A stretch of DNA of 64,000 nt from Caldifarciminota bacterium (GTDB lineage Bacteria > Hydrothermota > Tepidihabitantia > SM23-42), in assembly GCA_020343595.1 (NCBI GenBank), contig CP070802.1, positions 366,643-430,642 on the forward strand, given 5' to 3'. Shown here in pieces: positions 1-64,000 of the stretch. The notes under the pieces were generated by a model, which saw only the letters and a list, made by a program, of their open reading frames with translations, had not been told where the DNA came from and did not search any database. Numbering within the stretch: position 1 is the first letter of the stretch; each line of letters starts with the position of its first letter. Made by a program: the position numbers and the translations under genes.

Positions 1-1008
1 ACCTTACCGTTTGAGTTAGCGATTGGTGAGCCGGTGCCGTCGGATACGGGTTATTATTATGCTTATTATTCGGGTGGTTTGCATGAGTATACGCCGGAGT
101 TTGAGTGGTTTGCATTAGCGCCGCCGGGTCCGGGTTTGATCGTTACTGAGATTACGAATGAGGATGCGGATACGGTGACGGTCAGTTTACCGTTTACCTT
201 CCGGTATTATGGGACTGATTACAATTCGGTCGGTATTTGTTCGAACGGTTTTTTGGAGTTAGGCAGTTCGACTTATCGGTTTGGTGCGAACACGGGGATT
301 CCGGCTTCAGGTGGTCCGCGGGCGATGGTTGCGCCGTTTTGGGATGATTTAGATCCGTCGTTAGCGGGAGATATATATCAGTATTATGATGATGTGAATC
401 ATCGTTGGTTGTTGGAGTTTTATGATGTTGCGCATTATGGGGCGACTGGGGATCGGGAGACGTTTCAGGTGGTATTTTTGGATCCTTTATATTATCCGAC
501 GCCGACGGGTGATGGTGAGATTATGGTGTATTATTTGACTGGTTTAGCGCAGCCTGGGGCGACGTTTGGTTTAGAGAATGCGGCGGAGACGGTTGGTTTG
601 GAGTATTATTATGATGGGGTGTATCATGCCTGGGCGGCGGCGGTGACTGATTCGTTTGCGGTCTTATATACGACTTATCCGCCGGATTATCTGGGGGTTG
701 AGGAGTATGGTAAGTTGAGTGAGTTGCCGTTGCGGACGATGATGGGTGTGGTGTATCCGAATCCGTTTGTGCGTGATTTGCAGGTTAATTATCAGTTGGC
801 GGTGTCGGGTCGGGTGACCGTGGCGGTATATGATGCGGCTGGTCGTTTGGTCTCGGCGTTGGCCGAGGGTATGAGCGAGCCAGGTTATTATACGGTCAAT
901 TGGCGTGGTTTTGATGATCAGGGTCGTCGAGTGCCGGCTGGTGTTTACTTTATCCGTCTTGAGACCGACGAGATACGTCAGGTGAAGAAGGCAGTACTTT
1001 TGAAATAA
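1..1008 (+). CDS. C-terminal part of a secreted T9SS-type protein (5' truncated by window edge)
   Basis: The frame is open from base 1, so only the last 335 or so residues are visible and the GTG at 34 is not a convincing start. The visible part is rich in Tyr, Gly and Pro and reads as beta-structured extracellular sequence. It ends in a domain typical of T9SS type A sorting signals: a VYPNPF motif, then VAVYDAAGRLV, then a W-R-G-F-D-D-Q-G-R-R stretch, PAGVYFIRL, and a basic tail KKAVLLK. By family knowledge such tails route proteins through the outer membrane to the surface. Codon use is odd: about 86% of third positions in the first hundred codons are G or T, Glu is GAG throughout, Tyr almost always TAT and Leu mostly TTA/TTG. 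The downstream protease does not share this. The enzymatic function is unknown. Confidence 0.8.
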   Translation, partial: TLPFELAIGEPVPSDTGYYYAYYSGGLHEYTPEFEWFALAPPGPGLIVTEITNEDADTVTVSLPFTFRYYGTDYNSVGICSNGFLELGSSTYRFGANTGIPASGGPRAMVAPFWDDLDPSLAGDIYQYYDDVNHRWLLEFYDVAHYGATGDRETFQVVFLDPLYYPTPTGDGEIMVYYLTGLAQPGATFGLENAAETVGLEYYYDGVYHAWAAAVTDSFAVLYTTYPPDYLGVEEYGKLSELPLRTMMGVVYPNPFVRDLQVNYQLAVSGRVTVAVYDAAGRLVSALAEGMSEPGYYTVNWRGFDDQGRRVPAGVYFIRLETDEIRQVKKAVLLK

Positions 1009-1043
1009 TAACTTATGGTTTGAGGTTGTTGGTTATTTGTTAT

Positions 1044-1119
1044 GGCTGCCTGTATTGTCATAGGGTTTGGTTTTTGGTTACATACTTTTGACCAAAGACC
1101 AGAGACCATACAGGCTGCT
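1044..1119 (+). repeat. A-type palindromic intergenic repeat, copy A1
   Basis: The left arm begins GGCTGCCTGTATTGTCA and the right arm ends GACCATACAGGCTGC, giving an imperfect stem-loop of about 76 bases. Related copies lie at 4257-4333, 21155-21230, 44249-44323 and, inverted, 57929-58004. Confidence 0.7.
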
Positions 1120-1192
1120 AAAAACCAACGACAATTGACCAAACCACTGGTTAATGTAACGATGCCCGTATCGTCTGACGTTCAGGGGTTAC

Positions 1193-1226
1193 GGTTTCGT
1201 GCCGTATGACGTTACCTTTTTAGTCG
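1193..1226 (+). repeat. B-type repeat, copy B1 (exact 34-bp direct repeat)
   Basis: These 34 bases, beginning GGTTTCGTGCCGTATGACG, are identical to 1426-1459. Diverged copies occur at 4168-4236, 21062-21133 and 44432-44502. Confidence 0.8.
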
Positions 1227-1425
1227 TTACGTGTTTCGTTACCATAGCCGATATACGTAACCTGTTCGACCGAAATTGGCTTAGTAATCGTCGAACACAT
1301 AACTTAATCATAGATTGTACATTGTGGTTGTCCGTATTAAAAATTTGATTTACGTCAGGATCTAATGGTGAACCCTTACTAACTGGCGTCCAACGATCTT
1401 GAAACGCGATACGTTGTCGAAGAGG

Positions 1426-1459
1426 GGTTTCGTGCCGTATGACGTTACCTTTTTAGTCG
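1426..1459 (+). repeat. B-type repeat, copy B2 (exact 34-bp direct repeat)
   Basis: The segment is identical to 1193-1226. It continues downstream with AAACGGGCATCGTAACCGT, which is also present in the B copy near 21100 and, with small changes, near 4205. The extended similarity therefore covers roughly 1420-1490, ending only about 30 bases before the protease start. Confidence 0.8.
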
Positions 1460-1516
1460 AAACGGGCATCGTAACCGTTGAACGCTGAACCATTTTTTCT
1501 AATGAAAGGAGATGAG

Positions 1517-3880
1517 ATGCTTAAGATGATGATTTTACTTCTGAGTATGATGGTGACGCTGAGTCCAGCGTACGAAGGTCTTTATGGAGTGGTTGCAGGT
1601 GGGACCATTCATGAGTACACACCCGCGCGGAGTGGCGATGCGGATATGCTTTATTTTTCTAATGGGATTTCTTTTGATGTTAATGAAGGCGAGACAGAAC
1701 TGCCGGCTTCTCTCACACGTGAATATTCAGAATACTACATCGTGCACTGCGACGGGCCGATACATCACCTGTATCGATCTCAGATCGAATCGACGGGAGC
1801 GCGAGTGTACTCGTATATTCCCAACTATGCTCTTCTGGTTAGGATGAACGATGCCGCGAAGAGCGAGATCGCGCAGTTGGAGTATGTCGATTGGATCGGC
1901 ATCTACCAGCCCGCATACAAACTCTCCGGGCAGGAGGAATTCAATGATCTGAGGGGTAGTCACGAGGTTACCATTTTAGTTTATCCAGATGCAGATCTGA
2001 ATGTGGTATTAAACGATTTGGAGTCTCTTGGTGGGCTGGTTGTTGATGCGGCGGCGAGCGATTTGTTCGGGATAGTGAGATGTGAAGTTGATCTGTCCGT
2101 AATCCCTGCGATCGCGAATATTGAGGCGGTCAACTGGATCGAACCGTGGCATAAGATGGAACTGCATAACTCCAATGTCCAGTGGGTTGTGCAGACTGCA
2201 ACATCTCAGAACCGACGTATTTGGGATATGGGGATTACCGGAGAGGGGCAACTTCTCAGCGTGTGTGATAGCGGTGTGCGCACTTCGCACTACGCCTTCC
2301 GCAGTACCTCCTCGAGCTGGCTCACAACATGGGGTGATTATCCATCCGACCGCAAAATAGTGGCCTACAAGCCTGCAAATAACTACGGACCGGGATATGC
2401 TGACTTTGGGGACGAATTGTGCAATTACGTCCACGGTAGTCATGTATCGGGTACTGCTCTCGGAAACGACGATGTTATGGGCAGCCCGAGCACTAATGAT
2501 GGTGTGGCTATCGACAGCCGTCTTTACTTCTGTGACGGTGGGGGATCTCTGGGTTGTGTCTATATCCCGACCAACCTCTATGAACTTTTCATACTTCCAT
2601 ATACCGGCAATGCTGCAGGAAGCGTGAAGATCATGACAAACTCTTGGGGTAATTCGGTCAGCGGCCAGTATACTTCAGAGGCGATGACCGTCGATTATTT
2701 CATGTATTTGTATAAAGATTTCCTATTGTTCTTCTCAAACGGTAATGACGGACCGTCGGCAATGACCGTCGGTTCACCTGCAACTGCAAAGAATTGTGTT
2801 TCGGTCGGCGGGACGAGGAACGGCGGGCAGTGCAGCAGCATCTATTATTTCTCGAGTCGGGGACCGACCCAGGACGGACGGATCAAGCCGACGATCCTTA
2901 CGCCCGGGCAGACCGTGACTTCGGTTAATGGCGCGGGTGATGTGAATTACACGATTATGGATGGTACGAGCATGGCTTCACCGAGTGCCGCAGGAAGCGC
3001 GGCACTCGTCCGCCAGTATTTTGTCGAGGGTTGGTATCCATCTGGCGCTGCAAATCCTCCTGATTCGTTATTGCCAACCGCGGCGTTGCTTAAAGCCATG
3101 CTTGTCAACAGCGCAGACCGGAACATGAGCGGTTACACTGTACCTGATTTCAATGTCGGCTGGGGTCGCGTCGATCTTGATAGCGTTCTACATTTCAGTG
3201 GTGACGTGAGGGACCTGGCGGTCGTCGACAACCAGACTGGTCTTACTACAGGACAGTACGTCGAATACACCTATAATGTAGTATCAGGCACGGAGCCTTT
3301 CCGGGTAGCATTGGTGTGGACCGACTATCCAGGCGGCGGAGGTGCAGGTATCAAACTGGTCAACAACCTGAACCTTCTGGTTACGGATCCAGGTAATAAT
3401 CAGTACAAAGGCAATGTCTATTCAGGTGGACAGTCCACAACCGGAGGTGCTTACGATAGTCTGAACGTCGAGGAGTGCGTGCGTGTGGACAACCCGGCAT
3501 CGGGGAATTGGACGATCCGGATTGAGGCACCGAACTGTCCATACGGCCCGCAACCTTTTGCCCTCGTCGTCACCGGTGATCTGGTCGGCACCGGTGTGAT
3601 GGAGTCACCGGTCGTAAGCAATGCTCGTAGCATCAACGTCTATCCCTTTGTATCGCATGCACAGCCATACCGATTGGCTTATTCATTCGGAGAACAGACA
3701 AGACTAAAGGTTCATATCTATGATGCTATGGGACGCATGGTCGGTGAGAGGGACTATGGAATGGTTGACGGTACTGGCGAAGTGATGTTGGAACTCGACA
3801 GGTTTGCCGCCGGCATCTATTTCATCCGGACGCAGGCTGATGACCTTAGCGAGATGTCCAAGGTCATTTGGGTGCGGTAA
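1517..3880 (+). CDS. Secreted subtilisin-like (S8) serine protease with C-terminal sorting domain
   Basis: This 787-residue protein starts at the ATG preceded by AAAGGAG at a 5-base spacing; an upstream in-frame ATG at 1478 has no ribosome binding site. A signal peptide (MLKMMILLLSMMVTLSPAYEG) is followed by a propeptide-like region of about 200 residues and an S8 catalytic domain. The triad is visible: Asp251 in VCDSG, His306 in HGSHVSG and Ser485 in GTSMASP. A beta-rich domain of the kind that follows S8 domains (VWTDYPG, NNLNLLVTDP) comes next. The last 80 or so residues form a T9SS-like tail (VHIYDAMGRMV, AAGIYFIR, KVIWVR). It probably degrades extracellular protein at the cell surface. 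The catalytic assignment is firm; substrate and secretion route are inferred. Confidence 0.92.
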   Translation: MLKMMILLLSMMVTLSPAYEGLYGVVAGGTIHEYTPARSGDADMLYFSNGISFDVNEGETELPASLTREYSEYYIVHCDGPIHHLYRSQIESTGARVYSYIPNYALLVRMNDAAKSEIAQLEYVDWIGIYQPAYKLSGQEEFNDLRGSHEVTILVYPDADLNVVLNDLESLGGLVVDAAASDLFGIVRCEVDLSVIPAIANIEAVNWIEPWHKMELHNSNVQWVVQTATSQNRRIWDMGITGEGQLLSVCDSGVRTSHYAFRSTSSSWLTTWGDYPSDRKIVAYKPANNYGPGYADFGDELCNYVHGSHVSGTALGNDDVMGSPSTNDGVAIDSRLYFCDGGGSLGCVYIPTNLYELFILPYTGNAAGSVKIMTNSWGNSVSGQYTSEAMTVDYFMYLYKDFLLFFSNGNDGPSAMTVGSPATAKNCVSVGGTRNGGQCSSIYYFSSRGPTQDGRIKPTILTPGQTVTSVNGAGDVNYTIMDGTSMASPSAAGSAALVRQYFVEGWYPSGAANPPDSLLPTAALLKAMLVNSADRNMSGYTVPDFNVGWGRVDLDSVLHFSGDVRDLAVVDNQTGLTTGQYVEYTYNVVSGTEPFRVALVWTDYPGGGGAGIKLVNNLNLLVTDPGNNQYKGNVYSGGQSTTGGAYDSLNVEECVRVDNPASGNWTIRIEAPNCPYGPQPFALVVTGDLVGTGVMESPVVSNARSINVYPFVSHAQPYRLAYSFGEQTRLKVHIYDAMGRMVGERDYGMVDGTGEVMLELDRFAAGIYFIRTQADDLSEMSKVIWVR

Positions 3881-3899
3881 GAATAATCTCAAATACTTG

Positions 3900-3924
3900 G
3901 GGCGCGGTAAATCCGCGCCCTTTT
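3900..3924 (+). terminator. Rho-independent terminator after the S8 protease
   Basis: The perfect stem GGGCGCGG / CCGCGCCC with loop TAAAT is followed by TTTT, 20 bases after the stop codon. Confidence 0.85.
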
Positions 3925-3971
3925 CATTTTAGAATACTAAGCGTTAGTATCGTTATCCTCGCTCGATTGTT

Positions 3972-4053
3972 GAGATTGCCACGTCCCGCTGCGCGTGACT
4001 CGCAATGACGGGAGGGGGTGTTTTGTCATTGCGAGCGTAAGCGAAGCAATCTC
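3972..4053. repeat. Inverted repeat of the GTCATTGCGAGC type
   Basis: GAGATTGCC at the left and GCGAAGCAATCTC at the right flank inner arms CTCGCAATGAC and GTCATTGCGAG, forming a large imperfect hairpin. Repeats of this sequence type (CATTGCGAGCG..GCGAAGCAATC) are common in intergenic DNA of many unrelated bacteria, from general knowledge. No function is assigned. Confidence 0.7.
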
Positions 4054-4095
4054 TGGCAATTCGTTAATTTCGTCAATCCCGTTTTGCTGTTTTGG

Positions 4096-4333
4096 TAATT
4101 GAGATTTGAGTATTTGGATTTATTTGGTATTTGTTGCTTGTGATTTCGAATTTGCAGGAACTGTCATTCGGTTTCGTGCCGTAAGACGTAGCCTTTCTAT
4201 CCGATACGGGCATCGTAACCGTAGGACGTTCGACCATGGCCCTATGTTATATGTTGTAGCTGCCTGTATTGTCATGGGTTTGGTACTGGGTTACGAACCG
4301 TTAAACGTACAACCAAGAACCATACTGGCCGCC
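4096..4333 (+). repeat. Composite intergenic repeat C1-B3-A2
   Basis: Three modules sit side by side. C1 (4096-4163, starting TAATTGAGATTTGAGTATTT) is followed by B3 (4168-4236, GGTTTCGTGCCGTAAGACG then GGGCATCGTAACCGT) and A2 (4257-4333, AGCTGCCTGTATTGTCATGG). C1 closely matches 21271-21338 and 44365-44431. The block fills most of the gap between the protease and the 3' end of murJ, and I see no gene in it. Confidence 0.7.
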
Positions 4334-4399
4334 AAACCCAACAACCAAAGACATGGTTGTTCAGCGTAGCGTGTCTTCAATCCGTGTACGGATGTGTTA

Positions 4400-5959
4400 T
4401 TAATTTTTGTGTAAAAGCCGCTTAATGTAATCCCGTGCTTCGGTTACGCCCATTAGCATGCACACAGCATAGCAGACAATCATTGCTACACCGCCGGCGA
4501 GAATCAGGTTCAGTGCCTGCCAGATGAATGTAATACCTAGAATATTTGTGAGTATCCTGTGCAGCAGGATTCCGGCAAATCCTCCCACGATCGAGGCAAT
4601 GAGCAACCGCATGAAATAGTCCACAAGTGGGGAGACTTCATATTTGCCGATCTTTGCCGGAAGTCTATGCATGAGTATCCACAGGTTCACGAACGAGGAT
4701 ATTGTTGTTGCCAGTGGAAATGCACGGAATCCAATGACACGCATCAGCCCCAGGCTGAGTATGATATGCAAACCCACGGCAACGAAACTTGCGTACATGG
4801 GCGTTCGGGCGTCGTGGTGTGCATAATAGACTGTCGCGACGTTTCTAATGCCAGCAATAAAGGGCACCCCGACTATGTAGAGAATGAGTGCTTGCGTTGT
4901 AGCACGGGTATCAAAAGATGTGAACTGTCCTCTTTCGTAGATCAGTCGCGTTATTGGATGGGCGAGTATCGAAATGATGACCGATGTGGTAACCGTAAGA
5001 AAGAAGACGAGTTTCAGAGAATCAAAAAGTGTTGCCCGTGCCGCGTCGAATTTCTTTTCAGCCACGTGCTGCGATATTGTCGGCAGTGCTACAGTTCCCA
5101 CCGCAACACCAAAGAGACCGAGCGGAAGATGCATGACACGGAATGCGTAGTTCAGCCATGTCATACTTCTTTCCTCGAGAAACGAAATAAGAAAAGTATC
5201 GACTGCCACGTTAATGCGTGATGCGGCAAGTCCGAGTGCAACTGGCACGAAGAGTACGAGAATTCTTCTCAGTGCCGGGTCACGGAAATTGATATACAGT
5301 CTGTAGTGAAAACCCCTGGCAAAGAGGACGGGCACCTGTATCAGGAACTGCAAGAGTCCGCCGATCAGAATACCATAGGCCATGGCGAATATCGGATCGG
5401 TGCCTCTTGAGATAAAATAAGAATAAGATAGTAGAGGTATGGCTATTGAAATGATGTTCAGAAAAGCAGGTGCTACTGAAGGAGTAAAAAATTCTCGTTC
5501 GGTGTTGAGATAGCCCATGGCCCAGGCGGCGAGGGCAACAAAGAGAAGGAAAGGGAACATGATAACGGCCAGGCTGGTCGTAAGTGCTTGCTTGTCGGGT
5601 ACATTGCCAAAACCGAAGGCAATTATCTTGACGAGGTAAGGCGCAAAGACAATACCCAGGAGAACGATGGCGCCTACCGTGATGAGAAGTATGTTGAATA
5701 TGTTGCTGGCGAGCAGATTTTGCTGCTCTTTGCCTTTCTGCTTTTCTGCCGTGAGGACCGGTACAAAGGCCGCTGAGAGTGCCGTCTCGGCAAAGAGGTC
5801 ACGCAGGAGGTTGGGGATGCGAAATGCCGCGACAAAGGCATCGGTTGACCGTCCGGCGCCGTATAGAAAGGCGAATACAGATTCCCTTATCAAACCAAAG
5901 ACCCGGCTGATAGCCGTGCCAATGGTAAATGCCCTCACACCTTTCGTGATATCGGCCAT
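4400..5959 (-). CDS. murJ: Lipid II flippase MurJ (MviN family)
   Basis: The 519-residue, very hydrophobic protein has the length and the roughly fourteen membrane segments of the family. The N-terminus is characteristic: RVFGLIRESVFAFLYGAG, followed by DAFVAAFRIPNLLRDLFAE. MurJ moves undecaprenyl-linked lipid II across the inner membrane for peptidoglycan synthesis. The ATG lies only 6 bases downstream of a consensus -10 box and lacks a ribosome binding site, so the transcript is predicted to be leaderless. It is transcribed divergently from gap. Few polar insertions are visible and the ORF appears intact. Confidence 0.95.
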   Translation of the reverse strand: MADITKGVRAFTIGTAISRVFGLIRESVFAFLYGAGRSTDAFVAAFRIPNLLRDLFAETALSAAFVPVLTAEKQKGKEQQNLLASNIFNILLITVGAIVLLGIVFAPYLVKIIAFGFGNVPDKQALTTSLAVIMFPFLLFVALAAWAMGYLNTEREFFTPSVAPAFLNIISIAIPLLSYSYFISRGTDPIFAMAYGILIGGLLQFLIQVPVLFARGFHYRLYINFRDPALRRILVLFVPVALGLAASRINVAVDTFLISFLEERSMTWLNYAFRVMHLPLGLFGVAVGTVALPTISQHVAEKKFDAARATLFDSLKLVFFLTVTTSVIISILAHPITRLIYERGQFTSFDTRATTQALILYIVGVPFIAGIRNVATVYYAHHDARTPMYASFVAVGLHIILSLGLMRVIGFRAFPLATTISSFVNLWILMHRLPAKIGKYEVSPLVDYFMRLLIASIVGGFAGILLHRILTNILGITFIWQALNLILAGGVAMIVCYAVCMLMGVTEARDYIKRLLHKN

Positions 5960-5965
5960 TTTTTG

Positions 5966-5993
5966 ATTATACAGAATCTCAATTCCGTGTCAA
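5966..5993 (-). promoter_or_regulatory. Promoter of murJ
   Basis: On the minus strand, -35 TTGACA (5988-5993) and -10 TATAAT (5966-5971) are separated by 16 bases. The start codon follows 6 bases after the -10 box. Confidence 0.85.
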
Positions 5994-6019
5994 TGCCAGC
6001 ACTAATTCACTGATTTTCA

Positions 6020-6047
6020 TTGACTTTTGTGATTGTGTCGCTATAAT
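6020..6047 (+). promoter_or_regulatory. Promoter of gap-pgk-tpiA
   Basis: -35 TTGACT (6020-6025) and -10 TATAAT (6042-6047) have a 16-base spacer. A strong ribosome binding site AGGAGG (6054-6059) lies 5 bases before the gap ATG. It is arranged back to back with the murJ promoter. Confidence 0.85.
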
Positions 6048-6064
6048 TCCGGCAGGAGGCTACT

Positions 6065-7072
6065 ATGAAAGCGAAAGTTGGGATCAATGGTTTCGGCCGA
6101 ATTGGCCGCTTATTTTTCAGAATCGGATATGAGAGCGACAAGTTTGAGATTGTAGCAATAAACGACATTACCGATGCGAAGACGCTTGCTTACTTGCTGA
6201 AGTACGATTCGGTGCACAGGACGTTCAAGGCCGACGTGAAGGCTCAAGGCAATGCTCTGGTAGTGGACGGCAAGGAATACAAGATCTACGCTGAAAAAGA
6301 TCCGTCGAAATTGCCCTGGAAAGACCTGGGTGTTGATTACGTGCTTGAGGCAACCGGGAAATTCCGTGAATATGGTAAGGCAGAGTTACACATCAAGGGC
6401 GGTGCCAAGCGCGTCATTCTGTCAGCGCCCGGCAAGGGTGAGCCAAAGATCCCAGGTTTTGTTATGGGTGTCAATCATAGTGCGTATGATCCAAAAAAAG
6501 ACATCATATTCTCCAATGCTTCATGCACAACAAATTGCTTTGCACCAATCGTTAAGGTGCTACATGAGAATTTCAAGATCCGCAAGGGATTGATGACGAC
6601 GACACACGCATATACTAATGACCAGCGGATTCTTGATCTTCCGCACAAGGATTTGCGACGCGCAAGAGCGGCAGCCGTTTCTATGATTCCTACGTCCACG
6701 GGAGCGGCCAAAGCGATCGTTGGATTATTCCCTGACCTGAAGGGAAAGCTCGATGCTGTGGCGATAAGAGTGCCGACACCGGATGTTTCGGTCGTCGATT
6801 TCGTCGCTGAGCTGGACCGTGAAACGACCAAGGAGGAAGTCAATACTGCATTCAAAAAGGCCGCGGAGGGCGACTTGAAGGGCGTTCTCATGTATTGTGA
6901 TGAACCGCTCGTTTCTTCTGATTTCATTGGTAACCCGTATTCCTCAATATTCGATTCCGAACTGACGCTCGTTATCGGCAATATCGTCAAAGTATTCGGT
7001 TGGTACGATAACGAATATGGTTACTCGGCACGCACGGTTGATCTGTTCGAGTATATTATCGGGAGAGAGTGA
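6065..7072 (+). CDS. gap: Glyceraldehyde-3-phosphate dehydrogenase, type I
   Basis: This 335-residue enzyme oxidises glyceraldehyde 3-phosphate with phosphate and NAD(P) to 1,3-bisphosphoglycerate. The N-terminal nucleotide site GINGFGRIGR and the catalytic SNASCTTNC (Cys154) are intact, as is the C-terminal WYDNEYGYS segment. It is the first gene of a three-gene glycolytic operon; its TGA overlaps the pgk ATG by one base. The length is normal for the family and the start is set by AGGAGG. Confidence 0.97.
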   Translation: MKAKVGINGFGRIGRLFFRIGYESDKFEIVAINDITDAKTLAYLLKYDSVHRTFKADVKAQGNALVVDGKEYKIYAEKDPSKLPWKDLGVDYVLEATGKFREYGKAELHIKGGAKRVILSAPGKGEPKIPGFVMGVNHSAYDPKKDIIFSNASCTTNCFAPIVKVLHENFKIRKGLMTTTHAYTNDQRILDLPHKDLRRARAAAVSMIPTSTGAAKAIVGLFPDLKGKLDAVAIRVPTPDVSVVDFVAELDRETTKEEVNTAFKKAAEGDLKGVLMYCDEPLVSSDFIGNPYSSIFDSELTLVIGNIVKVFGWYDNEYGYSARTVDLFEYIIGRE

Positions 7073-8253
7073 TGGCGAAATTGTCGGTAACCGATCTTGA
7101 ACTTGCTGGCAAGAAGGTCTTTGTCAGAGTCGATTTCAATGTTCCGCTCGATGAGAATTTGAATATCGCCGACGATACGAGGATCAAGGCTGCCCTGCCG
7201 ACGATCAATTATATAATCGATAGAGGCGGTATGCCTATAATCGCCAGCCACCTGGGTCGTCCAAAGGGTAAGGTTGATGCGAAACTCAGCCTCGAACCCG
7301 TCTCCCATCGTCTTGAGATGTTGTTGAACCGTGACGTCCGGTTTACCAAGAATTGCGTGGGCGACGAGGTCAAAAAAATGGCGGCAGAAATGAGACCCGG
7401 CAATGTCCTTCTGCTTGAGAATCTGAGATTTCATATTGAGGAGACCAAGAATGATGAGGCATTTGCGCGCGAGCTCGCTTCGATCGCCGACTTGTACGTA
7501 AACGACGCCTTTGGTGCTGCCCATCGTTCGCATGCTTCGGTTGATGGCATTGCGTTTAACTTCAGCGAACCAGCGGCTGGTTTGCTCATGGAAAAGGAAC
7601 TAAAGTATCTCGACGGTGCACTAAGGGAACCCAAACGTCCATTGCTCGCGATAATTGGTGGAGCTAAGGTATCGACAAAGATCGCGGTCATCAAGAATCT
7701 TCTGAACACGGTGGATAGACTGGTGATCGGTGGAGGCATGTGTTTCACTTTCTACAAGGCCAAAGGATATGGCATCGGGAAATCGCTCTGTGAGGATGAT
7801 CTATTGAAAGAAGCAGAGGTTGCGTTGAATAACCCGAAGGTCTATTTGCCCGAAGATATTCTCGTTGCCAAGGAAGGCGAAGCGGGCAGTCCAACACAGA
7901 CAGTTGCTGCCAACGCCATACCGGACGATCTCATGGGCGTCGATGTCGGCGCAAAATCGGTTGCCCAGATAATCGATTTCATTAAGGAAGCAAAAACGAT
8001 AGTGTGGAACGGTCCTATGGGCATTTTTGAGATCGGCGGTTTTGCCAAGGGAACGGAGTTTGTTGCCAAAGCAGTCGCGACCGCAACTAAAGCAGGAGCC
8101 GTATCGATCGTGGGCGGTGGTGATACGATAGCAGCGCTTAAGAAATTCGATCTAGTCAAAGCGGTGAGCCACGCTTCAACCGGTGGTGGCGCTTCTCTGG
8201 AATTCTTGGAAGGCAAGAAGTTGCCCGGTATCGAAGCGCTGAAGGAGAAATAA
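7072..8253 (+). CDS. pgk: Phosphoglycerate kinase
   Basis: The 393-residue kinase transfers phosphate from 1,3-bisphosphoglycerate to ADP. Recognisable elements are RVDFNVPLD near the N-terminus, SHLGRPKG, the hinge-side GGAKVSTKI, GPMGIFE and the nucleotide loop GGGDTIAAL. The ATG at 7072 overlaps the gap stop codon (TGATG), favouring it over the GTG one codon upstream. Its own stop overlaps the tpiA ATG in the same way (TAATG), so the three enzymes are translationally coupled. Confidence 0.97.
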   Translation: MAKLSVTDLELAGKKVFVRVDFNVPLDENLNIADDTRIKAALPTINYIIDRGGMPIIASHLGRPKGKVDAKLSLEPVSHRLEMLLNRDVRFTKNCVGDEVKKMAAEMRPGNVLLLENLRFHIEETKNDEAFARELASIADLYVNDAFGAAHRSHASVDGIAFNFSEPAAGLLMEKELKYLDGALREPKRPLLAIIGGAKVSTKIAVIKNLLNTVDRLVIGGGMCFTFYKAKGYGIGKSLCEDDLLKEAEVALNNPKVYLPEDILVAKEGEAGSPTQTVAANAIPDDLMGVDVGAKSVAQIIDFIKEAKTIVWNGPMGIFEIGGFAKGTEFVAKAVATATKAGAVSIVGGGDTIAALKKFDLVKAVSHASTGGGASLEFLEGKKLPGIEALKEK

Positions 8254-8978
8254 TGGAACCGATAATTGCCGGTAACTGGAAGATGAATATGGATCCGGCT
8301 GAATCAAGGACGCTCGTGCAGGATTTGATGAAATCGGTCGGTGATATCAAGGGGAGGATCGTTATTCTCATACCGCCTTTTACGTCGCTGGCGTCGGTTT
8401 GTGAGCTGACACGCAACACCAGGTTCAAACTTGGCGCACAGAACATGCACTGGGAACGGAGCGGCGCGTACACTGGTGAGATTTCCGGATTATTCCTGAA
8501 ATCTTTGGGTTGTGAGTATGTTGTTCTCGGTCATTCGGAGCGCCGGCACATAATGGGTGAATCTGATGAGACGGTTAACAAGAAGCTCAAGGTTGCACTC
8601 GAGATCGGTTTGATACCGATATTCTGTGTGGGCGAAACCGAGCAGGAAAGGGAGTCAGGCGCAACCGAACAGGTTATCCGGAGACAGATCAGCGAAGGTC
8701 TGAAGGGCATCGAGAACGAGGCTCACAAGATCGTCTTCGCCTATGAACCGGTCTGGGCGATCGGGACCGGCAAAACGGCAACACCCGAACAAGCAGTCGC
8801 GGCTCACAAATTCATCCGTAACCTGTTGAAAAAGCCAAGTACCATTCTTTACGGCGGCAGTGTCAAACCAGATAATATCGATACCCTAATGAAGGAAGAT
8901 GAGATACAGGGCGTCCTTGTGGGCGGTGCCAGCCTGAAGGCGGATAGTTTCGCTCGGATCATCAAATTCATACAGTGA
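8253..8978 (+). CDS. tpiA: Triosephosphate isomerase
   Basis: This 241-residue TIM-barrel enzyme interconverts dihydroxyacetone phosphate and glyceraldehyde 3-phosphate. All catalytic residues are visible: Lys10 in NWKMN, His94 in LGHSERR and Glu165 in AYEPVWAIGTG. The phosphate-binding YGGSVKP and GVLVGGASL segments follow. It is the last gene of the gap-pgk-tpiA operon; no clear terminator lies after it, and a new promoter begins about 90 bases downstream. Confidence 0.97.
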   Translation: MEPIIAGNWKMNMDPAESRTLVQDLMKSVGDIKGRIVILIPPFTSLASVCELTRNTRFKLGAQNMHWERSGAYTGEISGLFLKSLGCEYVVLGHSERRHIMGESDETVNKKLKVALEIGLIPIFCVGETEQERESGATEQVIRRQISEGLKGIENEAHKIVFAYEPVWAIGTGKTATPEQAVAAHKFIRNLLKKPSTILYGGSVKPDNIDTLMKEDEIQGVLVGGASLKADSFARIIKFIQ

Positions 8979-9066
8979 ATTGAATCCTCACCCCGGTTCA
9001 CGCCTGGAAAGGGAGAAAGGGATTCTTCTCCACGGCGTGCAATCATTGAAGAGGAAAATCGCTTTC

Positions 9067-9094
9067 TTGACATGAGTGCAAAAATAGATATAAT
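9067..9094 (+). promoter_or_regulatory. Promoter of secG-rplU-rpmA
   Basis: -35 TTGACA (9067-9072) and -10 TATAAT (9089-9094) have a 16-base spacer. The leader of about 40 bases carries AAGGAGG (9131-9137) before the secG ATG. Confidence 0.85.
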
Positions 9095-9141
9095 AGATGC
9101 ATGAGAATTATTTCGAATTTTCGGGTGAATAAGGAGGCTCC

Positions 9142-9507
9142 ATGTACGCTGTGATTATGTTTTTTCACGTGTTGATCTGTATTCTACTGATCGTTGTGGT
9201 GCTGATGCAGCAAACAAAAGGTGCTGGAATTTCGAGCGTATTTGGCGGCGGCGGCGGTACTGAAACCCTGTTCGGAGGTAAGGGTGCCACTCCGTTCTTT
9301 GTGCGTTTGACATCTGGTCTTGCCATTGGCTTCTTCCTGACATCACTTGTCCTTGTGTTACTTTCGCGACGGCCTCGACCCACTACCGCAGTCGAAAAAG
9401 GTATGCAAGAGATGCCGATGCAGCCGGGTTCGGGAGTTCCTGAAGAGCAGCCACTCGCGCCGGAAGAAGGTGGGGTATTTCCTGAAGGAATGCCAGGAGG
9501 CGAATGA
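9142..9507 (+). CDS. secG: Protein translocase subunit SecG
   Basis: This 121-residue membrane protein has two hydrophobic segments (about residues 3-22 and 53-73) linked by the conserved QQTKGAGISSVFGGGG loop. It associates with SecYE to assist preprotein export. The C-terminal tail is longer than usual and rich in Pro, Glu and Gly. Its stop overlaps the start region of rplU (ATGATG). The gene lies just after tpiA, a common neighbour of secG. Confidence 0.93.
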   Translation: MYAVIMFFHVLICILLIVVVLMQQTKGAGISSVFGGGGGTETLFGGKGATPFFVRLTSGLAIGFFLTSLVLVLLSRRPRPTTAVEKGMQEMPMQPGSGVPEEQPLAPEEGGVFPEGMPGGE

Positions 9508-9818
9508 TGTTTGCGGTGATAAATACTAACGGTGTTCAGTTTGTCGTTACACGCGGTGAGAGAATCAGGATCCTCGCAGACCTCGGCGAGAAGGGCAATG
9601 AGGTTGAATTCGATAAGGTGATGATGATAAAAGACAACGGCGATACCGTCGTTGGCCGACCTTTTGTTAAAGGTGCAAAGGTGAAGGGTGTGATAAGAGA
9701 AAATGGCCGTCTACCGAAGGTTATAGTATTCAAATTCAGAAAGAAGGAGAAATATCGACGCAAGCGTGGTCATCATCAGGATTTCTGTGAAGTTGAGATT
9801 ACGGATATCATTAAGTGA
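9507..9818 (+). CDS. rplU: 50S ribosomal protein L21
   Basis: The 103-residue ribosomal protein has the typical FAVINTNGVQF start and the RRKRGHHQDF C-terminal motif that contacts 23S rRNA. Two adjacent ATGs exist at 9504 and 9507. The second is preferred because it lies 6 bases after AGGAGG (9495-9500), against 3 bases for the first. It is coupled to secG upstream and precedes rpmA, the usual L21-L27 pairing. Confidence 0.95.
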   Translation: MFAVINTNGVQFVVTRGERIRILADLGEKGNEVEFDKVMMIKDNGDTVVGRPFVKGAKVKGVIRENGRLPKVIVFKFRKKEKYRRKRGHHQDFCEVEITDIIK

Positions 9819-9838
9819 TATATTTTTAGGAGATAGAC

Positions 9839-10090
9839 ATGGCTCATAAGAAAGGTGTTGGTGCATCAAGAAATGGTCGGGACTCTGCTGGAAAGCGCCT
9901 TGGTGTAAAAAAATTCGATGGACAAATGGTAGAGTCCGGGACAATGTTGGTGCGTCAAAGAGGAACTTCGATCCACGCTGGCGCGAATGTTGGCGTTGCC
10001 AGTGACTACACTTTGTTCGCTCTTTGTAGCGGTAGGGTTAAGTATGGCTACAAAAAGGGTGGTCGCAGGATTGTTTCGATAGAACCATAA
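9839..10090 (+). CDS. rpmA: 50S ribosomal protein L27
   Basis: This 83-residue protein has the classic N-terminus [15 protein letters not shown] and [11 protein letters not shown], with no cleavable Firmicutes-type extension. L27 reaches the peptidyl transferase centre. It is preceded by TTAGGAG and follows rplU by 20 bases. Confidence 0.97.
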
Positions 10091-10394
10091 CACAGAACGT
10101 TAATCCCGCTAATATCGTTACTACAACAAAGCGAATTGATTACGTAATCGTACTTCGTACATCGTATTCGTGAAATACCATGACGAGGTTCGTTAGTATC
10201 GTTACTATCGTTATTCTCGTTAGTATCGTTAATGCCGTTTCTTAACTTCCGTTGTTCTCATCTTCTGAAGTTCCGTTGTTCTGAGCTTCCGAGGTTCGGT
10301 TGTTCCCAGCGTCCGAAGTTCCGTTGTTCATAGCCTCCATGTTTCCAATGTTCCGACGTTCCCATCTTCTGATGTTCCGTCGTTCCAGTGCTCC
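10091..10394. repeat. Intergenic tandem-repeat region before rpoN
   Basis: Three kinds of repetition fill this gap. A 34-base D-type segment (10138-10171, beginning GATTACGTAATC) recurs at 20947-20980 with one change. Five 9-base units of the form CGTTANTAT run over 10191-10235. Units of about 24 bases built on GTTCCGTTGTTC then degrade across 10245-10394. No open frame with coding character is present. Confidence 0.75.
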
Positions 10395-10422
10395 TTGACA
10401 ATTGGCACCTGGCTATTATAAT
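10395..10422 (+). promoter_or_regulatory. Promoter of rpoN
   Basis: -35 TTGACA (10395-10400) and -10 TATAAT (10417-10422) have a 16-base spacer. The transcript would carry AAAGGAA shortly before the ATG at 10460. Confidence 0.8.
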
Positions 10423-10459
10423 TAATATGTGATGATGTTTACGCGTAAAGGAATACCTA

Positions 10460-11842
10460 ATGAACCGACGGGGTGAACTCCAATTCAGACCGGAACTTAA
10501 GCACTACATACTACCCACGCTGAAATATTATCTCAAATTGATAGAGTTACCTAATTTGGAGATCGAAAACTATATCAGACATGAACTGGAAGCTAATCCG
10601 CTGCTTGAAGAAATGTCTCCGGATGCCACTTCCGAATCAGATGATAGCGAGAGTTCCGGTGATGAGGACAAACCCGAGGATCTCAAGGAGATCGAGGAAC
10701 TCAATATTGCCGAACTCTTCGCCGATACACCCAGCGCTGTTTATGAGAGCAGCGTTGAAGACTTTGATCCCATTGATAACGTGCCTGCGCAGGGCGAGAA
10801 GTTGAGTGATTATCTGTTACGGCAGGCTTTCATTGCGTTTCAGGATCAGGATTTAGAGATTGCCCGGTCGGTCATCTCGAACATCGAGGATGATGGCTAC
10901 TTGTCATCAGCATCAGAGGAGATAGCTGCCGAGGGATATGAGTTGGAGGATGTGACCCGTATAATAAAAAGGATACAGCGTTTCGATCCCGTCGGCTGCG
11001 CGTGGCGCGACAAAAAAGAACCATTGTTCATACAGCTTGAGGTACTGGGTTGTGGGCCTGACTCGGTTGAATGCATACTCGTACGCGATTACCTGAAAGA
11101 CATGAGAAGCAATCGTTATGCTGAAATTCTCAAGGCTCTGGGGATAAGTGAGGAAAGATTCCTGAAGGCACGTGAAATGGTTCTCAAGCTCGATCCCAAA
11201 CCGGGCTGGCGGTATTCTAATGTCGCATCGGGTTACGTATCTCCTGATTTCATGATCCGCTGGCGTGACAACCGCCTGGTTGCTTCGCTCAATGATGATA
11301 CAGTACCCCGGGTTAGACTGCGCCGCCAGTACGTTGAGGTCCTGAAAAACCCGAAGGGCGTGCCGCGCGAACAACTTGATTTCATTAGACAAAGGGCACG
11401 TGCAGCTCAGCATGTTATCGTGGCGATAGAACAGCGCAGAAAGACGATGCTCCGGATCCTCGACAATCTCCTGGAGTACCAGCGTGATTTTTTTGAGAAG
11501 GGCTATAATTACCTTAGGCCGATAACGATGACCGAATTCGCCCGGCAGTTGAGCGTGAACCCATCGACGATCTCAAGGGCACTGGCAAACAAGTACATTG
11601 AGTCACCCCAGGGGATTCACAAACTTAAGTTCTTTTTCAATGCCCCGTTAGGGGATACGGATAAACGTATCATATTCAAGAAAATACAGGAGATCGTGGA
11701 AAATGAGGATAAGACGTCGCCATTATCAGATACGCAGATCTCCCAGAAGCTGGGACGACAGGGTATTGTCATTTCAAGGCGAACGGTTTCCAAGTACCGC
11801 GATCTGATGGGTATTCCGACACACCAGTATCGCTGTCACTAA
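10460..11842 (+). CDS. rpoN: RNA polymerase sigma-54 factor
   Basis: The 460-residue protein has the three sigma-54 regions. The N-terminal activator-interacting segment contains LKHYILPTLKYYLKLIELP, and an acidic linker follows at about residues 55-90. Next come the core-binding domain and a C-terminal DNA-binding part with a helix-turn-helix (FARQLSVNPSTISRALANKY). The RpoN box near the end reads SRRTVSKYRDLMGIP, matching the family's ARRTVAKYRE. Region I is less Gln-rich than in Proteobacteria. No sigma-54 activator (AAA+ enhancer-binding protein) occurs in this window, so its targets are not visible here. Confidence 0.95.
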   Translation: MNRRGELQFRPELKHYILPTLKYYLKLIELPNLEIENYIRHELEANPLLEEMSPDATSESDDSESSGDEDKPEDLKEIEELNIAELFADTPSAVYESSVEDFDPIDNVPAQGEKLSDYLLRQAFIAFQDQDLEIARSVISNIEDDGYLSSASEEIAAEGYELEDVTRIIKRIQRFDPVGCAWRDKKEPLFIQLEVLGCGPDSVECILVRDYLKDMRSNRYAEILKALGISEERFLKAREMVLKLDPKPGWRYSNVASGYVSPDFMIRWRDNRLVASLNDDTVPRVRLRRQYVEVLKNPKGVPREQLDFIRQRARAAQHVIVAIEQRRKTMLRILDNLLEYQRDFFEKGYNYLRPITMTEFARQLSVNPSTISRALANKYIESPQGIHKLKFFFNAPLGDTDKRIIFKKIQEIVENEDKTSPLSDTQISQKLGRQGIVISRRTVSKYRDLMGIPTHQYRCH

Positions 11843-11901
11843 AGCAAAAGACCACAGTTCCTTAATGACCCAGTAAGTTTCGAGCTTATACTACTATCCA
11901 C

Positions 11902-11929
11902 TTGAAATAACGTGTGTCTCACTTATAAT
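11902..11929 (+). promoter_or_regulatory. Promoter of the HEYAH metallopeptidase gene
   Basis: -35 TTGAAA (11902-11907) and -10 TATAAT (11924-11929) are 16 bases apart. The GTG start is 5 bases after the -10 box, so the mRNA is predicted to begin at or within a base or two of the start codon. Confidence 0.75.
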
Positions 11930-11934
11930 AGACC

Positions 11935-14541
11935 GTGACTGCGATAGTGGTACTGCTGCTGATCGGATGGTTCGACTGGAAGACTCTGAAAACTGATGAG
12001 TTCACCGTGATCTACAAGGATGGCTACTACTGGGAAGCACAGCATACCTTGGGGAATCTGCATAACTATGGCAGTCATGCTCAGGCGATCATCGGCGGCG
12101 ATTTGAGAAATCTACCAGTTGTGATCGAAGATGTTGGTGCGGTAAGTAATGGTTTCGCAAATCCGATCTTCTACAACGCACATATGTTCACCCGTCCACC
12201 GGGTTTTTCGTATCATCCCGAAGGAATTGAGAACTGGTATCGAACGGTCGCGATTCACGAGTATGCACACATACTACATCTATCAAGAGCCAGTGGTTTC
12301 GCCGGTTTTCTGAGGTCATTATTTGGACCTCTCTTTGTTCCTAATCTATATTCACCGGGATGGATAACAGAAGGCATTACGGTCTATTGCGAATCACAAA
12401 ACACACGCTACGAGGGGCGGCTGAACGACGGATTCTTTGATTCGTATATCGGTATCCGTGCTCTTGAGGGGTCTATGCCATCGATCGTCGAAGCAACGAA
12501 TACGCCGCTTGATTTTCCGGCTGGAACCTACTATTTATACGGTGGTGAACTCTTCGGTTTCCTTGCACAGAAGTATGGTGAGGATAAGTTCTCAGAATTC
12601 TTTGGACGTTACGGATCGTATTTCTGGGCCCCGTTGTCTGCGATCTTTCCATTCACGGGACTGGATCTCGCTGCCCGCAAGTCATTCGGGAAATCATGGC
12701 AACAACTTTTTACAGAATGGCAGCAGCACGAACAGCATCGTTTCATCGATTGGAAGCCAGTCGGTGCGAGCGTGACTGATCGGGGTTGGTACGTCTATTC
12801 ACTTGTACCGGGTGACAGCATTCTCTATTATGTCAGATCCAGCCCGGCAAAGGTTGATGGTTTCTATCACAGAAACATCGTTCAACTGATTGGACTCAAT
12901 TGCTATGACGGAACCGAACGGAAGATCGCTTCGTTGAACAACGTTATTACTACGCCGCTGAGATTTTGTGATAACAAATTATACTATACAACACCGCAAT
13001 TCAGCCACGGGTACGCTAACGTTTACTATCTCGGCCATGGTGTAGTGGCAAACATGCACGAGTTCGATATGGATACTGGGAAAGACCGTATACTATTTAC
13101 CGATGACATAAGGAGTTTCTGTATTCTCAGGGGTGGTCGCATATTGTACAGTCGTGACCGAGCTCACGGGTTCGGGTCGGAGCTCTGGGTTTATGACGGT
13201 AACGAAAGCTCATTTTTGTTCGATACCGATATGCTCATCGGCGAAATGGATGCTACCCGTGCGCATACTGCAGTCGTTGCGCGCTCTGATTTTGAAAACT
13301 GGAATATCTACCTGCTCGATTTCGAAGCCGGGAGGTTTGTACCGGTGGCCGCTACGCCTTGGATAGAGAGTAGTATTTCGTTGATTGGTGATTCGTTGCT
13401 ATTTACTGCGAACTACGACAAGACTTATGGGATATATATGTGCGATCTCACAGATGGTAATTTCTACCAGTTGACCGACGCAGGATATGCCGATCGTGGC
13501 GTCATCTTCGATACCATGCTCTACTTCATCAGTATGTCTGAGCAAGGCTTCGATGTCTACCGGTCTGCATGTAGACCCGTGAGGTATGAACGGGTCGTAG
13601 AGGAACCAACACCGAAGCCCGATCTCGATGGCGTCGGATCTAAGATCAGTCATGGTGGTTACGGTGATGTCGCAAAAACTCTCTTGCCATCAATACGTCT
13701 GCCATTGGTCCTTCCGACGGAGGATGATCTCAGTGAGTGGGCATATGGTTTCTTGCTGCTCGGCGGGGATGCTACCGACGAGAATATCTATGGCGGGTTT
13801 GTTGCGCTGGAACCCGGAGAGCAGGATATGTTCTTCAATTTTCTGTGGCAATCAAGGTTTTTCTCACCGCTGGATGTTTTTCTCTTCTACGATTACAGGA
13901 ACACTTTTGATTACACTATCGCATATCCTGCATACCTTAATTTGGAATACGGAATCTCAAACCTGACCTTGTTCATGGACGGTCGTATCTTCGAGGGCGT
14001 GACACGTCTGGAATTCGCGCCGGGATTTGCGGTGACTATGCAGTATCCGTACACAACGCTTTCAGTGCGCATGTCTTTTCCGTTTGAGCGACAAGCATGG
14101 GGTTCGGATATTAACCGGGGCGGTCAGCGCCTGCAGCTGGGTTTGCGACACCTATTACGTGACGGTGAGTTCAGGTTCTACTCCCGTGCTTACGTCGACA
14201 GGCACAATCCAGACATTCCTTCCTTTTCTCTGCGCGGCTATGATGAGATAGAGAGCGCAAGGGCCCTCGTGCTCAATGCCGAATATGGCCGTCGGTTGGC
14301 GAAATTGAGGATTGGTCTCTGGAACCCGAACATCTACTTTGAAGACGTGTTCTGGACCGTTTTTACCGATTTTGCATGGACCGATGACGGCACGACATTC
14401 TATTCGGCAGGGATTGAATTGAGGATAGAAGCAAAGATCGGCTTCGGGTTCGTGCAACTGGTACCCAAGGTTGGTGTCGCGCGGACCAAGGCCGAGGAAT
14501 TCAAGGTTTTCCTCGCGATTTCGCCTAAATTGCCGTTCTAA
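11935..14541 (+). CDS. Secreted gluzincin-like metallopeptidase with propeller and predicted beta-barrel region
   Basis: The 868-residue protein starts with a short hydrophobic leader. Zinc-peptidase residues are visible as HEYAH (His108, Glu109, His112) and a downstream acidic ligand in WITEG (Glu146). That is the gluzincin arrangement, with a longer spacing than in family M1. Residues from about 270 to 560 contain repeated blade-like strands (LWVYDGN, YLLDFEAG, MCDLTDG) resembling TolB/WD40-type propellers. The last 280 residues alternate aromatic and polar residues and end in Phe, like an outer-membrane barrel. It is predicted to be leaderless. I do not recognise a named family for the whole chain; the peptidase call is good, the barrel inferred. 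Confidence 0.75.
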   Translation: MTAIVVLLLIGWFDWKTLKTDEFTVIYKDGYYWEAQHTLGNLHNYGSHAQAIIGGDLRNLPVVIEDVGAVSNGFANPIFYNAHMFTRPPGFSYHPEGIENWYRTVAIHEYAHILHLSRASGFAGFLRSLFGPLFVPNLYSPGWITEGITVYCESQNTRYEGRLNDGFFDSYIGIRALEGSMPSIVEATNTPLDFPAGTYYLYGGELFGFLAQKYGEDKFSEFFGRYGSYFWAPLSAIFPFTGLDLAARKSFGKSWQQLFTEWQQHEQHRFIDWKPVGASVTDRGWYVYSLVPGDSILYYVRSSPAKVDGFYHRNIVQLIGLNCYDGTERKIASLNNVITTPLRFCDNKLYYTTPQFSHGYANVYYLGHGVVANMHEFDMDTGKDRILFTDDIRSFCILRGGRILYSRDRAHGFGSELWVYDGNESSFLFDTDMLIGEMDATRAHTAVVARSDFENWNIYLLDFEAGRFVPVAATPWIESSISLIGDSLLFTANYDKTYGIYMCDLTDGNFYQLTDAGYADRGVIFDTMLYFISMSEQGFDVYRSACRPVRYERVVEEPTPKPDLDGVGSKISHGGYGDVAKTLLPSIRLPLVLPTEDDLSEWAYGFLLLGGDATDENIYGGFVALEPGEQDMFFNFLWQSRFFSPLDVFLFYDYRNTFDYTIAYPAYLNLEYGISNLTLFMDGRIFEGVTRLEFAPGFAVTMQYPYTTLSVRMSFPFERQAWGSDINRGGQRLQLGLRHLLRDGEFRFYSRAYVDRHNPDIPSFSLRGYDEIESARALVLNAEYGRRLAKLRIGLWNPNIYFEDVFWTVFTDFAWTDDGTTFYSAGIELRIEAKIGFGFVQLVPKVGVARTKAEEFKVFLAISPKLPF

Positions 14542-14556
14542 CGCGGCAAATCTGCC

Positions 14557-14584
14557 TTGACTTTTGCAGGTGTCCGTATATAAT
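14557..14584 (+). promoter_or_regulatory. Promoter of recF-dciA-gyrB
   Basis: -35 TTGACT (14557-14562) and -10 TATAAT (14579-14584) have a 16-base spacer. The recF ATG lies 15 bases further on with no Shine-Dalgarno sequence, implying a leader of only about 8-9 bases. Confidence 0.8.
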
Positions 14585-14599
14585 TAAGTGTAGAATTAC

Positions 14600-15647
14600 A
14601 TGATACTCAATCGGGTGAGATACCAGGGGTTTCGCAACTTGGTTGATGCGGAGATAGATTTCTCTGATGACTTCAACTACATAATCGGTGACAATGGCGC
14701 GGGCAAGACGAATCTTCTAGAAGCCGTCTACTATGCAGGGAATGGTTCGTCATTCAGGGAGAAAGAAGACCGCAGTCTGATACGTTTCAACGCGGAATTC
14801 CTGAGGGTTGAGGCTGAGGCCGGCAGCGATCGCATTGCCGCTGTCTATCTTGATGCGGCAAGAAAAAAGATAACGCTGGACGGCAACAACGTGCCGAGGA
14901 TCAGTGATTTCATTGGTTGGCTTGGAGTCACGATCATGTCCATCGATGATATATGGATTGTCCGCGGCGCACCGGCGAGACGACGCCATTTTCTGGATTG
15001 GGCGATCGCGAAAATCTCTCCGGCATACGTTGCTGCCCTCGTTGAGTATCGTAAGATCGTGCGTCAGAGAAATAGATTTCTCCAGTCGCTCAACGAGAAT
15101 GGCAGCAGGAAGCTTTTTGAAGTCTTCGATGAACAGCTGATCACCAGCGGAAATGAAATATATCGAAGGCGTGCAGCGAAATTGCCTGAACTGCGGGAGA
15201 TATTCTCCGGTATCGGCGCGCATTTTAGTCTTAGGAAACTGGATATGAATTACAAGACCGAATGTTCCGATATGGAATTGAACGAGCAGATCCTGAGGCG
15301 TGTGCGGTCTGTGGAAATAGCTCGAGGGCAGACCGTGGTCGGGCCGCATCGTGATGATCTACTTTTCTCGCTGAACGGTCATTCGATGCAGCACTACGCC
15401 TCCGAAGGTGAAGAGCGAGCGGCATCGATTTCGCTCAAGCTGGCCGAAGCAGAAATGTTGTACCGGGCTCGTGGCGAGAGGCCCATTCTGTTGTTGGATG
15501 AGGTCAGCGCCGAGTTGGATGCTACGAAGCGGGACATCCTGCTGGGCTTGCTGCAGGGACAGGTTCTTTTTGCAAGTACGCGGGCGCTGGAATCCGATAC
15601 TATCGCCGGGCGAAAGATTAGAGTTTTTCATATCGAGAGAGGTAAAG

Positions 15648-15661
<14 letters not shown>
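14600..15661 (+). CDS. recF: DNA replication and repair protein RecF
   Basis: The 353-residue SMC-like ATPase loads RecA at gapped DNA with RecO and RecR. The Walker A motif GDNGAGKTNLLEA lies near residue 30, the signature region ASEGEERAASISLKLAEAE near residue 265, and Walker B LLLDEVSAELD near residue 295. The length matches the family. It begins the recF-dciA-gyrB cluster familiar from bacterial replication regions, although dnaA and dnaN are not adjacent here. Confidence 0.95.
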
Positions 15662-17907
<2,246 letters not shown>

Positions 17908-17916
17908 GGAGGATAG

Positions 17917-18984
17917 ATGGATCGCATTGAATTGCTCAGGGAATTGAGTGAGGCATTTGGTATTTCGGGTTATGAAGATGATGTTGTCGATATTCTAAAG
18001 AAGCGTTTTGGCGACCGTGTTTCGATTGGCCGTGACCGTATCGGCAGTGTCATTGCACGTAAGGATGGAAAAAGCGAACGGCCGAAGATCATGTTCTCTG
18101 CCCACATGGATGAGATTGGTTTCATGGTTAAGGATATAACCAAGGAAGGTTTCATAAAATTCCTTCCGATAGGCGGATGGTGGTCTGGCAATATTCCAGG
18201 TCTCAAGGTGCACATCAGGACGAGGAAGGGAAAACTGGTCCCGGGTGTTGTTGGGCTCAAGCCGATCCATGAGTTGAGTGAAGAGGAAAGAAAGAAACTT
18301 CCCGAGATCAAGAATATGTATATCGATGTCGGGGCGACGAAAGCATTTGACGCCAAGGCGAAACTGGGAATACGTCCTGGTGATCCGATCGTACCGGCCG
18401 GCGGTTTTGTGCAAATGGCGAATAAGGACCTGCTTCTCGGCAAGGCGTGGGATGACCGAGTTGGATGTGCTTTGTTGGTCAGCCTGCTCGATAATCTTCA
18501 AGGCAAGAAGCATCCTAATACGGTCTATCTCGTTGGTTCGGTCCAGGAGGAGGTTGGGCTGCGTGGAGCAAGGACCTCGGCTTTCGCGATTGAACCGGAT
18601 ATTGGCTTTGCACTCGACGTGAGCATTTGCCGGGATACGCCTGGTAACGATGGCGATATCACCGAAAGATTGGGTGGAGGTGTCGGCATTCTGATATATG
18701 ATTCGACGATGATACCGCATGTTAGATTACGTGATTATGTGTGTGATCTTGCGGAAGCCAACAAGATACCGTATCATCTTGCTTCTATCAGGGGTGGCTA
18801 TGATACAGGGACAATCCATCTGACAAAGCATGGTGTGCCATGTTTGGCTTTGGGAGTTCCCACACGCTATGTGCATTCGGATGCGAGTGTAATATCCCTC
18901 GAGGATTATGAGAATATTTTGAAGTTGATTACAGCGATCGTAGAAAATTTCAATGATGATGTACTAAAGAAGATCATTGAATAA
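17917..18984 (+). CDS. M42-family aminopeptidase (TET-like or cellulase M family)
   Basis: The 355-residue metallopeptidase carries the family's metal and catalytic residues: FSAHMDEIGFMV, AWDDRVGCALLV, VQEEVGLRGA with the catalytic glutamates, and HSDASVISLEDY. Family members form large dodecameric cytoplasmic aminopeptidases that trim peptides. It is preceded by AAGGAGG and lies 9 bases after gyrB, apparently in the same operon. The length is normal. Confidence 0.92.
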   Translation: MDRIELLRELSEAFGISGYEDDVVDILKKRFGDRVSIGRDRIGSVIARKDGKSERPKIMFSAHMDEIGFMVKDITKEGFIKFLPIGGWWSGNIPGLKVHIRTRKGKLVPGVVGLKPIHELSEEERKKLPEIKNMYIDVGATKAFDAKAKLGIRPGDPIVPAGGFVQMANKDLLLGKAWDDRVGCALLVSLLDNLQGKKHPNTVYLVGSVQEEVGLRGARTSAFAIEPDIGFALDVSICRDTPGNDGDITERLGGGVGILIYDSTMIPHVRLRDYVCDLAEANKIPYHLASIRGGYDTGTIHLTKHGVPCLALGVPTRYVHSDASVISLEDYENILKLITAIVENFNDDVLKKIIE

Positions 18985-18993
18985 GGGGGCGGA

Positions 18994-19485
18994 ATGACCA
19001 AGAGAATAATTAAACCTGGGGCAATCTATGATATTTGGACAACGACTAAAGATTGTCTCGAGATCCTTGCTGATCCGCACTGGGCAAGATTTCTCTTACT
19101 TTCAATCGGCTATCACCGTTATATGCTGAACTATCGTATCTACTCTTATTTGATACTACCCGATTCATTCTATTTGATAATACAACCGAGCAAGATGTTT
19201 TCTATATCGAAGATCATGAAATTGATAAAAGGTAATTTCGCGCGCAAGTACAATGAGTACAAGAAGCGCGAGGGTACGGTATGGAGCCAGAGTTTTGATG
19301 CTGAGATAGTCGAGAGTGTTGAGGACTTGAGAGAACGATTAGAACACATTCACTCTTTGCCAGTTATCAGAGGCTTGGTTAAGGAGCCTGGCCATTACGA
19401 GTTCTCGAGTTACAATAATTATCATAAGGCACGTCGAACGAACGTACAACTTGTTATCGATCAGTTACCCGAAGGGTCTGGTTAA
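18994..19485 (+). CDS. REP-associated tyrosine transposase (Y1/RAYT)-like protein lacking the HUH histidines
   Basis: This 163-residue protein has the length and pattern of the IS200/RAYT Y1 transposase domain. The central strand reads YSYLILPDSFYLIIQ, and a helix reads RKYNEYKKREGTVWSQSFDAEIV, the place where active enzymes have the catalytic Tyr and the G-x-x-W-Q motif. The conserved metal-binding MPNHVH is replaced by LPDSFY (residues 55-60), so both histidines are missing. DNA cleavage is therefore unlikely; DNA or RNA binding could remain. It starts 9 bases after the M42 gene behind an AGGGGGCGGA site. No terminal repeats flank it, so it looks domesticated rather than mobile. Confidence 0.75.
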   Translation: MTKRIIKPGAIYDIWTTTKDCLEILADPHWARFLLLSIGYHRYMLNYRIYSYLILPDSFYLIIQPSKMFSISKIMKLIKGNFARKYNEYKKREGTVWSQSFDAEIVESVEDLRERLEHIHSLPVIRGLVKEPGHYEFSSYNNYHKARRTNVQLVIDQLPEGSG

Positions 19486-19586
19486 GGATAAAGAAGAACA
19501 GTAGTACTACACAGGTCTGGGATAAATTCTGGTCTGGTAAACACCCGGATACAATATATCCACCCGTTACAAATATCGCCGAAGAA

Positions 19587-20252
19587 TTGTCTCGAGTATC
19601 GAACATAAAAGGAGCACGGGTTCTCGAAGTCGGTGCCGGCACAGGACGGGATGGTCTCAGGATGAGAGAACTTGGTGCTGATGTGTATCTGTTGGATTAT
19701 TCGAGGGAAAGTCTGCGTATAATCCGATTGCTGTCGGCAAACGACCCGGTGAAATTGATCCTTGGTGATGCTAGAAGATGTCCATTCGAAGATGGAACCT
19801 TCAATGTTGTCTTCCATCAAGGACTTCTCGAGCATTTTCGCTCACCATGGTGTCTATTGGCGGAGAATGCAAGGATATTGAAGAAGGGTGGATTGTTGAT
19901 AGCCGACGTTCCCCAGACCTTCCACATCTACACATTGATGAAACATTTGTTGATGAGCATTGGACTATGGTTCGGGGGTTGGGAGCGCCAGTTCACTCCA
20001 GGATCGCTGTCCGGTATGCTAAAGAAAATGCACTTCGAAATAATCGGCGTCTATGGTGATTGGTCGAGACCCGGCGTATTGTATAAGGTAGTGAGACAGT
20101 TACTAGCGAAGGTCGGGATTGTCTTGCCTATGTATCCAAGTTTCTTTGGTTCACTGACTGTGTGGTGGTACCGCCTTCAGTCCAGACTGAGAACAAAGCG
20201 GCTATTTCTCCACACAGTTCTCTCAATTGGTGTTATTGCCCGGAAGAAATAG
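19587..20252 (+). CDS. SAM-dependent methyltransferase (class I)
   Basis: From the first canonical start (TTG, 19587) the protein has 221 residues. It carries the SAM motif VLEVGAGTGRDGL, an acidic strand-2 end (VYLLDYS), LGDARRCPFEDGTFNVV and HQGLLEHF, as in Methyltransf_11 proteins. A hydrophobic stretch near residue 120 may be membrane-associated. The frame stays open and protein-like upstream to 19428, with a plausible native N-terminus VWDKFWSGKHPDTIYPP from about 19515, but no ATG, GTG or TTG exists there. Translation may begin at a non-canonical codon or arise by coupling with the preceding gene. The substrate is unknown. Confidence 0.8.
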   Translation: MSRVSNIKGARVLEVGAGTGRDGLRMRELGADVYLLDYSRESLRIIRLLSANDPVKLILGDARRCPFEDGTFNVVFHQGLLEHFRSPWCLLAENARILKKGGLLIADVPQTFHIYTLMKHLLMSIGLWFGGWERQFTPGSLSGMLKKMHFEIIGVYGDWSRPGVLYKVVRQLLAKVGIVLPMYPSFFGSLTVWWYRLQSRLRTKRLFLHTVLSIGVIARKK

Positions 20253-20254
20253 AT

Positions 20255-20818
20255 TTATTTTGGCAGATTCGTGAAGTGCGGCGTACCGTCTTTAGTGATA
20301 GAAAAGTAGACGGGGTTCTTCTTGCGTCCGCGTCCGTACCTGGAGAGTATGTAGTCGACATACTCCAAGGTGGCTGGAATTTGTGGAATTCGCTTCAGCC
20401 TACCCACCAGTCCCGGTCCGGCGTGGTATGCGGCAAGGGCAAGTTCAAGATCTTCGTCGAAGAGGCCGAGTAGATGGCTGAGATATTTGACTCCGCCTTT
20501 AATGTTCTCGCGGGGATTATAGGGGTCTTTCACGCCCAGACCGCGAGCTGTTGCAGGCATCAATTGCATTAGGCCGATCGCGCCACTTCGTGAAACCGCG
20601 CGTGGATTGAATTCGGATTCCTTACGGATCACTAACTTTATCAATTCAGGATCTACATCGTACAATTGACCGTAGTGTTTGATAATATGATCATACTCAT
20701 TGCAGACAAACTCGCGGCTGGGGACAGTTGACTGTTTGACTGAGGGAATGTTAGTGAAAAGAACATTTCCCGCCCTTGTAGTCGAAATTATCTGTCCGAG
20801 CAAAAGTAGTATTATCAT
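20255..20818 (-). CDS. Lytic transglycosylase (SLT domain)
   Basis: The 187-residue exported protein has a short signal peptide and a C-terminal SLT lysozyme-like domain. Glu in VIRKESEFNPRAVS is the catalytic acid. SGAIGLMQLMPATARGLGV and ALAAYHAGPG are the other family motifs. It cleaves the MurNAc-GlcNAc bond to form 1,6-anhydro ends. The C-terminus carries YFSITKDGTPHFTNLP, a short strand echoing the N-terminal VLFTNIP. The ATG follows a -10 box by 6 bases with no ribosome binding site, so it is probably leaderless. It converges with the methyltransferase at 2 bases. Confidence 0.92.
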   Translation of the reverse strand: MIILLLLGQIISTTRAGNVLFTNIPSVKQSTVPSREFVCNEYDHIIKHYGQLYDVDPELIKLVIRKESEFNPRAVSRSGAIGLMQLMPATARGLGVKDPYNPRENIKGGVKYLSHLLGLFDEDLELALAAYHAGPGLVGRLKRIPQIPATLEYVDYILSRYGRGRKKNPVYFSITKDGTPHFTNLPK

Positions 20819-20824
20819 TGGAGA

Positions 20825-20852
20825 ATATTACATAAGATTCGTATTTTGTCAA
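20825..20852 (-). promoter_or_regulatory. Promoter of the lytic transglycosylase gene
   Basis: On the minus strand, TTGACA (20847-20852), a 16-base spacer and TAATAT (20825-20830). The start codon follows 6 bases later. Confidence 0.75.
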
Positions 20853-21465
20853 GAGTTTTTTACGCTGGATGCTACTCACAAAACGCTATACGCTACATAC
20901 TACACACGAAACACATAAGACGTTAGTAGTGTTACCACAACAAACCGATTACGTAATCGTGCTTCGTACATCGTATTCGTATGACCTCCGCCTCCGCATT
21001 ACATTAGAAATCAGATTTCAGCGTTGCTCGGTTTCGAAAGGCGTTACGTTGTCGAAACTCGGCTTCGGTTTCGTACCGTAAGACGTAGCCTTTCGAGTCG
21101 AAACGGGCATCGTAACCGTTGAACGTTTGACCATTGTCGTACGTTGTACGGTGTAGCAGCCAGTATGGTCACTGGGTTTGGTCGTATGATACTAACCAAA
21201 AAACAAGAACATATAACCATATAGGCAGCTAAACCCAAGAACCAAGGACTATGTTCATTATCTGTTTTTGTAATTGAGATTTGAGTATTTGGATTTATTT
21301 GGTATTTGTTGTTTGTGATTTGGAATTTACAGGAACTGTCTTTCGGTGTTCGTAACGTAACCGCCAATCGATACCATTATCCGTTTCGTTTTTCGAAACC
21401 GGCAAACGAAAGACGATTAGTCGAACTACACTGGCCGCTAAAACCAACAACCTAAGACTGTGGGA
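20853..21465. repeat. Composite repeat region D2-B4-A3-C2
   Basis: The gap of about 610 bases between two minus-strand genes is built of repeats. D2 (20947-20980) matches 10138-10171. B4 is at 21062-21133, A3 at 21155-21230 and C2 at 21271-21338. From about 21221 to 21347 the sequence matches 44317-44443 almost base for base, which is the best-conserved repeat pair in the window. A further B-like fragment follows to about 21400. No gene is seen. Confidence 0.75.
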
Positions 21466-23124
21466 TTAGGTCTTGAGTCCCGTTACCTCGAAAACCTCAA
21501 CGGGACGGCTGATGTTTTTGAGTTCAACGGGTGGGAGTTGCTTGGCTTCAATGAATTCCTTTGTGCAGGCGTATGTCGACCGGCTGATGATTATCTGGCC
21601 TCTCTTTGCTACGTTCTCGAGCCGTGAAGCAAGGTTCACGGCCGTACCGACCACCGTATACTCCATGCGTTTAATGCTGCCAATGTTGCCAGCGATAACC
21701 TCGCCAGTGTGGATACCTATACCGATCTCGAAAACTTCAAGCATTGATGCATCTATCTTGTTACGCCATCGCTCCCTGAGTTCTTCGACGCGTTTTTTCA
21801 TGCCCAGAGCAGTTTTTATTGCGCGCAGAGCGTCGTCCGGATGTGCTACGGGCGCGCCAAAAATCGCCATGACACAGTCTCCGATGTACTTGTCCAGTGT
21901 TCCTTCATGAGCGAAAACTTCTTCTGACATGCTGCTCAAGAAGTCATTCAGGATTTCCACTGAGGTGATCGTTGGAATTCTTTCTGTTAGCGAGGTGAAT
22001 CCCCTTATATCGCTGAATAGAATCGTCGCTGTTCTGTCTTCACCCCCCAGGGCTACGGTTCTTTTATCCGACATGATCTCACTGACGACGCCGGGTGAAA
22101 AGAAACGCTGTAGGCGCTCGCGTATCCTTTCTTCCTCTTTTACTTTTTCGTATAACTGAGCATTCTCTATTGCGATTGCGGCCTGGTTGGAAAAGGAGGA
22201 CATGAAGTCGATATCATCACGGTCGAATTTCTTCTGGGCAACAGGGTTGTCAAGATAGATTACTCCGATCCTTTCATTCTCTTTTGAGATCAATGGCACG
22301 CACACAACCGAACCGATCGCGTAGCTGATGACGCTTTCCTGGGTCATGAATCTCTCATCCTTTGTTGCATCTTCGGTGTTGATCGATTTGGCTGTTTTGA
22401 ATGCTTGCCACGCAATGCTCTGGCTGATGTCGTGTGTCTTTTCCGGATCGAGAACACCGCCCATATTCCTTGCCACCTTGGCCTTCAGTGTATTTGATGC
22501 CTTGTCGTAAAGCATTATGAAACCGCGTCGTGCCTGCAATATCTTTATGGCAAGATCCATCAACAGGTTTAGCAGGACGTTGAGGTCGAACACGAAATTT
22601 ATTATCTTACCGACCTCGCATAGCGTTGAGGCGATCTCTTTAATCTTTTCCACCTCGGCAAGATTTTCCTCGTACTGTTTGAAATGGCTTTCAATTTCGC
22701 TGAGCGTTCTGAGGATATTGTCCTCGCCAGTACTTTCACGGATCGCCTTCCTTATCGAATCGATCTTTGCTGGAACGTCGATCTTTGCACCGATTAGACG
22801 TGCCGGTTTTCTCGGACTCGGTACCTGGTCCAGTTTGTTCTCATCGACAAAGGTTACGACCGTATTGCCAAGCTGGATCTCATCGCCGTAATCCAGCCTC
22901 GTTTCCGTTACGCGGGCACCGTTGACAAATGTGCCGTATCTGCTGTGCTCGTCCCGTATGTAGTAGAATACCCCTCTTTTCTCGACGGCAGCGTGTTTAC
23001 GCGACACGTAGATATCTTCGAGTACGATGTCATTATCACCGCGGCGCCCGAGGGTTATGCACGGTTTTTCAAGTTTGACTACTTGTGTGTCATCTTCTGC
23101 CCTGTGTACGAAAAAAGTCGCCAT
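21466..23124 (-). CDS. FHA-GAF-adenylate/guanylate cyclase
   Basis: This is a 552-residue soluble sensor enzyme. An N-terminal FHA domain (residues 20-90: LGRRGDNDIVLEDIYVSRKHA, YGTFVNG) would bind phosphothreonine. A GAF domain follows (about 165-330), then a short coiled linker. The class III nucleotidyl cyclase domain begins near 360 with TATILFSDIRGFTSLTERI; YIGDCVMAIFGAP supplies the second metal-binding Asp. Whether it makes cAMP or cGMP is not decided. It is the last gene of an operon headed by a Ser/Thr kinase, which makes the FHA domain a likely receiver of kinase signals. Confidence 0.92.
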   Translation of the reverse strand: MATFFVHRAEDDTQVVKLEKPCITLGRRGDNDIVLEDIYVSRKHAAVEKRGVFYYIRDEHSRYGTFVNGARVTETRLDYGDEIQLGNTVVTFVDENKLDQVPSPRKPARLIGAKIDVPAKIDSIRKAIRESTGEDNILRTLSEIESHFKQYEENLAEVEKIKEIASTLCEVGKIINFVFDLNVLLNLLMDLAIKILQARRGFIMLYDKASNTLKAKVARNMGGVLDPEKTHDISQSIAWQAFKTAKSINTEDATKDERFMTQESVISYAIGSVVCVPLISKENERIGVIYLDNPVAQKKFDRDDIDFMSSFSNQAAIAIENAQLYEKVKEEERIRERLQRFFSPGVVSEIMSDKRTVALGGEDRTATILFSDIRGFTSLTERIPTITSVEILNDFLSSMSEEVFAHEGTLDKYIGDCVMAIFGAPVAHPDDALRAIKTALGMKKRVEELRERWRNKIDASMLEVFEIGIGIHTGEVIAGNIGSIKRMEYTVVGTAVNLASRLENVAKRGQIIISRSTYACTKEFIEAKQLPPVELKNISRPVEVFEVTGLKT

Positions 23125-23154
23125 TTGCCACGCTTTACATGTCAGTACGTTTGA

Positions 23155-24087
23155 TTACGGAACGACATAGACGTCATCGAAGTTTGCACTAGCTTCTGCA
23201 AGGGGATCGTCCGATCTCAGCCATAATCCGGCGACTCCTGCAAGCAAAGGAGATGACGTATCATTGACCTGGAATAATTCTTCGAAGTTCAAATAGACTG
23301 TTATCGTACCGCCGTACAGATAAGCAGAGAGATAGTACCACATATCTGCCGCAAAACTCAGTGTGTCGACAATGCCCATTGGCAGAGGGCTGCCGTCGCG
23401 CACCTTCACGAGCGAAAGCGAACTGGCGGTAAACTGGACGAGGTAGTAATTATTGTGATCCTGATGCCTCAGGGCGATCCCGGTTCTCCATGACGAAGCA
23501 GATGAACCGAGCACCTTGATGTTAGCACCGAACCAGAAATCAGTGAGGGTATCTCTCAGAACGGACAGGGCGTAAAACGTGCTCATTGGGTCGCTTACGG
23601 CACCATACACCATCGGTATCGAGTGTTGGCCAGGTTCACCTTGATCTTCTTGTATTTGCCAGGTACCAAACAACTGGCGGAAACCAAAAGGTTCCGCGGT
23701 GCCGGATTGTTCATTTTCGAAATTGAAATATAGTTCCTCGAAATAGAGGTTGAATGTATCATTATGGGTGTAGGATTTTATTTCAACATCTTCGAAGGTC
23801 AAGGTATTGTAGTACTCGGCCTCGCCAACCACTGTGTAGAGACCCGGATCGACCTCGGCGAACTCATAGTTGCCCTGGAAATCGGTTTGCGTAGTATAGT
23901 CATCGATATCTCCGATTCTCAGCTTGACCGTGGCGCCTTCAAGGAAATCACCGTTGTGATCGTAAGCCGTGCCGGCGAGATATCCTTTATCCGGGTTGTT
24001 CGGGTCATAGGGGTTGTTACGCGGCGGCTCAAGACACGCCAGCGTGACAAGGAGCACTATGCATGCCGCAATTGATAGTCGTCCCAT
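23155..24087 (-). CDS. Lipoprotein with carboxypeptidase-regulatory-like domain
   Basis: The 310-residue protein has a signal peptide ending in the lipobox VTLAC, with Cys18 the likely lipidated residue, then an NNPYDPNNPDKG linker. Residues 35-110 form a CarboxypepD_reg-like beta domain (LAGTAYDHNGDFLEGATVKL, TQTDFQGNYEFAEVDPG). The remaining 190 residues look like a concanavalin/LamG-type beta sandwich (WRTGIALRHQDHNNYYLVQF). GGAGG-type ribosome binding sequence precedes the ATG. It lies between the TPR protein and the cyclase. Its ligand is unknown, but a carbohydrate- or protein-binding surface role is plausible. Confidence 0.8.
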   Translation of the reverse strand: MGRLSIAACIVLLVTLACLEPPRNNPYDPNNPDKGYLAGTAYDHNGDFLEGATVKLRIGDIDDYTTQTDFQGNYEFAEVDPGLYTVVGEAEYYNTLTFEDVEIKSYTHNDTFNLYFEELYFNFENEQSGTAEPFGFRQLFGTWQIQEDQGEPGQHSIPMVYGAVSDPMSTFYALSVLRDTLTDFWFGANIKVLGSSASSWRTGIALRHQDHNNYYLVQFTASSLSLVKVRDGSPLPMGIVDTLSFAADMWYYLSAYLYGGTITVYLNFEELFQVNDTSSPLLAGVAGLWLRSDDPLAEASANFDDVYVVP

Positions 24088-24098
24088 TTTTTCCTCCG

Positions 24099-24923
24099 TT
24101 AGAACTTAAAGTTGTAACCGATACGCACCCGTTCGCTATCGAATGCGCAGATCAGCCCACGTTTGGATTCAAGCAGCGAGGTTCTGATAGATGGTTTGTG
24201 AAAGATGATATCATAAAGATTGTAAACATGCACGCCGACAAAGAGGAGCGCGTTTATCAGGGTAATATTATGCCATAACTTGTATTCTGCGTAGGCATCA
24301 TCAAATTCGGTCGATGGCTGGGTCCAATAGAGGTCATCATACACTTCTTTCTTATTTTCTCTTATTATTGCCGAGCCGAGCGTGCTGACGAGGGTAACAC
24401 CGTAGGCGATCATAAGTTTTGTGCCCTTGCTCTTCTCGCCGCGATATATCTGCCCCCAGCCGGCAACACAGCAGGAACGTATCGTTGCATCGAAGCCGCT
24501 GATTTCTTCCTTAGGTGGGGTGAAAGGCTCAGTCGGTTCTGCTGGCGGTGCGGTGTCCATCTCGGCTTTTGCTTCCTCGAACACCTTTATTATCTTGGGA
24601 GAGACCGTGGCGGCGTCCAGTTCCATTTCGGGGTCGAGGGCTAGGGCTTTTTTGAATTGGACCTTTGCCGTTGTATGATCTCCGAAGGCAACGTAACTGA
24701 AAGCCAGGTACTTGTAAGCTTCAACCTGGTCGGCATGTTTCAACTGTTTGAGGTAGCGGAGTGCACTTTCCAACTCTTTTATTGCAGATTCATACTCGCC
24801 CGTATAGTAGTAATCCTTTGCCTTATTAAGCATGGTCTCAAGCGAATCCTCGGTGACCGCTTGCGAGAATCCAATCTGTATCATCAGGCAAGTGAGAAGT
24901 ACTAGCTTGGTTGTCTTTATCAT
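24099..24923 (-). CDS. Exported TPR protein with DUF5683-like C-terminal region
   Basis: The 274-residue protein has a cleavable signal peptide ending near GFSQA. Tetratricopeptide-like helices span residues 28-105 (AKDYYYTGEYESAIKELESAL, KYLAFSYVAFGDHTTAKVQFKKALALDPE). A Pro-rich linker follows, then a membrane-proximal segment with CCVAGWGQIYRGEKSKG and two hydrophobic helices, resembling DUF5683. AAGGAGG precedes the ATG. It follows the kinase by 9 bases. Exact role unknown; it probably acts as a scaffold at the envelope. Confidence 0.8.
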   Translation of the reverse strand: MIKTTKLVLLTCLMIQIGFSQAVTEDSLETMLNKAKDYYYTGEYESAIKELESALRYLKQLKHADQVEAYKYLAFSYVAFGDHTTAKVQFKKALALDPEMELDAATVSPKIIKVFEEAKAEMDTAPPAEPTEPFTPPKEEISGFDATIRSCCVAGWGQIYRGEKSKGTKLMIAYGVTLVSTLGSAIIRENKKEVYDDLYWTQPSTEFDDAYAEYKLWHNITLINALLFVGVHVYNLYDIIFHKPSIRTSLLESKRGLICAFDSERVRIGYNFKF

Positions 24924-24932
24924 GTCACCTCC

Positions 24933-27026
24933 TTATTTACGCTTTAGCGCAATGGATTTTCTTAACATCTTGTTTGCCTCGATGACAATCACTTCTTCGT
25001 GGGTAACGAAAGAAGGGTTAATTAACTTCAAAGTGTGTCTCCCAGCGGACAACTGGATAGGTTTGGCGATCGGTGTCGTTTCATAGAACTTTCCGTCAAT
25101 ATATACATCGGCCCACGGTCTTACGCTTATCTTCAGGCTGCCCGCGAACGGTTCGAGTTTGACGTCAAGCGAAACGGTTTGTCCGGGCCTAAAATTCACG
25201 GTTTTTTGCCATTTCTGGAAATTAGGATTCTCGAGTCGTATCCGATGGTTACCCGATGTAACCTCGATCGACCTGGCGAGCGGTGTTGTCTCGACATACT
25301 TACCATCTATGTATATCTTTGCCCAGGGATCGACGTTCACCCTGAAATACGATTTCTGGGTGGTGCGTCCTGCGTCTCGCTGCGATGTTCTGGTAAGATT
25401 CACCGTGGCCCTGGTTGTCTGTCCGGACTGTACGACCGGCCTGAACTCGTATGTTTGATAGCCGCTTCTGCTAACCTGGACGGTGTGTTGACCCACGGTG
25501 ATTTCATCTATCGTACACGGCGTCCGTGCGCCGGTGTTCTTACCGTCGATGGCAACCGCCGCACCGCTTGGTTGAGAAGTGATGGCAAGACTGCCATAAG
25601 ACAACTGCTCAACTTCCTGTATGAGCATTGCGCTCAGCGAAAGGGTATCGCCTTCCTTAACCTGAATATCGCGTTTGTATGGCCGGTAGCCGGGTTTTCT
25701 GACTTCAATTTTGTGTTGTCCGGCCGCTATACTGTCGAGCCGATATGGTGTAGTCAATTTCAAGTCGTTGTCGTCGAGATAAATGGCAGCCTGGGCCGGA
25801 GTGGATTCCAAAAAGATAGAACCGTAATTAATACCTCGTCTTCCGACTCCGTAATTCCTGAAAAATGCAACGGCAAGCACCACGACTATGAGCACCACAG
25901 CGGCAATCGCAGCTAACCCAATTGGAAATCTCCGCCTTCGTTCTGGTAACTCTTTACGGGCGGTTCTGGGGACAGTTTTTCGCTTTCGCCTCAGTTCTGA
26001 AAGATAGGTCTTCACATGCGCGTCCTCTGGATCGAGGTATTGGGCTTTTTCGAACTCTTGTATCGCATCTTCGATATTACCTTTGCCCAGAGTCATGTAA
26101 TGATGCCCGCGTTTTAGATGCTTGTCCTTTGCCTCGTGTAGCCTCTGTTCTGAGATACGAGCAGGCTCGGCAATGAATTCACCGATCTTCTTTGATGGCA
26201 CTTCAATCTTTTGCCTCCTGAAGTAGGCATATACATCGTCACTCACACTGCCAATATTCTGATACCTCTTATCGGCATCCTTCAGGAGCATTTTCTCTAT
26301 GATCCTGCTTATATCATCCGCAACGATTGGATTCGCATCAATCGGCCTGGGTGCCGGGATCGTCAGAATGGCATGAATGACTGATGAATAGCTCTCACCG
26401 CCAAACGGCTTGGTACCCGTTGTCATCTCGTAGACAACGACGCCCAGCGAGAAGATATCGGACCTGGTGTCAATTTTCTTACCGGCTGCCTGCTCAGGGG
26501 ACATGTATGCCGGGGTACCGACGATTGCTCCGGTTACGGTGATGGATGTAAGATCCTGGGCTTGAGCGAGGCCAAAATCCGTGATCTTGACTCTGCCTTC
26601 TTTGCTTAACAGGATGTTGGCAGGCTTTAGATCGCGGTGCACCACACCCTTTTGATGGGCGTGTTCGATACCCTGACAGATATCATAGACGATGGCCAGT
26701 GCAATATCATGGGGAATGAATTTGACGGAACTGATGAGGTCTTTCAGGCTCTTACCTTCAACATGTTCCATTGCGATATAATAAACCCCGGTTGCTTCAC
26801 CATAGCCCAGGATATCGATGATATTGTCATGTTTCAAACTGGCTGCTGCTTGTGCTTCCCTTTCGAAACGGGTTATGAAATCTTTGTCCTGGGCGAGGTG
26901 CCCATGTAGTATCTTGATTGCCACAGTGTTGCCGGTTCGGGTATCGATCGCTCGGTATATGGCGGCCATTCCACCGGTTGCGATAAGTTCTTTTGTTTCA
27001 TAATCTTTTATTGTGCGATTGATCAT
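24933..27026 (-). CDS. Membrane Ser/Thr protein kinase with extracytoplasmic PEGA repeats
   Basis: This 697-residue kinase is of the PknB/Stk type. Residues 10-270 hold the catalytic domain: [19 protein letters not shown] and DFGLAQ, with the APE-like [14 protein letters not shown]-like stretch and a basic juxtamembrane RRRR run precede one membrane segment near residue 375. Outside, four PEGA domains repeat ([36 protein letters not shown], two copies of WAxxYIDGKxxETTP). The promoter lies 11 bases upstream, with no ribosome binding site. It heads a four-gene operon with TPR, lipoprotein and FHA-GAF-cyclase genes. Confidence 0.93.
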
Positions 27027-27037
27027 TTTCTAATGCA

Positions 27038-27065
27038 ATTATACAAATATTCATATTCACGTCAA
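27038..27065 (-). promoter_or_regulatory. Promoter of the kinase-TPR-lipoprotein-cyclase operon
   Basis: On the minus strand, TTGACG (27060-27065), a 16-base spacer and TATAAT (27038-27043). The kinase ATG lies 11 bases after the -10 box. It is divergent from the lemA promoter. Confidence 0.8.
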
Positions 27066-27089
27066 GTTTTAACGTATTTCATGCTTAAC

Positions 27090-27117
27090 TTGACAAATAT
27101 ATTTATTTGTGTAAGAT
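27090..27117 (+). promoter_or_regulatory. Promoter of the lemA operon
   Basis: TTGACA (27090-27095), a 16-base spacer and TAAGAT (27112-27117). The lemA ribosome binding site GGAGG is at 27126-27130. Confidence 0.78.
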
Positions 27118-27134
27118 TTAACAGTGGAGGTAAA

Positions 27135-27677
27135 ATGATATTGCTGATCATAATCATTGCGGCCATTGTGCTGGCGTTTATACTTATATATAACAGTCTC
27201 GTTGTGAAGAGAACGAGGGTCGATAATGGTTGGGCGCAGATCGATGTGCAATTGAAGCGACGTTATGACTTGATTCCGAACCTTGTCGAGACCGTGAAGG
27301 GCTATGCTGCGCACGAAAAAGAGGTGCTGGAAAAGGTCACTGAATTGCGTTCACGAGCGATGGGCGCGACCAGCCCCAAGGAAGCAGCAGAAGCGAATAA
27401 CATGCTGACGGCGACCCTGAAGAGCCTTTTTGCGGTGGCCGAGAATTACCCGCAGTTGAAGGCAAATGAGAATTTCATGAAATTACAGGAGGAATTGACC
27501 GCGACGGAGAACAAAATAGCCTTCGCTCGTCAGTTCTATAATGACGTCGTGATGGATTATAATGCGACGATTCAGAAGGTACCGCAGATGATAATCGCAT
27601 CGATGTTCAACTTTACTGCCCGCGAGTTCTTCGAAGCGCCTGCCGAGGAGAAAGAAGCGGTGCGGGTCAAGTTTTGA
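27135..27677 (+). CDS. lemA: LemA family protein
   Basis: The 180-residue protein has an N-terminal membrane segment ([18 protein letters not shown]) and then the helical LemA domain. [29 protein letters not shown] and the [13 protein letters not shown] motif are diagnostic. The ATG at 27135 lies 4 bases after GGAGG; an in-frame codon at 27033 lies inside the promoter and is rejected. LemA genes commonly sit next to HtpX-type peptidases, as here. The biochemical role is not established. Confidence 0.93.
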
Positions 27678-28582
27678 TGCGTGAGACACTATACGACCTA
27701 ATAGCGGCCAACAAACGCAAGACCTTTCTGTTTATCGTCATAACCAGCCTCTTTCTGGGCGCGCTGGGCTACGTCATCGTCCAGGTGCTGGATTGGGGGA
27801 TCGGCGGCTATATCATCTTCGCTGTCTTCATAATCGTCTACAACGTTGTCCTATACTACAATTCTGACAAAATAGCACTCAAAGCGACCGGATCGGTCCC
27901 GGCCGACCCGGATGAATTCAGGATGCTCCACAACATAGTTGAGGAGGTGTCTATTGCAGCCGGTACACCCAAACCGAAGGTCTATATTATGCCAAGTCCT
28001 GCTCCTAATGCATTCGCGACCGGACGGAATCCCCAGAACGCATCCATTGCCGTTACGACCGGGCTTCTTGAAATAATGAACCGTCAAGAATTACAGGGTG
28101 TTATCGCGCACGAAATGTCACATATCAGGAATTACGATATGTTGCTCATGACCGTGGTCGCTGCGATCGGCGGGCTTATCATCCTCCTTCGTGATTTTTT
28201 CTTGCGCTCCATGTTTTTGGGCGGGCGAAGGCGGAGCCGGCGCAGCGGCGGCCAGGCAGGTGTAGTCCTGTTGGTCGTCGGTTTGGTCCTGGCGATCATC
28301 GCTCCAATCTTCGTTGCTCTGATCAGGTCGGCCATTTCTAAGCAGCGTGAGTATCTGGCCGACGCATCCGGCGCTTACATCACACGGTACCCTCAGGGTT
28401 TGGCCCAGGCATTAGCCAAACTGCGCGATGCCGGGCAGAAGGTGAAACGCGCCTCTGATGCTAATGCTCATCTTTTCATCGCGAGCCCGTTCGGCAAAGA
28501 CCGGCTCGATGTAGCGAGCATGTTCGCAACTCATCCGCCGATCGATAAACGTATAGAAAGGTTGAACAGTCTCGTCATATGA
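27677..28582 (+). CDS. htpX: HtpX-like M48 membrane metallopeptidase
   Basis: The 301-residue integral membrane protease has two hydrophobic segments near the N-terminus (about 14-60) and two after the active site. The zinc motif is HEMSH within VIAHEMSHIRNYD, and the third ligand Glu lies in QREYLADASG. The basic linker GGRRRSRRSGG separates the later membrane segments. Family members degrade damaged membrane proteins. The start ATG overlaps the lemA stop (TGATG). Confidence 0.93.
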   Translation: MRETLYDLIAANKRKTFLFIVITSLFLGALGYVIVQVLDWGIGGYIIFAVFIIVYNVVLYYNSDKIALKATGSVPADPDEFRMLHNIVEEVSIAAGTPKPKVYIMPSPAPNAFATGRNPQNASIAVTTGLLEIMNRQELQGVIAHEMSHIRNYDMLLMTVVAAIGGLIILLRDFFLRSMFLGGRRRSRRSGGQAGVVLLVVGLVLAIIAPIFVALIRSAISKQREYLADASGAYITRYPQGLAQALAKLRDAGQKVKRASDANAHLFIASPFGKDRLDVASMFATHPPIDKRIERLNSLVI

Positions 28583-29253
28583 TGATCATCATACTGCTCA
28601 TTGGCTTCGGCATTGGGGAGAGGTTAGAATACGACGCCAAGTTTTCGTTTCTGACTCTCGGAGCAATGACGCTTGAAGTCAGGGATACGTTGACCTATGA
28701 GAACGTGCACTGCTATCACATTTCTTCAGTGCTAACATCGGCTCGAGGCCTCCGGTTCTTGTTCACGATCGATGATACAATAGAAGTCTATACGAGCTCG
28801 GACAGTCTGTTTCCCTACATGTTCCGCGAAAGAATAAATGAGAGTGGATATCGCCGGGCGAGCGATATTTTCTTCGATCGCGATTCCCATTTTGTTAACT
28901 ATGATGACTCACTCATCATCAATACTACTGCGGAAACGCGAGATATTCTGAGTTTCTGGTATTACCTACGTGGCATCCCCCTGGAGTTAGGGGATACGAT
29001 CTTAGTTGACGTGCACAACGCGCGAGAAAATCACAAGGTGACATGCATTGTGCAGAAGAAGGAAATGGTTAAGACGAAAGCCGGCAATTACGAAGCGATT
29101 CTTGTTGAACCGCAGACCGAAGGAAAAGGGATATTTGGTGCGAAAGGTGGCATGCAGATATGGTATTCTGAGGTTGATCGGATACCGGTGCAGATAAGGG
29201 CGAGCATGAAATTTGGTACCGTACTTTTTCGATTGAAGGAGGTCGTTAATTAA
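28579..29253 (+). CDS. DUF3108 family exported protein
   Basis: The 224-residue protein begins with a short hydrophobic leader (IIILLIGFGIG) and is otherwise beta-rich. LEYDAKFSFLTLGAMTLEV at the start and the C-terminal GGMQIWYSEVDRIPVQI are typical of DUF3108. It overlaps htpX by 4 bases (ATGA). Function unknown; it may act in the periplasm or outer membrane. Confidence 0.8.
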   Translation: MMIIILLIGFGIGERLEYDAKFSFLTLGAMTLEVRDTLTYENVHCYHISSVLTSARGLRFLFTIDDTIEVYTSSDSLFPYMFRERINESGYRRASDIFFDRDSHFVNYDDSLIINTTAETRDILSFWYYLRGIPLELGDTILVDVHNARENHKVTCIVQKKEMVKTKAGNYEAILVEPQTEGKGIFGAKGGMQIWYSEVDRIPVQIRASMKFGTVLFRLKEVVN

Positions 29254-30256
29254 GAAATTCGCAGTAATACTCGCTGGCGGAAGGGGCGAGCGCTTCTGGC
29301 CGTTGAGTCAACCCGATTTTCCGAAACAATTCCTGACCATCTTCGACGATAAACCACTCCTGATTCAAACCCTACAGCGCATCCGGAGGCATTTCACGAG
29401 AGGCGAAAGGTTGTTGATAATACCAAAGGAACTGAAAGCATTGACCAAGAAATACGTCGGCGGGGAGAACATCGCAGTGGAACCAGTCCGGCGCAATACA
29501 GCGCCGGCCATCTGTCTTGCGGGAATGATCCTGCGAAGGAAATTCGGCAGCGGCGTTATGCATGTAATGCCGGCTGATCATTTGATCGCACCACGTAACG
29601 CTTTTATCAGCGCGTTGAAGTACGGGCAGAGGCTTGCCGAACAAGGGTATCTCGTGACATACGGTATCCGGCCCGATCGGCCTGAGACGGGCTACGGTTA
29701 CATCAGGCTTGGCCGCAGGATGGGGATGCAGGGTAAGAACAAATCCTACGAAGGTGCTGGCTTCACGGAGAAACCCGGTATGAAGCGAGCCAGACACTAT
29801 GTACGGAGCCGGCGTTATCTCTGGAATAGCGGAATATTCACATTCAACATAGCTACGATACTCGCTGAGATAAAGAATTATGTTCCCGATGTATATCACG
29901 GTGTCGAAAAGTTCATTGCGCAGCGTAGAATCCGTCATTTCGAGCAGGTTCCCGACATCTCGATCGATTATGGTGTAATGGAGAGGAGCCGACAGCTCTG
30001 CGTTGTTGAGGGTCGTTTTAGCTGGGATGACGTAGGTTCATGGTTGGCACTTGGAAGGTACTTCAAGAAGGATGGCAAAATGAACGTTCTGGTCGGCGAT
30101 GCTCGTGGTGTTCAGATAGAAGATACGATAATGTTCAGCCAGGACGTGCCCCTGCGCGCGTATGATGTTAAAGGTTTGATCGTCATTGTCAGCCCCCACG
30201 GTGTTTTGGTCTGTAAGAAGGACCGTGCTCAGGATTTGAAGAAGTTATTTAAGTAA
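29249..30256 (+). CDS. manC: Mannose-1-phosphate guanylyltransferase, apparent ATT start
   Basis: The 335-residue nucleotidyltransferase makes GDP-mannose from mannose 1-phosphate and GTP. The signature AVILAGGRGERFWPLSQ is followed by PKQFL, VEPVRRNTAPAICLAG, VMPADHLI and FTEKPG. The family N-terminus requires about ten residues before the first canonical start codon (TTG at 29303), which would cut through the nucleotide loop. The frame is open upstream only to 29237, and the codon 6 bases after AAGGAGG (29236-29242) is ATT at 29249, giving KKFAVILAGG after the initiator. The start overlaps the DUF3108 stop by 5 bases. Confidence 0.88.
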   Translation: MKKFAVILAGGRGERFWPLSQPDFPKQFLTIFDDKPLLIQTLQRIRRHFTRGERLLIIPKELKALTKKYVGGENIAVEPVRRNTAPAICLAGMILRRKFGSGVMHVMPADHLIAPRNAFISALKYGQRLAEQGYLVTYGIRPDRPETGYGYIRLGRRMGMQGKNKSYEGAGFTEKPGMKRARHYVRSRRYLWNSGIFTFNIATILAEIKNYVPDVYHGVEKFIAQRRIRHFEQVPDISIDYGVMERSRQLCVVEGRFSWDDVGSWLALGRYFKKDGKMNVLVGDARGVQIEDTIMFSQDVPLRAYDVKGLIVIVSPHGVLVCKKDRAQDLKKLFK

Positions 30257-30277
30257 GAAATGAGAAAAGGAGGAAAA

Positions 30278-30841
30278 ATGAAGAGATTGTTATTGCTTGG
30301 GTGCATTTTGCTCTTCGTGTTATGTGCACCAAAGAAAACCACGGTCGAAACTGAAGGCCTGGAAGAGGTCGTTGTCTTCGGCGAAGAAGAACCAGCAACG
30401 ATGAGCACCGAACCGGTTCTTCCAGTTGAGGAACCGCTTCTGCCTCCGCCCCCAGTTGAAGAGGAACCGATGCCGCCTGCTGAAGAAGAACTCGTATTGA
30501 TCCCGCCGCCTCCGGTCGCTGAGGAACCGATACTGCCTGAACGCCCGGCTCCCGAACCGTATGTGCCGGCAGAACCGGTTGCACCAGCCCCTGCGCCGCG
30601 TAATATCCTGGGATTCCGTGTTCAGATCTTTGCTTCGAACACCGAGGAGAACGCCTCGCGGGTAGCGGCCGACGCGCGCGCCGTGTTCACCGATGCCGTA
30701 TATATAGAGTACGTTGCGCCCTACTACAAAGTACGTCTCGGAGATTACTTAACTCGTGAAGAGATCGAACCTTTGAAGAACAAAGCTTTGAGTCTCGGCT
30801 ACCGGGGCGCGTTCATCGTCGAAACGATGGTGACGCCGTAG
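30278..30841 (+). CDS. Lipoprotein with SPOR domain
   Basis: This 187-residue protein has a signal peptide with lipobox LFVLC (Cys16). Residues 30-115 are a low-complexity Pro/Glu linker (PPPPVEEEP type) that may span the periplasm. The C-terminal SPOR domain (about 117-187) reads FRVQIFASNTEENASRVA and YYKVRLGDYLTREE. SPOR domains bind glycan strands stripped of stem peptides, usually at division sites. AAGGAGG 4 bases before ATG 30278 sets the start over an upstream ATG at 30260. Confidence 0.88.
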   Translation: MKRLLLLGCILLFVLCAPKKTTVETEGLEEVVVFGEEEPATMSTEPVLPVEEPLLPPPPVEEEPMPPAEEELVLIPPPPVAEEPILPERPAPEPYVPAEPVAPAPAPRNILGFRVQIFASNTEENASRVAADARAVFTDAVYIEYVAPYYKVRLGDYLTREEIEPLKNKALSLGYRGAFIVETMVTP

Positions 30842-30866
30842 GCATAGTTTCCCTGCTAAGGAGTCA

Positions 30867-31457
30867 TTGAGAAAAGATAGCACGCGGCCACACATCTTAC
30901 TTGCAACTCGGAACCAGCATAAGGTCGCCGAGATCGAGAAGATCGTCGGTGACGTCGTCGTAGTTCATAAGTTGGACGATCTGATTAACATCAATATACC
31001 AGAGTGCGGCAGGACTTTGCTGGAGAACAGTCTTGCTAAGGCCGCGTTCGTCTTCCAGTTACGTGGTCAAGCGACCCTTGCGGATGATTCCGGGCTTTTC
31101 GTGGATGCTCTCGATGGCGAGCCCGGAGTATTCTCGGCACGCTATGGAAGAGATGACGAAAACCGGATAGAGAGGTTGCTAAAGAATCTTGCGGATAAGA
31201 AGAATCGTAAAGCATCATTCCGTGCGGTCTTTGTTTATTACTTTGCACACGGCAGGTATGAGGCATTTGAAGGCAAATGCGCGGGTGAGATATCGCTTGT
31301 ACCTAAAGGCAGACAGGGTTTCGGTTATGACCCGATCTTCGTACCAGATGGATACAAGAAGACTTTTGCCGAGTTAGGTCCGGCGACGAAGAATCGTATC
31401 AGCCACAGAGCACGTGCGCTGGAGAAGTTTCGCAAATATTTGGAACAGCAGAGGTAA
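30867..31457 (+). CDS. rdgB: XTP/dITP pyrophosphatase (RdgB/HAM1)
   Basis: The 196-residue enzyme removes non-canonical purine nucleoside triphosphates. LLATRNQHKVAEIEKI, LADDSGLFVDALDGEPGVFSARY and the C-terminal GYDPIFVPDGY, with SHRARAL, are the family motifs. It starts at TTG, 3 bases after AAGGAG. It is the last gene of the operon that begins at lemA and converges on the DUF167 gene. Confidence 0.94.
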   Translation: MRKDSTRPHILLATRNQHKVAEIEKIVGDVVVVHKLDDLININIPECGRTLLENSLAKAAFVFQLRGQATLADDSGLFVDALDGEPGVFSARYGRDDENRIERLLKNLADKKNRKASFRAVFVYYFAHGRYEAFEGKCAGEISLVPKGRQGFGYDPIFVPDGYKKTFAELGPATKNRISHRARALEKFRKYLEQQR

Positions 31458-31481
31458 TTCGGCCTAATGATCTGAGGGTTT

Positions 31482-31721
31482 TCAGTCAGATATTTCTACA
31501 ATTTTATCCCGGGATGTTAAGCCCTTTGCTATGGTGATTGAGGATCTTCTTTTTCTGTAATGCCGGGCAAGTAACTCTACCAGTTCTTTGTTTGCCCTGC
31601 CCCGTTCAGGCGGGGAAATCACTCTTACTCTGAGCCGGTTGTTTCCCAGGTCGCTGACTTCATTTTTCTTTGAACGGGGTATGACCCGGACACTCAGAAG
31701 CACCCTACTGTTCTTTTTCAT
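31482..31721 (-). CDS. DUF167 / YggU family protein
   Basis: This 79-residue protein matches the family throughout: LSVRVIPRSKKNEV, LRVRVISPPERGRANKELVELLA, ITIAKGLTSRDKIVEI. Function unknown. It overlaps the 3' end of the anti-sigma factor gene by 17 bases and is probably cotranscribed with the sigma pair. Confidence 0.85.
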   Translation of the reverse strand: MKKNSRVLLSVRVIPRSKKNEVSDLGNNRLRVRVISPPERGRANKELVELLARHYRKRRSSITIAKGLTSRDKIVEISD

Positions 31722-32484
31722 CTCCTTCCTCTGTAGTCGCCAGTTCGAAATATACCTGTTTCTTCTTGCCCTCGATCGTGGGTGGGGCTAGTTGCTGACC
31801 CGCCAACTCTTTTTCAAGAACCGTATCCTTCTCCGGTATCAACGTGTTACCGGTGGCTACTTTAATGATCGTTCCGGTAGTGTCTATTATTGCACGCACT
31901 ACCTGTGCTCGTGCATGAGTTGCCACAACGGCCTCATCGATATCAGCCATTTCATCGCGGGTCTCGGCAATACCACCAGCGGCCGGAGCCTCTTTGAATT
32001 CTGCTGACGGCGCCATTTCTTGAGCTGCCTTTGCCATGCGCGTTGCCGTCACCGGTGCTGGCGCTTGGGTTATTTCGGGTTCGGGGATGGATATCTGAAC
32101 CTGCTGTCGTGTCGCAACCTTCTTATAGGCGATCTGGTCGGTCATACCGACGATTCTTTTTGAAGGGCTTATATCGATGAAGACAACAAGGATCAGTATT
32201 GCCGCTGCGACCGGTGCGAAGATCGGCGCGAATCTGAATAGACTGCGGCGTGGTGCAGGTCTGATCCTATCCATGACCCGGCGCTTAAGGCCAAAGTTGA
32301 ATTCTGGAGTAGGTTCTTCATAGACGCCGTCCCGGACGTCTCGGTTAATCTTCTCCAGGGCCATTAATTGTTGCTTGCAGGCTTTGCAGTCCTTCAGATG
32401 CGTTTCCACTTTGGCCCTGTCCTGCTCATTGAGTTCGCCGTCGAGATATCCGCTCAGCAACTCAATGGGCAAATCACACTTCAT
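31705..32484 (-). CDS. Anti-sigma factor with zf-HC2 zinc finger
   Basis: The 259-residue membrane protein has a cytoplasmic anti-sigma domain of the ZAS/zf-HC2 type: Cys3, LLSGYLDGEL, HLKDCKACKQQL. A membrane segment (about residues 88-105: FAPVAAAILILVVFID) and a Pro/Ala/Glu-rich extracytoplasmic region follow. The first base-pairs overlap the ECF sigma gene by 11 bases, the usual arrangement. It would hold the adjacent sigma factor inactive until an envelope signal arrives. Confidence 0.9.
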   Translation of the reverse strand: MKCDLPIELLSGYLDGELNEQDRAKVETHLKDCKACKQQLMALEKINRDVRDGVYEEPTPEFNFGLKRRVMDRIRPAPRRSLFRFAPIFAPVAAAILILVVFIDISPSKRIVGMTDQIAYKKVATRQQVQISIPEPEITQAPAPVTATRMAKAAQEMAPSAEFKEAPAAGGIAETRDEMADIDEAVVATHARAQVVRAIIDTTGTIIKVATGNTLIPEKDTVLEKELAGQQLAPPTIEGKKKQVYFELATTEEGDEKEQ

Positions 32485-33046
32485 GATTTCGAACCTCCAT
32501 ATTTTCGAATATTTGCCTTAGTTTAATACGAGCGCGGGCGAGTCGTGACATCACCGTTCCCTTTGGGATCCTGAGAAGTCTGCCGATCTCGTCGTATGAC
32601 AGATCTTCCTCGACTTTAAGCGAGATGATGATGCGAGCGTCTTCGGGCAACTGACACATTGCTCTGGCTAAGCGCTCACGGAACATCTTATTCCTGGTCA
32701 TTTGAACCGGGTCATTGCGGCCGTCCGAAAGGGTGTTTTCCACATACTCCAGTGGTTCGATACTGCCCCTGCGTTCGCGCTTCAGAAAATTTATCGCATT
32801 ATTCACGGCGATCCTCCTTAGCCAGCTGTAAAACGGCCTGCCGGTATGGAATTTCTTTATTGAACGATAAGCCCTTATGAAGGCTTCTTCGACCAGATCT
32901 TCGGCATCATCACGATTCATCACCATTCGGTACATCACCTTATAGAGAGCCATTTTGTAACGCTCCACAATCGGACCAAAGGCATCGCAATCGCCGTTCT
33001 TTACTGCTTCGATCAGTGCCTCGTCGCTCTCTATATTATTATACAC
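32474..33046 (-). CDS. ECF-type RNA polymerase sigma factor
   Basis: The 190-residue sigma-70 family member has region 2 (DAFGPIVERYKMALYKVMYRMVMNRDDAEDLVEEAFIRAYRS, given here only as its recognisable core DAEDLVEEAFIRAY) and region 4. The helix-turn-helix part of region 4 reads LSYDEIGRLLRIPKGTVMSR. The start is a GTG, inside a TATAAT-like sequence, so the exact N-terminus is uncertain. A perfect 16-base palindrome lies 20 bases upstream. The partner anti-sigma gene follows directly. Confidence 0.92.
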   Translation of the reverse strand: MYNNIESDEALIEAVKNGDCDAFGPIVERYKMALYKVMYRMVMNRDDAEDLVEEAFIRAYRSIKKFHTGRPFYSWLRRIAVNNAINFLKRERRGSIEPLEYVENTLSDGRNDPVQMTRNKMFRERLARAMCQLPEDARIIISLKVEEDLSYDEIGRLLRIPKGTVMSRLARARIKLRQIFENMEVRNHEV

Positions 33047-33066
33047 AGAAGATGCTCAAATATTCC

Positions 33067-33082
33067 TTGCTGCATGCAGCAA
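33067..33082. promoter_or_regulatory. Perfect 16-bp palindrome upstream of the ECF sigma gene
   Basis: TTGCTGCATGCAGCAA is exactly self-complementary and ends 20 bases from the sigma GTG. It could be an operator. No U-tract follows in either direction, so it is not a terminator. Confidence 0.45.
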
Positions 33083-33197
33083 TCGATGCTAAGTGATGGG
33101 ATAAGATTCATACGGATTACAGAGGTTTCATACGGATGGGCACAGAAGAATCCAGGATGTTAATCCGTTTGCATCCGCTATGATCGGTCTGAATCCA

Positions 33198-33941
33198 CTA
33201 CTCCTGCAGGGAGTAGCCGGCTGGGATCTCGAATACCTTGTCGTTTATTGGCGTCGTCTCGATCTTCGTTACCTCACTTCGGGCAGTCATGGTGAATGAC
33301 ATGATACCGCCGCCCATACTCATCTCCATGATTATCTCGAGCGGGAAACCTTCGATATCGCTGATTTTTTCCTGGAATTCCTCGTAGTTCTTTTTATTGG
33401 GTCCCATCATAGATGATGAACCTAATTTTGATTCAGACATGTGTTTCTGGAAATCTTGTATCTCCTTGTATCCCGGTACGTCTTTTGTCACCCACATCGT
33501 CTGCTTGAAGGTCGCCGAACCTTCGTCACCGGCGGTTTCCATGGTCACGATAACCTCTTCGCAATCTTTGCTGAGGATTTTTTTCGTTTCACCGGTTCTT
33601 ATCACCTTGACGTCGGGCATTTCCATTGTCGGTTCTTCAGATTCTTCTGGCTCACCGCCCATTTCCTCCATGCTGATCTCAGTATATTCTTTGTTTTCAT
33701 GGTCAATCGACCATATGACACCTTTGTCGAGCCTGATTATCTTTACGTCAGACATGCTGCCTGCTTTCTCATCTTCGGCAGTCATTTCAGTCAGGGAACG
33801 GTCGCCCTTAACGAAGACACGCATGTGCGTTTCGCCTTTCATTCCCATCATTCCTTCGGTGGTCGATGTCATTTCGTACATTACATCGGCGTATAGCATT
33901 GATGCAAGACAGCATAGCAGTGCGAGACTGAATATTCTCAT
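33198..33941 (-). CDS. Exported DUF4412-like protein
   Basis: The 247-residue protein starts at the ATG 6 bases after AGGAGG (33948-33953). A signal peptide (MRIFSLALLCCLASMLYA) is followed by beta-rich, Met-rich sequence: YEMTSTTEGMMGMKGETHMRVFVKGDRSLTEM shows the DUF4412 pattern in its core (MRVFVKGDRSLTEM). IDHENKEYTEI and CEEVIVTM are also typical. The end FEIPAGYSLQE is conserved in such proteins. Function unknown; probably periplasmic or outer-membrane associated. Confidence 0.8.
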   Translation of the reverse strand: MRIFSLALLCCLASMLYADVMYEMTSTTEGMMGMKGETHMRVFVKGDRSLTEMTAEDEKAGSMSDVKIIRLDKGVIWSIDHENKEYTEISMEEMGGEPEESEEPTMEMPDVKVIRTGETKKILSKDCEEVIVTMETAGDEGSATFKQTMWVTKDVPGYKEIQDFQKHMSESKLGSSSMMGPNKKNYEEFQEKISDIEGFPLEIIMEMSMGGGIMSFTMTARSEVTKIETTPINDKVFEIPAGYSLQE

Positions 33942-33959
33942 CAGTAGCCTCCTTTGGAG

Positions 33960-33987
33960 ATTATACAACAAACAACAGGTATGTCAA
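33960..33987 (-). promoter_or_regulatory. Promoter of the DUF4412 gene
   Basis: On the minus strand, TTGACA (33982-33987), a 16-base spacer and TATAAT (33960-33965), followed by AGGAGG and the ATG. Confidence 0.85.
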
Positions 33988-34028
33988 TTGCACGCATCCT
34001 CATTGTTGTATGGTGCCAGAACGGATTA

Positions 34029-35183
34029 CTAAAGCAGTAGCCTCTTTATCAATACTGTAGCGTAGGTTCCCGGCAAAAATACACATTTCACAACACATTT
34101 GTGTTTGCCTGTATAGATATCATCGGGTGCGGGTTTTGATACGGCGAATTCATCCGGGAAGGCGATCGCATCGCGCAGAAAATACTTGAACCTCACCCCG
34201 CGCAGGCGCATCTTCTGGAGGGCCATCTGCTTTAGCGTAATACCTTCCTTTGCCAGTGTCTTTTCGATATGCTTACCGACCGCGCCGGCAAGTTTCGTCT
34301 TCTCGTTGACCATAGGTATTAAACGGTCCACTGCCTTGAGCGGTACCTGCAATTTGCGAAAGAATGTGAACTCGCCCATGGAATATTTCAGGATCACATT
34401 TTCGGCGCTATATTGCTTTACCATCCGCGCCAATGTTTCATTGAAAATATATGACTGATATGCGAGCAGGTACAGGTTCAGGAACTCACGGTCGATCTTC
34501 TTGAGCGCGTTCTTGAAATCTTTGGGGTGGGCAGACAGATAACGTAGTACCGGACGGTAGAATATCGGTGCGATTTTCAAGCAACCCTGCCAGTCGCGCC
34601 AGTGGCTCAAACAGTATTCCTTGAACTTCTTTTCCTGCGCGTTGTCCTCTTTGTATGCATAGCACGTCAGCAGCTTCAAAGCGCCCTGGTAGTGCTCGAG
34701 CACCATTTTCTTGGCGATGAACCCCTGACCATGCCGGGCCGAGCCGAAGCGCTGCTCGTCAAAATAATTGGGGAAGCCGTGTTCTCGCACTTCATCCGCA
34801 TTGAGGCGGATTCTTTCTGCTTCTCCTTTAGTCAGATTCCGGAGCGTGATGCGGAAGCTGTTTCCCCGTAACATCCCTGGTTTTACTGCTTTGTTGCTCT
34901 GTCCGATTGGCGTGAGCGTGAAATTGTCTTCCTCTATTGCACGTTTGAAATTGCCTTTGAATGAAAGATACTGGGTGGAAAGTGAATAACGGTCTTTTAA
35001 CCCGGCACGGGCGAAAAGGTTCTTCGATACATTCATCTTACGGGCGACAAAGTCTATCACATCCAGCGTGTTCCAGTAGCGCTTTTTGAGTTTCAGTATT
35101 GTGTGGGATCCTCTGTCCGAAAACGGAATGTCGATCTGTTCTTCGACGATGAAATCTTCCGGTTTTACCTTTATCTTGACCAT
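34029..35183 (-). CDS. truD: tRNA pseudouridine(13) synthase TruD
   Basis: This 384-residue enzyme isomerises uridine 13 in tRNA-Glu. The start KVKPEDFIVEEQ, the catalytic Asp in FARAGLKDRYSLS and the NYFDEQRFGS motif identify the family. The usual TRUD insertion domain follows. It is the last gene of the rpsO-pnp-M16-truD run, 42 bases after the peptidase gene. Confidence 0.94.
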   Translation of the reverse strand: MVKIKVKPEDFIVEEQIDIPFSDRGSHTILKLKKRYWNTLDVIDFVARKMNVSKNLFARAGLKDRYSLSTQYLSFKGNFKRAIEEDNFTLTPIGQSNKAVKPGMLRGNSFRITLRNLTKGEAERIRLNADEVREHGFPNYFDEQRFGSARHGQGFIAKKMVLEHYQGALKLLTCYAYKEDNAQEKKFKEYCLSHWRDWQGCLKIAPIFYRPVLRYLSAHPKDFKNALKKIDREFLNLYLLAYQSYIFNETLARMVKQYSAENVILKYSMGEFTFFRKLQVPLKAVDRLIPMVNEKTKLAGAVGKHIEKTLAKEGITLKQMALQKMRLRGVRFKYFLRDAIAFPDEFAVSKPAPDDIYTGKHKCVVKCVFLPGTYATVLIKRLLL

Positions 35184-35225
35184 GAAAGTTGGACGATAAC
35201 TTCGGTTAGCGGCAATGAGGGCGAT

Positions 35226-36521
35226 TCAGCCGTTCAGGTCGTCCAGCATGTTCTTCACTTCACTGCTGTTGATCGGCCCCACGGCGGTTACCGTGTATTG
35301 CTTCGTGTCAAAGAATTCTTTGGTTATACTGTTTATCTGGTTTTCGTCTACGGCATTGATGCGTGCCACGACATCGTCGACACTGGCGATCTCCTTTGAG
35401 TATACCGCTTCCCGCGCGAGGCGTAGCATGCGGCTGGTTGAACTCTCGAGGCTGAGGAGCAGATTGCCTGACAGATATGTTTTCGCCAGGTCGATCTCTT
35501 CTTTGGTGAAGCCTTGCCGGTCGATCTCCTTGAAGATCGTCTTGAGACGGCGGACGACCTTCGGTATGTTCTTCTTGTCGCATATGAAGTAGAATCCTGA
35601 AACGCCGCAGTCGCAGTAGAAATCGATGAAGGACTGGACGTGATAGACCAAACCATCCTTTTCGCGCAGACCCTGGAAAAGGCGCGAGGACATGCCGCCG
35701 CCCAGCGCGGTATTCATGATTGAAAGAAGGTAGTGTTGGGGAGCAGCATACTCTACACCGCGTGTGCCGAAGACACAATGGACCTGCGAGACTTCTTTAC
35801 GTGATTGCGCCGCAACTTTGCCCAATCGGTAATCAGGCTGCTTGCGTTTCGTCTCAAGGACATGCTTGGTGAGGAATCTTTGTTTAGCGAGATCGACGAT
35901 CTTGTCATGATCATAGTTGCCGCTGAGGGCGATGACCATTTCCCGGTTCATGAGCTGTTTGTAGCGTTTCTTGGCGTGCGCAGCATCCATCTGCTTCACG
36001 GAATCTATGGTACCGGCAATTGGCCGTCCAAGTGCGTGATCGGGTAGAAGCGTGCGGAAGAAGAGCTCGAATACTGAATCACCCGGGTCATCATTGCTTG
36101 ATTTTATCTCTTCGAGAACGACTGACTTCTCTTTTTCGAGATCTGCACTGTCGATCTTTGATTCCAAAAGTATTTCAGCGATAAGTTCGAATACGAGGCC
36201 AATATGCTCGGAAAGAAATTTGGTAATGATTATAAGATTTTCCTTGGTTGTATAGGCGTCAAATGCACCGCCCAGACTTTCCATCATCTTCACGATTTCC
36301 AGTGCCGATTTGCGCGATGTTCCTTTGAAGAGCATGTGTTCTATCAGATGGGTGATGCCGCTCTCCTTCAAGTCTTCGTCCCTTGACCCGGTGTTGACGA
36401 AAAATCCCATCGAGAATGAGTAGAACTTCGGGATTTTTTCTGCGATTATTCTGACAGCTGGATTGAGTGTGGTAAGAGCGATCTTATTCTTTTCGGATAA
36501 GATTGATCCTCCCCTGATCAT
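35226..36521 (-). CDS. M16 family zinc peptidase (processing-peptidase-like)
   Basis: The 431-residue protein has the inverted zinc motif HLIEH in GITHLIEHMLFKGT, with the distal Glu in a KSVVLEEIKSSNDDP segment. The C-terminal half is the inactive M16 repeat (ALGGGMSSRLFQGLREKDGLVY). It overlaps the pnp 3' end by 38 bases. The ATG at 36521 has no ribosome binding site; a GGGGAGG lies inside the reading frame at codons 3-5 and would favour an unusual start (ATC) a few bases later, so the first residues are uncertain. Its place after pnp is common in bacteria. Confidence 0.92.
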   Translation of the reverse strand: MIRGGSILSEKNKIALTTLNPAVRIIAEKIPKFYSFSMGFFVNTGSRDEDLKESGITHLIEHMLFKGTSRKSALEIVKMMESLGGAFDAYTTKENLIIITKFLSEHIGLVFELIAEILLESKIDSADLEKEKSVVLEEIKSSNDDPGDSVFELFFRTLLPDHALGRPIAGTIDSVKQMDAAHAKKRYKQLMNREMVIALSGNYDHDKIVDLAKQRFLTKHVLETKRKQPDYRLGKVAAQSRKEVSQVHCVFGTRGVEYAAPQHYLLSIMNTALGGGMSSRLFQGLREKDGLVYHVQSFIDFYCDCGVSGFYFICDKKNIPKVVRRLKTIFKEIDRQGFTKEEIDLAKTYLSGNLLLSLESSTSRMLRLAREAVYSKEIASVDDVVARINAVDENQINSITKEFFDTKQYTVTAVGPINSSEVKNMLDDLNG

Positions 36522-38547
36522 CGATATTTGCTACTTTTACAACGACTTCGTCGCCAACCTTGACGACGTCTTCTACTTTCTTCACGCGTTGTCGCGACAG
36601 CTTTGAGATATGCACAAGCCCTTCTTTGCCGGGTAAGATCTCGACGAACGCACCAAAGGTCATTATACGGGTGACTTTACCGATATACACCTTTCCGACC
36701 TCGGCTTCCTGCACGATGCTTTGGACTGTTTCCTGGGCTCTTTCCACGTTCTGACGGTCTTCACCGGCGATCGTCACTTTACCATCATCATCGATGTCGA
36801 TCTCAACGTCGTTGTCAGCGATTATCTTCCGGATCACTTTTCCACCCGGGCCAATGACTTCGCCGATCTTTTCTTTGCGAACGTAGAATACGACGATCTT
36901 TGGCGCATATTTGGAGAGCTCGCCTCGCGGTGTGCTTATTGTGCTGTTCATGACATTCAATATTTCCAGTCGGGCATCACGCGCGAGCTTCATGGCTTCG
37001 GCAAGAACTTCGACTCGCAGCCCCTGTATCTTCAGGTCGAGCTGGATCGCGGTTACACCGTCTTTGGTGCCGGCAACCTTGAAATCCATGTCGCCGTAAT
37101 GATCTTCGTCACCCAGAATGTCGGTTAGGAGAACGTGCTGTTCGCCTTCTTTCACTAGCCCGATAGAAATACCTGACACCGCGGTTTTGATCGGCACGCC
37201 CGCGTCCATCAGTGCGAGAGACGAGCCGCACACTGTTGCCATGGATGACGAACCGTTCGACTCAAGGATATTCGAGACAAGCCTCACGGTATAAGGGAAT
37301 TCCGTTTCTTTTGGCAGGACGGGTGTGATCGCCCTTTCGGCGAGGGCACCGTGTCCGATTTCGCGTCTCCCAGGACCGCGCATTGGCCGGACATCGCCGG
37401 TTGAGAACGGCGGAAAATTGTAGTGAAGCATGAATGATTTCGATTCTTCACCATATATATCATCAATTCTTTGCTCGTCGCTTGCCGTGCCCAGGGTTGT
37501 TACGGCAAGGCTTTGGGTCTGCCCCCGGGTGAATAAAGCGGATCCGTGGGTTCTCGGTAGAAGGCCTATCTCGCAGGAGACCGGACGAACGTCGGTAAAT
37601 CCGCGGCCGTCCAACCGCTTCTTCTCTTTTATGACTTTATCGCGCATCTTGCTGCGCAACATTTCGTCGACGACATGTTTTACCTTGGGTATTATTGCAT
37701 CATCCTTTTCCTGTAATTTCTCAGCCACCGCTTTCATAAGTTCGTAGGTCGAGTCCTCACGCGCTTCCTTTTCCTTCAGTTGTAGTATCTGGTCGACACT
37801 GTCGCCGATCGTTTCCTTGATCTCCTTTTGGAGCGACTCCTCCATGAGCGGAACGACCAGGTTTAACTTTTCCCTACCGGCATTTTTGACGAGTTCTTCT
37901 TGAATATCGATGATCCTTGCGATCTCTGGCTGTGCCAGTTTGATCGCTTCTGTGACCTCTTCTTCGCTGGTTTCTTTTGCCCCGCCTTCGATCATGACGA
38001 CCGAGTCCCTGGTACCGGCAACGATGATGTTGAGCTTGCTTTCCGTTTGCTGCGCCAGTGTTGGATTGATAATGTATTCACCGTCGATCAACCCGACTTT
38101 TACCGCAGCGATGGGTATATTATACGGTATTTCGGACATCAATAGGGCAGTGGCTGCGCCGATGATGCCAAATGCGTCCGGTTCGTGCTCGACATCCGAA
38201 GAAAGGAGATTGGCTATGATCTGCACTTCATTCCGGAATCCTTCAGGGAAAAGCGGACGCAGGGGTCGGTCGATCAATCTTGATATGAGAATCTCGGCTT
38301 CTGACGGTCTGGTTTCCCGTTTTATGAACCCCCCGGGTATCTTCCCTGCAGCAAAAGATAGTTCACGGTAATCAACGGTCAGGGGCAGGAAGTCCACGCC
38401 TTCTGATGGATCTGGTTTGTATGAGACGGCGACGAGGAGGATCGTGTCGCCATAACTGACCGTGCATGCGGCGGCGGCCTGTTTTGCCACCCGACCGGTC
38501 TCAAGACTTAACTTTTTTTCCCCAACCTGGAGTGATACTGAGTGCAA
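36484..38547 (-). CDS. pnp: Polyribonucleotide nucleotidyltransferase (PNPase)
   Basis: The 687-residue phosphorolytic 3'-5' exoribonuclease has two RNase PH-like domains (first GRVAKQAAAACTVSYGDT; second GLLPRTHGSALFTRGQTQSL, DGVTAIQLDLKI). The linking helical domain, a KH domain (VIGPGGKVIRKI) and an S1 domain (GKVTRIMTFGAFVEILPG, GLVHISKLS) follow. It starts at TTG one base after the rpsO stop, preceded by AAGAGG. The length is slightly short of the usual 700 residues because the C-terminal tail is reduced. Confidence 0.96.
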   Translation of the reverse strand: MHSVSLQVGEKKLSLETGRVAKQAAAACTVSYGDTILLVAVSYKPDPSEGVDFLPLTVDYRELSFAAGKIPGGFIKRETRPSEAEILISRLIDRPLRPLFPEGFRNEVQIIANLLSSDVEHEPDAFGIIGAATALLMSEIPYNIPIAAVKVGLIDGEYIINPTLAQQTESKLNIIVAGTRDSVVMIEGGAKETSEEEVTEAIKLAQPEIARIIDIQEELVKNAGREKLNLVVPLMEESLQKEIKETIGDSVDQILQLKEKEAREDSTYELMKAVAEKLQEKDDAIIPKVKHVVDEMLRSKMRDKVIKEKKRLDGRGFTDVRPVSCEIGLLPRTHGSALFTRGQTQSLAVTTLGTASDEQRIDDIYGEESKSFMLHYNFPPFSTGDVRPMRGPGRREIGHGALAERAITPVLPKETEFPYTVRLVSNILESNGSSSMATVCGSSLALMDAGVPIKTAVSGISIGLVKEGEQHVLLTDILGDEDHYGDMDFKVAGTKDGVTAIQLDLKIQGLRVEVLAEAMKLARDARLEILNVMNSTISTPRGELSKYAPKIVVFYVRKEKIGEVIGPGGKVIRKIIADNDVEIDIDDDGKVTIAGEDRQNVERAQETVQSIVQEAEVGKVYIGKVTRIMTFGAFVEILPGKEGLVHISKLSRQRVKKVEDVVKVGDEVVVKVANIDDQGRINLIRKE

Positions 38548-38548
38548 A

Positions 38549-38818
38549 CTAACCTCTTAAATCCAGCGTTTTGACTATTTCAAGGTACTTGCTACGGTCC
38601 TTTTTCATCAAATAATTGAGGTGGCGGCGCCGATCATTGACCATCTTTATCAGGCCGCGCCTCGAATGGCGATCCTTGGGGAACTGTTTGAGATGGTCAG
38701 AGAGGTTCTTTATCCGTTCGGTCAGTATCGCTATCTGCACTTCTGGTGATCCAGTATCCTTACCGTGGCGCTTGTAATTCTGGATTATCTCACTCTTCTT
38801 GTTCCTATCTAACGTCAT
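38549..38818 (-). CDS. rpsO: 30S ribosomal protein S15
   Basis: This 89-residue protein is a full-length S15: [33 protein letters not shown] and [19 protein letters not shown]. It binds the 16S central domain early in assembly. The start follows AAAGGAG. The rpsO-pnp order is conserved widely. Confidence 0.97.
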
Positions 38819-38838
38819 AAATCAATCTCCTTTAGGTA

Positions 38839-38866
38839 ATTATCCACATATTTGGAAAAAAGTCAA
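38839..38866 (-). promoter_or_regulatory. Promoter of rpsO-pnp-M16-truD
   Basis: On the minus strand, TTGACT (38861-38866), a 16-base spacer and GATAAT (38839-38844). Confidence 0.78.
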
Positions 38867-38894
38867 GTAATATGCAGAATGCAAGGGGGCGCAA

Positions 38895-38922
38895 TTGACA
38901 CTGGCGGCTATTTCTGTATAAT
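38895..38922 (+). promoter_or_regulatory. Promoter of the saccharopine-dehydrogenase-like gene
   Basis: TTGACA (38895-38900), a 16-base spacer and TATAAT (38917-38922). The leader is about 100 bases and AAAGGAGG precedes the ATG at 39029. Confidence 0.82.
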
Positions 38923-39028
38923 TATAGCCCGACGTATTGAAATCATTCTCACCCGGGATTACGGACGCCGCATAAGCTTGGAGGCGCATTTTCACAGTGT
39001 TGGTTAAGAGCACCTAAAGGAGGAATGC

Positions 39029-40258
39029 ATGAAAATTCTGGTCTTTGGCGGTTCTGGAAAAATAGGTTCAGCGGTTGCTTGGGACCTTGCACCTGATAAA
39101 GATGTTGATGTGATCGGGATCGTTGGCAGACATAAGGAGACACTGCAGCAGGTGAAGGAATGGATCGGAAGCGAGAAGATAACACCTCATATTCTCGACA
39201 TAAATGATAAGGAAGCGGCTATCACTCTGATGAAACAGTACGATGTCGGAGTATTGACGTTGCCGAACCGTCAGACGAGCTATAAGGTGGTACATCTGGC
39301 AATTGAAGCAGGGTTGAATATCGTCGACACCATTGAGGAGTTCCACCGTACGCCCGATGAATATGAAACTGAAGGGTTGGAAGTACCCAAGGGCATGAAA
39401 CTGGCCGATTACGGTGAATGGCTGCACAAAAAGGCCTGTGATAGTGGTGTGACCTTCGTTGACGGTATGGGTTTTGCTCCCGGGCTGAGCAATATAACGC
39501 TGGGCGATGGAATCAGAAAGATCGATGTTGCGGAAAAGGCAGTCGCTCGAGTTGGTGGAATTCCTTCGAAGGATGCGGCCGCAAGACATCCTCTTCGCTA
39601 CATGATCACCTGGGCGTTCGAGCACGTCTTGAGAGAGTACATGATAAAACTCAACGTAATAAAGGGCGGAAAGATCGTTGAAGTCGATGCGGCTACGGAT
39701 TTGGAGAGTTTTCGGTTCAATAAATTCGGCAAAGACGAGGAATTACAGTGTGCAGTGACTCCCGGCATGCCGAGTTTTCTTTTCACGCGCAAGCAACTGA
39801 AGGAATTCGCCGAGAAGACCGTACGTTGGCCCGGGCACTGGCAGGGTGTGCATACCCTGAAGGAATGCGGCATGCTTGATATCGAGCCGGTCGATTTCAA
39901 GGGTGCGAAGATCGTACCAAGGGAATTTCTACTCTCGATAATCACGCCGAGATTGCATCCCAACGAAGGCGAGGGTGACGTCTGTGTCATGTACAATACG
40001 CTTGAAGGTAAGAAGGATGGCAAGGACGTGAAGATTGAGTATTTCATGTGGGATGAACCTGATACGAAAAACAATATTTCGTCGATGATGCGGGTTACCG
40101 GTTACCCAATGGCAATAACCGCGCGGCTCATCGGGAAGGGTGAGATCAAGGAAAAGGGCATAGTTGCTCCGGAAGATGCTATGACGCCTGATCTCTATAA
40201 GAAGTTCATCGAGGAATTGAAGAAGCGCAATATTGAGATACTCGAGGTCATGGGATAA
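39029..40258 (+). CDS. Saccharopine dehydrogenase-like NAD(P)-binding oxidoreductase
   Basis: The 409-residue protein has a Rossmann start ILVFGGSGKIGSAVAWDL and the family's second-half motif FVDGMGFAPGLSNI. Homologues act in lysine or polyamine metabolism or as lyase-like reductases, and the sequence alone does not separate these. Saccharopine itself is not expected in most anaerobes, so a carboxynorspermidine- or uncharacterised substrate is possible. It is followed by a small VOC protein, with a 29-base gap. Confidence 0.82.
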   Translation: MKILVFGGSGKIGSAVAWDLAPDKDVDVIGIVGRHKETLQQVKEWIGSEKITPHILDINDKEAAITLMKQYDVGVLTLPNRQTSYKVVHLAIEAGLNIVDTIEEFHRTPDEYETEGLEVPKGMKLADYGEWLHKKACDSGVTFVDGMGFAPGLSNITLGDGIRKIDVAEKAVARVGGIPSKDAAARHPLRYMITWAFEHVLREYMIKLNVIKGGKIVEVDAATDLESFRFNKFGKDEELQCAVTPGMPSFLFTRKQLKEFAEKTVRWPGHWQGVHTLKECGMLDIEPVDFKGAKIVPREFLLSIITPRLHPNEGEGDVCVMYNTLEGKKDGKDVKIEYFMWDEPDTKNNISSMMRVTGYPMAITARLIGKGEIKEKGIVAPEDAMTPDLYKKFIEELKKRNIEILEVMG

Positions 40259-40287
40259 TTCGGGTCAGAAAAAATCCAAAAAAAGTT

Positions 40288-40635
40288 ATGTCAGGTATCG
40301 TATTCTTTAAAACCACTAATATCAACGAGCTCACAAGTTTCTATACGGAAAGGGTCGGCATGGCGATATGGCTGCGGCAGGAGGATTGCATAATTCTCAG
40401 GCACGGTAATATGCTCTTGGGGTTCTGCACGCGGGATGAAATTGAAAATATGGGTATGATTACATTTTTCTTTGAGACCCGGAGTGAAGTTGATGAGATG
40501 TATGATAAACTAAGGGATATCGCGACATCAAAACCAATCGATAATGAAAAATACAACATCTATCAGTTCTTCGCGCAGGATCCTGAAGGCCGAGCTCTTG
40601 AGTTCCAGTATTTCAATAACCCGGTCGCGCTCTGA
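40288..40635 (+). CDS. VOC (glyoxalase/bleomycin resistance-like) protein
   Basis: This 115-residue protein shows the paired beta-alpha-beta-beta-beta pattern of the vicinal oxygen chelate fold: FFKTTNINELTSFYTERVG at the start, and FAQDPEGRALEFQYF at the end, where the Glu is a usual metal ligand. Reaction unknown. It probably shares a transcript with the preceding dehydrogenase. Confidence 0.82.
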   Translation: MSGIVFFKTTNINELTSFYTERVGMAIWLRQEDCIILRHGNMLLGFCTRDEIENMGMITFFFETRSEVDEMYDKLRDIATSKPIDNEKYNIYQFFAQDPEGRALEFQYFNNPVAL

Positions 40636-40698
40636 CCGTGAAGATGTTCTTGACCCAGCCAGGAATGGCGTTTGTCTTCTTTTCAGAAATCTAAGATA

Positions 40699-42429
40699 AT
40701 GCGGAATAAAAACTACTCTGTCATTATAAATTTCGTGTTTGGTATCGCATTCGGGTCAGTACTCTTCAGATTGATGCTCGGCGCTGCATTCCATTATCCT
40801 GCACTGTACATGCGGCACGTATGGTATCTATTGTATCCCATACAGTACATGAGAGATTTTACCGATCAGAGTATCTATATCCTGTTTTATGTTCTTTTAT
40901 GCTCGTACATATTGATAGCAAGTGTCGTTGTTTATGAAGCTCCTCTCGGTAGAACCCTACTGAAGATGCTGCTCTGGATGGGCATCCTAGCTGTGCCATT
41001 TCTTCCTTTTGGCATCGAGTACATGTCGCTGTCCCGCTATGCGACCAGCATAACCAGTTATGCGTTGCGTCTAATGCCCTTTATTGGGTTGCTGGTTTGG
41101 TTGTTCTTGATCAACCGTTACTTCTTCAAGCAGAACACGCTGGTATCTGGTGCTTGGGCGTTCGCTCATTTCCTTCTCGTTATCGTCATCATCACGCTTG
41201 CCGACCTCTTGCCCATGCTGAAGACAAGGATGTTCTTCAGCGCACTGGGCTACCGGGCTTCTCTTGCCAACACGTTTTTGAGCAGAATGCCGGTGGTCGC
41301 CATTCTGGTGACAATAGCGCTTGCGGTCTTTTACGTGTTTGTGTTCGACCGTCAATTCCTCCGCACACCCCGTAAGCAGAACCGGAGATCGAATGTTTTC
41401 ACTCCCGTGTTCGTTTCAATCGCTCTCTTTCTGGTGCTGATGATCATACGCGATGATTTCCGGAGATACAGGTATTTCAATTACCAGGGCGGTATTGCAA
41501 CGGTATATTTTGCCGCCTATGATGACCGGCAGATGCTCTCATTCGATAGGAACGAATTCTCGCTCGTGAGCGGACGCCAGAGCGTATTCTATCCATTCGG
41601 CCGATTCAGTGTCCGTGATACACTGCGCAAGCATGCCGAAGATATCTTGAGAATGAAGATCATCGAAGGGTTGGATTACTACCGGCTCGCAAGGATCATC
41701 GCGATAACCGCATACGGCCCGCGTGATACGATGATATACAAGTGGCTGCGGCCGGTAATTGCCGGCAGGCTTTACCGGATCCCTGAGGAGTTTTCGACTT
41801 GGGCTGGATATCTGGATGAGCGGTACTCGTCAACCGCGAACGATATGAGCGTTAGCGGTCTGGTTCGTCTCAACGGCATGCCCCTCGTTGGGGTCGAATA
41901 TGTTGTGAACAGAGTATCGCGTGATGAAAAAAGAGCAGTAGTACCAGTATGGCATGACCACACCGACTCGAATGGACGATTCGAATTTTCATGTTACAAG
42001 AACGCGAGGGAAGACAAAGTATATTATCAGATGAATTTCTCACTGCCGGACACGATGATCGGCAAAGACATCGGTCTGCTCAAGGTCATTAACGTCTTGC
42101 CTGTTTTCGCCGCAGCTGGTGAGTATTCTCTCGACACACTGGGTATCGAGTATAAGAGGCGCGGAAGCGCCTCTTATCGCAGAGGACTTGCCGTTCAAAC
42201 GTCCTCTGATCTTGATTCTTTGCTGCTTGACTTATCCGATGTGGAAATGGGATATCAGGCCAAAGTGGCAGGTACGGTCCTGGAATCGGGGCAGCTTGAA
42301 GATATTCGGATTGAATACATGCTCCCAGAAGTCGACTCGAGCACGCAAAATAGTTTTGTTGAGCAGTTGGGACGATCGCGTACTTACCTGAAGAGGGCAG
42401 GCGGCGAAGCTACAATAATCATATACTAG
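40699..42429 (+). CDS. Membrane protein with C-terminal soluble beta domain, unknown
   Basis: From the ATG at 40699 the product has 576 residues; an upstream TTG adds nine. The first 250 residues hold about seven hydrophobic segments separated by short basic loops (RNKNYSV, RTPRKQNRRSN). The remaining 300 residues are soluble and beta-rich, with an Ig- or transthyretin-like piece (GLVRLNGMPLVGVEYVV, DSNGRFEF). I do not recognise a family. The coding sequence contains a perfect 11-bp RNA hairpin at 42152-42177. It may be an envelope sensor or part of a surface export apparatus, but nothing here proves it. Confidence 0.75.
   Translation: MRNKNYSVIINFVFGIAFGSVLFRLMLGAAFHYPALYMRHVWYLLYPIQYMRDFTDQSIYILFYVLLCSYILIASVVVYEAPLGRTLLKMLLWMGILAVPFLPFGIEYMSLSRYATSITSYALRLMPFIGLLVWLFLINRYFFKQNTLVSGAWAFAHFLLVIVIITLADLLPMLKTRMFFSALGYRASLANTFLSRMPVVAILVTIALAVFYVFVFDRQFLRTPRKQNRRSNVFTPVFVSIALFLVLMIIRDDFRRYRYFNYQGGIATVYFAAYDDRQMLSFDRNEFSLVSGRQSVFYPFGRFSVRDTLRKHAEDILRMKIIEGLDYYRLARIIAITAYGPRDTMIYKWLRPVIAGRLYRIPEEFSTWAGYLDERYSSTANDMSVSGLVRLNGMPLVGVEYVVNRVSRDEKRAVVPVWHDHTDSNGRFEFSCYKNAREDKVYYQMNFSLPDTMIGKDIGLLKVINVLPVFAAAGEYSLDTLGIEYKRRGSASYRRGLAVQTSSDLDSLLLDLSDVEMGYQAKVAGTVLESGQLEDIRIEYMLPEVDSSTQNSFVEQLGRSRTYLKRAGGEATIIIY
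42152..42177 (+). other. Intragenic 11-bp perfect hairpin with GGAA tetraloop
   Basis: ATAAGAGGCGC and GCGCCTCTTAT pair perfectly around a GGAA loop (GNRA class). It lies inside the coding sequence of the membrane protein and encodes the stretch YKRRGSASYR. Confidence 0.7.
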
Positions 42430-42473
42430 TAACATCACCCGATCCCGGATCAAAGCGAGGCCCAGAATACGGA

Positions 42474-43025
42474 TTATCTGCTGAGAAATTTCGCCAGGTA
42501 ATCGTATTCGACGTTGACCTTTGCGCCGATGCGCAGATCACCCAGGGCAGTGTGTTTCAATGTGTAAGGTATTAGCGAAACGGATAGCGATCTTTTGGCA
42601 ACGGATGAGACGGTAAGACTGACACCGTCAATACCGATCGACCCTTTGGGTACCACGTATTTTATGTACTTCGGATTGATCTCGAAAGAGTATTCGTTCG
42701 ATTTGATTTTGACCAGTTTCCCCACGTCGTCGACGTGACCCAGCATGATATGACCGCCCAGACGGTCGCCGATTCGGAGGGCACGTTCCAAGTTCATGTG
42801 ATCGCCGGCGTGCCAGTTTCTCAGCGTGGTCACTCCAAGCGTCTGCTGCATTGCATCGACGGTGAATCCATTCTTAAGGACATCGGTTACGGTCAGGCAG
42901 ATGCCCTGAACCGCTATGCTGTCGCCCTTGTTGACCTGCAGGACAGATTTGATCCTTATTTTCTGGACTTTCGACCTGCTGATCGAAATGATCTTGCCTT
43001 TTTCTTCAATTATTCCGGTAAACAT
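42474..43025 (-). CDS. ribE: Riboflavin synthase, alpha chain type
   Basis: The 183-residue enzyme condenses two 6,7-dimethyl-8-ribityllumazine molecules to riboflavin. It has two lumazine-binding repeats; the start MFTGIIEEKGKI and the second-half start MLGHVDDVGKL are diagnostic, as is IGIDGVSLTV. It is somewhat shorter than the typical 195-215 residues. It overlaps ribD by 20 bases. Lumazine synthase and the GTP cyclohydrolase/DHBP synthase are not in this window. Confidence 0.94.
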   Translation of the reverse strand: MFTGIIEEKGKIISISRSKVQKIRIKSVLQVNKGDSIAVQGICLTVTDVLKNGFTVDAMQQTLGVTTLRNWHAGDHMNLERALRIGDRLGGHIMLGHVDDVGKLVKIKSNEYSFEINPKYIKYVVPKGSIGIDGVSLTVSSVAKRSLSVSLIPYTLKHTALGDLRIGAKVNVEYDYLAKFLSR

Positions 43026-44064
43026 GATATAATCTATCCTCCCCGATAAATTCTGGTTCTTCTTTTTCGATTATCGTGCTGGCGAGCGGCACTTCTATTC
43101 CTTTGCCGGCGGTGGTCGGCGCGACAAATACATAGAGCTCGTCGTATGTTTTATCCTGCAAGAAATTATTGAAGGTTTCGCCGCCGCCTTCAACGAGTGT
43201 CCAGCCTATTTTCAGCATACCGATCTTACGCAAGAGGTCTGCGGTCGGATGCCTGTTCCCATCGAGATGGACAACTTCGATGCCCAGTTCCTGTAATTCC
43301 GCGGTTTTTGTCTGATCGGCATCGGCCTTCGCGAAAACGATGCGGCGGGCATCGGGCGCGAGCACGTTGGCATTGAGCGGTATCTTCAGATCCGGATCAA
43401 GGATGATCCTTGCGGGATTGTGCCGCCCAATCAGACGGTCGGTCAGAAACGGATTGTCAGCAAGCACGGTGTTTATCCCGACGAGTACCGCGCCCACCCT
43501 GCTGCGCAGTGCGTGCACATAGCGGCGTGATGTCATCGATGTTACGTATTTGCCTTCAAAACCAGATATTCTGTAGTCATTTGTGAATGCTATCTTCATG
43601 GTCACAAAAGGGGTTTTTGTCATAATGTATTTCTTGTACCAGAGATTCAATCCAGATGGTTGCGTAGAAGGGTTCAGAAATATCACCTCGATATTTCTAC
43701 GCCGCAGGATTTCAATGCTTTTGCCTTCGACGGCGGGATTCGGATCGGTCTCGGCAATGAAAACACGTTTTATGCCAGCTCTTGTGATAGCATCGACGCA
43801 GGGTGGAGTATAGCCATGCGTACAGCAGGGTTCCAGATTCACGTAGAGATCCGCACCCCTCGTATCCGCGCCGGCTTCGGTGATTGCCAAAACCTCGGCG
43901 TGCGCTTCCCCGATCCTGCGGTGAAAACCCCGTCCTATTATCACGCCATCCCTCACGACGAGCGCACCAACCAGTGGATTGACGCCGGTTTGTCCCCAGC
44001 CTTTTGAAGCAAGTGTCATGGCATACTGCATGTAGTAGCGATCGTTGTCGCGGGATACATCCAT
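43006..44064 (-). CDS. ribD: Bifunctional riboflavin deaminase/reductase RibD
   Basis: This is a 352-residue two-domain enzyme. The N-terminal deaminase has the zinc motifs HAEVLAI and PCCTHGYTPPC, and the C-terminal reductase (from about 145) has TMKIAFTNDYRISG and VEGGGETFNNFL. Together they convert the pyrimidine intermediate after GTP cyclohydrolase II. The ATG lies 10 bases after the -10 box with no Shine-Dalgarno sequence. The two genes form a small rib operon. Confidence 0.95.
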   Translation of the reverse strand: MDVSRDNDRYYMQYAMTLASKGWGQTGVNPLVGALVVRDGVIIGRGFHRRIGEAHAEVLAITEAGADTRGADLYVNLEPCCTHGYTPPCVDAITRAGIKRVFIAETDPNPAVEGKSIEILRRRNIEVIFLNPSTQPSGLNLWYKKYIMTKTPFVTMKIAFTNDYRISGFEGKYVTSMTSRRYVHALRSRVGAVLVGINTVLADNPFLTDRLIGRHNPARIILDPDLKIPLNANVLAPDARRIVFAKADADQTKTAELQELGIEVVHLDGNRHPTADLLRKIGMLKIGWTLVEGGGETFNNFLQDKTYDELYVFVAPTTAGKGIEVPLASTIIEKEEPEFIGEDRLYHVYRNN

Positions 44065-44074
44065 ATTTTTCGCA

Positions 44075-44102
44075 ATTATAACCGCGTTTCTGCTGAAGTC
44101 AA
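44075..44102 (-). promoter_or_regulatory. Promoter of ribD-ribE
   Basis: On the minus strand, TTGACT (44097-44102), a 16-base spacer and TATAAT (44075-44080). The 10-base gap to the ATG leaves no room for an FMN riboswitch. Confidence 0.82.
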
Positions 44103-44522
44103 TAACACTGAGACACTGACCCCATTCCTGGTTTTGAAAATGGTCCGATGGTTGGGGTTGGGAAGCTTGACGTTACTGCCAAATATTGTTTCTTGGATCC
44201 CAACATCTCAACCTCAACCTAATGACAAAGTAATAGGTTATAAGTTGTGGCTGCCCGTATTGTCACTTGGCTTGGTCCTTGGCTACAAACCATCAAACCA
44301 AGACAAACGACCATACAGGCAGCTAAACCCAAGAACCAAGGACTATGTTCATTATCTTTTTTGGTAATTGAGATTTGAGTATTTGGATTTATTTTGTATT
44401 TGTTGTTTGTGATTTGGAATTTGCAGGAACTGCCTTTCGGTTTCGTACCGCCAGCCGTAACCTTTTTGGTCGATACGGGCTTCGTGACCATCAGACGTTA
44501 CCTGTATTTTACTTTTCAGTGT
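44103..44522. repeat. Composite repeat region A4-C3-B5
   Basis: The gap between ribD and hypE carries A4 (44249-44323), C3 (44365-44431) and B5 (44432-44502). The segment 44317-44443 is nearly identical to 21221-21347. A4 is close to the reverse complement of the element at 57929-58004. No gene is seen. Confidence 0.75.
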
Positions 44523-45524
44523 TTAGCAGATCCGCGGCAGCCCCTCGGCTTCCATCTGGATTAACGGATGCGTGCCACCAATTGAAGTGTGCAGCCATAC
44601 CCCCTGAGGTTCTTTTACAACCTCGCCGATGACCGCCGCGTGCTTTCCCAATGGATGGCCGCGCATGATGCTCAGTATACGCTCCGCTTTCTTCTTATCG
44701 ACGAAGGCGATCAGTTTACCTTCATTGGCGATATACAGGGGATCGAGGCCGAGTATTTCGCTCGCACCCCTTACCTGCTTTTTTATCGGCAGTGCGGTCT
44801 CTTGAATAACTATACCCTTGCGCGAGCCTTCCAGGACTTCGTTGAGAACCGATACGACTCCCCCGCGTGTCGGGTCTCGCATGAAGTGCACCGCCGGTCC
44901 TCCCTTGAGCATCTCGTGGATGAGACCGTGGAGCGGCGCAACATCGCTCTTGACGCTGAATTTCAGGCCGAGGTTCAAGCGTTCATTCATGACCGCAATG
45001 CCGTGATCACCGATCGTGCCGCTGACCATGATCTGGTCGCCAGTGCGTATTTTGCTTTTGCTCAAACTCTGTTGAATGACCCCGACGCCTGAGGTTGTGA
45101 TGAACAGCTTGTCGGCCTTGCCTTTTTCGACTACCTTCGTGTCGCCGCAGACAACGCTCACACCCGCGGTGCGTGCGGTGCTCGCGGCTGATTTCAATAT
45201 TTCCTCGAGATGTGAAAATTCAAAACCCTCCTCGATAATTAGTGCGAGAGACAATGCTTTTGGTGTTGCACCTTTGACAGCAAGGTCATTTATCGTACCG
45301 CAAACCGCAAGTTTTCCGATGTCGCCTCCGGGAAAGAAGATGGGATCGACGACATATGAATCAGTGGTAAATGCAAGTCTTCGTTTTGTAGCTGGTAGTT
45401 CTGCTGCATCCTCAAGACGCCGCAGCACATCATTCTTGAAATACTTCAGTATCACGTCACGGATCAACTTTGACATCAGCAACCCACCCGATCCGTGCCC
45501 GAGACGAATTCTATCCTGTTTCAT
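44523..45524 (-). CDS. hypE: Hydrogenase maturation protein HypE
   Basis: The 333-residue protein belongs to the AIR synthase-like superfamily. RLGHGSGGLLMSKLI at the start, LAFTTDSYVVDPIFFPGGDIGKLAV and DPTRGGVVSVLNE are HypE motifs. The C-terminus ends in PRIC, the tetrapeptide whose Cys is carbamoylated by HypF and dehydrated to thiocyanate for the NiFe cyanide ligand. No other hyp gene or hydrogenase is in the window. It follows a FemAB-like gene by 63 bases on the same strand. Confidence 0.95.
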   Translation of the reverse strand: MKQDRIRLGHGSGGLLMSKLIRDVILKYFKNDVLRRLEDAAELPATKRRLAFTTDSYVVDPIFFPGGDIGKLAVCGTINDLAVKGATPKALSLALIIEEGFEFSHLEEILKSAASTARTAGVSVVCGDTKVVEKGKADKLFITTSGVGVIQQSLSKSKIRTGDQIMVSGTIGDHGIAVMNERLNLGLKFSVKSDVAPLHGLIHEMLKGGPAVHFMRDPTRGGVVSVLNEVLEGSRKGIVIQETALPIKKQVRGASEILGLDPLYIANEGKLIAFVDKKKAERILSIMRGHPLGKHAAVIGEVVKEPQGVWLHTSIGGTHPLIQMEAEGLPRIC

Positions 45525-45587
45525 TGACGACCAATGTTGCTCAGTTTTTTTGACGAATACGAATAACGAAACACGAATACGATTTCA

Positions 45588-46532
45588 TTAGACCAGTAGT
45601 TGATATGTATCGCGCAGAAACCCACGGGCGGCAAAATTCTCCTTGAAACGTCCCAGCCCCCAGTTTGGTGTCATGTTGAGTGTGAAGGTGCCGAGGTCGA
45701 GGTACTTATAGCCCTGATTACGTCCCCAATTGATAACCTCGTAGAAGAGCAAGTTGACGGGGCGGTAGTTCTGGTATTTCGCGTCGTGGCTTATATAGAA
45801 GGCGAGTATCACCCTCGGATTGGTGACGAAAAGGATCATTCCACCAACCATTTTTCCCTTTATGAATGCGCCAAACAGCATGATATCCTTGGGAAAAAGC
45901 TTCTTCAATCTGTTCAATTCATCGAGCGAGTGGGTTGGTGTTACGTTGTGGCGCATCCCCAGATTGTGTTTTAAGATATCGTAGAAGTTGGCATAGTCAT
46001 CACTGAACATCACCTTTACGCCCTCTCTGATAGCTTTCTTAGTGGATCGTCTCGCATCACCGTGGAATGTCATCAGTGGTTCGGCAGCGTCAAGCGGGAT
46101 CACTGCGGTCACGTCCCTCTTCAGGTAGCTAAAATGATTTTTCATCAAGGCAAACTCGATATACTGGTTTGGCTTATGGTAGTAGATGAGCGGCGGCTGC
46201 GTTAGGATGATCTTCTGAAAACCATGCGTCTTGAAGTACGCAGCGACATGTTCGACCATGAGATAGATCGTGTGAATGCCGAGGTTTTCCTTGAGCACGA
46301 AACCTCCGTAGGATGCTCCTTGATGAGAGATTATCGTAGTATCTTTTTCAACGGCAGGAAAGAGGGCGATGATATTGCTGCGCTCGGATATTATCAGGTG
46401 GTGGTTTTTAAAGCGGCTTGCAGGGTGGTAGTCGAGGAAGTCCTGGCGGTGAAAGATGGTGCCGTTATTTGCCTTCGCTACGAAATCCTCCCACCGCCTT
46501 CGGTCTCGCTCAGAGTACTTGGTAATATCCAT
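45588..46532 (-). CDS. FemAB-like / GNAT-fold acyltransferase
   Basis: The 314-residue protein resembles FemAB-related aminoacyl- or acetyltransferases. DFLDYHPASRFKNHHLII and HQGASYGGFVLKE lie in the N-terminal GNAT repeat. GMRHNVTPTHSLDELNRL, GGMILFVTNP and the C-terminal YLDLGTFTLNM with FKENFAARG lie in the second repeat. Such proteins modify peptidoglycan stem peptides or exopolysaccharide in some bacteria. The ATG lies 9 bases after a -10 box with no ribosome binding site. Confidence 0.82.
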   Translation of the reverse strand: MDITKYSERDRRRWEDFVAKANNGTIFHRQDFLDYHPASRFKNHHLIISERSNIIALFPAVEKDTTIISHQGASYGGFVLKENLGIHTIYLMVEHVAAYFKTHGFQKIILTQPPLIYYHKPNQYIEFALMKNHFSYLKRDVTAVIPLDAAEPLMTFHGDARRSTKKAIREGVKVMFSDDYANFYDILKHNLGMRHNVTPTHSLDELNRLKKLFPKDIMLFGAFIKGKMVGGMILFVTNPRVILAFYISHDAKYQNYRPVNLLFYEVINWGRNQGYKYLDLGTFTLNMTPNWGLGRFKENFAARGFLRDTYQLLV

Positions 46533-46541
46533 TTAATTGTG

Positions 46542-46569
46542 AGTATAACAATGGGAGTGCAAAAGTCAA
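46542..46569 (-). promoter_or_regulatory. Promoter of the FemAB-like gene (and probably hypE)
   Basis: On the minus strand, TTGACT (46564-46569), a 16-base spacer and TATACT (46542-46547). Confidence 0.75.
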
Positions 46570-46725
46570 TGATGGTTTAAGGGTATTCCCCTCGATAATC
46601 GTAAGACTTGATTTCTGTCGTGCCGGTCATTATAATTGCGACAATAATCCATCCCATATGCTCAATAATAATTCACGTTCCGCCACCATTTTTCATCTCA
46701 TCAGAGGTGAGAAGAAAGAGCTTTT

Positions 46726-47808
46726 GTGAAGAAGCGTTATATCTTCCTCGATATGCTCAGGGCTCTGGCCGTTGCCGAGATGATCCACGGCCACAGTCTC
46801 GACGGATTGTTGCAAAATACGCTACGTAGCACTTCCTTCTTTGTTAACTGGACGCACGTAAGGGGCTATACAGCGCCTGTCTTTCTGTTCGCTGCGGGGT
46901 TTGCTTTTGCCCTAGCCACTCTGCCCAGAAGTCACGTCTACTCGCAGTTCTCCAGGACTCTGCTCACTAGACTGCGTCGGTTGTTCTTTATAGTACTGCT
47001 TGGATATCTGATGTATCTACCGTTTTTTTCGCTACGAAAAACAATTTTGTCGGTGGGAACATCCGGATGGGATAATTTTTTGAGAGTTGATATTCTGCGA
47101 TGTATCGGGGTCTCGGCTCTTTTTCTACAATTCTGGTTTCTGCTGAAGCCGAAGCATGTGATTACATGGATAACAATCGGAGCAATAACCGTTGCGCTGC
47201 CCATTTTGACGCCCGTAATCAGACAGAGCGAATTCGTTCAGAGTCTGCCTGCTTTCATCGAATACTACTTTGTGGACTCGCGGTTTCCGCTATTCTATTA
47301 TACATCATTTCTCTTCGCCGGGTTCTTAATGGGATTGTCGTATACCAAGCTACGTAATAATTGGTGGATATATTCAACAGCGACTGCAGCTCTACTCATT
47401 ATTTCCGGGCTCGTAGCAAAGTCGTCAGGGGGTTTGGCTGCATTAAGCGCTTTTGTCGTTAAGTGCGGCATCATAATATTGCTGACAGTCATGCTCGAAA
47501 GGGGAGAGAATTTATGGGAACGTTTGCCCCTCGTTGCGCAATATTTCGGTAAGGAATCACTAGTCGTCTATGTAGTGCACTTGATGATCATTTACGGCTC
47601 GGTAGCCAACACGGGGCTGGTATCATACTGGGGAAGGACGCTCTCTTATGCTGAGGTGTACTTGTTCATCCTCTGGTTATTTGCCGCGATGGTGCTTCTT
47701 GCCTATCTCTGGCACAGGCTGAAGATTGAGCACATGCCGGTCGCGCGCTGGGTGAAAAATACCGTGTATTGGTCATTTCTTTTAATCTTCTTGGTAAGAC
47801 CATATTAG
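46726..47808 (+). CDS. Multi-pass membrane acyltransferase-like protein (DUF1624/HGSNAT-type)
   Basis: This 360-residue protein has about ten hydrophobic segments. The N-terminal YIFLDMLRALAVAEMIHGHS carries the conserved His of heparan-alpha-glucosaminide N-acetyltransferase-like and acyltransferase-3-like proteins, and APVFLFAAGFAFALA is a further match. FGKESLVVYVVHLMIIYG near the end is also typical. It starts at GTG. It may acylate a cell-surface glycan; substrate unknown. Confidence 0.78.
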   Translation: MKKRYIFLDMLRALAVAEMIHGHSLDGLLQNTLRSTSFFVNWTHVRGYTAPVFLFAAGFAFALATLPRSHVYSQFSRTLLTRLRRLFFIVLLGYLMYLPFFSLRKTILSVGTSGWDNFLRVDILRCIGVSALFLQFWFLLKPKHVITWITIGAITVALPILTPVIRQSEFVQSLPAFIEYYFVDSRFPLFYYTSFLFAGFLMGLSYTKLRNNWWIYSTATAALLIISGLVAKSSGGLAALSAFVVKCGIIILLTVMLERGENLWERLPLVAQYFGKESLVVYVVHLMIIYGSVANTGLVSYWGRTLSYAEVYLFILWLFAAMVLLAYLWHRLKIEHMPVARWVKNTVYWSFLLIFLVRPY

Positions 47809-47879
47809 ATGAAAGTCTTGAAATCATGGCGCTTTATCAGTATTTTGGCAGCATCTTGTGATTCGTTGTTGATTCCCCC

Positions 47880-47907
47880 TTGACAAACGGCGTCTTTTTG
47901 TTATGAT
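47880..47907 (+). promoter_or_regulatory. Promoter of the marR-hdr-flx operon
   Basis: TTGACA (47880-47885), a 16-base spacer and TATGAT (47902-47907). It is followed immediately by two palindromes, consistent with repression. Confidence 0.8.
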
Positions 47908-47911
47908 ATAG

Positions 47912-47940
47912 TTGCTAATAGCAATAATTGTTAGTGGCAA
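47912..47940. promoter_or_regulatory. Putative double MarR operator
   Basis: TTGCTAATAGCAA (47912-47924) is a perfect palindrome about a central base. A second, imperfect copy TTGTTAGTGGCAA (47928-47940) begins 16 bases later. Both lie between the -10 box and the marR start, where a bound repressor would block transcription. Confidence 0.7.
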
Positions 47941-47955
47941 TAAAATCAAGGAGAT

Positions 47956-48366
47956 ATGAGCAAGAAACTATTTGAGTTGATCGTTATGCTGATGAAGAAA
48001 TGCCAGCTGACAGAAACCAGGATCAGAAACGAATTTGGTCTCTCGGTAGCCGAATATAACGCGCTCCTGACGATTGGACGCGACGAGAAGATGTTGTGTA
48101 ACGCGTTTTCGGAGAAGATGGGTATTTCCGCATCCAGGGGCAGCCGGATAATCGACCGGCTAACAAAAAAGGGATTTGTTAAAGGTGAAGCAGTTCCTGA
48201 TGACCGCAGGATTCTCAAGATTTCGATGACCGATAAGGGTATTGAGTTGAAGGGCCTTATCAATAAGAAGATGGAAGAGTGTGAAAACAACATATTAGGC
48301 AAGTTATCAAAGCAGCAGCGTGAGGATGTGCGCGGCGCACTCGAGATGCTGTCGGAGATAATGTAG
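47956..48366 (+). CDS. MarR-family transcriptional regulator
   Basis: The 136-residue winged-helix protein shows the family layout: LSVAEYNALLTIGRDE, AFSEKMGISASRGSRIIDRLTKKGFV as the helix-turn-helix, and the wing VPDDRRILKISMTDKG. It follows AAGGAG. It likely represses its own operon through the two palindromes at its promoter and responds to a small ligand or redox state; only one Cys cluster region (residues 17 and 51 area) is visible, so redox sensing is unproven. Confidence 0.92.
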   Translation: MSKKLFELIVMLMKKCQLTETRIRNEFGLSVAEYNALLTIGRDEKMLCNAFSEKMGISASRGSRIIDRLTKKGFVKGEAVPDDRRILKISMTDKGIELKGLINKKMEECENNILGKLSKQQREDVRGALEMLSEIM

Positions 48367-48380
48367 TCGAAAGGAAGTAT

Positions 48381-48860
48381 ATGAAGGGAAGAGAAATTGC
48401 CGAAGCAACAGTAGTCAATTATGCGCAGATGTTTGATCTCTCGCTCACCAAGGAGAAGATGATGGACATGATGCCCGGTCTGCTGTTGTTTCTTGCCCGG
48501 CGGCCTGAAATGGTCACACCGGCCTTGGAGAGGATGCTTCCGATGATGGAACAGATGAATATCGAAGTCAACCACGATTTGCTGATCGAGATGATGCCAT
48601 CTGTGGTGAAAGCAGTGAATATGGAGCCGGGGATAGGTGGCGACATCTTCAAGAGAATGGTCCCCATGATGGATGCGTTCAAACTCAAAATGAATTTCTA
48701 TGTGATGAAGAATGTCATGGGGATGATGATGTTGATGATGTTGCGCCATCCGACGACGATCCCCGGTATGATGAAGGTAATGCCCAGGATGATGGATTTC
48801 AGTTTCTACACAGATTTAAGGAATAAGTTCAAAGGAGTATTCCATGCACGAAACAAATAA
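48381..48860 (+). CDS. Methionine-rich helical protein of unknown function
   Basis: This is a 159-residue protein with 30 Met residues (19%), many as MM or MMM. It is helical, with two similar segments (ALERMLPMMEQMNIEV and IFKRMVPMMDAFKLKM) and a hydrophobic segment KNVMGMMMLMMLRHP that is Met-rich rather than a plain membrane helix. No Cys is present. It lies between marR and hdrC and overlaps hdrC by 17 bases, so it is surely part of the operon. I do not recognise a family. Protein-protein packing or soft-metal binding are possible. Confidence 0.75.
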   Translation: MKGREIAEATVVNYAQMFDLSLTKEKMMDMMPGLLLFLARRPEMVTPALERMLPMMEQMNIEVNHDLLIEMMPSVVKAVNMEPGIGGDIFKRMVPMMDAFKLKMNFYVMKNVMGMMMLMMLRHPTTIPGMMKVMPRMMDFSFYTDLRNKFKGVFHARNK

Positions 48861-49542
48861 AGAATGGTTGCCCGGTTTCGACAAGAAATTTGCCGAACTC
48901 ACCCATCAGATGGTGAAGGATCTGGAAAAATGCCTTCAGTGCGGTAAGTGTACCGGGCAGTGCCCGGCCGCGAAGTTATCTTCATACAACCCGAGGGAGA
49001 TAATACGCGATCTGCGCATGGGAAACGTGGAAAAAGTGATCAGCAGCCATGAATTATGGTTGTGTTTCTTCTGCAGTGGTTGCTATGCAGTGTGCCCGCG
49101 TGATATAAATTTTCCGTTCGCGGTTTCCATGCTGCGCTATGCTGCACTTGCGCAGGGATACGGTTGGGAAGAGGTGAAGAAGATCAAAGACCCGTATGCT
49201 CAGGATTACTACAGTACAGGGCTATCGGTTAATGTTAACGAAAGGAACCTCGGTGTCAGGAAAGAGATCGCGAAGAATTCAGGGACCGACGGTCGGATTG
49301 AGACGGTACGCAGGAAGATGGGTCTGCCGCCAAAGAGGCGGGTGTCTGAACGCGCGATGAGCGAGATCAAATTCATCGCCGATGCAACGGGAATGACCGA
49401 TCTGTTCAAGGAAATAAACAAGAAGAAGGCGAAGGAGAAGAAATGGAACTACGGCAGCCCGGCTGATATGGTGAAGGTCAAGAAGGGAGCGAATCAGAAA
49501 TTCATCGACGTTGAGGATGAGGAAAAGGAAAAGATATGCTAA
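48844..49542 (+). CDS. hdrC: Heterodisulfide reductase subunit C-like iron-sulfur protein
   Basis: The 232-residue protein has two 4Fe-4S sites: CLQCGKCTGQCP near residue 27 and CFFCSGCYAVCP near 75. The basic, Lys-rich C-terminal region is longer than in methanogen HdrC. HdrC passes electrons between HdrA and HdrB. It is followed by hdrB with a strong AAGGAGG. Start ATG after AAAGGAG. Confidence 0.92.
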   Translation: MHETNKEWLPGFDKKFAELTHQMVKDLEKCLQCGKCTGQCPAAKLSSYNPREIIRDLRMGNVEKVISSHELWLCFFCSGCYAVCPRDINFPFAVSMLRYAALAQGYGWEEVKKIKDPYAQDYYSTGLSVNVNERNLGVRKEIAKNSGTDGRIETVRRKMGLPPKRRVSERAMSEIKFIADATGMTDLFKEINKKKAKEKKWNYGSPADMVKVKKGANQKFIDVEDEEKEKIC

Positions 49543-49555
49543 GGAGGATTTGAAG

Positions 49556-50509
49556 ATGCCACGCCAGGAAGTCCTAGAGAAAACAAAGTTGTCGGACAGG
49601 ATGTTTCTATTCAAACCGTGTGTTGGGAGCAACAAATACCCCGGGTTGATCACTGCGTCGATCGAATTCTGCCGCAAACTCGGTATCGAACTCGTGACGA
49701 GCGATGATCAGACCTGTTGCGGAGGGTTCTTAACATTCACCAATGTCGCCCAGCCAACCAGCACCATGCCCGCAGTCGCGCGCAATATTGCGGTTGCCGA
49801 AGAGATGGGGTTGGATATTCTCACCCTGTGCAACGGTTGTCACACGTTCCTGACCGAATTTTCGCATTTTATGAACGACCGCCCGCCGGTGAAGAACGTG
49901 GTCAATGTTATCTTATCAATGATCGGTCGCGAGTACAAGGGCAGCCAGGATATATACCATTCGCTGGAAATAATCTACAAGCTCAAGGAGAGGATCAGGG
50001 CAAACGTGACCCGGTCGCTCAGCGCGATGAGATTCGCGACTCATTATGGATGTCATTACTTGAACGGCTTTAAGAAGACCGCCCTCGACGATCCTCATAT
50101 GCCGACGATCATGGAAGAGTTGATCGAGGCGATGGGTGGTGAGATCGCGGAGTACGGTGAGAACAGGACTTGCTGTGGTACAGGTTTGACACAGATCATC
50201 ATCAACAAGGAAGACCTGTCGCTGCCGCATACCAAGATGAAGCTGGACAATCTGAACGCTGCAGAACCGGATGCCGTGGTTGTCGTCTGCCCGTACTGCC
50301 TTGCTCAGGTAGACAGGATGCAGCAGAAACTTAATTACCGCGGGTCCGGCAAGTACCGGGTGCCGGTCATCCATCTGGTTCAACTGGTGGCCTTGGCACT
50401 GGGAGTCGATATGGTGAAACTTGGATTCGAGGCGCATGCGATCAGCTTCAAGAATTTCTTGAAGAAATTCGATTCGATCCATTCAAAAGCGGGGGTGCAT
50501 GATGGCTAA
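49556..50509 (+). CDS. hdrB: Heterodisulfide reductase subunit B-like protein (two CCG domains)
   Basis: The 317-residue protein has both non-cubane cluster motifs. The first uses Cys near residue 23, TCCGGF and CNGC; the second uses the GCHYLNG Cys, TCCGTG and CPYC. In methanogens these clusters reduce the CoM-CoB heterodisulfide; in bacteria a comparable thiol or disulfide partner is expected. The ATG at 49556 is chosen because AAGGAGG (49541-49547) precedes it by 8 bases; an in-frame codon 45 bases upstream is in hdrC. Confidence 0.93.
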   Translation: MPRQEVLEKTKLSDRMFLFKPCVGSNKYPGLITASIEFCRKLGIELVTSDDQTCCGGFLTFTNVAQPTSTMPAVARNIAVAEEMGLDILTLCNGCHTFLTEFSHFMNDRPPVKNVVNVILSMIGREYKGSQDIYHSLEIIYKLKERIRANVTRSLSAMRFATHYGCHYLNGFKKTALDDPHMPTIMEELIEAMGGEIAEYGENRTCCGTGLTQIIINKEDLSLPHTKMKLDNLNAAEPDAVVVVCPYCLAQVDRMQQKLNYRGSGKYRVPVIHLVQLVALALGVDMVKLGFEAHAISFKNFLKKFDSIHSKAGVHDG

Positions 50510-52460
50510 GGTCGGTGTATTCGTATGTCACTGCGGAGTGAACATCGCGGCCAAGGTTGATGTAAAGAAGGTCGTCGATACGCTGAAAGACATGCCCGAA
50601 GTCGGCTTTGCTGAGGAATACAAATTCATGTGCTCATCGCCCGGCCAGGAGCTGATCAGAAAAGCGATCAAGGATAATAGCATTAACCGTGTGGTCGTTG
50701 CCGCGTGCTCACCGCGCATGCATCTTCCAACTTTCCAGAAGGCACTGGCAAGCGAGGGATTGAACCCGTATCTTGTCTCCATGGCGAATATCCGTGAGCA
50801 GTGCAGTTGGGTGACCGATGACCCGGATGAGGCTACGCAGAAAGCGATCGATCTCGTAGCGCGCCAGATAAAACGTGTAGTGCACCAGGATCCCCTTGAT
50901 GATATCTACGTACCCATGACCAAGACTGCTATCGTCATTGGTGGTGGTATTGCTGGTATCCAGGCTGCACTCGATATCGCCGACGGCAACCGTAAGGTCA
51001 TCCTTTTGGAAAAAAGCCCGAGTATCGGCGGTCGTATGGCACAACTTGACGAAACATTTCCAACCCTGGACTGCAGCCAGTGTATCCTGACGCCGAAGAT
51101 GGTTGAGGCGGCACAGCATCCGAACATTGAGATCCGTGTCAACTCAGAAGTAAAGAAGGTTGATGGTTATGTTGGGAACTTCGAAGTAACCATCGAAAAG
51201 AAAGCTACTTATGTCGACGCGCAGAAGTGTATTGGCTGTGGTATTTGCCAGGAGAAATGCCCGGTCAAGATCGTGCCGGACGAGTTCAATGCCGGACTGA
51301 ACACACGCGCCGCCATTGCCATTCCATTCCCTCAGGCAGTACCGGCGATCCCGGTCATTGACCCGGAGTATTGCCGGAAAATCAAAGAAGACAAATGCGG
51401 TGTCTGTGCAAAGATATGCCCGGCCGAGGCAATCGTCTTCGATGATGCACCCAAGCAGGAGACGGTCAGTGTTGGTGCCATTATCGTTGCCACGGGCTAT
51501 AAGGAAATGGACCCGGCAGTATACACGGAATACGGCGGCAAGAAATACCCCGATGTCATCACCGGAATGCAGTTTGAACGCCTGGTTTCATCGACCGGCC
51601 CGACCGGTGGTGAGCTGAAGAGGCCGAGCGACGGTGTGATACCGAAGACCGTCGTTTTCGTTCAGTGTGTCGGGAGCCGTGATGAATCTAAAGCGCATGC
51701 CTATTGTAGTGGGATCTGCTGCATGTACACGGCCAAACACACAATGCTTTACAAGCACCACGTGCCGGACGGCCAGGGATATGTGAGTTACATCGACGTT
51801 CGTGCGCCGGGGAAGACCTACGAAGAGTTCGTGAGAAGGGCGATCGAAGAGGAAGGTGTCAGATATCTACGCGGCCGCGTGGCAAAGATTCGCCGGCTGC
51901 AGAACGGGAAGTATCGTGTCTACACAGAAGACACCCTTGTCGGGAGGGCCGTGCACGTCGACGCGGACATGGTCGTGCTTGCGAGCGCGGTAGAACCCCA
52001 GAAAGATGCAGTAGACCTGGCTCAGATGCTTGGGATCGCTTACGATGCGGACGGCTTCTACACGGAAGCACATCCAAAATTGAAGCCGATCGAGACTGCC
52101 AGTGCTGGCATTTTTCTCGCCGGTGCCTGTCAGGGGCCCAAGGATATACCGACGAGCGTGCAGCAGGGCAGTGCGGCCGCCAGCAAGGTTCTTGCTTTGT
52201 TCGCAAGAGACACAATGGTCAAATCACCGCAGATCGCCACTGTAGATCCGACTGCTTGTACCGGTTGTTTAACATGCTCGTATGTTTGTCACTACTCTGC
52301 GATCGAGGAAAAGGAATTTGGTAAGCATCGGGTTGCCGAGATCATACCTGGTAAATGTCAGGGTTGCGGTGCATGTGTAGCAACGTGTAAGGGGAAGGCG
52401 ATCACACTGGCTGGTTTCAGCGACGATGAAATCTATGAGGAGATCGTATCATGCAAATAG
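50502..52460 (+). CDS. hdrA: Heterodisulfide reductase subunit A-like flavoprotein
   Basis: The 652-residue protein has an N-terminal domain (GVFVCHCGVNIAAKVDVK, MCSSPGQELI) and then the FAD-binding site GGGIAGIQAALDIADG with EKSPSIGGRMAQLDETFP. The C-DCSQC-ILTP region is present. Two internal ferredoxin motifs lie near 245 and 295 (CIGCGICQEKCP; CGVCAKICP) and two more at the C-terminus (CTGCLTCSYVC; CQGCGACVATCKG). HdrA flavin is the bifurcation site in methanogens. Two adjacent ATGs occur at 50499 and 50502. It overlaps hdrB by 8 bases. Confidence 0.94.
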   Translation: MAKVGVFVCHCGVNIAAKVDVKKVVDTLKDMPEVGFAEEYKFMCSSPGQELIRKAIKDNSINRVVVAACSPRMHLPTFQKALASEGLNPYLVSMANIREQCSWVTDDPDEATQKAIDLVARQIKRVVHQDPLDDIYVPMTKTAIVIGGGIAGIQAALDIADGNRKVILLEKSPSIGGRMAQLDETFPTLDCSQCILTPKMVEAAQHPNIEIRVNSEVKKVDGYVGNFEVTIEKKATYVDAQKCIGCGICQEKCPVKIVPDEFNAGLNTRAAIAIPFPQAVPAIPVIDPEYCRKIKEDKCGVCAKICPAEAIVFDDAPKQETVSVGAIIVATGYKEMDPAVYTEYGGKKYPDVITGMQFERLVSSTGPTGGELKRPSDGVIPKTVVFVQCVGSRDESKAHAYCSGICCMYTAKHTMLYKHHVPDGQGYVSYIDVRAPGKTYEEFVRRAIEEEGVRYLRGRVAKIRRLQNGKYRVYTEDTLVGRAVHVDADMVVLASAVEPQKDAVDLAQMLGIAYDADGFYTEAHPKLKPIETASAGIFLAGACQGPKDIPTSVQQGSAAASKVLALFARDTMVKSPQIATVDPTACTGCLTCSYVCHYSAIEEKEFGKHRVAEIIPGKCQGCGACVATCKGKAITLAGFSDDEIYEEIVSCK

Positions 52461-52885
52461 AGAAAGAGCCAAGAATTCTGGCAATCCTCTGTAAGTGGTG
52501 CAGCTACGCAGGAGCAGACCTGGCAGGTACAAGCCGGTTCAACTACCCGGCAAATGTCAGAATCGTACAGGTTCCGTGCTCAGGCAGGGTCGATCCGATA
52601 ATGATATTCAAGGCGTTTGTTGAAGGCTACGACGGCGTTATGGTGAGTGGTTGCCATCCAGGCGACTGCCACTATGGCACAGGGAATTACCACGCGCGGC
52701 GCAGGATTGCGGTTGCGCGCCGTTTGCTTGAATTTGTGGGCGTACATCCTGACCGAATGCACTTTACCTGGATCTCAGCGGCCGAGGGCAAGAAGTTCGC
52801 CGAGGTGTGTTCTGAGTTCACGGATAAATTGCGACATCTTTCAGGAACGGAAAAAACACTTGCACGGAAGGAGCTCGCGACATGA
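52451..52885 (+). CDS. flxD: FlxD / MvhD-like electron transfer protein
   Basis: This is a 144-residue protein of the FrhD/MvhD family. The LCKWCSYAGADLAGTSR and VPCSGRVDPIMIFKAF segments carry the 2Fe-2S Cys residues, and GCHPGDCHYGTGNYHARRR is diagnostic. It links HdrA to its electron-donating module. It overlaps hdrA by 10 bases and flxC by 4. In Desulfovibrio-type operons this position is FlxD. Confidence 0.93.
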   Translation: MQIEKEPRILAILCKWCSYAGADLAGTSRFNYPANVRIVQVPCSGRVDPIMIFKAFVEGYDGVMVSGCHPGDCHYGTGNYHARRRIAVARRLLEFVGVHPDRMHFTWISAAEGKKFAEVCSEFTDKLRHLSGTEKTLARKELAT

Positions 52886-53727
52886 AGGCAATGAGAAAGA
52901 AAATCAAGGAGCTCTTCGCGAACGGCGACGTCGATGTAGTACTCGGATATCGCGAGGATCCGGCAAGCGGTGAGGTAAAAGCATCGGTCTTTAAGAAGGA
53001 TGAAATGCTCGAAGATATGGTCTTCGATGAAAGATGCGTGCAAAATCTTGTTAATTATCTACCGACGCTTGTTGCACGATACAGTAAGGTCGGTATCGTA
53101 TTGAAGGGCTGCGACGGACGTTCGCTGGCCACCCAACTCGTCGAGCACCGCATAAACAAAAATCAGATTGTCGCGCTCGGTGTGGGGTGTGAGGGCGTGA
53201 AAGTAGGTGGTAAGGACGCGGATAAGTGTGAAGATTGCCCTACGAGCATGTCGCCGGTCACCGATCATGAGATCGGTGATAAGAAGCAGAAGAAAGACCC
53301 AGTATTCTCAAAGGTCGAAGAGATTGAAAAGATGTCACCGGCCGAGCGCTGGAAATTCTTTGCAGAATACTTTGAGAGATGTGAGCGCTGCTATGCCTGC
53401 CGGCAGATCTGCCCTTCCTGTTATTGCGAGATCTGCGTTGCCGACCAGCAGGAACCGAAGTGGATCGAGCCCTCGGCAAAACTCTCGGCGAATACCATGT
53501 GGCATTTGATCAGAGCATATCATCTGGCCGGACGCTGCGCGGATTGCGGAGAATGCGAGCGCGTCTGCCCCCAGGAGATTCCGATGAGACTTATGAATAA
53601 TGCACTGGAAAAAGCAGTTCACGAATTGTTCGGTGTCCGTCCCGGGATGGATCCCGAAGAACTGCCGCCGCTTGTCGTGTTGAGCAAGGAAGATCCGGAT
53701 ACGATCATGGGGGGTAAGCATGAGTAA
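52882..53727 (+). CDS. flxC: FlxC-like 4Fe-4S electron transfer protein
   Basis: The 281-residue protein has an N-terminal part like the CoF420 hydrogenase beta-subunit family (VGIVLKGCDGRSLATQLVEHR, VALGVGCEG) and two ferredoxin-type motifs in the C-terminal half (CERCYACRQICP with CYCEIC; CADCGECERVCP). By comparison with characterised Flx operons it passes electrons between the FAD/NADH subunit and FlxD. The ATG overlaps flxD (ATGA). Confidence 0.88.
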   Translation: MKAMRKKIKELFANGDVDVVLGYREDPASGEVKASVFKKDEMLEDMVFDERCVQNLVNYLPTLVARYSKVGIVLKGCDGRSLATQLVEHRINKNQIVALGVGCEGVKVGGKDADKCEDCPTSMSPVTDHEIGDKKQKKDPVFSKVEEIEKMSPAERWKFFAEYFERCERCYACRQICPSCYCEICVADQQEPKWIEPSAKLSANTMWHLIRAYHLAGRCADCGECERVCPQEIPMRLMNNALEKAVHELFGVRPGMDPEELPPLVVLSKEDPDTIMGGKHE

Positions 53728-54763
53728 ATGGCACAAATTAAAACGAACTGACCTGAAGGATTTTTTGTCCCGGCTTGCGGAAAAATGGGAGGTATGGGTG
53801 CCCTACCGTGTAGATGGAAAGTGGGAATTTGGCATTTATGCTCCGGACAGGGAAATGGATTTTCCGGAGAGTGTTATCCATGTTTCAATGAAGAACCTTT
53901 TCTTCCCCAAGCGGCGTCCCATAGCAAAATATGAAGAGGATAGCAAGTGGTCTATGCAACCGGTCGCTGCCGATGACAAGCCGCGCATAGTAATGGGTCT
54001 GCATCCGTGTGATGTCGCCGGTATCGAGTACATGGATAAGGTTTTCTTAAATTCTGAACACAAGGATGTGTTATACGAATCGGAGCGTAAGCGGACCGTG
54101 CTTGTCGGTATGCTCTGCAGCGAAATGGCAGATAATTGCCACTGCACAGACCGGGGTCTGACTCCGGATTCTGCCAGTGGTATGGATGTAGCATTTGCGA
54201 AGGTAGATGATTACTATTTGTTCAAAGGCATGACTGACAGAGGAAAAGAGATCATGCAATCCGAGTATCTGAAGGCTGTTGGTGATGCTCCGGAGAAACG
54301 AAAATGGCCCGCCGGCAAGTATGCCATCGCGTCGCCGGAAGAATTCATGGACATGTACGACGACAAGATATGGCATGAACTTTCGGACATATGTTTGACC
54401 TGTGGTATCTGTACCTATGCGTGCCCGACCTGCGTATGCTTTCTGGTGACCGATGAAAAGTTCAAGGGTAAGGGTGAACGAGTAACGGTGTGGGACAGTT
54501 GTCAATTGCAGTCTTATTCAAGAATGGCGGGCGGCCACAATACAAGGAAGACACCCGCGAGCAGGGTGCGTAACCGGACGCTTGATAAGTTCGCTTACAG
54601 TCATCTCAGGTATGGGCAGATCTCCTGCACTGGCTGCGGTCGTTGTGTCATGGTCTGTCCGTTGAAGAGGAGTTTTCCCCAGCTCGGCGCCCGACTATCA
54701 GAAAGAATACGAGATAAGAAAAAGAGCAAAGCCGGCACCGGTGCCCGGTCGAAGGAGGATTGA
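53720..54763 (+). CDS. flxB: FlxB-like (sulfhydrogenase beta-type) 4Fe-4S protein
   Basis: The 347-residue protein resembles HydB/HyhB subunits of soluble hydrogenases and FlxB. GLHPCDVAGIEYMDKVF and GMLCSEMADNCHCTDRG are typical of the N-terminal domain. Two 4Fe-4S motifs follow: CLTCGICTYACPTCVC near residue 224 and CTGCGRCVMVCP near 305. It relays electrons from the FAD/NADH subunit. It overlaps flxC by 8 bases. Confidence 0.9.
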   Translation: MSKWHKLKRTDLKDFLSRLAEKWEVWVPYRVDGKWEFGIYAPDREMDFPESVIHVSMKNLFFPKRRPIAKYEEDSKWSMQPVAADDKPRIVMGLHPCDVAGIEYMDKVFLNSEHKDVLYESERKRTVLVGMLCSEMADNCHCTDRGLTPDSASGMDVAFAKVDDYYLFKGMTDRGKEIMQSEYLKAVGDAPEKRKWPAGKYAIASPEEFMDMYDDKIWHELSDICLTCGICTYACPTCVCFLVTDEKFKGKGERVTVWDSCQLQSYSRMAGGHNTRKTPASRVRNRTLDKFAYSHLRYGQISCTGCGRCVMVCPLKRSFPQLGARLSERIRDKKKSKAGTGARSKED

Positions 54764-54764
54764 T

Positions 54765-55580
54765 ATGGCGACGATCGAACTCGTGCCAGAACCGGCAATG
54801 ATCAAGAAAGTGATTCAAGAATCGAGGGATGTTAAGAGCTATGTGCTGAAGCTCGATAAATCCCGGAAAATAGCTGCACGGCCCGGGCAGTTCGTTGAAG
54901 TGTCGGTTCAGGGTTTTGGCGAAGCCACCTTCGCAGTTACCAGGACAAGCAAGGATGGAAGCGATTTCACGATTTCGGTAAAGAGAATGGGACATCTGAC
55001 GAAAATGCTGCATCGCGCCGTACGGGGGGATATGGTCGGCGTCCGGGGACCTTACGGAAACAGTTTTCCGGTCGACGCATGGAAGGGTAAGGATATTGTT
55101 ATTATCGGTGGTGGCATTGGGCTTGCGCCACTACGTCCGATCATTGACCATATCCTGCAGCATAGAGAAGATTATGGAAAATTGGAGATCATTTTTGGGG
55201 CGCGTACACCAGAGGATATTCTCTACAAAGAAGACCTCGGGATCTGGGAAAATGACGAGACTATTCAACTGCATACAACGATCGATGTTCCTTTTGAGGG
55301 CTGGAACGGCCGGGTCGGCGTCGTTCCAGTCGTGGTCAAAGACCTGGCTCTGAAGCCAGACAGCAGGGTGGCGGTCGTGTGCGGACCACCGATAATGATA
55401 AAATTCACGGTTGCTGCTCTGAGGGAATTGAAGTGGTCGGATGATAGGATATACACTACGCTAGAAATGAAGATGCAATGCGGCATAGGCCAGTGCGGAC
55501 GCTGTAACATAGGCGAGAAATTCATCTGTAAGGATGGCCCCGTGTTCAGTCTCGATCAGATCCCCGAACATGCGCTGTAG
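54765..55580 (+). CDS. flxA: FlxA-like FAD/NAD(P)H-binding oxidoreductase
   Basis: The 271-residue protein is an FNR-like flavoprotein. ARPGQFVEVSVQGFGEATFAV is the FAD-binding barrel, GGGIGLAPLRPIIDHI the NAD(P) site, and the C-terminal MQCGIGQCGRCNIGEKFIC the PyrK-type 2Fe-2S site. It would oxidise NADH and feed electrons to FlxB. AAGGAGG (54752-54758) places the ATG at 54765 rather than an upstream GTG. It is the last gene of the operon and is followed by a terminator. Confidence 0.93.
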   Translation: MATIELVPEPAMIKKVIQESRDVKSYVLKLDKSRKIAARPGQFVEVSVQGFGEATFAVTRTSKDGSDFTISVKRMGHLTKMLHRAVRGDMVGVRGPYGNSFPVDAWKGKDIVIIGGGIGLAPLRPIIDHILQHREDYGKLEIIFGARTPEDILYKEDLGIWENDETIQLHTTIDVPFEGWNGRVGVVPVVVKDLALKPDSRVAVVCGPPIMIKFTVAALRELKWSDDRIYTTLEMKMQCGIGQCGRCNIGEKFICKDGPVFSLDQIPEHAL

Positions 55581-55620
55581 TCAGTGATTCGGACCTTCTA
55601 AATAATTCACTTCCACCTCC

Positions 55621-55650
55621 AAATGCCCCTCTGTATATCGAGGGGCATTT
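55621..55650. terminator. Terminator-like perfect hairpin after flxA
   Basis: AAATGCCCCT pairs perfectly with AGGGGCATTT around a 10-base loop. T-rich sequence follows on the plus strand and A-rich bases lead into it, so it may work in both directions. Confidence 0.82.
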
Positions 55651-55695
55651 CTTTGTGTATTAACCCGGCAGTATTCGTCATTTTTGTGAAACTTT

Positions 55696-55722
55696 TTGAC
55701 CTTGCGCTGCGTATAGTATAGT
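55696..55722 (+). promoter_or_regulatory. Possible promoter of the small secreted protein gene
   Basis: TTGACC (55696-55701) and TATAGT (55717-55722) with a 15-base spacer. The fit is weaker than at other genes. Confidence 0.5.
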
Positions 55723-55768
55723 GATGACTGACAAGAAAAGATTGTTCACAAGAAACAAAGGAGGAAAT

Positions 55769-56059
55769 ATGAGAATTTGCATGGCTATTTTGCTCTTGTC
55801 GGGCGTGTCGGTCGGGCAGTCAATATCAGACAGCGATGCATATGAAGGTCTGATGCCAGCGGTAGAGGTCGTTGCCAGTAGATATGACTGCGACGTGCCT
55901 GCTTATGTCGGGTCTCTGCCTGAAGTGGATGTTACAGCGCCACGTTATGAATTAGAGGACGACGCATGGAGCGGTTTGATGCCTGTAACCGATGTTACTG
56001 CAGTGCGGGCTGCGCCAGTCGATATTGCTTATTTGGGTAGCAAGGGCCTTGCCCGATAA
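55769..56059 (+). CDS. Small exported protein with three short repeats
   Basis: This 96-residue product follows AAGGAGG and starts with a signal peptide (ICMAILLLSGVSVGQS). The rest consists of three similar units: GLMPAVEVVASRY, GSLPEVDVTAPRY and GLMPVTDVTAVRA, each preceded by acidic residues. No family is recognised. It precedes a lipoprotein peptidase by 11 bases and may be its substrate or partner. Confidence 0.7.
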   Translation: MRICMAILLLSGVSVGQSISDSDAYEGLMPAVEVVASRYDCDVPAYVGSLPEVDVTAPRYELEDDAWSGLMPVTDVTAVRAAPVDIAYLGSKGLAR

Positions 56060-56070
56060 GCGGTGATTTC

Positions 56071-57612
56071 ATGAAACGGCGAGTGTTTTTCAACCCCATC
56101 TTGATTCTTTTGACCGTTCTGACAGGATGTGCTCACTATACTGTCAGGGAGATGAGCAGCGAACAGTATCTGAGGCGCTATCTTGATGCAAAGGAGACCT
56201 TGTACGAAGACATTTGTGTGCAAATGGGTTCAGCGTATTGGAATTATTACTCGCAGGAGGATGAAGCAGATATGGCCACCCCGAGGGAGCGTTTCAGGGA
56301 GTTGCTGGCGAACGATACACTCAACCTAATCATAGATACTTGGTCTTCCAGGGGGATGGCGATCAGGGATCCGATCCTGAGAAGCAGGGTTAGAGTTTGG
56401 CATAATATACTCACCGCAGCAAAGGTCGAGATGGATCCGGAAATATTCGCGCTCAGGAATAGATTGGAATTGTGGCTTGCCGAGACTGATGAGGTCTCAT
56501 CCGACCCATCCCGCGAGGAAATGGATAGTGCTATGCTGAGACTGATGGAACTTCGCAACGCAAGGTCGAAGAGTCTCGGCTTTGATAATTTCGCGAAATT
56601 GGTGTTGGAAGTGAGCGGTATTGGCGCGGACTGGTTTTATGAATTCGTTGAGACAATAGATGCCGCTACAGCCGAGCCGTATGCGCGGTTGTTGGAGGAA
56701 CTCAAAAAGGACCTGGAAAAGTCTGAGATCGAATCCAACGACATTGGAAAATTGTTCGGTATGTACTATATCACAAATCAAGGAGCCTCGATCTCTGAGG
56801 ACAAAGTGAACTCCCTCATAGAAGAAACGATCGAAAATATCGGTATTGAATACGATGATCTGAGCGTCGAGATCGTTGAACAAGATCTGCCCGGAGGTGT
56901 AGGTGGCCAGTCGCTTGCCATTCGCATTCCCGAGGATTTCAAGGTTGTCGTAATTGATGAACTCTCATTCTTTGACCGGGTGCATGAACTCGGGCATGGA
57001 GCGCAGTATACATTTACCACAATTGGTTATCCGATACTGGAGGGTTATGAGTGGTGTTTGGGAAGTGACTGCGGCGCATATTCCGAAGGCATTGCAGAAA
57101 CCCTCGCAAAGTTTGCCCGTAATGAGGAGTGGCAGAAGAGAAAAGCCGGAATGAGTGAGGAAGATCTCTTGGCTCAAAAAGAGATACTGCGGAAGTACAT
57201 GCCATTGTACCTCCGCTATATGCTGGTCAACTCTTTGTATGAAATTGCACTATACGATGATTTGGCACGGGACCATCTGGAAATATGGCAGATGCTCCAC
57301 AAGAAATATCTGTCGCTCGAAGGATCGACAGCAAGGCCCATCCCGTTTGCCAATATTATCCATGTTTCATATCCGATCTATGTACAGAATTATCTAATTG
57401 CCGATGTGATTTCCTGGCAGATCCATAAAAACCTTGAAGACAGATTTGGTGGCGGCTATGCCTTCGATGTTCGTGTCGGTCCTTTCCTGAAGGAGAATTT
57501 CTACGCCGATGGCGGTATGTATCCATGGCAGATGCGGATGAAGAGGGCAACCGGCAGGGAACTCGATATTGACGGCTACCTCAGCACAGGTGGTTTGTTA
57601 GTAAAAAGATAA
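56071..57612 (+). CDS. Lipoprotein zinc metallopeptidase (M3/M2-like gluzincin)
   Basis: The 513-residue protein has a signal peptide and lipobox LTGC (Cys20). The active site HELGHGAQ lies near residue 307, with the distal ligand Glu in YSEGIAETLAKFAR about 30 residues later, as in oligopeptidase families M2 and M3. The N-terminal half is helical (ELRNARSKSLGFDNFAKLVLE matches the M2/M3 helical body). It would hydrolyse peptides at the outer face or periplasm. No other family motif was recognised. Confidence 0.85.
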   Translation: MKRRVFFNPILILLTVLTGCAHYTVREMSSEQYLRRYLDAKETLYEDICVQMGSAYWNYYSQEDEADMATPRERFRELLANDTLNLIIDTWSSRGMAIRDPILRSRVRVWHNILTAAKVEMDPEIFALRNRLELWLAETDEVSSDPSREEMDSAMLRLMELRNARSKSLGFDNFAKLVLEVSGIGADWFYEFVETIDAATAEPYARLLEELKKDLEKSEIESNDIGKLFGMYYITNQGASISEDKVNSLIEETIENIGIEYDDLSVEIVEQDLPGGVGGQSLAIRIPEDFKVVVIDELSFFDRVHELGHGAQYTFTTIGYPILEGYEWCLGSDCGAYSEGIAETLAKFARNEEWQKRKAGMSEEDLLAQKEILRKYMPLYLRYMLVNSLYEIALYDDLARDHLEIWQMLHKKYLSLEGSTARPIPFANIIHVSYPIYVQNYLIADVISWQIHKNLEDRFGGGYAFDVRVGPFLKENFYADGGMYPWQMRMKRATGRELDIDGYLSTGGLLVKR

Positions 57613-58048
57613 CAGATTTGTCATAAAGCACCCCGCGGCTCCGTCCTCACGCGCAAGGACGGAGCCGCAGCTACAACGTAGCAAATCCTAAGCACGAAAT
57701 ACTAAATTCTAAACAAATCCGAATCTCAAAATCCTAATGACCGAAACCGTGTTTTGGATTTTGGTCATTCGGTATTCGATATTGTCCCCCTTACGGGGAT
57801 TCTCGCAAATACAGTCAAATCACAGATTTGAGTATTTATGGAATTAGTATTTCGTGTTTAGGATTTAGAGTTTGACACCCCGTACCGATTTTCGAAACCG
57901 AACAACATTGTCCATGGTTGTTGGTTACGGCAGCCTGTATGGTCGTTTGTCTTGGTTTGACGATTTGTAGCCAAGTACCAAACCAAGTGACAATACGGGC
58001 AGCCACAACGTATTAGAAGGAAAAAGACCGTATATTGTATTGTCTTCG
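57613..58048. repeat. Intergenic region with stem-loop and inverted A-type repeat
   Basis: A strong stem-loop (57635-57668, GCGGCTCCGTCC / GGACGGAGCCGC) follows the peptidase but lacks a T-run. A partial C-type sequence lies near 57824-57870. The A5 element (57929-58004) is almost the reverse complement of A4 at 44249-44323. No gene is seen in this 430-base stretch. Confidence 0.7.
57929..58004 (-). repeat. A-type palindromic repeat, copy A5 (inverted)
   Basis: GGCAGCCTGTATGGTCGTTT at the left end and GACAATACGGGCAGCC at the right pair to form a stem-loop. The whole element aligns with the reverse complement of 44249-44323 with few differences. Confidence 0.75.
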
Positions 58049-58076
58049 TTGACAACGCGCTTAGATAGGGTATAAT
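58049..58076 (+). promoter_or_regulatory. Promoter of the phosphohexomutase gene
   Basis: TTGACA (58049-58054), a 16-base spacer and TATAAT (58071-58076). The ATG at 58083 is 6 bases after the -10 box. Confidence 0.85.
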
Positions 58077-58082
58077 AGCTGA

Positions 58083-59405
58083 ATGGCATTAAAATTCAGC
58101 ATATCTGGTTTGCGCGGGGTGGTTGATAGAGACTTAAATCCTGAAGTGATATACAAATACGCGCGGTCCTTTGGCGAGTTTATCAGATCAGGGCATGTCA
58201 TTATCGGCCGCGACACGCGTGAATCGGGCAATCCATATCGGAAGGCAGTCATTAAGGGCTTACGAGCCGCTGGATGTCGGGTCACCGATCTCGGTATCGT
58301 ACCCACGCCCACCGTGCTCCTCACGGTAAGAAGAATGAAGGCGAAGGGCGGGATAGTGATCACGGCAAGCCATAATCCAATCCAGTGGAACGCTCTCAAA
58401 TTTGTGTCATCACAAGGTCTTTTCTTGAATGAAAGGCAGTTCCAGAGGTTTGCTAGCCGCATTACAGAAAGCGGCAAGGCAGTCCATCACAGAGGACAGA
58501 AGGTAGAGATTCTTAAATCGGCTCTTAAGGAACATATACAGAGAATAGTATCAAAGGTCAAACCCCTGCAGAATTCATTCCGGGTCGCCGTCGATGCCGT
58601 GAATGGCGCCGGCTCGGTCGGGTTACCTCGGGTGTTGGAAGAAATGGGCTGCAAGGTGTTCCGATTGAATTGCCGTTTCTCTCCCGGTTTTCCACGCAGG
58701 CCAGAACCGACCCGTGAAAATATCAGCGCCCTTTGCCGTTTCGTCAAAAAATGCAAGTTGGATATTGGGTTTGCTTGCGATCCGGATTGCGATCGTCTGG
58801 CAGTTGTCGATGAAAAGGGCAGGGTGATCGGTGAGGAGAATTCCTTGGTCCTGGCCGCAGATTATGTGCTTGGCAGAAAGAAGGGCAGTGTCGTGACTAA
58901 TCTGTCAACCACCGCGCTGATGGATTTCGTTGCCCGAAAACACAGGGTCCGCCTATATCGGACAAAAGTTGGCGAGGCAAATGTGGTATCAAAGATGAAG
59001 TCGGCATCCGCCGTGATCGGCGGCGAGGGTAATGGTGGGATCATATACCCCGGTATTAACTTCACTCGCGATGCGATGGTCGGCGCGGCTTTGATCGTGA
59101 AGTTGCTGGAGAAGTCAGGCGGTTCTATTTCCGAGATTGTGGCTGGCTATCCGCAGTATTTTCTCATCAAGAAGAAGTTGATCTTGAGCAAGGAGCGGTT
59201 CGAGCAGAACAAACAGGAGATCGTCGATGCGTTTCGCGGAAAACTGGATTACACCGATGGTTTGAAGATAATCAGTGATGATTACTGGCTCCATATAAGA
59301 CCGTCCCAGACCGAACATGTCGTGAGGGTCATCGGTGAATCAAGAGATAGAGTGCAGGTCGAAAACTACGTAGCGAGGGTCAAGAATATACTCTACCGGA
59401 CATGA
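58083..59405 (+). CDS. Phosphohexomutase (phosphoglucosamine or phosphomannomutase family)
   Basis: The 440-residue enzyme has the four alpha-D-phosphohexomutase domains: GLRGVVDRDLNPEVI, catalytic Ser in GGIVITASHNPIQWNALKF, metal-binding DPDCDRLAVVD, and C-terminal RPSQTEHVVRVIGE. Sequence alone does not distinguish GlmM from ManB. Since mannose-1-phosphate guanylyltransferase is in this window, a mannose phosphate role is possible; a GlmM role in peptidoglycan is equally so. It is predicted leaderless. Confidence 0.9.
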   Translation: MALKFSISGLRGVVDRDLNPEVIYKYARSFGEFIRSGHVIIGRDTRESGNPYRKAVIKGLRAAGCRVTDLGIVPTPTVLLTVRRMKAKGGIVITASHNPIQWNALKFVSSQGLFLNERQFQRFASRITESGKAVHHRGQKVEILKSALKEHIQRIVSKVKPLQNSFRVAVDAVNGAGSVGLPRVLEEMGCKVFRLNCRFSPGFPRRPEPTRENISALCRFVKKCKLDIGFACDPDCDRLAVVDEKGRVIGEENSLVLAADYVLGRKKGSVVTNLSTTALMDFVARKHRVRLYRTKVGEANVVSKMKSASAVIGGEGNGGIIYPGINFTRDAMVGAALIVKLLEKSGGSISEIVAGYPQYFLIKKKLILSKERFEQNKQEIVDAFRGKLDYTDGLKIISDDYWLHIRPSQTEHVVRVIGESRDRVQVENYVARVKNILYRT

Positions 59406-59430
59406 TTCTTTTTTAACAGAGTGAAATAAA

Positions 59431-59458
59431 AAGGGGCAGAAATCTCTGCCCCTTTTTT
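59431..59458. terminator. Bidirectional rho-independent terminator
   Basis: AAGGGGCAGA and TCTGCCCCTT pair perfectly around AATC, followed by TTTT; A-rich bases precede. It serves the mutase on the plus strand and the secreted protein gene on the minus strand. Confidence 0.92.
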
Positions 59459-59475
59459 CGTTTCTCAGTCTTTGA

Positions 59476-61329
59476 TCAGTGTACCACGATCAATTTCTTG
59501 GTTACGCTCTGATCTTGACCCTGCAAGCGATAGAAGTAGATACCGCTAGCAACCTGTTTGCCAGTGTTGTCACGGCTATCCCAGACGACACTGTGTGTGC
59601 CGGCTTCGACATGCTGGTCAATGAGAGTCCTGACGAGCTTGCCGGATACGTCGTAGACAGTGAGTGATACATTCTGTGCACTCGGCAGTTGATAAGAGAT
59701 GATGCCGGTATGCTTCATCGGACTCGGCACTATTTGTGACAGGTTGAACGTGGAAAGTGCTTTGCTGTTATTTTCATCAATACCAGGCTCATCGAGGGGA
59801 ATGACCTTGAGCCGCATCATGAAATCACCCGAAGCCTCCGGCGTCCAGATGCCACCCTGGAAATTCCACATCTGTCCGACATAATCGACTGCCACGTCAC
59901 GCAGCAGACCGACCGAATCTCCCGGTCCGATGATATATCCGACAAATATGCCATAGGGATTTGCCGTACTGATATTGAGGTCGGTCAGATCAATTGTCGA
60001 CCATTGATAACCTGGTGATTCGAACCCGGCGATCGAGTCGATGAACGGGCCCGGAGCCGCCGCACCAACCGCCTGGTAGACACGAATGTCAACCGTGCCA
60101 GGACCTTCGAAGAGGAATTTAACCTGGTGCAGCAGACCGCTGTCGATACCAACGTCGTTGAACTCGAAGCGGGTGAAACAACCATCCCCGGGTGTAACTA
60201 CCAGCGGTGCATAGTTAGGCTGACCGTCATCGTAAATTATCGTGCGCGCGTTGGTCACCTCGAAATTAAGAAGCGCGGTCTCTCCCCAGTTACCAGCGTT
60301 GTCCGCGGCCTCAATTCGATACCATATGTCGGTGTGCCAGCTCTGTGCTGGAATATCAGCCTCGTAGGTGTTCGTGCCAGTACTCGGCATCGATACGGTG
60401 ACTCCTGAACTTCCTTCGATCAGGTAGTACAATCTGACCGAATCGGCATTCACGCCTGACCCCGGATCGGTTATCGTAGCTGTAATAGTATAGTTGTTCA
60501 CTGTATCAGCAGTATCGGGAAGCGGTGAGTGAACAATATTCGGCGGGACCAGATCCGGCGGCGGTGAATCAGCGGCCCTGAAATCATCGATGAAGAAACC
60601 CTGTCCGCCAGAAAGTGCGTCGTAGGCAAAGTTGATGCGGACCTGAACCTGATTACCGGCCGAGACATAACCCAGCGCCATAAGGTCTTCAGAGCTGACA
60701 TTGACCCAATCAGGGTTTGTCGTGTAGCAATAAGCCCAGGCCGTGAGCAATTGTCCGGTATTGGCTAGCGGTGAATCGTAGGTTGGATTGAGATGTCCTG
60801 CTGCGGTTGAATCGACCTGTACCCAGGTGACGCCGTTGTTCGATGAGATCTCAACGATCGCACCATCGAAATTCGTCGCTGCCCCTTCCAGATCGGCCCA
60901 GTAGCTGAACGAAAGATAGAACGCAGGCCAGCCAGTAATGTCAATTGTTGGCGAGGCGATCCAGGTGAGGTATCCGGGATTTGCGCCGGGTGACGGGTAG
61001 ACGGCAACGTCAGTTGCGGGATGACCTGGGAACTGGTACCCATCCCACGCATTTGACTGCGGACCGTATGTGTCCAGGGTATCTCGTATTGCCCATAATC
61101 CTGATGCTACATCACCGCCCGTTGTCCAGGGTGCGATCGTCGATCTTTCAAAACTGTCGACGAATTCCTGTCGCATCTGGATCACAACCGGGGTCGCTTC
61201 TCTCGCTGGCTCGAGATATACGGTATTGGTCGTGCTCGATTGATTTTCGATCTCATTGGCACTTCCGACCGTCACCAGAACCAATACGGCCATGAAGACC
61301 AACGCACAATTGACCTTTCTGTCAATCAT
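59476..61329 (-). CDS. Secreted protein with T9SS-type C-terminal sorting domain
   Basis: The 617-residue protein has a signal peptide (ALVFMAVLVLVTVGSA). Residues 55-250 resemble the immune-inhibitor/MAM-like beta sandwich seen in secreted peptidase tails (FYLSFSYWADLEG, GQGFFIDDFRAAD). Middle domains contain Ig-like repeats (VPPNIVHSPLPDTADT, YRIEAADNAGNWG). The C-terminal tail is of the T9SS type: VPSPMKHTGIISYQL, LTVYDVSGKLVRTL, ASGIYFYRLQ, KKLIVVH. AGGAGGT lies 4 bases before ATG. No catalytic motif is visible. A 150-base leader precedes it. Confidence 0.85.
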   Translation of the reverse strand: MIDRKVNCALVFMAVLVLVTVGSANEIENQSSTTNTVYLEPAREATPVVIQMRQEFVDSFERSTIAPWTTGGDVASGLWAIRDTLDTYGPQSNAWDGYQFPGHPATDVAVYPSPGANPGYLTWIASPTIDITGWPAFYLSFSYWADLEGAATNFDGAIVEISSNNGVTWVQVDSTAAGHLNPTYDSPLANTGQLLTAWAYCYTTNPDWVNVSSEDLMALGYVSAGNQVQVRINFAYDALSGGQGFFIDDFRAADSPPPDLVPPNIVHSPLPDTADTVNNYTITATITDPGSGVNADSVRLYYLIEGSSGVTVSMPSTGTNTYEADIPAQSWHTDIWYRIEAADNAGNWGETALLNFEVTNARTIIYDDGQPNYAPLVVTPGDGCFTRFEFNDVGIDSGLLHQVKFLFEGPGTVDIRVYQAVGAAAPGPFIDSIAGFESPGYQWSTIDLTDLNISTANPYGIFVGYIIGPGDSVGLLRDVAVDYVGQMWNFQGGIWTPEASGDFMMRLKVIPLDEPGIDENNSKALSTFNLSQIVPSPMKHTGIISYQLPSAQNVSLTVYDVSGKLVRTLIDQHVEAGTHSVVWDSRDNTGKQVASGIYFYRLQGQDQSVTKKLIVVH

Positions 61330-61358
61330 CTATACCTCCTTTATTGTGATGCATTTCT

Positions 61359-61454
61359 TTAGAATGATGCCCTTCCTGTGGTATATGTCCTATCGTACGA
61401 ATTTCTTCGAACAATAAAATCGCTCACCTCCTTTCGGTCGAAAGGAACGGGCAT
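61359..61454 (-). other. Hairpin-containing leader with a possible 31-codon ORF
   Basis: On the minus strand the leader contains GGGC-TGAT-GCCC, then CCTTTC-GACC-GAAAGG, which would pair with part of AAAGGAGGTGAGC, an almost full anti-Shine-Dalgarno match. An ATG at 61454 opens a 31-codon frame (MPVPFDRKEVSDFIV..) ending 29 bases before the secreted-protein gene. Whether it is translated is unknown. Confidence 0.4.
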
Positions 61455-61489
61455 CAGCCCATTTTATGATGTTCAGAACTTCTCGTAAT

Positions 61490-61518
61490 ATTCTATTTAA
61501 TTCCAATGGAGATGTCAA
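61490..61518 (-). promoter_or_regulatory. Promoter of the T9SS-type secreted protein gene
   Basis: On the minus strand, TTGACA (61513-61518) and TAGAAT (61490-61495) with a 17-base spacer, giving a leader of about 155 bases. Confidence 0.7.
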
Positions 61519-61596
61519 CCATTTTCTGCCTATTCGCTCGAAGCAATCGGTTCTGTTTTACGGTTGGCAGGTAGTAGTTGTTTGGCCAATACCTGC

Positions 61597-61624
61597 TTGA
61601 CATTTAGGGAGATGGTGATAGAAT
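61597..61624 (+). promoter_or_regulatory. Promoter of the WG-repeat protein gene
   Basis: TTGACA (61597-61602), a 16-base spacer and TAGAAT (61619-61624). Confidence 0.8.
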
Positions 61625-61694
61625 TGAGGGCGACATAGTGAGGTGTTTTCTTGTGGTCAACAATCCAATTTATTGCTGAAAGGAGTATGCATTC

Positions 61695-62810
61695 ATGAAA
61701 TACACATACGGAATGACGTGTCATTTGGTACTGCTGATAAATTTGCTTGGAGGACAAGCTAATAAATCCAAAGCAGTGAAATTGATCCCCGTCCAGAAAG
61801 GCAGCGAATGGGGTTATATCGATGCATCGGGCAGGCAAAGCATTGCCGCGCGCTTTGAAGGAGCCGACTATTTCTCCGAAGGACTGGCCGCCGCAAAGTC
61901 TGGTAGCCGGTGGGGCTTCATCGACCGGACCGGCAGATTTGTGATCGAACCGCAGTATGATTTTGTGCATCCTTTCAAGGATGGTCTTGCTCTGGTCTGG
62001 GTTGGCGGCGAGCAGGGAAAAGCCGGTTGGATAGGCGGTGAATACCATTATATTGATAAGACCGGTCGGGTCGCATTGAAAATCGATTTCGATCTGGCTG
62101 ATGATTTTTCTGAAGGCATGGCACGAGTCTGGCATGAGGGACTATGCGGTTATGTGAACAAGAAGGGAGAATTGGTGATCGAACTCCGCTACAAATTTGC
62201 CGGTGTCTTTTCTCAGGGCCTTGCCAGTTTCTGGTCAGGGGAGGTGTACACCGCAGACGAACTCATTGAGCAGGAAATCGCCGCATATTATGACGAATAC
62301 GATTCGATTTTCATATCGTACGATGGTGAAGAGATCGAGTTTCCAGAAGGCAAGTTCGGCTACATTGATAAGACCGGGGAAGTTAAGATATTTCAGGATT
62401 TCGATTTTGCCGGTGCATTCTCCGAAGGCCTGGCAAACGTAAGGATCGGCAGCAAATGGGGGTACATAAATAAAGACGGCGAGATCGTTATCGATGTGGC
62501 ATTTGATGAGGCATTGCCCTTTTCTGGAGATCTTGCTCCGGTGAGAATCGGCGAGTATTGGTGTTATATCGATAAAAATGGGAAGCAGGTCATGGAAGCG
62601 CAATACCTGGCGTGCGGTCCTTATGTCGATGGTTTTGCCCGGGTCAGGACCGACCGGGGATGGGGTTATATCGACCGCAAAGGCAGACTTGTGATAAAGG
62701 ATGACTACGATTGGGCTGATGATGCATACGCCGGGGTGATGCGCGTACGGCGCGGCGGTGAGTGGCTTTACCTGAACGCAAGAGGTAAGGTCATCTGGCC
62801 TTCAAAGTGA
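61695..62810 (+). CDS. Exported WG-repeat protein
   Basis: The 371-residue protein has a short signal sequence and nine or so WG (KWG) repeats of the form WGYIDKTGxxVIxxxFxxAxxFSEGLAxV, for example WGYIDASGRQSIAARF, YGYVNKKGELVIELRY-like units and WGYIDRKGRLVIKDDY. Such repeats form beta-hairpin arrays of unknown binding specificity. AAAGGAG precedes the ATG. A 40-residue insertion near residue 190 (CTADELIEQEIAAYYDEY region) breaks the array. No enzyme domain is attached. Confidence 0.88.
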   Translation: MKYTYGMTCHLVLLINLLGGQANKSKAVKLIPVQKGSEWGYIDASGRQSIAARFEGADYFSEGLAAAKSGSRWGFIDRTGRFVIEPQYDFVHPFKDGLALVWVGGEQGKAGWIGGEYHYIDKTGRVALKIDFDLADDFSEGMARVWHEGLCGYVNKKGELVIELRYKFAGVFSQGLASFWSGEVYTADELIEQEIAAYYDEYDSIFISYDGEEIEFPEGKFGYIDKTGEVKIFQDFDFAGAFSEGLANVRIGSKWGYINKDGEIVIDVAFDEALPFSGDLAPVRIGEYWCYIDKNGKQVMEAQYLACGPYVDGFARVRTDRGWGYIDRKGRLVIKDDYDWADDAYAGVMRVRRGGEWLYLNARGKVIWPSK

Positions 62811-62900
62811 TAGATGCGGCGCCTGGTTTATGATGCCATACGTGGCTGTGCCTGGATTGGGAGGACGATTTCTCCTGCGTGGCGCTATGCCACGAACCGC

Positions 62901-62928
62901 TTGACTTTCGTTCAATTATGAATAAATT
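62901..62928 (+). promoter_or_regulatory. Possible promoter of the small lipoprotein gene
   Basis: TTGACT (62901-62906), a 16-base spacer and TAAATT (62923-62928); the -10 box is weak. Confidence 0.5.
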
Positions 62929-62970
62929 TTGGTATCCCGAATTTTGGGGGTAAAACAACAAGGAGGTTTC

Positions 62971-63414
62971 ATGAAGAAACTATGGCTGGTGCTTTTCGCT
63001 ATGGTGTTGGTGGTTTCGGTAGTATCCTGCGGCGGAGAGGAGGAGGAAGAACCCACTCCGACCACCGCAATCATTTCGGGCACGCTGAGTCTTCAGGCTG
63101 GTGTTAGTGGCGACCTCAATAATACGAGAGTCGCTATTTATACGAGTTATGATGACTGGCTCTACGACCGAGTGTTGTTATCTACCGCGGCTTCAGGGAG
63201 TGGCGCTAGTGCTACATATACAATATCGAATGTTGCACCTGGTAACTACTACCTCGATGCTTGGAAGGATGTCGATAACAGCGCGACGTGGAACACAGGC
63301 GATCTGTTCGGAGTATACGGACAGACCCTCTGGCCACAGCCACAATTCACTCCTTTTAGTGTGTCGGCAGGGCAGACCTTCACGGCCAATGTGACATTGA
63401 TCGTGTTGCCGTAG
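62971..63414 (+). CDS. Small lipoprotein with a beta-sandwich domain
   Basis: This 147-residue protein follows AAGGAGG. The lipobox is VVSC (Cys20) followed by GGEEEEEPTP. The mature part is a single beta domain resembling bacterial carboxypeptidase-regulatory or prealbumin-like folds (IISGTLSLQAGVSGDLNNTRVAIY; YTISNVAPGNYYLDAWKDVDNS). Function unknown. An upstream in-frame start at 62929 lies in the promoter region. Confidence 0.8.
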   Translation: MKKLWLVLFAMVLVVSVVSCGGEEEEEPTPTTAIISGTLSLQAGVSGDLNNTRVAIYTSYDDWLYDRVLLSTAASGSGASATYTISNVAPGNYYLDAWKDVDNSATWNTGDLFGVYGQTLWPQPQFTPFSVSAGQTFTANVTLIVLP

Positions 63415-63437
63415 GTTTGTGTTATTATAATTCAATC

Positions 63438-63465
63438 AGGAGAGGTCTGATGACCTCTCCTTTTT
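63438..63465 (+). terminator. Rho-independent terminator after the small lipoprotein gene
   Basis: AGGAGAGGTC and GACCTCTCCT pair perfectly around TGAT, followed by TTTT. Confidence 0.92.
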
Positions 63466-63471
63466 GTTTTG

Positions 63472-63499
63472 TAAAAAAAAGGCCGGCGTGTGCCGGCCT
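63472..63499 (-). terminator. Rho-independent terminator of the hsp20 gene
   Basis: On the minus strand, AGGCCGGC and GCCGGCCT pair around ACAC and are followed by a run of at least seven T. Confidence 0.9.
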
Positions 63500-63517
63500 C
63501 TATCCTTAATGATCCGA

Positions 63518-63964
63518 TTAGTTGACCTTCACATCGATATTCATTGGTTTAAGGGATTCTGGCTTTGGCAGAGTTACGTGTAGCACACCGTCCTTGTAGG
63601 TTGCTTTCACTTTATCAGCATCAACCGTCGCGGGTAATCTGATCATCCTGCGGAATTGTCCGTAGCAGCGTTCGATGCGGTGCACGGTCTTGTCCTTCTT
63701 CTCGTTTTCACGCGTTCTTTCACCAGAGATCGTGAGCATATCGTCCTGTACCGAAACCGTGATGTCATCTTTTGTCATACCGGGTAATTCTGCTCTGACC
63801 ATTAGATTGCCGTTGCTTTCCTCGATGTCGATCGCGGGTCTCCAGTAGTTGTCAAGATCACCTTGTCCACTGCCGAAAAATGTTTCGAAGAGACGGTCCA
63901 TATCGTCTCTCATACTAACTAACTCTCTGAAAGGTTCCCATAATTTCAAGTTCTTTTCGTTCAT
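63518..63964 (-). CDS. Small heat shock protein, Hsp20 family
   Basis: The 148-residue protein has an alpha-crystallin domain from about residue 40: WRPAIDIEESNGNLMVRAELPGM-type strands (cores PAIDIEE and LMVRAELPG), LTISGERTRE, and VKATYKDGVLHVTLPK. The C-terminal IDVKVN lacks a clear IXI motif. It would act as an ATP-independent holdase. Two ATGs are available; the second (63964) has an AAGGAGG at 8 bases, the first at only 2, so the second is chosen. The upstream promoter lies outside the window. Confidence 0.92.
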   Translation of the reverse strand: MNEKNLKLWEPFRELVSMRDDMDRLFETFFGSGQGDLDNYWRPAIDIEESNGNLMVRAELPGMTKDDITVSVQDDMLTISGERTRENEKKDKTVHRIERCYGQFRRMIRLPATVDADKVKATYKDGVLHVTLPKPESLKPMNIDVKVN

Positions 63965-64000
63965 GTTCATGACCTCCTTCTGTCATTTAGACAAAAAACG

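Follow-up and report, generated by a model that had tools for sequence, protein, structure and literature searches.

The window, a 64,000-nucleotide stretch from the genome of an uncultured bacterium of candidate phylum WOR-3, carries on one strand a nine-gene operon (47956-55580) in the order marR, a gene for a methionine-rich protein, and then hdrCBA-flxDCBA. The operon probably encodes an NAD(P)H-linked, flavin-bifurcating Hdr-Flx complex that uses a disulfide other than DsrC and is served by a dedicated methionine-rich accessory protein. The enzyme is of a known kind; the methionine-rich accessory protein is what is new. Hdr-Flx enzymes without DsrC have been described before, with the standing question of which disulfide they use and whether further components belong to them (PMC6687939). 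The present operon is compact and self-regulated and comes with one extra protein, of no recognised family, that strictly co-occurs with it. It brings the question within reach of a test: whether the methionine-rich protein binds to the complex or helps to build it, and which disulfide is used.

A complete Hdr-Flx operon

FlxA, FlxB, FlxC, FlxD, HdrA, HdrB and HdrC are all encoded in one cluster, and each was identified through Pfam, NCBIfam and PDB matches. The features are as follows.

47880-47907, plus strand: sigma-70-type promoter, TTGACA-N16-TATGAT with TG before the -10 (11 of 12 matches)
47912-47940, plus strand: putative double MarR operator of conserved palindromes, TTGCTAATAGCAA-N3-TTGTTAGTGGCAA
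47956-48366, plus strand: marR, a 136-aa MarR-family repressor (PF12802, E 9e-11; PF01047, E 1e-7)
48381-48860, plus strand: methionine-rich helical-repeat protein of 159 aa, between marR and hdrC
48844-49542, plus strand: hdrC, two [4Fe-4S] sites (Cys30, 33, 36, 40, 74, 77, 80, 84)
49556-50509, plus strand: hdrB, two CCG domains (TIGR03288, E 1e-69; PDB 9sfi_C, E 4e-58, motifs aligned)
50499-52460, plus strand: hdrA, FAD and multi-[4Fe-4S] subunit (NF040770, E 2e-238)
52451-52885, plus strand: flxD, MvhD/FlpD-type link subunit (PF02662, E 4e-53; 9sw2_D, E 1e-45)
52882-53727, plus strand: flxC, FeS subunit (7bkb_E, E 5e-23, residues 154-266)
53720-54763, plus strand: flxB, FeS subunit (9nez_B, E 1e-40; TIGR02910, E 1e-44)
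54765-55580, plus strand: flxA, FAD/NAD(P)H-binding entry subunit (PF00175, PF00970, PF10418; 9nez_C, E 1e-48)
55621-55650, plus strand: intrinsic terminator, 11-bp stem, loop of 8, T-rich tail

Genes, order, polarity, promoter palindromes and terminator are all as an earlier reading of the sequence alone had described them. That reading had also called the gene set free of gaps; all seven Hdr/Flx subunits are indeed complete, and one of the nine genes, that of the methionine-rich protein, had been overlooked. Of the start-stop overlaps it reported, those at hdrB/hdrA, hdrA/flxD, flxD/flxC and flxC/flxB are present, while hdrC and hdrB lie 13 nt apart without overlap if hdrB starts at ATG 49556, its most likely start. 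The terminator stem is more stable than in any of 200 shuffles (z = -5.4), and no Rfam elements were found in 47600-55800. A long His-rich antisense ORF (47946-48749) was rejected as an artefact of an ATG-rich gene on the opposite strand.

Four further genomes of the genus carry this operon with almost the same junctions, which makes five genus members, this one included, with conserved junctions. It persists in the class, as a partial operon in one genome of the same family and an operon lacking marR in one genome of the same class. This recurrence in related genomes rules out a chance arrangement.

The seven subunits match chains of solved Hdr, Fdh-Hdr and sulfhydrogenase structures across their functional domains, and none of the cluster cysteines varies among the available homologues. 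HdrA, which matches 5odc_A over residues 4-649 (E 1e-200), has 28 invariant cysteines, carries an FAD domain with inserted and C-terminal ferredoxin motifs, and is the candidate bifurcating site. HdrB has two complete CCG cysteine sets for the non-cubane clusters (Cys22, 54, 55, 92, 95 and Cys166, 206, 207, 245, 248). Loss of key cysteines here had been named beforehand as an observation that would count against the assignment; all ten are invariant in seven genomes. FlxC, with 16 invariant cysteines, is akin in its C-terminal half to the FdhB arm found in Fdh-Hdr complexes, and FlxB is related to AsrA and sulfhydrogenase beta (15 invariant cysteines). FlxA is predicted to bind FAD and NAD(P)H and to carry a [2Fe-2S] cluster, whose motif (Cys239, 244, 247 and 255) is invariant. 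Alignment and comparative genomics thus uphold the Hdr-Flx identity and the intact metal and flavin residues first proposed from the letters of the window.

From these assignments we infer NADH dependence and bifurcation. The product would be a soluble NAD(P)H-linked complex of the heterodisulfide-reductase type, in which electrons would pass from NAD(P)H through FlxA, FlxB, FlxC and FlxD to the HdrA flavin. Splitting of the electron pair at this flavin would send one electron to ferredoxin and the second, by way of HdrC and the non-cubane clusters of HdrB, to a disulfide other than DsrC. The complex may alternatively run in reverse, by confurcation.

Probable control by MarR

The promoter at 47880-47907 is the only site scoring above 9, exceeds the next best in the region by two, and is identical in position in five relatives that carry marR. 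Just 3' of its -10 lie palindrome 1, TTGCTAATAGCAA (47912-47924), and palindrome 2, TTGTTAGTGGCAA (47928-47940), with centres 16 bp apart. The double palindrome is kept in six genomes. A pattern search found a single site in each carrier genome of the genus and none in three genus members that lack the operon, and a reversed-pattern control gave no sites. The first gene encodes a winged-helix MarR domain, so that repressor and palindromic operator stand together at the same promoter. Because the palindrome is kept in six genomes, is single in each carrier of the genus and is absent from the non-carriers, dedicated MarR control of the operon, suggested in the sequence-only reading from the double palindrome at the promoter, is now better supported than before by alignment and comparative genomics.

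In the arrangement that we propose, MarR would occupy both operator copies, mask the start site and silence this operon alone, as its dedicated repressor. Cys16, Cys48 and Cys109 of MarR are invariant in an alignment of six homologues, and on the strength of these three cysteines the repressor may sense thiol or redox state. In a comparison aimed at Cys-based redox-sensing MarR proteins of the OhrR/AbfR kind, Cys109 aligns with a cysteine of 5hlg, a match that implies no family assignment and whose aligned stretch does not include Cys16. An operon with a single MarR site offers a route to its signal, through which the substrate might be found as well. MarR control is not intrinsic to the Hdr-Flx system, since the Lake Pavin relative lacks both marR and the operator and yet keeps the methionine-rich gene.

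A methionine-rich repeat protein

The methionine-rich gene occupies the 478 bp interval between marR and hdrC, and its 3' end runs 17 nt into hdrC, an arrangement in which its translation may be coupled to that of hdrC. In the Lake Pavin homologue the gene lies 49 nt from hdrC without overlap and the C-terminal tail is missing, which weakens the argument for strict coupling.

The protein contains 30 Met (19%), no Cys and only three His, and Cys is absent from all seven homologues. Residues 30-70, 71-111 and 112-152 form three 41-aa helical-hairpin repeats, a periodicity reached in none of 2000 shuffles. A dN/dS of about 0.02-0.04 indicates strong purifying selection on the gene, and Met is kept at 27 of 30 positions against 21 of 35 for Leu/Ile/Val/Phe (p 0.01). 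An AlphaFold model has a pLDDT of 78, with a core mostly at 85-92.

The protein has no Pfam, NCBIfam or PDB match: a PDB sequence search returned a chance match only (E 0.97), Foldseek with two models gave nothing below E 0.78 against the PDB and viral models, and tblastn against plasmids gave no match. Nor did the open literature yield a paper linking methionine-rich proteins with heterodisulfide reductase. DUF1641 proteins are of similar length, all-helical and found near formate or Hdr genes. As a family for the methionine-rich protein DUF1641 was rejected (hhalign probability 0.3%), and PF07849 (DUF1641) has no match in the genome of the window. An analogy is the M domain of SRP54 (Ffh), whose methionine-rich amphipathic helices present their faces as a flexible hydrophobic surface; unlike that domain, with which it shares no sequence or fold match, the protein here is built of 41-aa tandem helical hairpins.

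Methionine can ligate soft metals and scavenge oxidants, and the 30 methionines, 27 of them invariant, include MMxMM and MMxxMPxMM motifs. These features, together with the three invariant cysteines of MarR, would fit a protein that binds metal (e.g., Cu(I)/Ag) or scavenges oxidants and merely shares a transcript with the complex under a stress-sensing MarR. We regard this as quite unlikely: the protein lacks Cys, has just three His and shows no visible signal peptide, its gene adjoins hdrC and tracks this Hdr-Flx type even where marR and the operator are missing, and a scavenger needs no position-specific Met, Pro or repeat geometry. Most likely, the methionine-rich protein is an accessory protein of the Hdr-Flx complex. 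It could be bound there as a small subunit, or act as an assembly chaperone whose methionine-rich helix faces would offer a flexible hydrophobic surface like that of the SRP M domain. More tentatively, it could be an obligate eighth Hdr-Flx component, whether as a structural subunit or as a dedicated assembly chaperone, and the first of a new protein family, that permits use of a non-DsrC disulfide in WOR-3.

Co-occurrence in WOR-3 genomes

A deep search for the methionine-rich gene, which covered WOR-3 genomes only, found it in 7 of 147, and all seven carry this type of Hdr-Flx. The carriers are exactly the genomes with a FlxB of at least 56% identity; FlxB in all other WOR-3 genomes is below 40% identical, except for one 104-residue fragment at a contig end. 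Gene and operon thus co-occur exactly, across three genera. With only seven carriers, five of them from one genus, this co-occurrence represents few independent events.

Other HdrA-flxDCBA operons in WOR-3 share the flxD-C-B-A order next to hdrA, but their FlxB is only 29-40% identical, hdrA is in tandem and often no hdrB was detected. They lie mostly in genomes without the methionine-rich gene. A recent survey of WOR-3 metabolism reported Mvh-Hdr and did not mention Flx (PMC12542636). Two carriers also possess one of these other operons, and no methionine-rich gene stands beside that second operon.

The disulfide partner and known complexes

The Hdr-Flx of Desulfovibrio couples NADH, ferredoxin and a thiol/disulfide pair, with DsrC as its disulfide partner. 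The earlier reading had proposed a search for DsrC-like partners and for ethanol oxidation. The genome beyond the window was covered by targeted searches and by selected stretches. A PF04358 profile search, which found DsrC in E. coli and other WOR-3 genomes, found none in any of the seven carriers, and the Desulfovibrio model is therefore not transferable as a whole. For ethanol, a search confined to Fe-ADHs gave no support for a link, the single Fe-ADH match scoring better as Fe-ADH_2. A MetV-type methylene-THF reductase partner was not found, PF12225 being absent.

With DsrC missing, the partner-like place of the methionine-rich gene in the operon might suggest its product as a physiological partner of HdrB in place of DsrC, either for electrons or as substrate. 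This is highly improbable. With no Cys in seven homologues the protein cannot carry a thiol/disulfide, on which ground it was rejected as a DsrC substitute, and it contains no known cofactor motif.

FlxABCD-HdrABC has been described in Desulfovibrio vulgaris and in further anaerobes (Ramos et al. 2015, as cited in PMC6687939 and PMC10553843). Compared by subunit type, the seven subunits are alike and in one cluster, and the electron path is probably alike; the WOR-3 operon differs in its hdrCBA-flxDCBA order, in the marR and methionine-rich genes in front and in the absence of DsrC from the carriers. The flxABCD-hdrABC of Syntrophomonas BUT1 likewise lacks DsrC and so needs another disulfide carrier, and the accessible part of its published account does not mention a methionine-rich gene (PMC6687939). 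This precedent, the canonical subunits and a thioredoxin encoded in the genome at C1:1089904-1090209 would also fit a plain enzyme of the Desulfovibrio kind that uses a general disulfide such as thioredoxin, with the extra gene an incidental, lineage-specific addition. We consider this unlikely, given the strong purifying selection on the extra gene and its exact co-occurrence with the operon in three genera.

HdrABC and the MvhD/FlxD subunit are homologous along their functional length to those of the MvhADG-HdrABC and Fdh-Hdr complexes of methanogens (5odc, 7bkb, 9sfi), and the WOR-3 FlxC resembles the FdhB arm of the latter. Electron input, in contrast, is through the NAD(P)H-binding, sulfhydrogenase-related FlxA/B (9nez) instead of a hydrogenase or formate dehydrogenase.

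An additional gene between marR and hdrC

The genome, a single contig of 2.37 Mb, is related to MAGs from candidate division WOR-3. Searches against Pfam, NCBIfam and the PDB identified marR, hdrC, hdrB, hdrA, flxD, flxC, flxB and flxA, which confirms all eight genes of the complete marR-hdrCBA-flxDCBA operon described in the sequence-only reading; a ninth gene, between marR and hdrC, had been overlooked. The promoter -35/-10 pair scores 11/12 (the next-best site in the region is two lower), and the terminator hairpin has a fold z of -5.4 versus shuffles.

47880-55650, plus strand: operon region with promoter, double palindrome, nine genes and terminator
48381-48860, plus strand: methionine-rich ORF of 159 aa, filling the marR-hdrC interval

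The end of the methionine-rich ORF and the beginning of hdrC share 17 nt. Its product contains 30 methionines (18.9% versus a mean of 2.7% for ORFs of the window; z = 11.8) and matches no Pfam or NCBIfam model. Because homologues are present in six other genomes (67-93% identity) and dN/dS within the genus is about 0.02-0.04, the ORF is, by sequence comparison, a real gene. The methionines seem to matter in themselves, since 27/30 Met positions are retained in the shared core of the homologues versus 21/35 for Leu/Ile/Val/Phe (p = 0.01). On the minus strand (47946-48749), the ATG-rich gene produces as a by-product a His-rich antisense ORF of 267 aa, which an automatic gene caller could choose over marR and the methionine-rich gene.

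The protein consists of three 41-aa repeats starting at residues 30, 71 and 112, a periodicity whose observed value was reached by 0 of 2000 shuffles. An AlphaFold model from seven sequences (core pLDDT mostly 85-92) predicts helix pairs 24-40/42-58, 65-81/83-99 and 106-122/124-137, which step by the same 41 residues. Among PDB and viral models, nothing matched this fold below E 0.78.

The methionine-rich gene marks one Hdr-Flx type

Counted within 147 WOR-3 genomes, the methionine-rich gene occurs in seven, which represent few independent lineages. FlxB at 56-100% identity is found in the same seven only; the remaining matches are below 40%, except for a 104-residue fragment (54% identity) at a contig end in genome G054. 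In all five carriers of the genus, the operon is complete with marR and conserved. In G012, a carrier of the same family, the operon is broken by a stretch of Ns in the scaffold (L019, around 4873-4980), so that the segment from marR to the start of hdrA is at one place and flxB, flxA and a piece of flxC are elsewhere (stretch L121); this nominally single-contig assembly looks mis-scaffolded at the operon. In the set of the Lake Pavin MAG, the methionine-rich gene comes first, followed by hdrCBA and then flxDCBA; marR is missing, and no good operator precedes these genes. HdrA-flxDCBA operons of a different kind, in which hdrA genes stand in tandem and FlxB is 29-40% identical, are found in other WOR-3 genomes. 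One such operon is also present in each of two carriers, G003 and G004 (stretches L114 and L106, respectively), unaccompanied by a second methionine-rich gene. The comparison therefore indicates that the methionine-rich gene is a marker of one Hdr-Flx type, independent of MarR.

Since its predicted sequence has no cysteine, the methionine-rich protein cannot be a disulfide carrier. A metal-binding or scavenger protein is less likely than a small subunit or assembly chaperone of Hdr-Flx, which we favour as the best single reading because of the strict link to one Hdr-Flx type, the place before hdrC and the helical-repeat form.

Hdr-Flx subunits and MarR

Loss of key HdrB cysteines would have spoken against the enzyme; in the alignment all ten (Cys 22, 54, 55, 92, 95 and 166, 206, 207, 245, 248) are present, invariant and aligned with the cysteine motifs of solved HdrB proteins. 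HdrA residues 4-649 align with 5odc, and FlxD is MvhD-like. In its C-terminal half, FlxC matches the FdhB arm of an Fdh-Hdr complex; FlxB matches the beta and FlxA the gamma subunit of sulfhydrogenase. A full Hdr-Flx enzyme is probable. Judging from protein families, electrons would pass from NAD(P)H through FlxA, FlxB, FlxC and FlxD to HdrA and there bifurcate, one branch leading to ferredoxin and the other to HdrC-HdrB-disulfide.

The double palindrome TTGyTAATAGCAA-N3-TTGTTAnyrGCAA lies directly downstream of the -10 in 6/6 genomes with marR. At ≤3 mismatches it has one place per genome in the five genus carriers and none in three non-carrier genomes of the genus; a reversed-pattern control gave zero occurrences. 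Because this predicted operator is conserved at the promoter, with a single place per genus carrier and none in non-carriers, MarR seems to be an autoregulator dedicated to this operon, in keeping with the regulated expression proposed earlier. MarR Cys 16, 48 and 109 are invariant in homologues down to 47% identity. Cys109 lines up with a cysteine in 5hlg, a MarR protein from Staphylococcus (AbfR, an oxidation sensor); this resemblance is a lead rather than a classification.

Disulfide partner and other Hdr loci

According to PMC6687939 and PMC10553843, DsrC is the proposed Hdr-Flx partner in Desulfovibrio. The DsrC-like partner raised in the sequence-only reading is absent from all seven WOR-3 carriers by a search that detects DsrC in E. 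coli and other WOR-3 genomes. DsrC is likewise missing for Syntrophomonas BUT1 Hdr-Flx (PMC6687939). The genome studied here encodes thioredoxin; no MetV-type protein was found in it.

HdrB/HdrD-type CCG domains are encoded at no fewer than four further places in this genome. At one of them, an hdrCBA set is followed ~1 kb downstream by a [NiFe]-hydrogenase-like ORF, an arrangement that fits the Mvh-Hdr reported for the phylum (PMC12542636). A large cluster (L020, C1:1055000-1074990) combines multiple genes of the hdrA, hdrB and hdrC types with one of the mvhD type; it also contains ORFs resembling, by eye, 2-oxoacid:ferredoxin oxidoreductase subunits and possibly encodes a further Hdr supercomplex. 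At L025 8414-13915 (near C1:284400-289900), an HdrA-like ORF of 1110 aa adjoins a CCG-domain ORF and an ORF resembling, by eye, an EtfA-type protein.

Near the operon, an AIR-synthase-fold protein resembling the hydrogenase maturation protein HypE is encoded ~2.4 kb upstream (44523-45524, minus strand). A small secreted-looking protein without a Pfam match (55766-56059) contains three near-repeats, GLMPAVEVVA, SLPEVDVTAP and GLMPVTDVTA. A 208-nt dispersed repeat has two copies in the window (21140-21347 and 44234-44441, 86% identical) and 37 full or partial matches genome-wide; its reading frame encodes SSCKFQITNNKYQINPNTQISITK.
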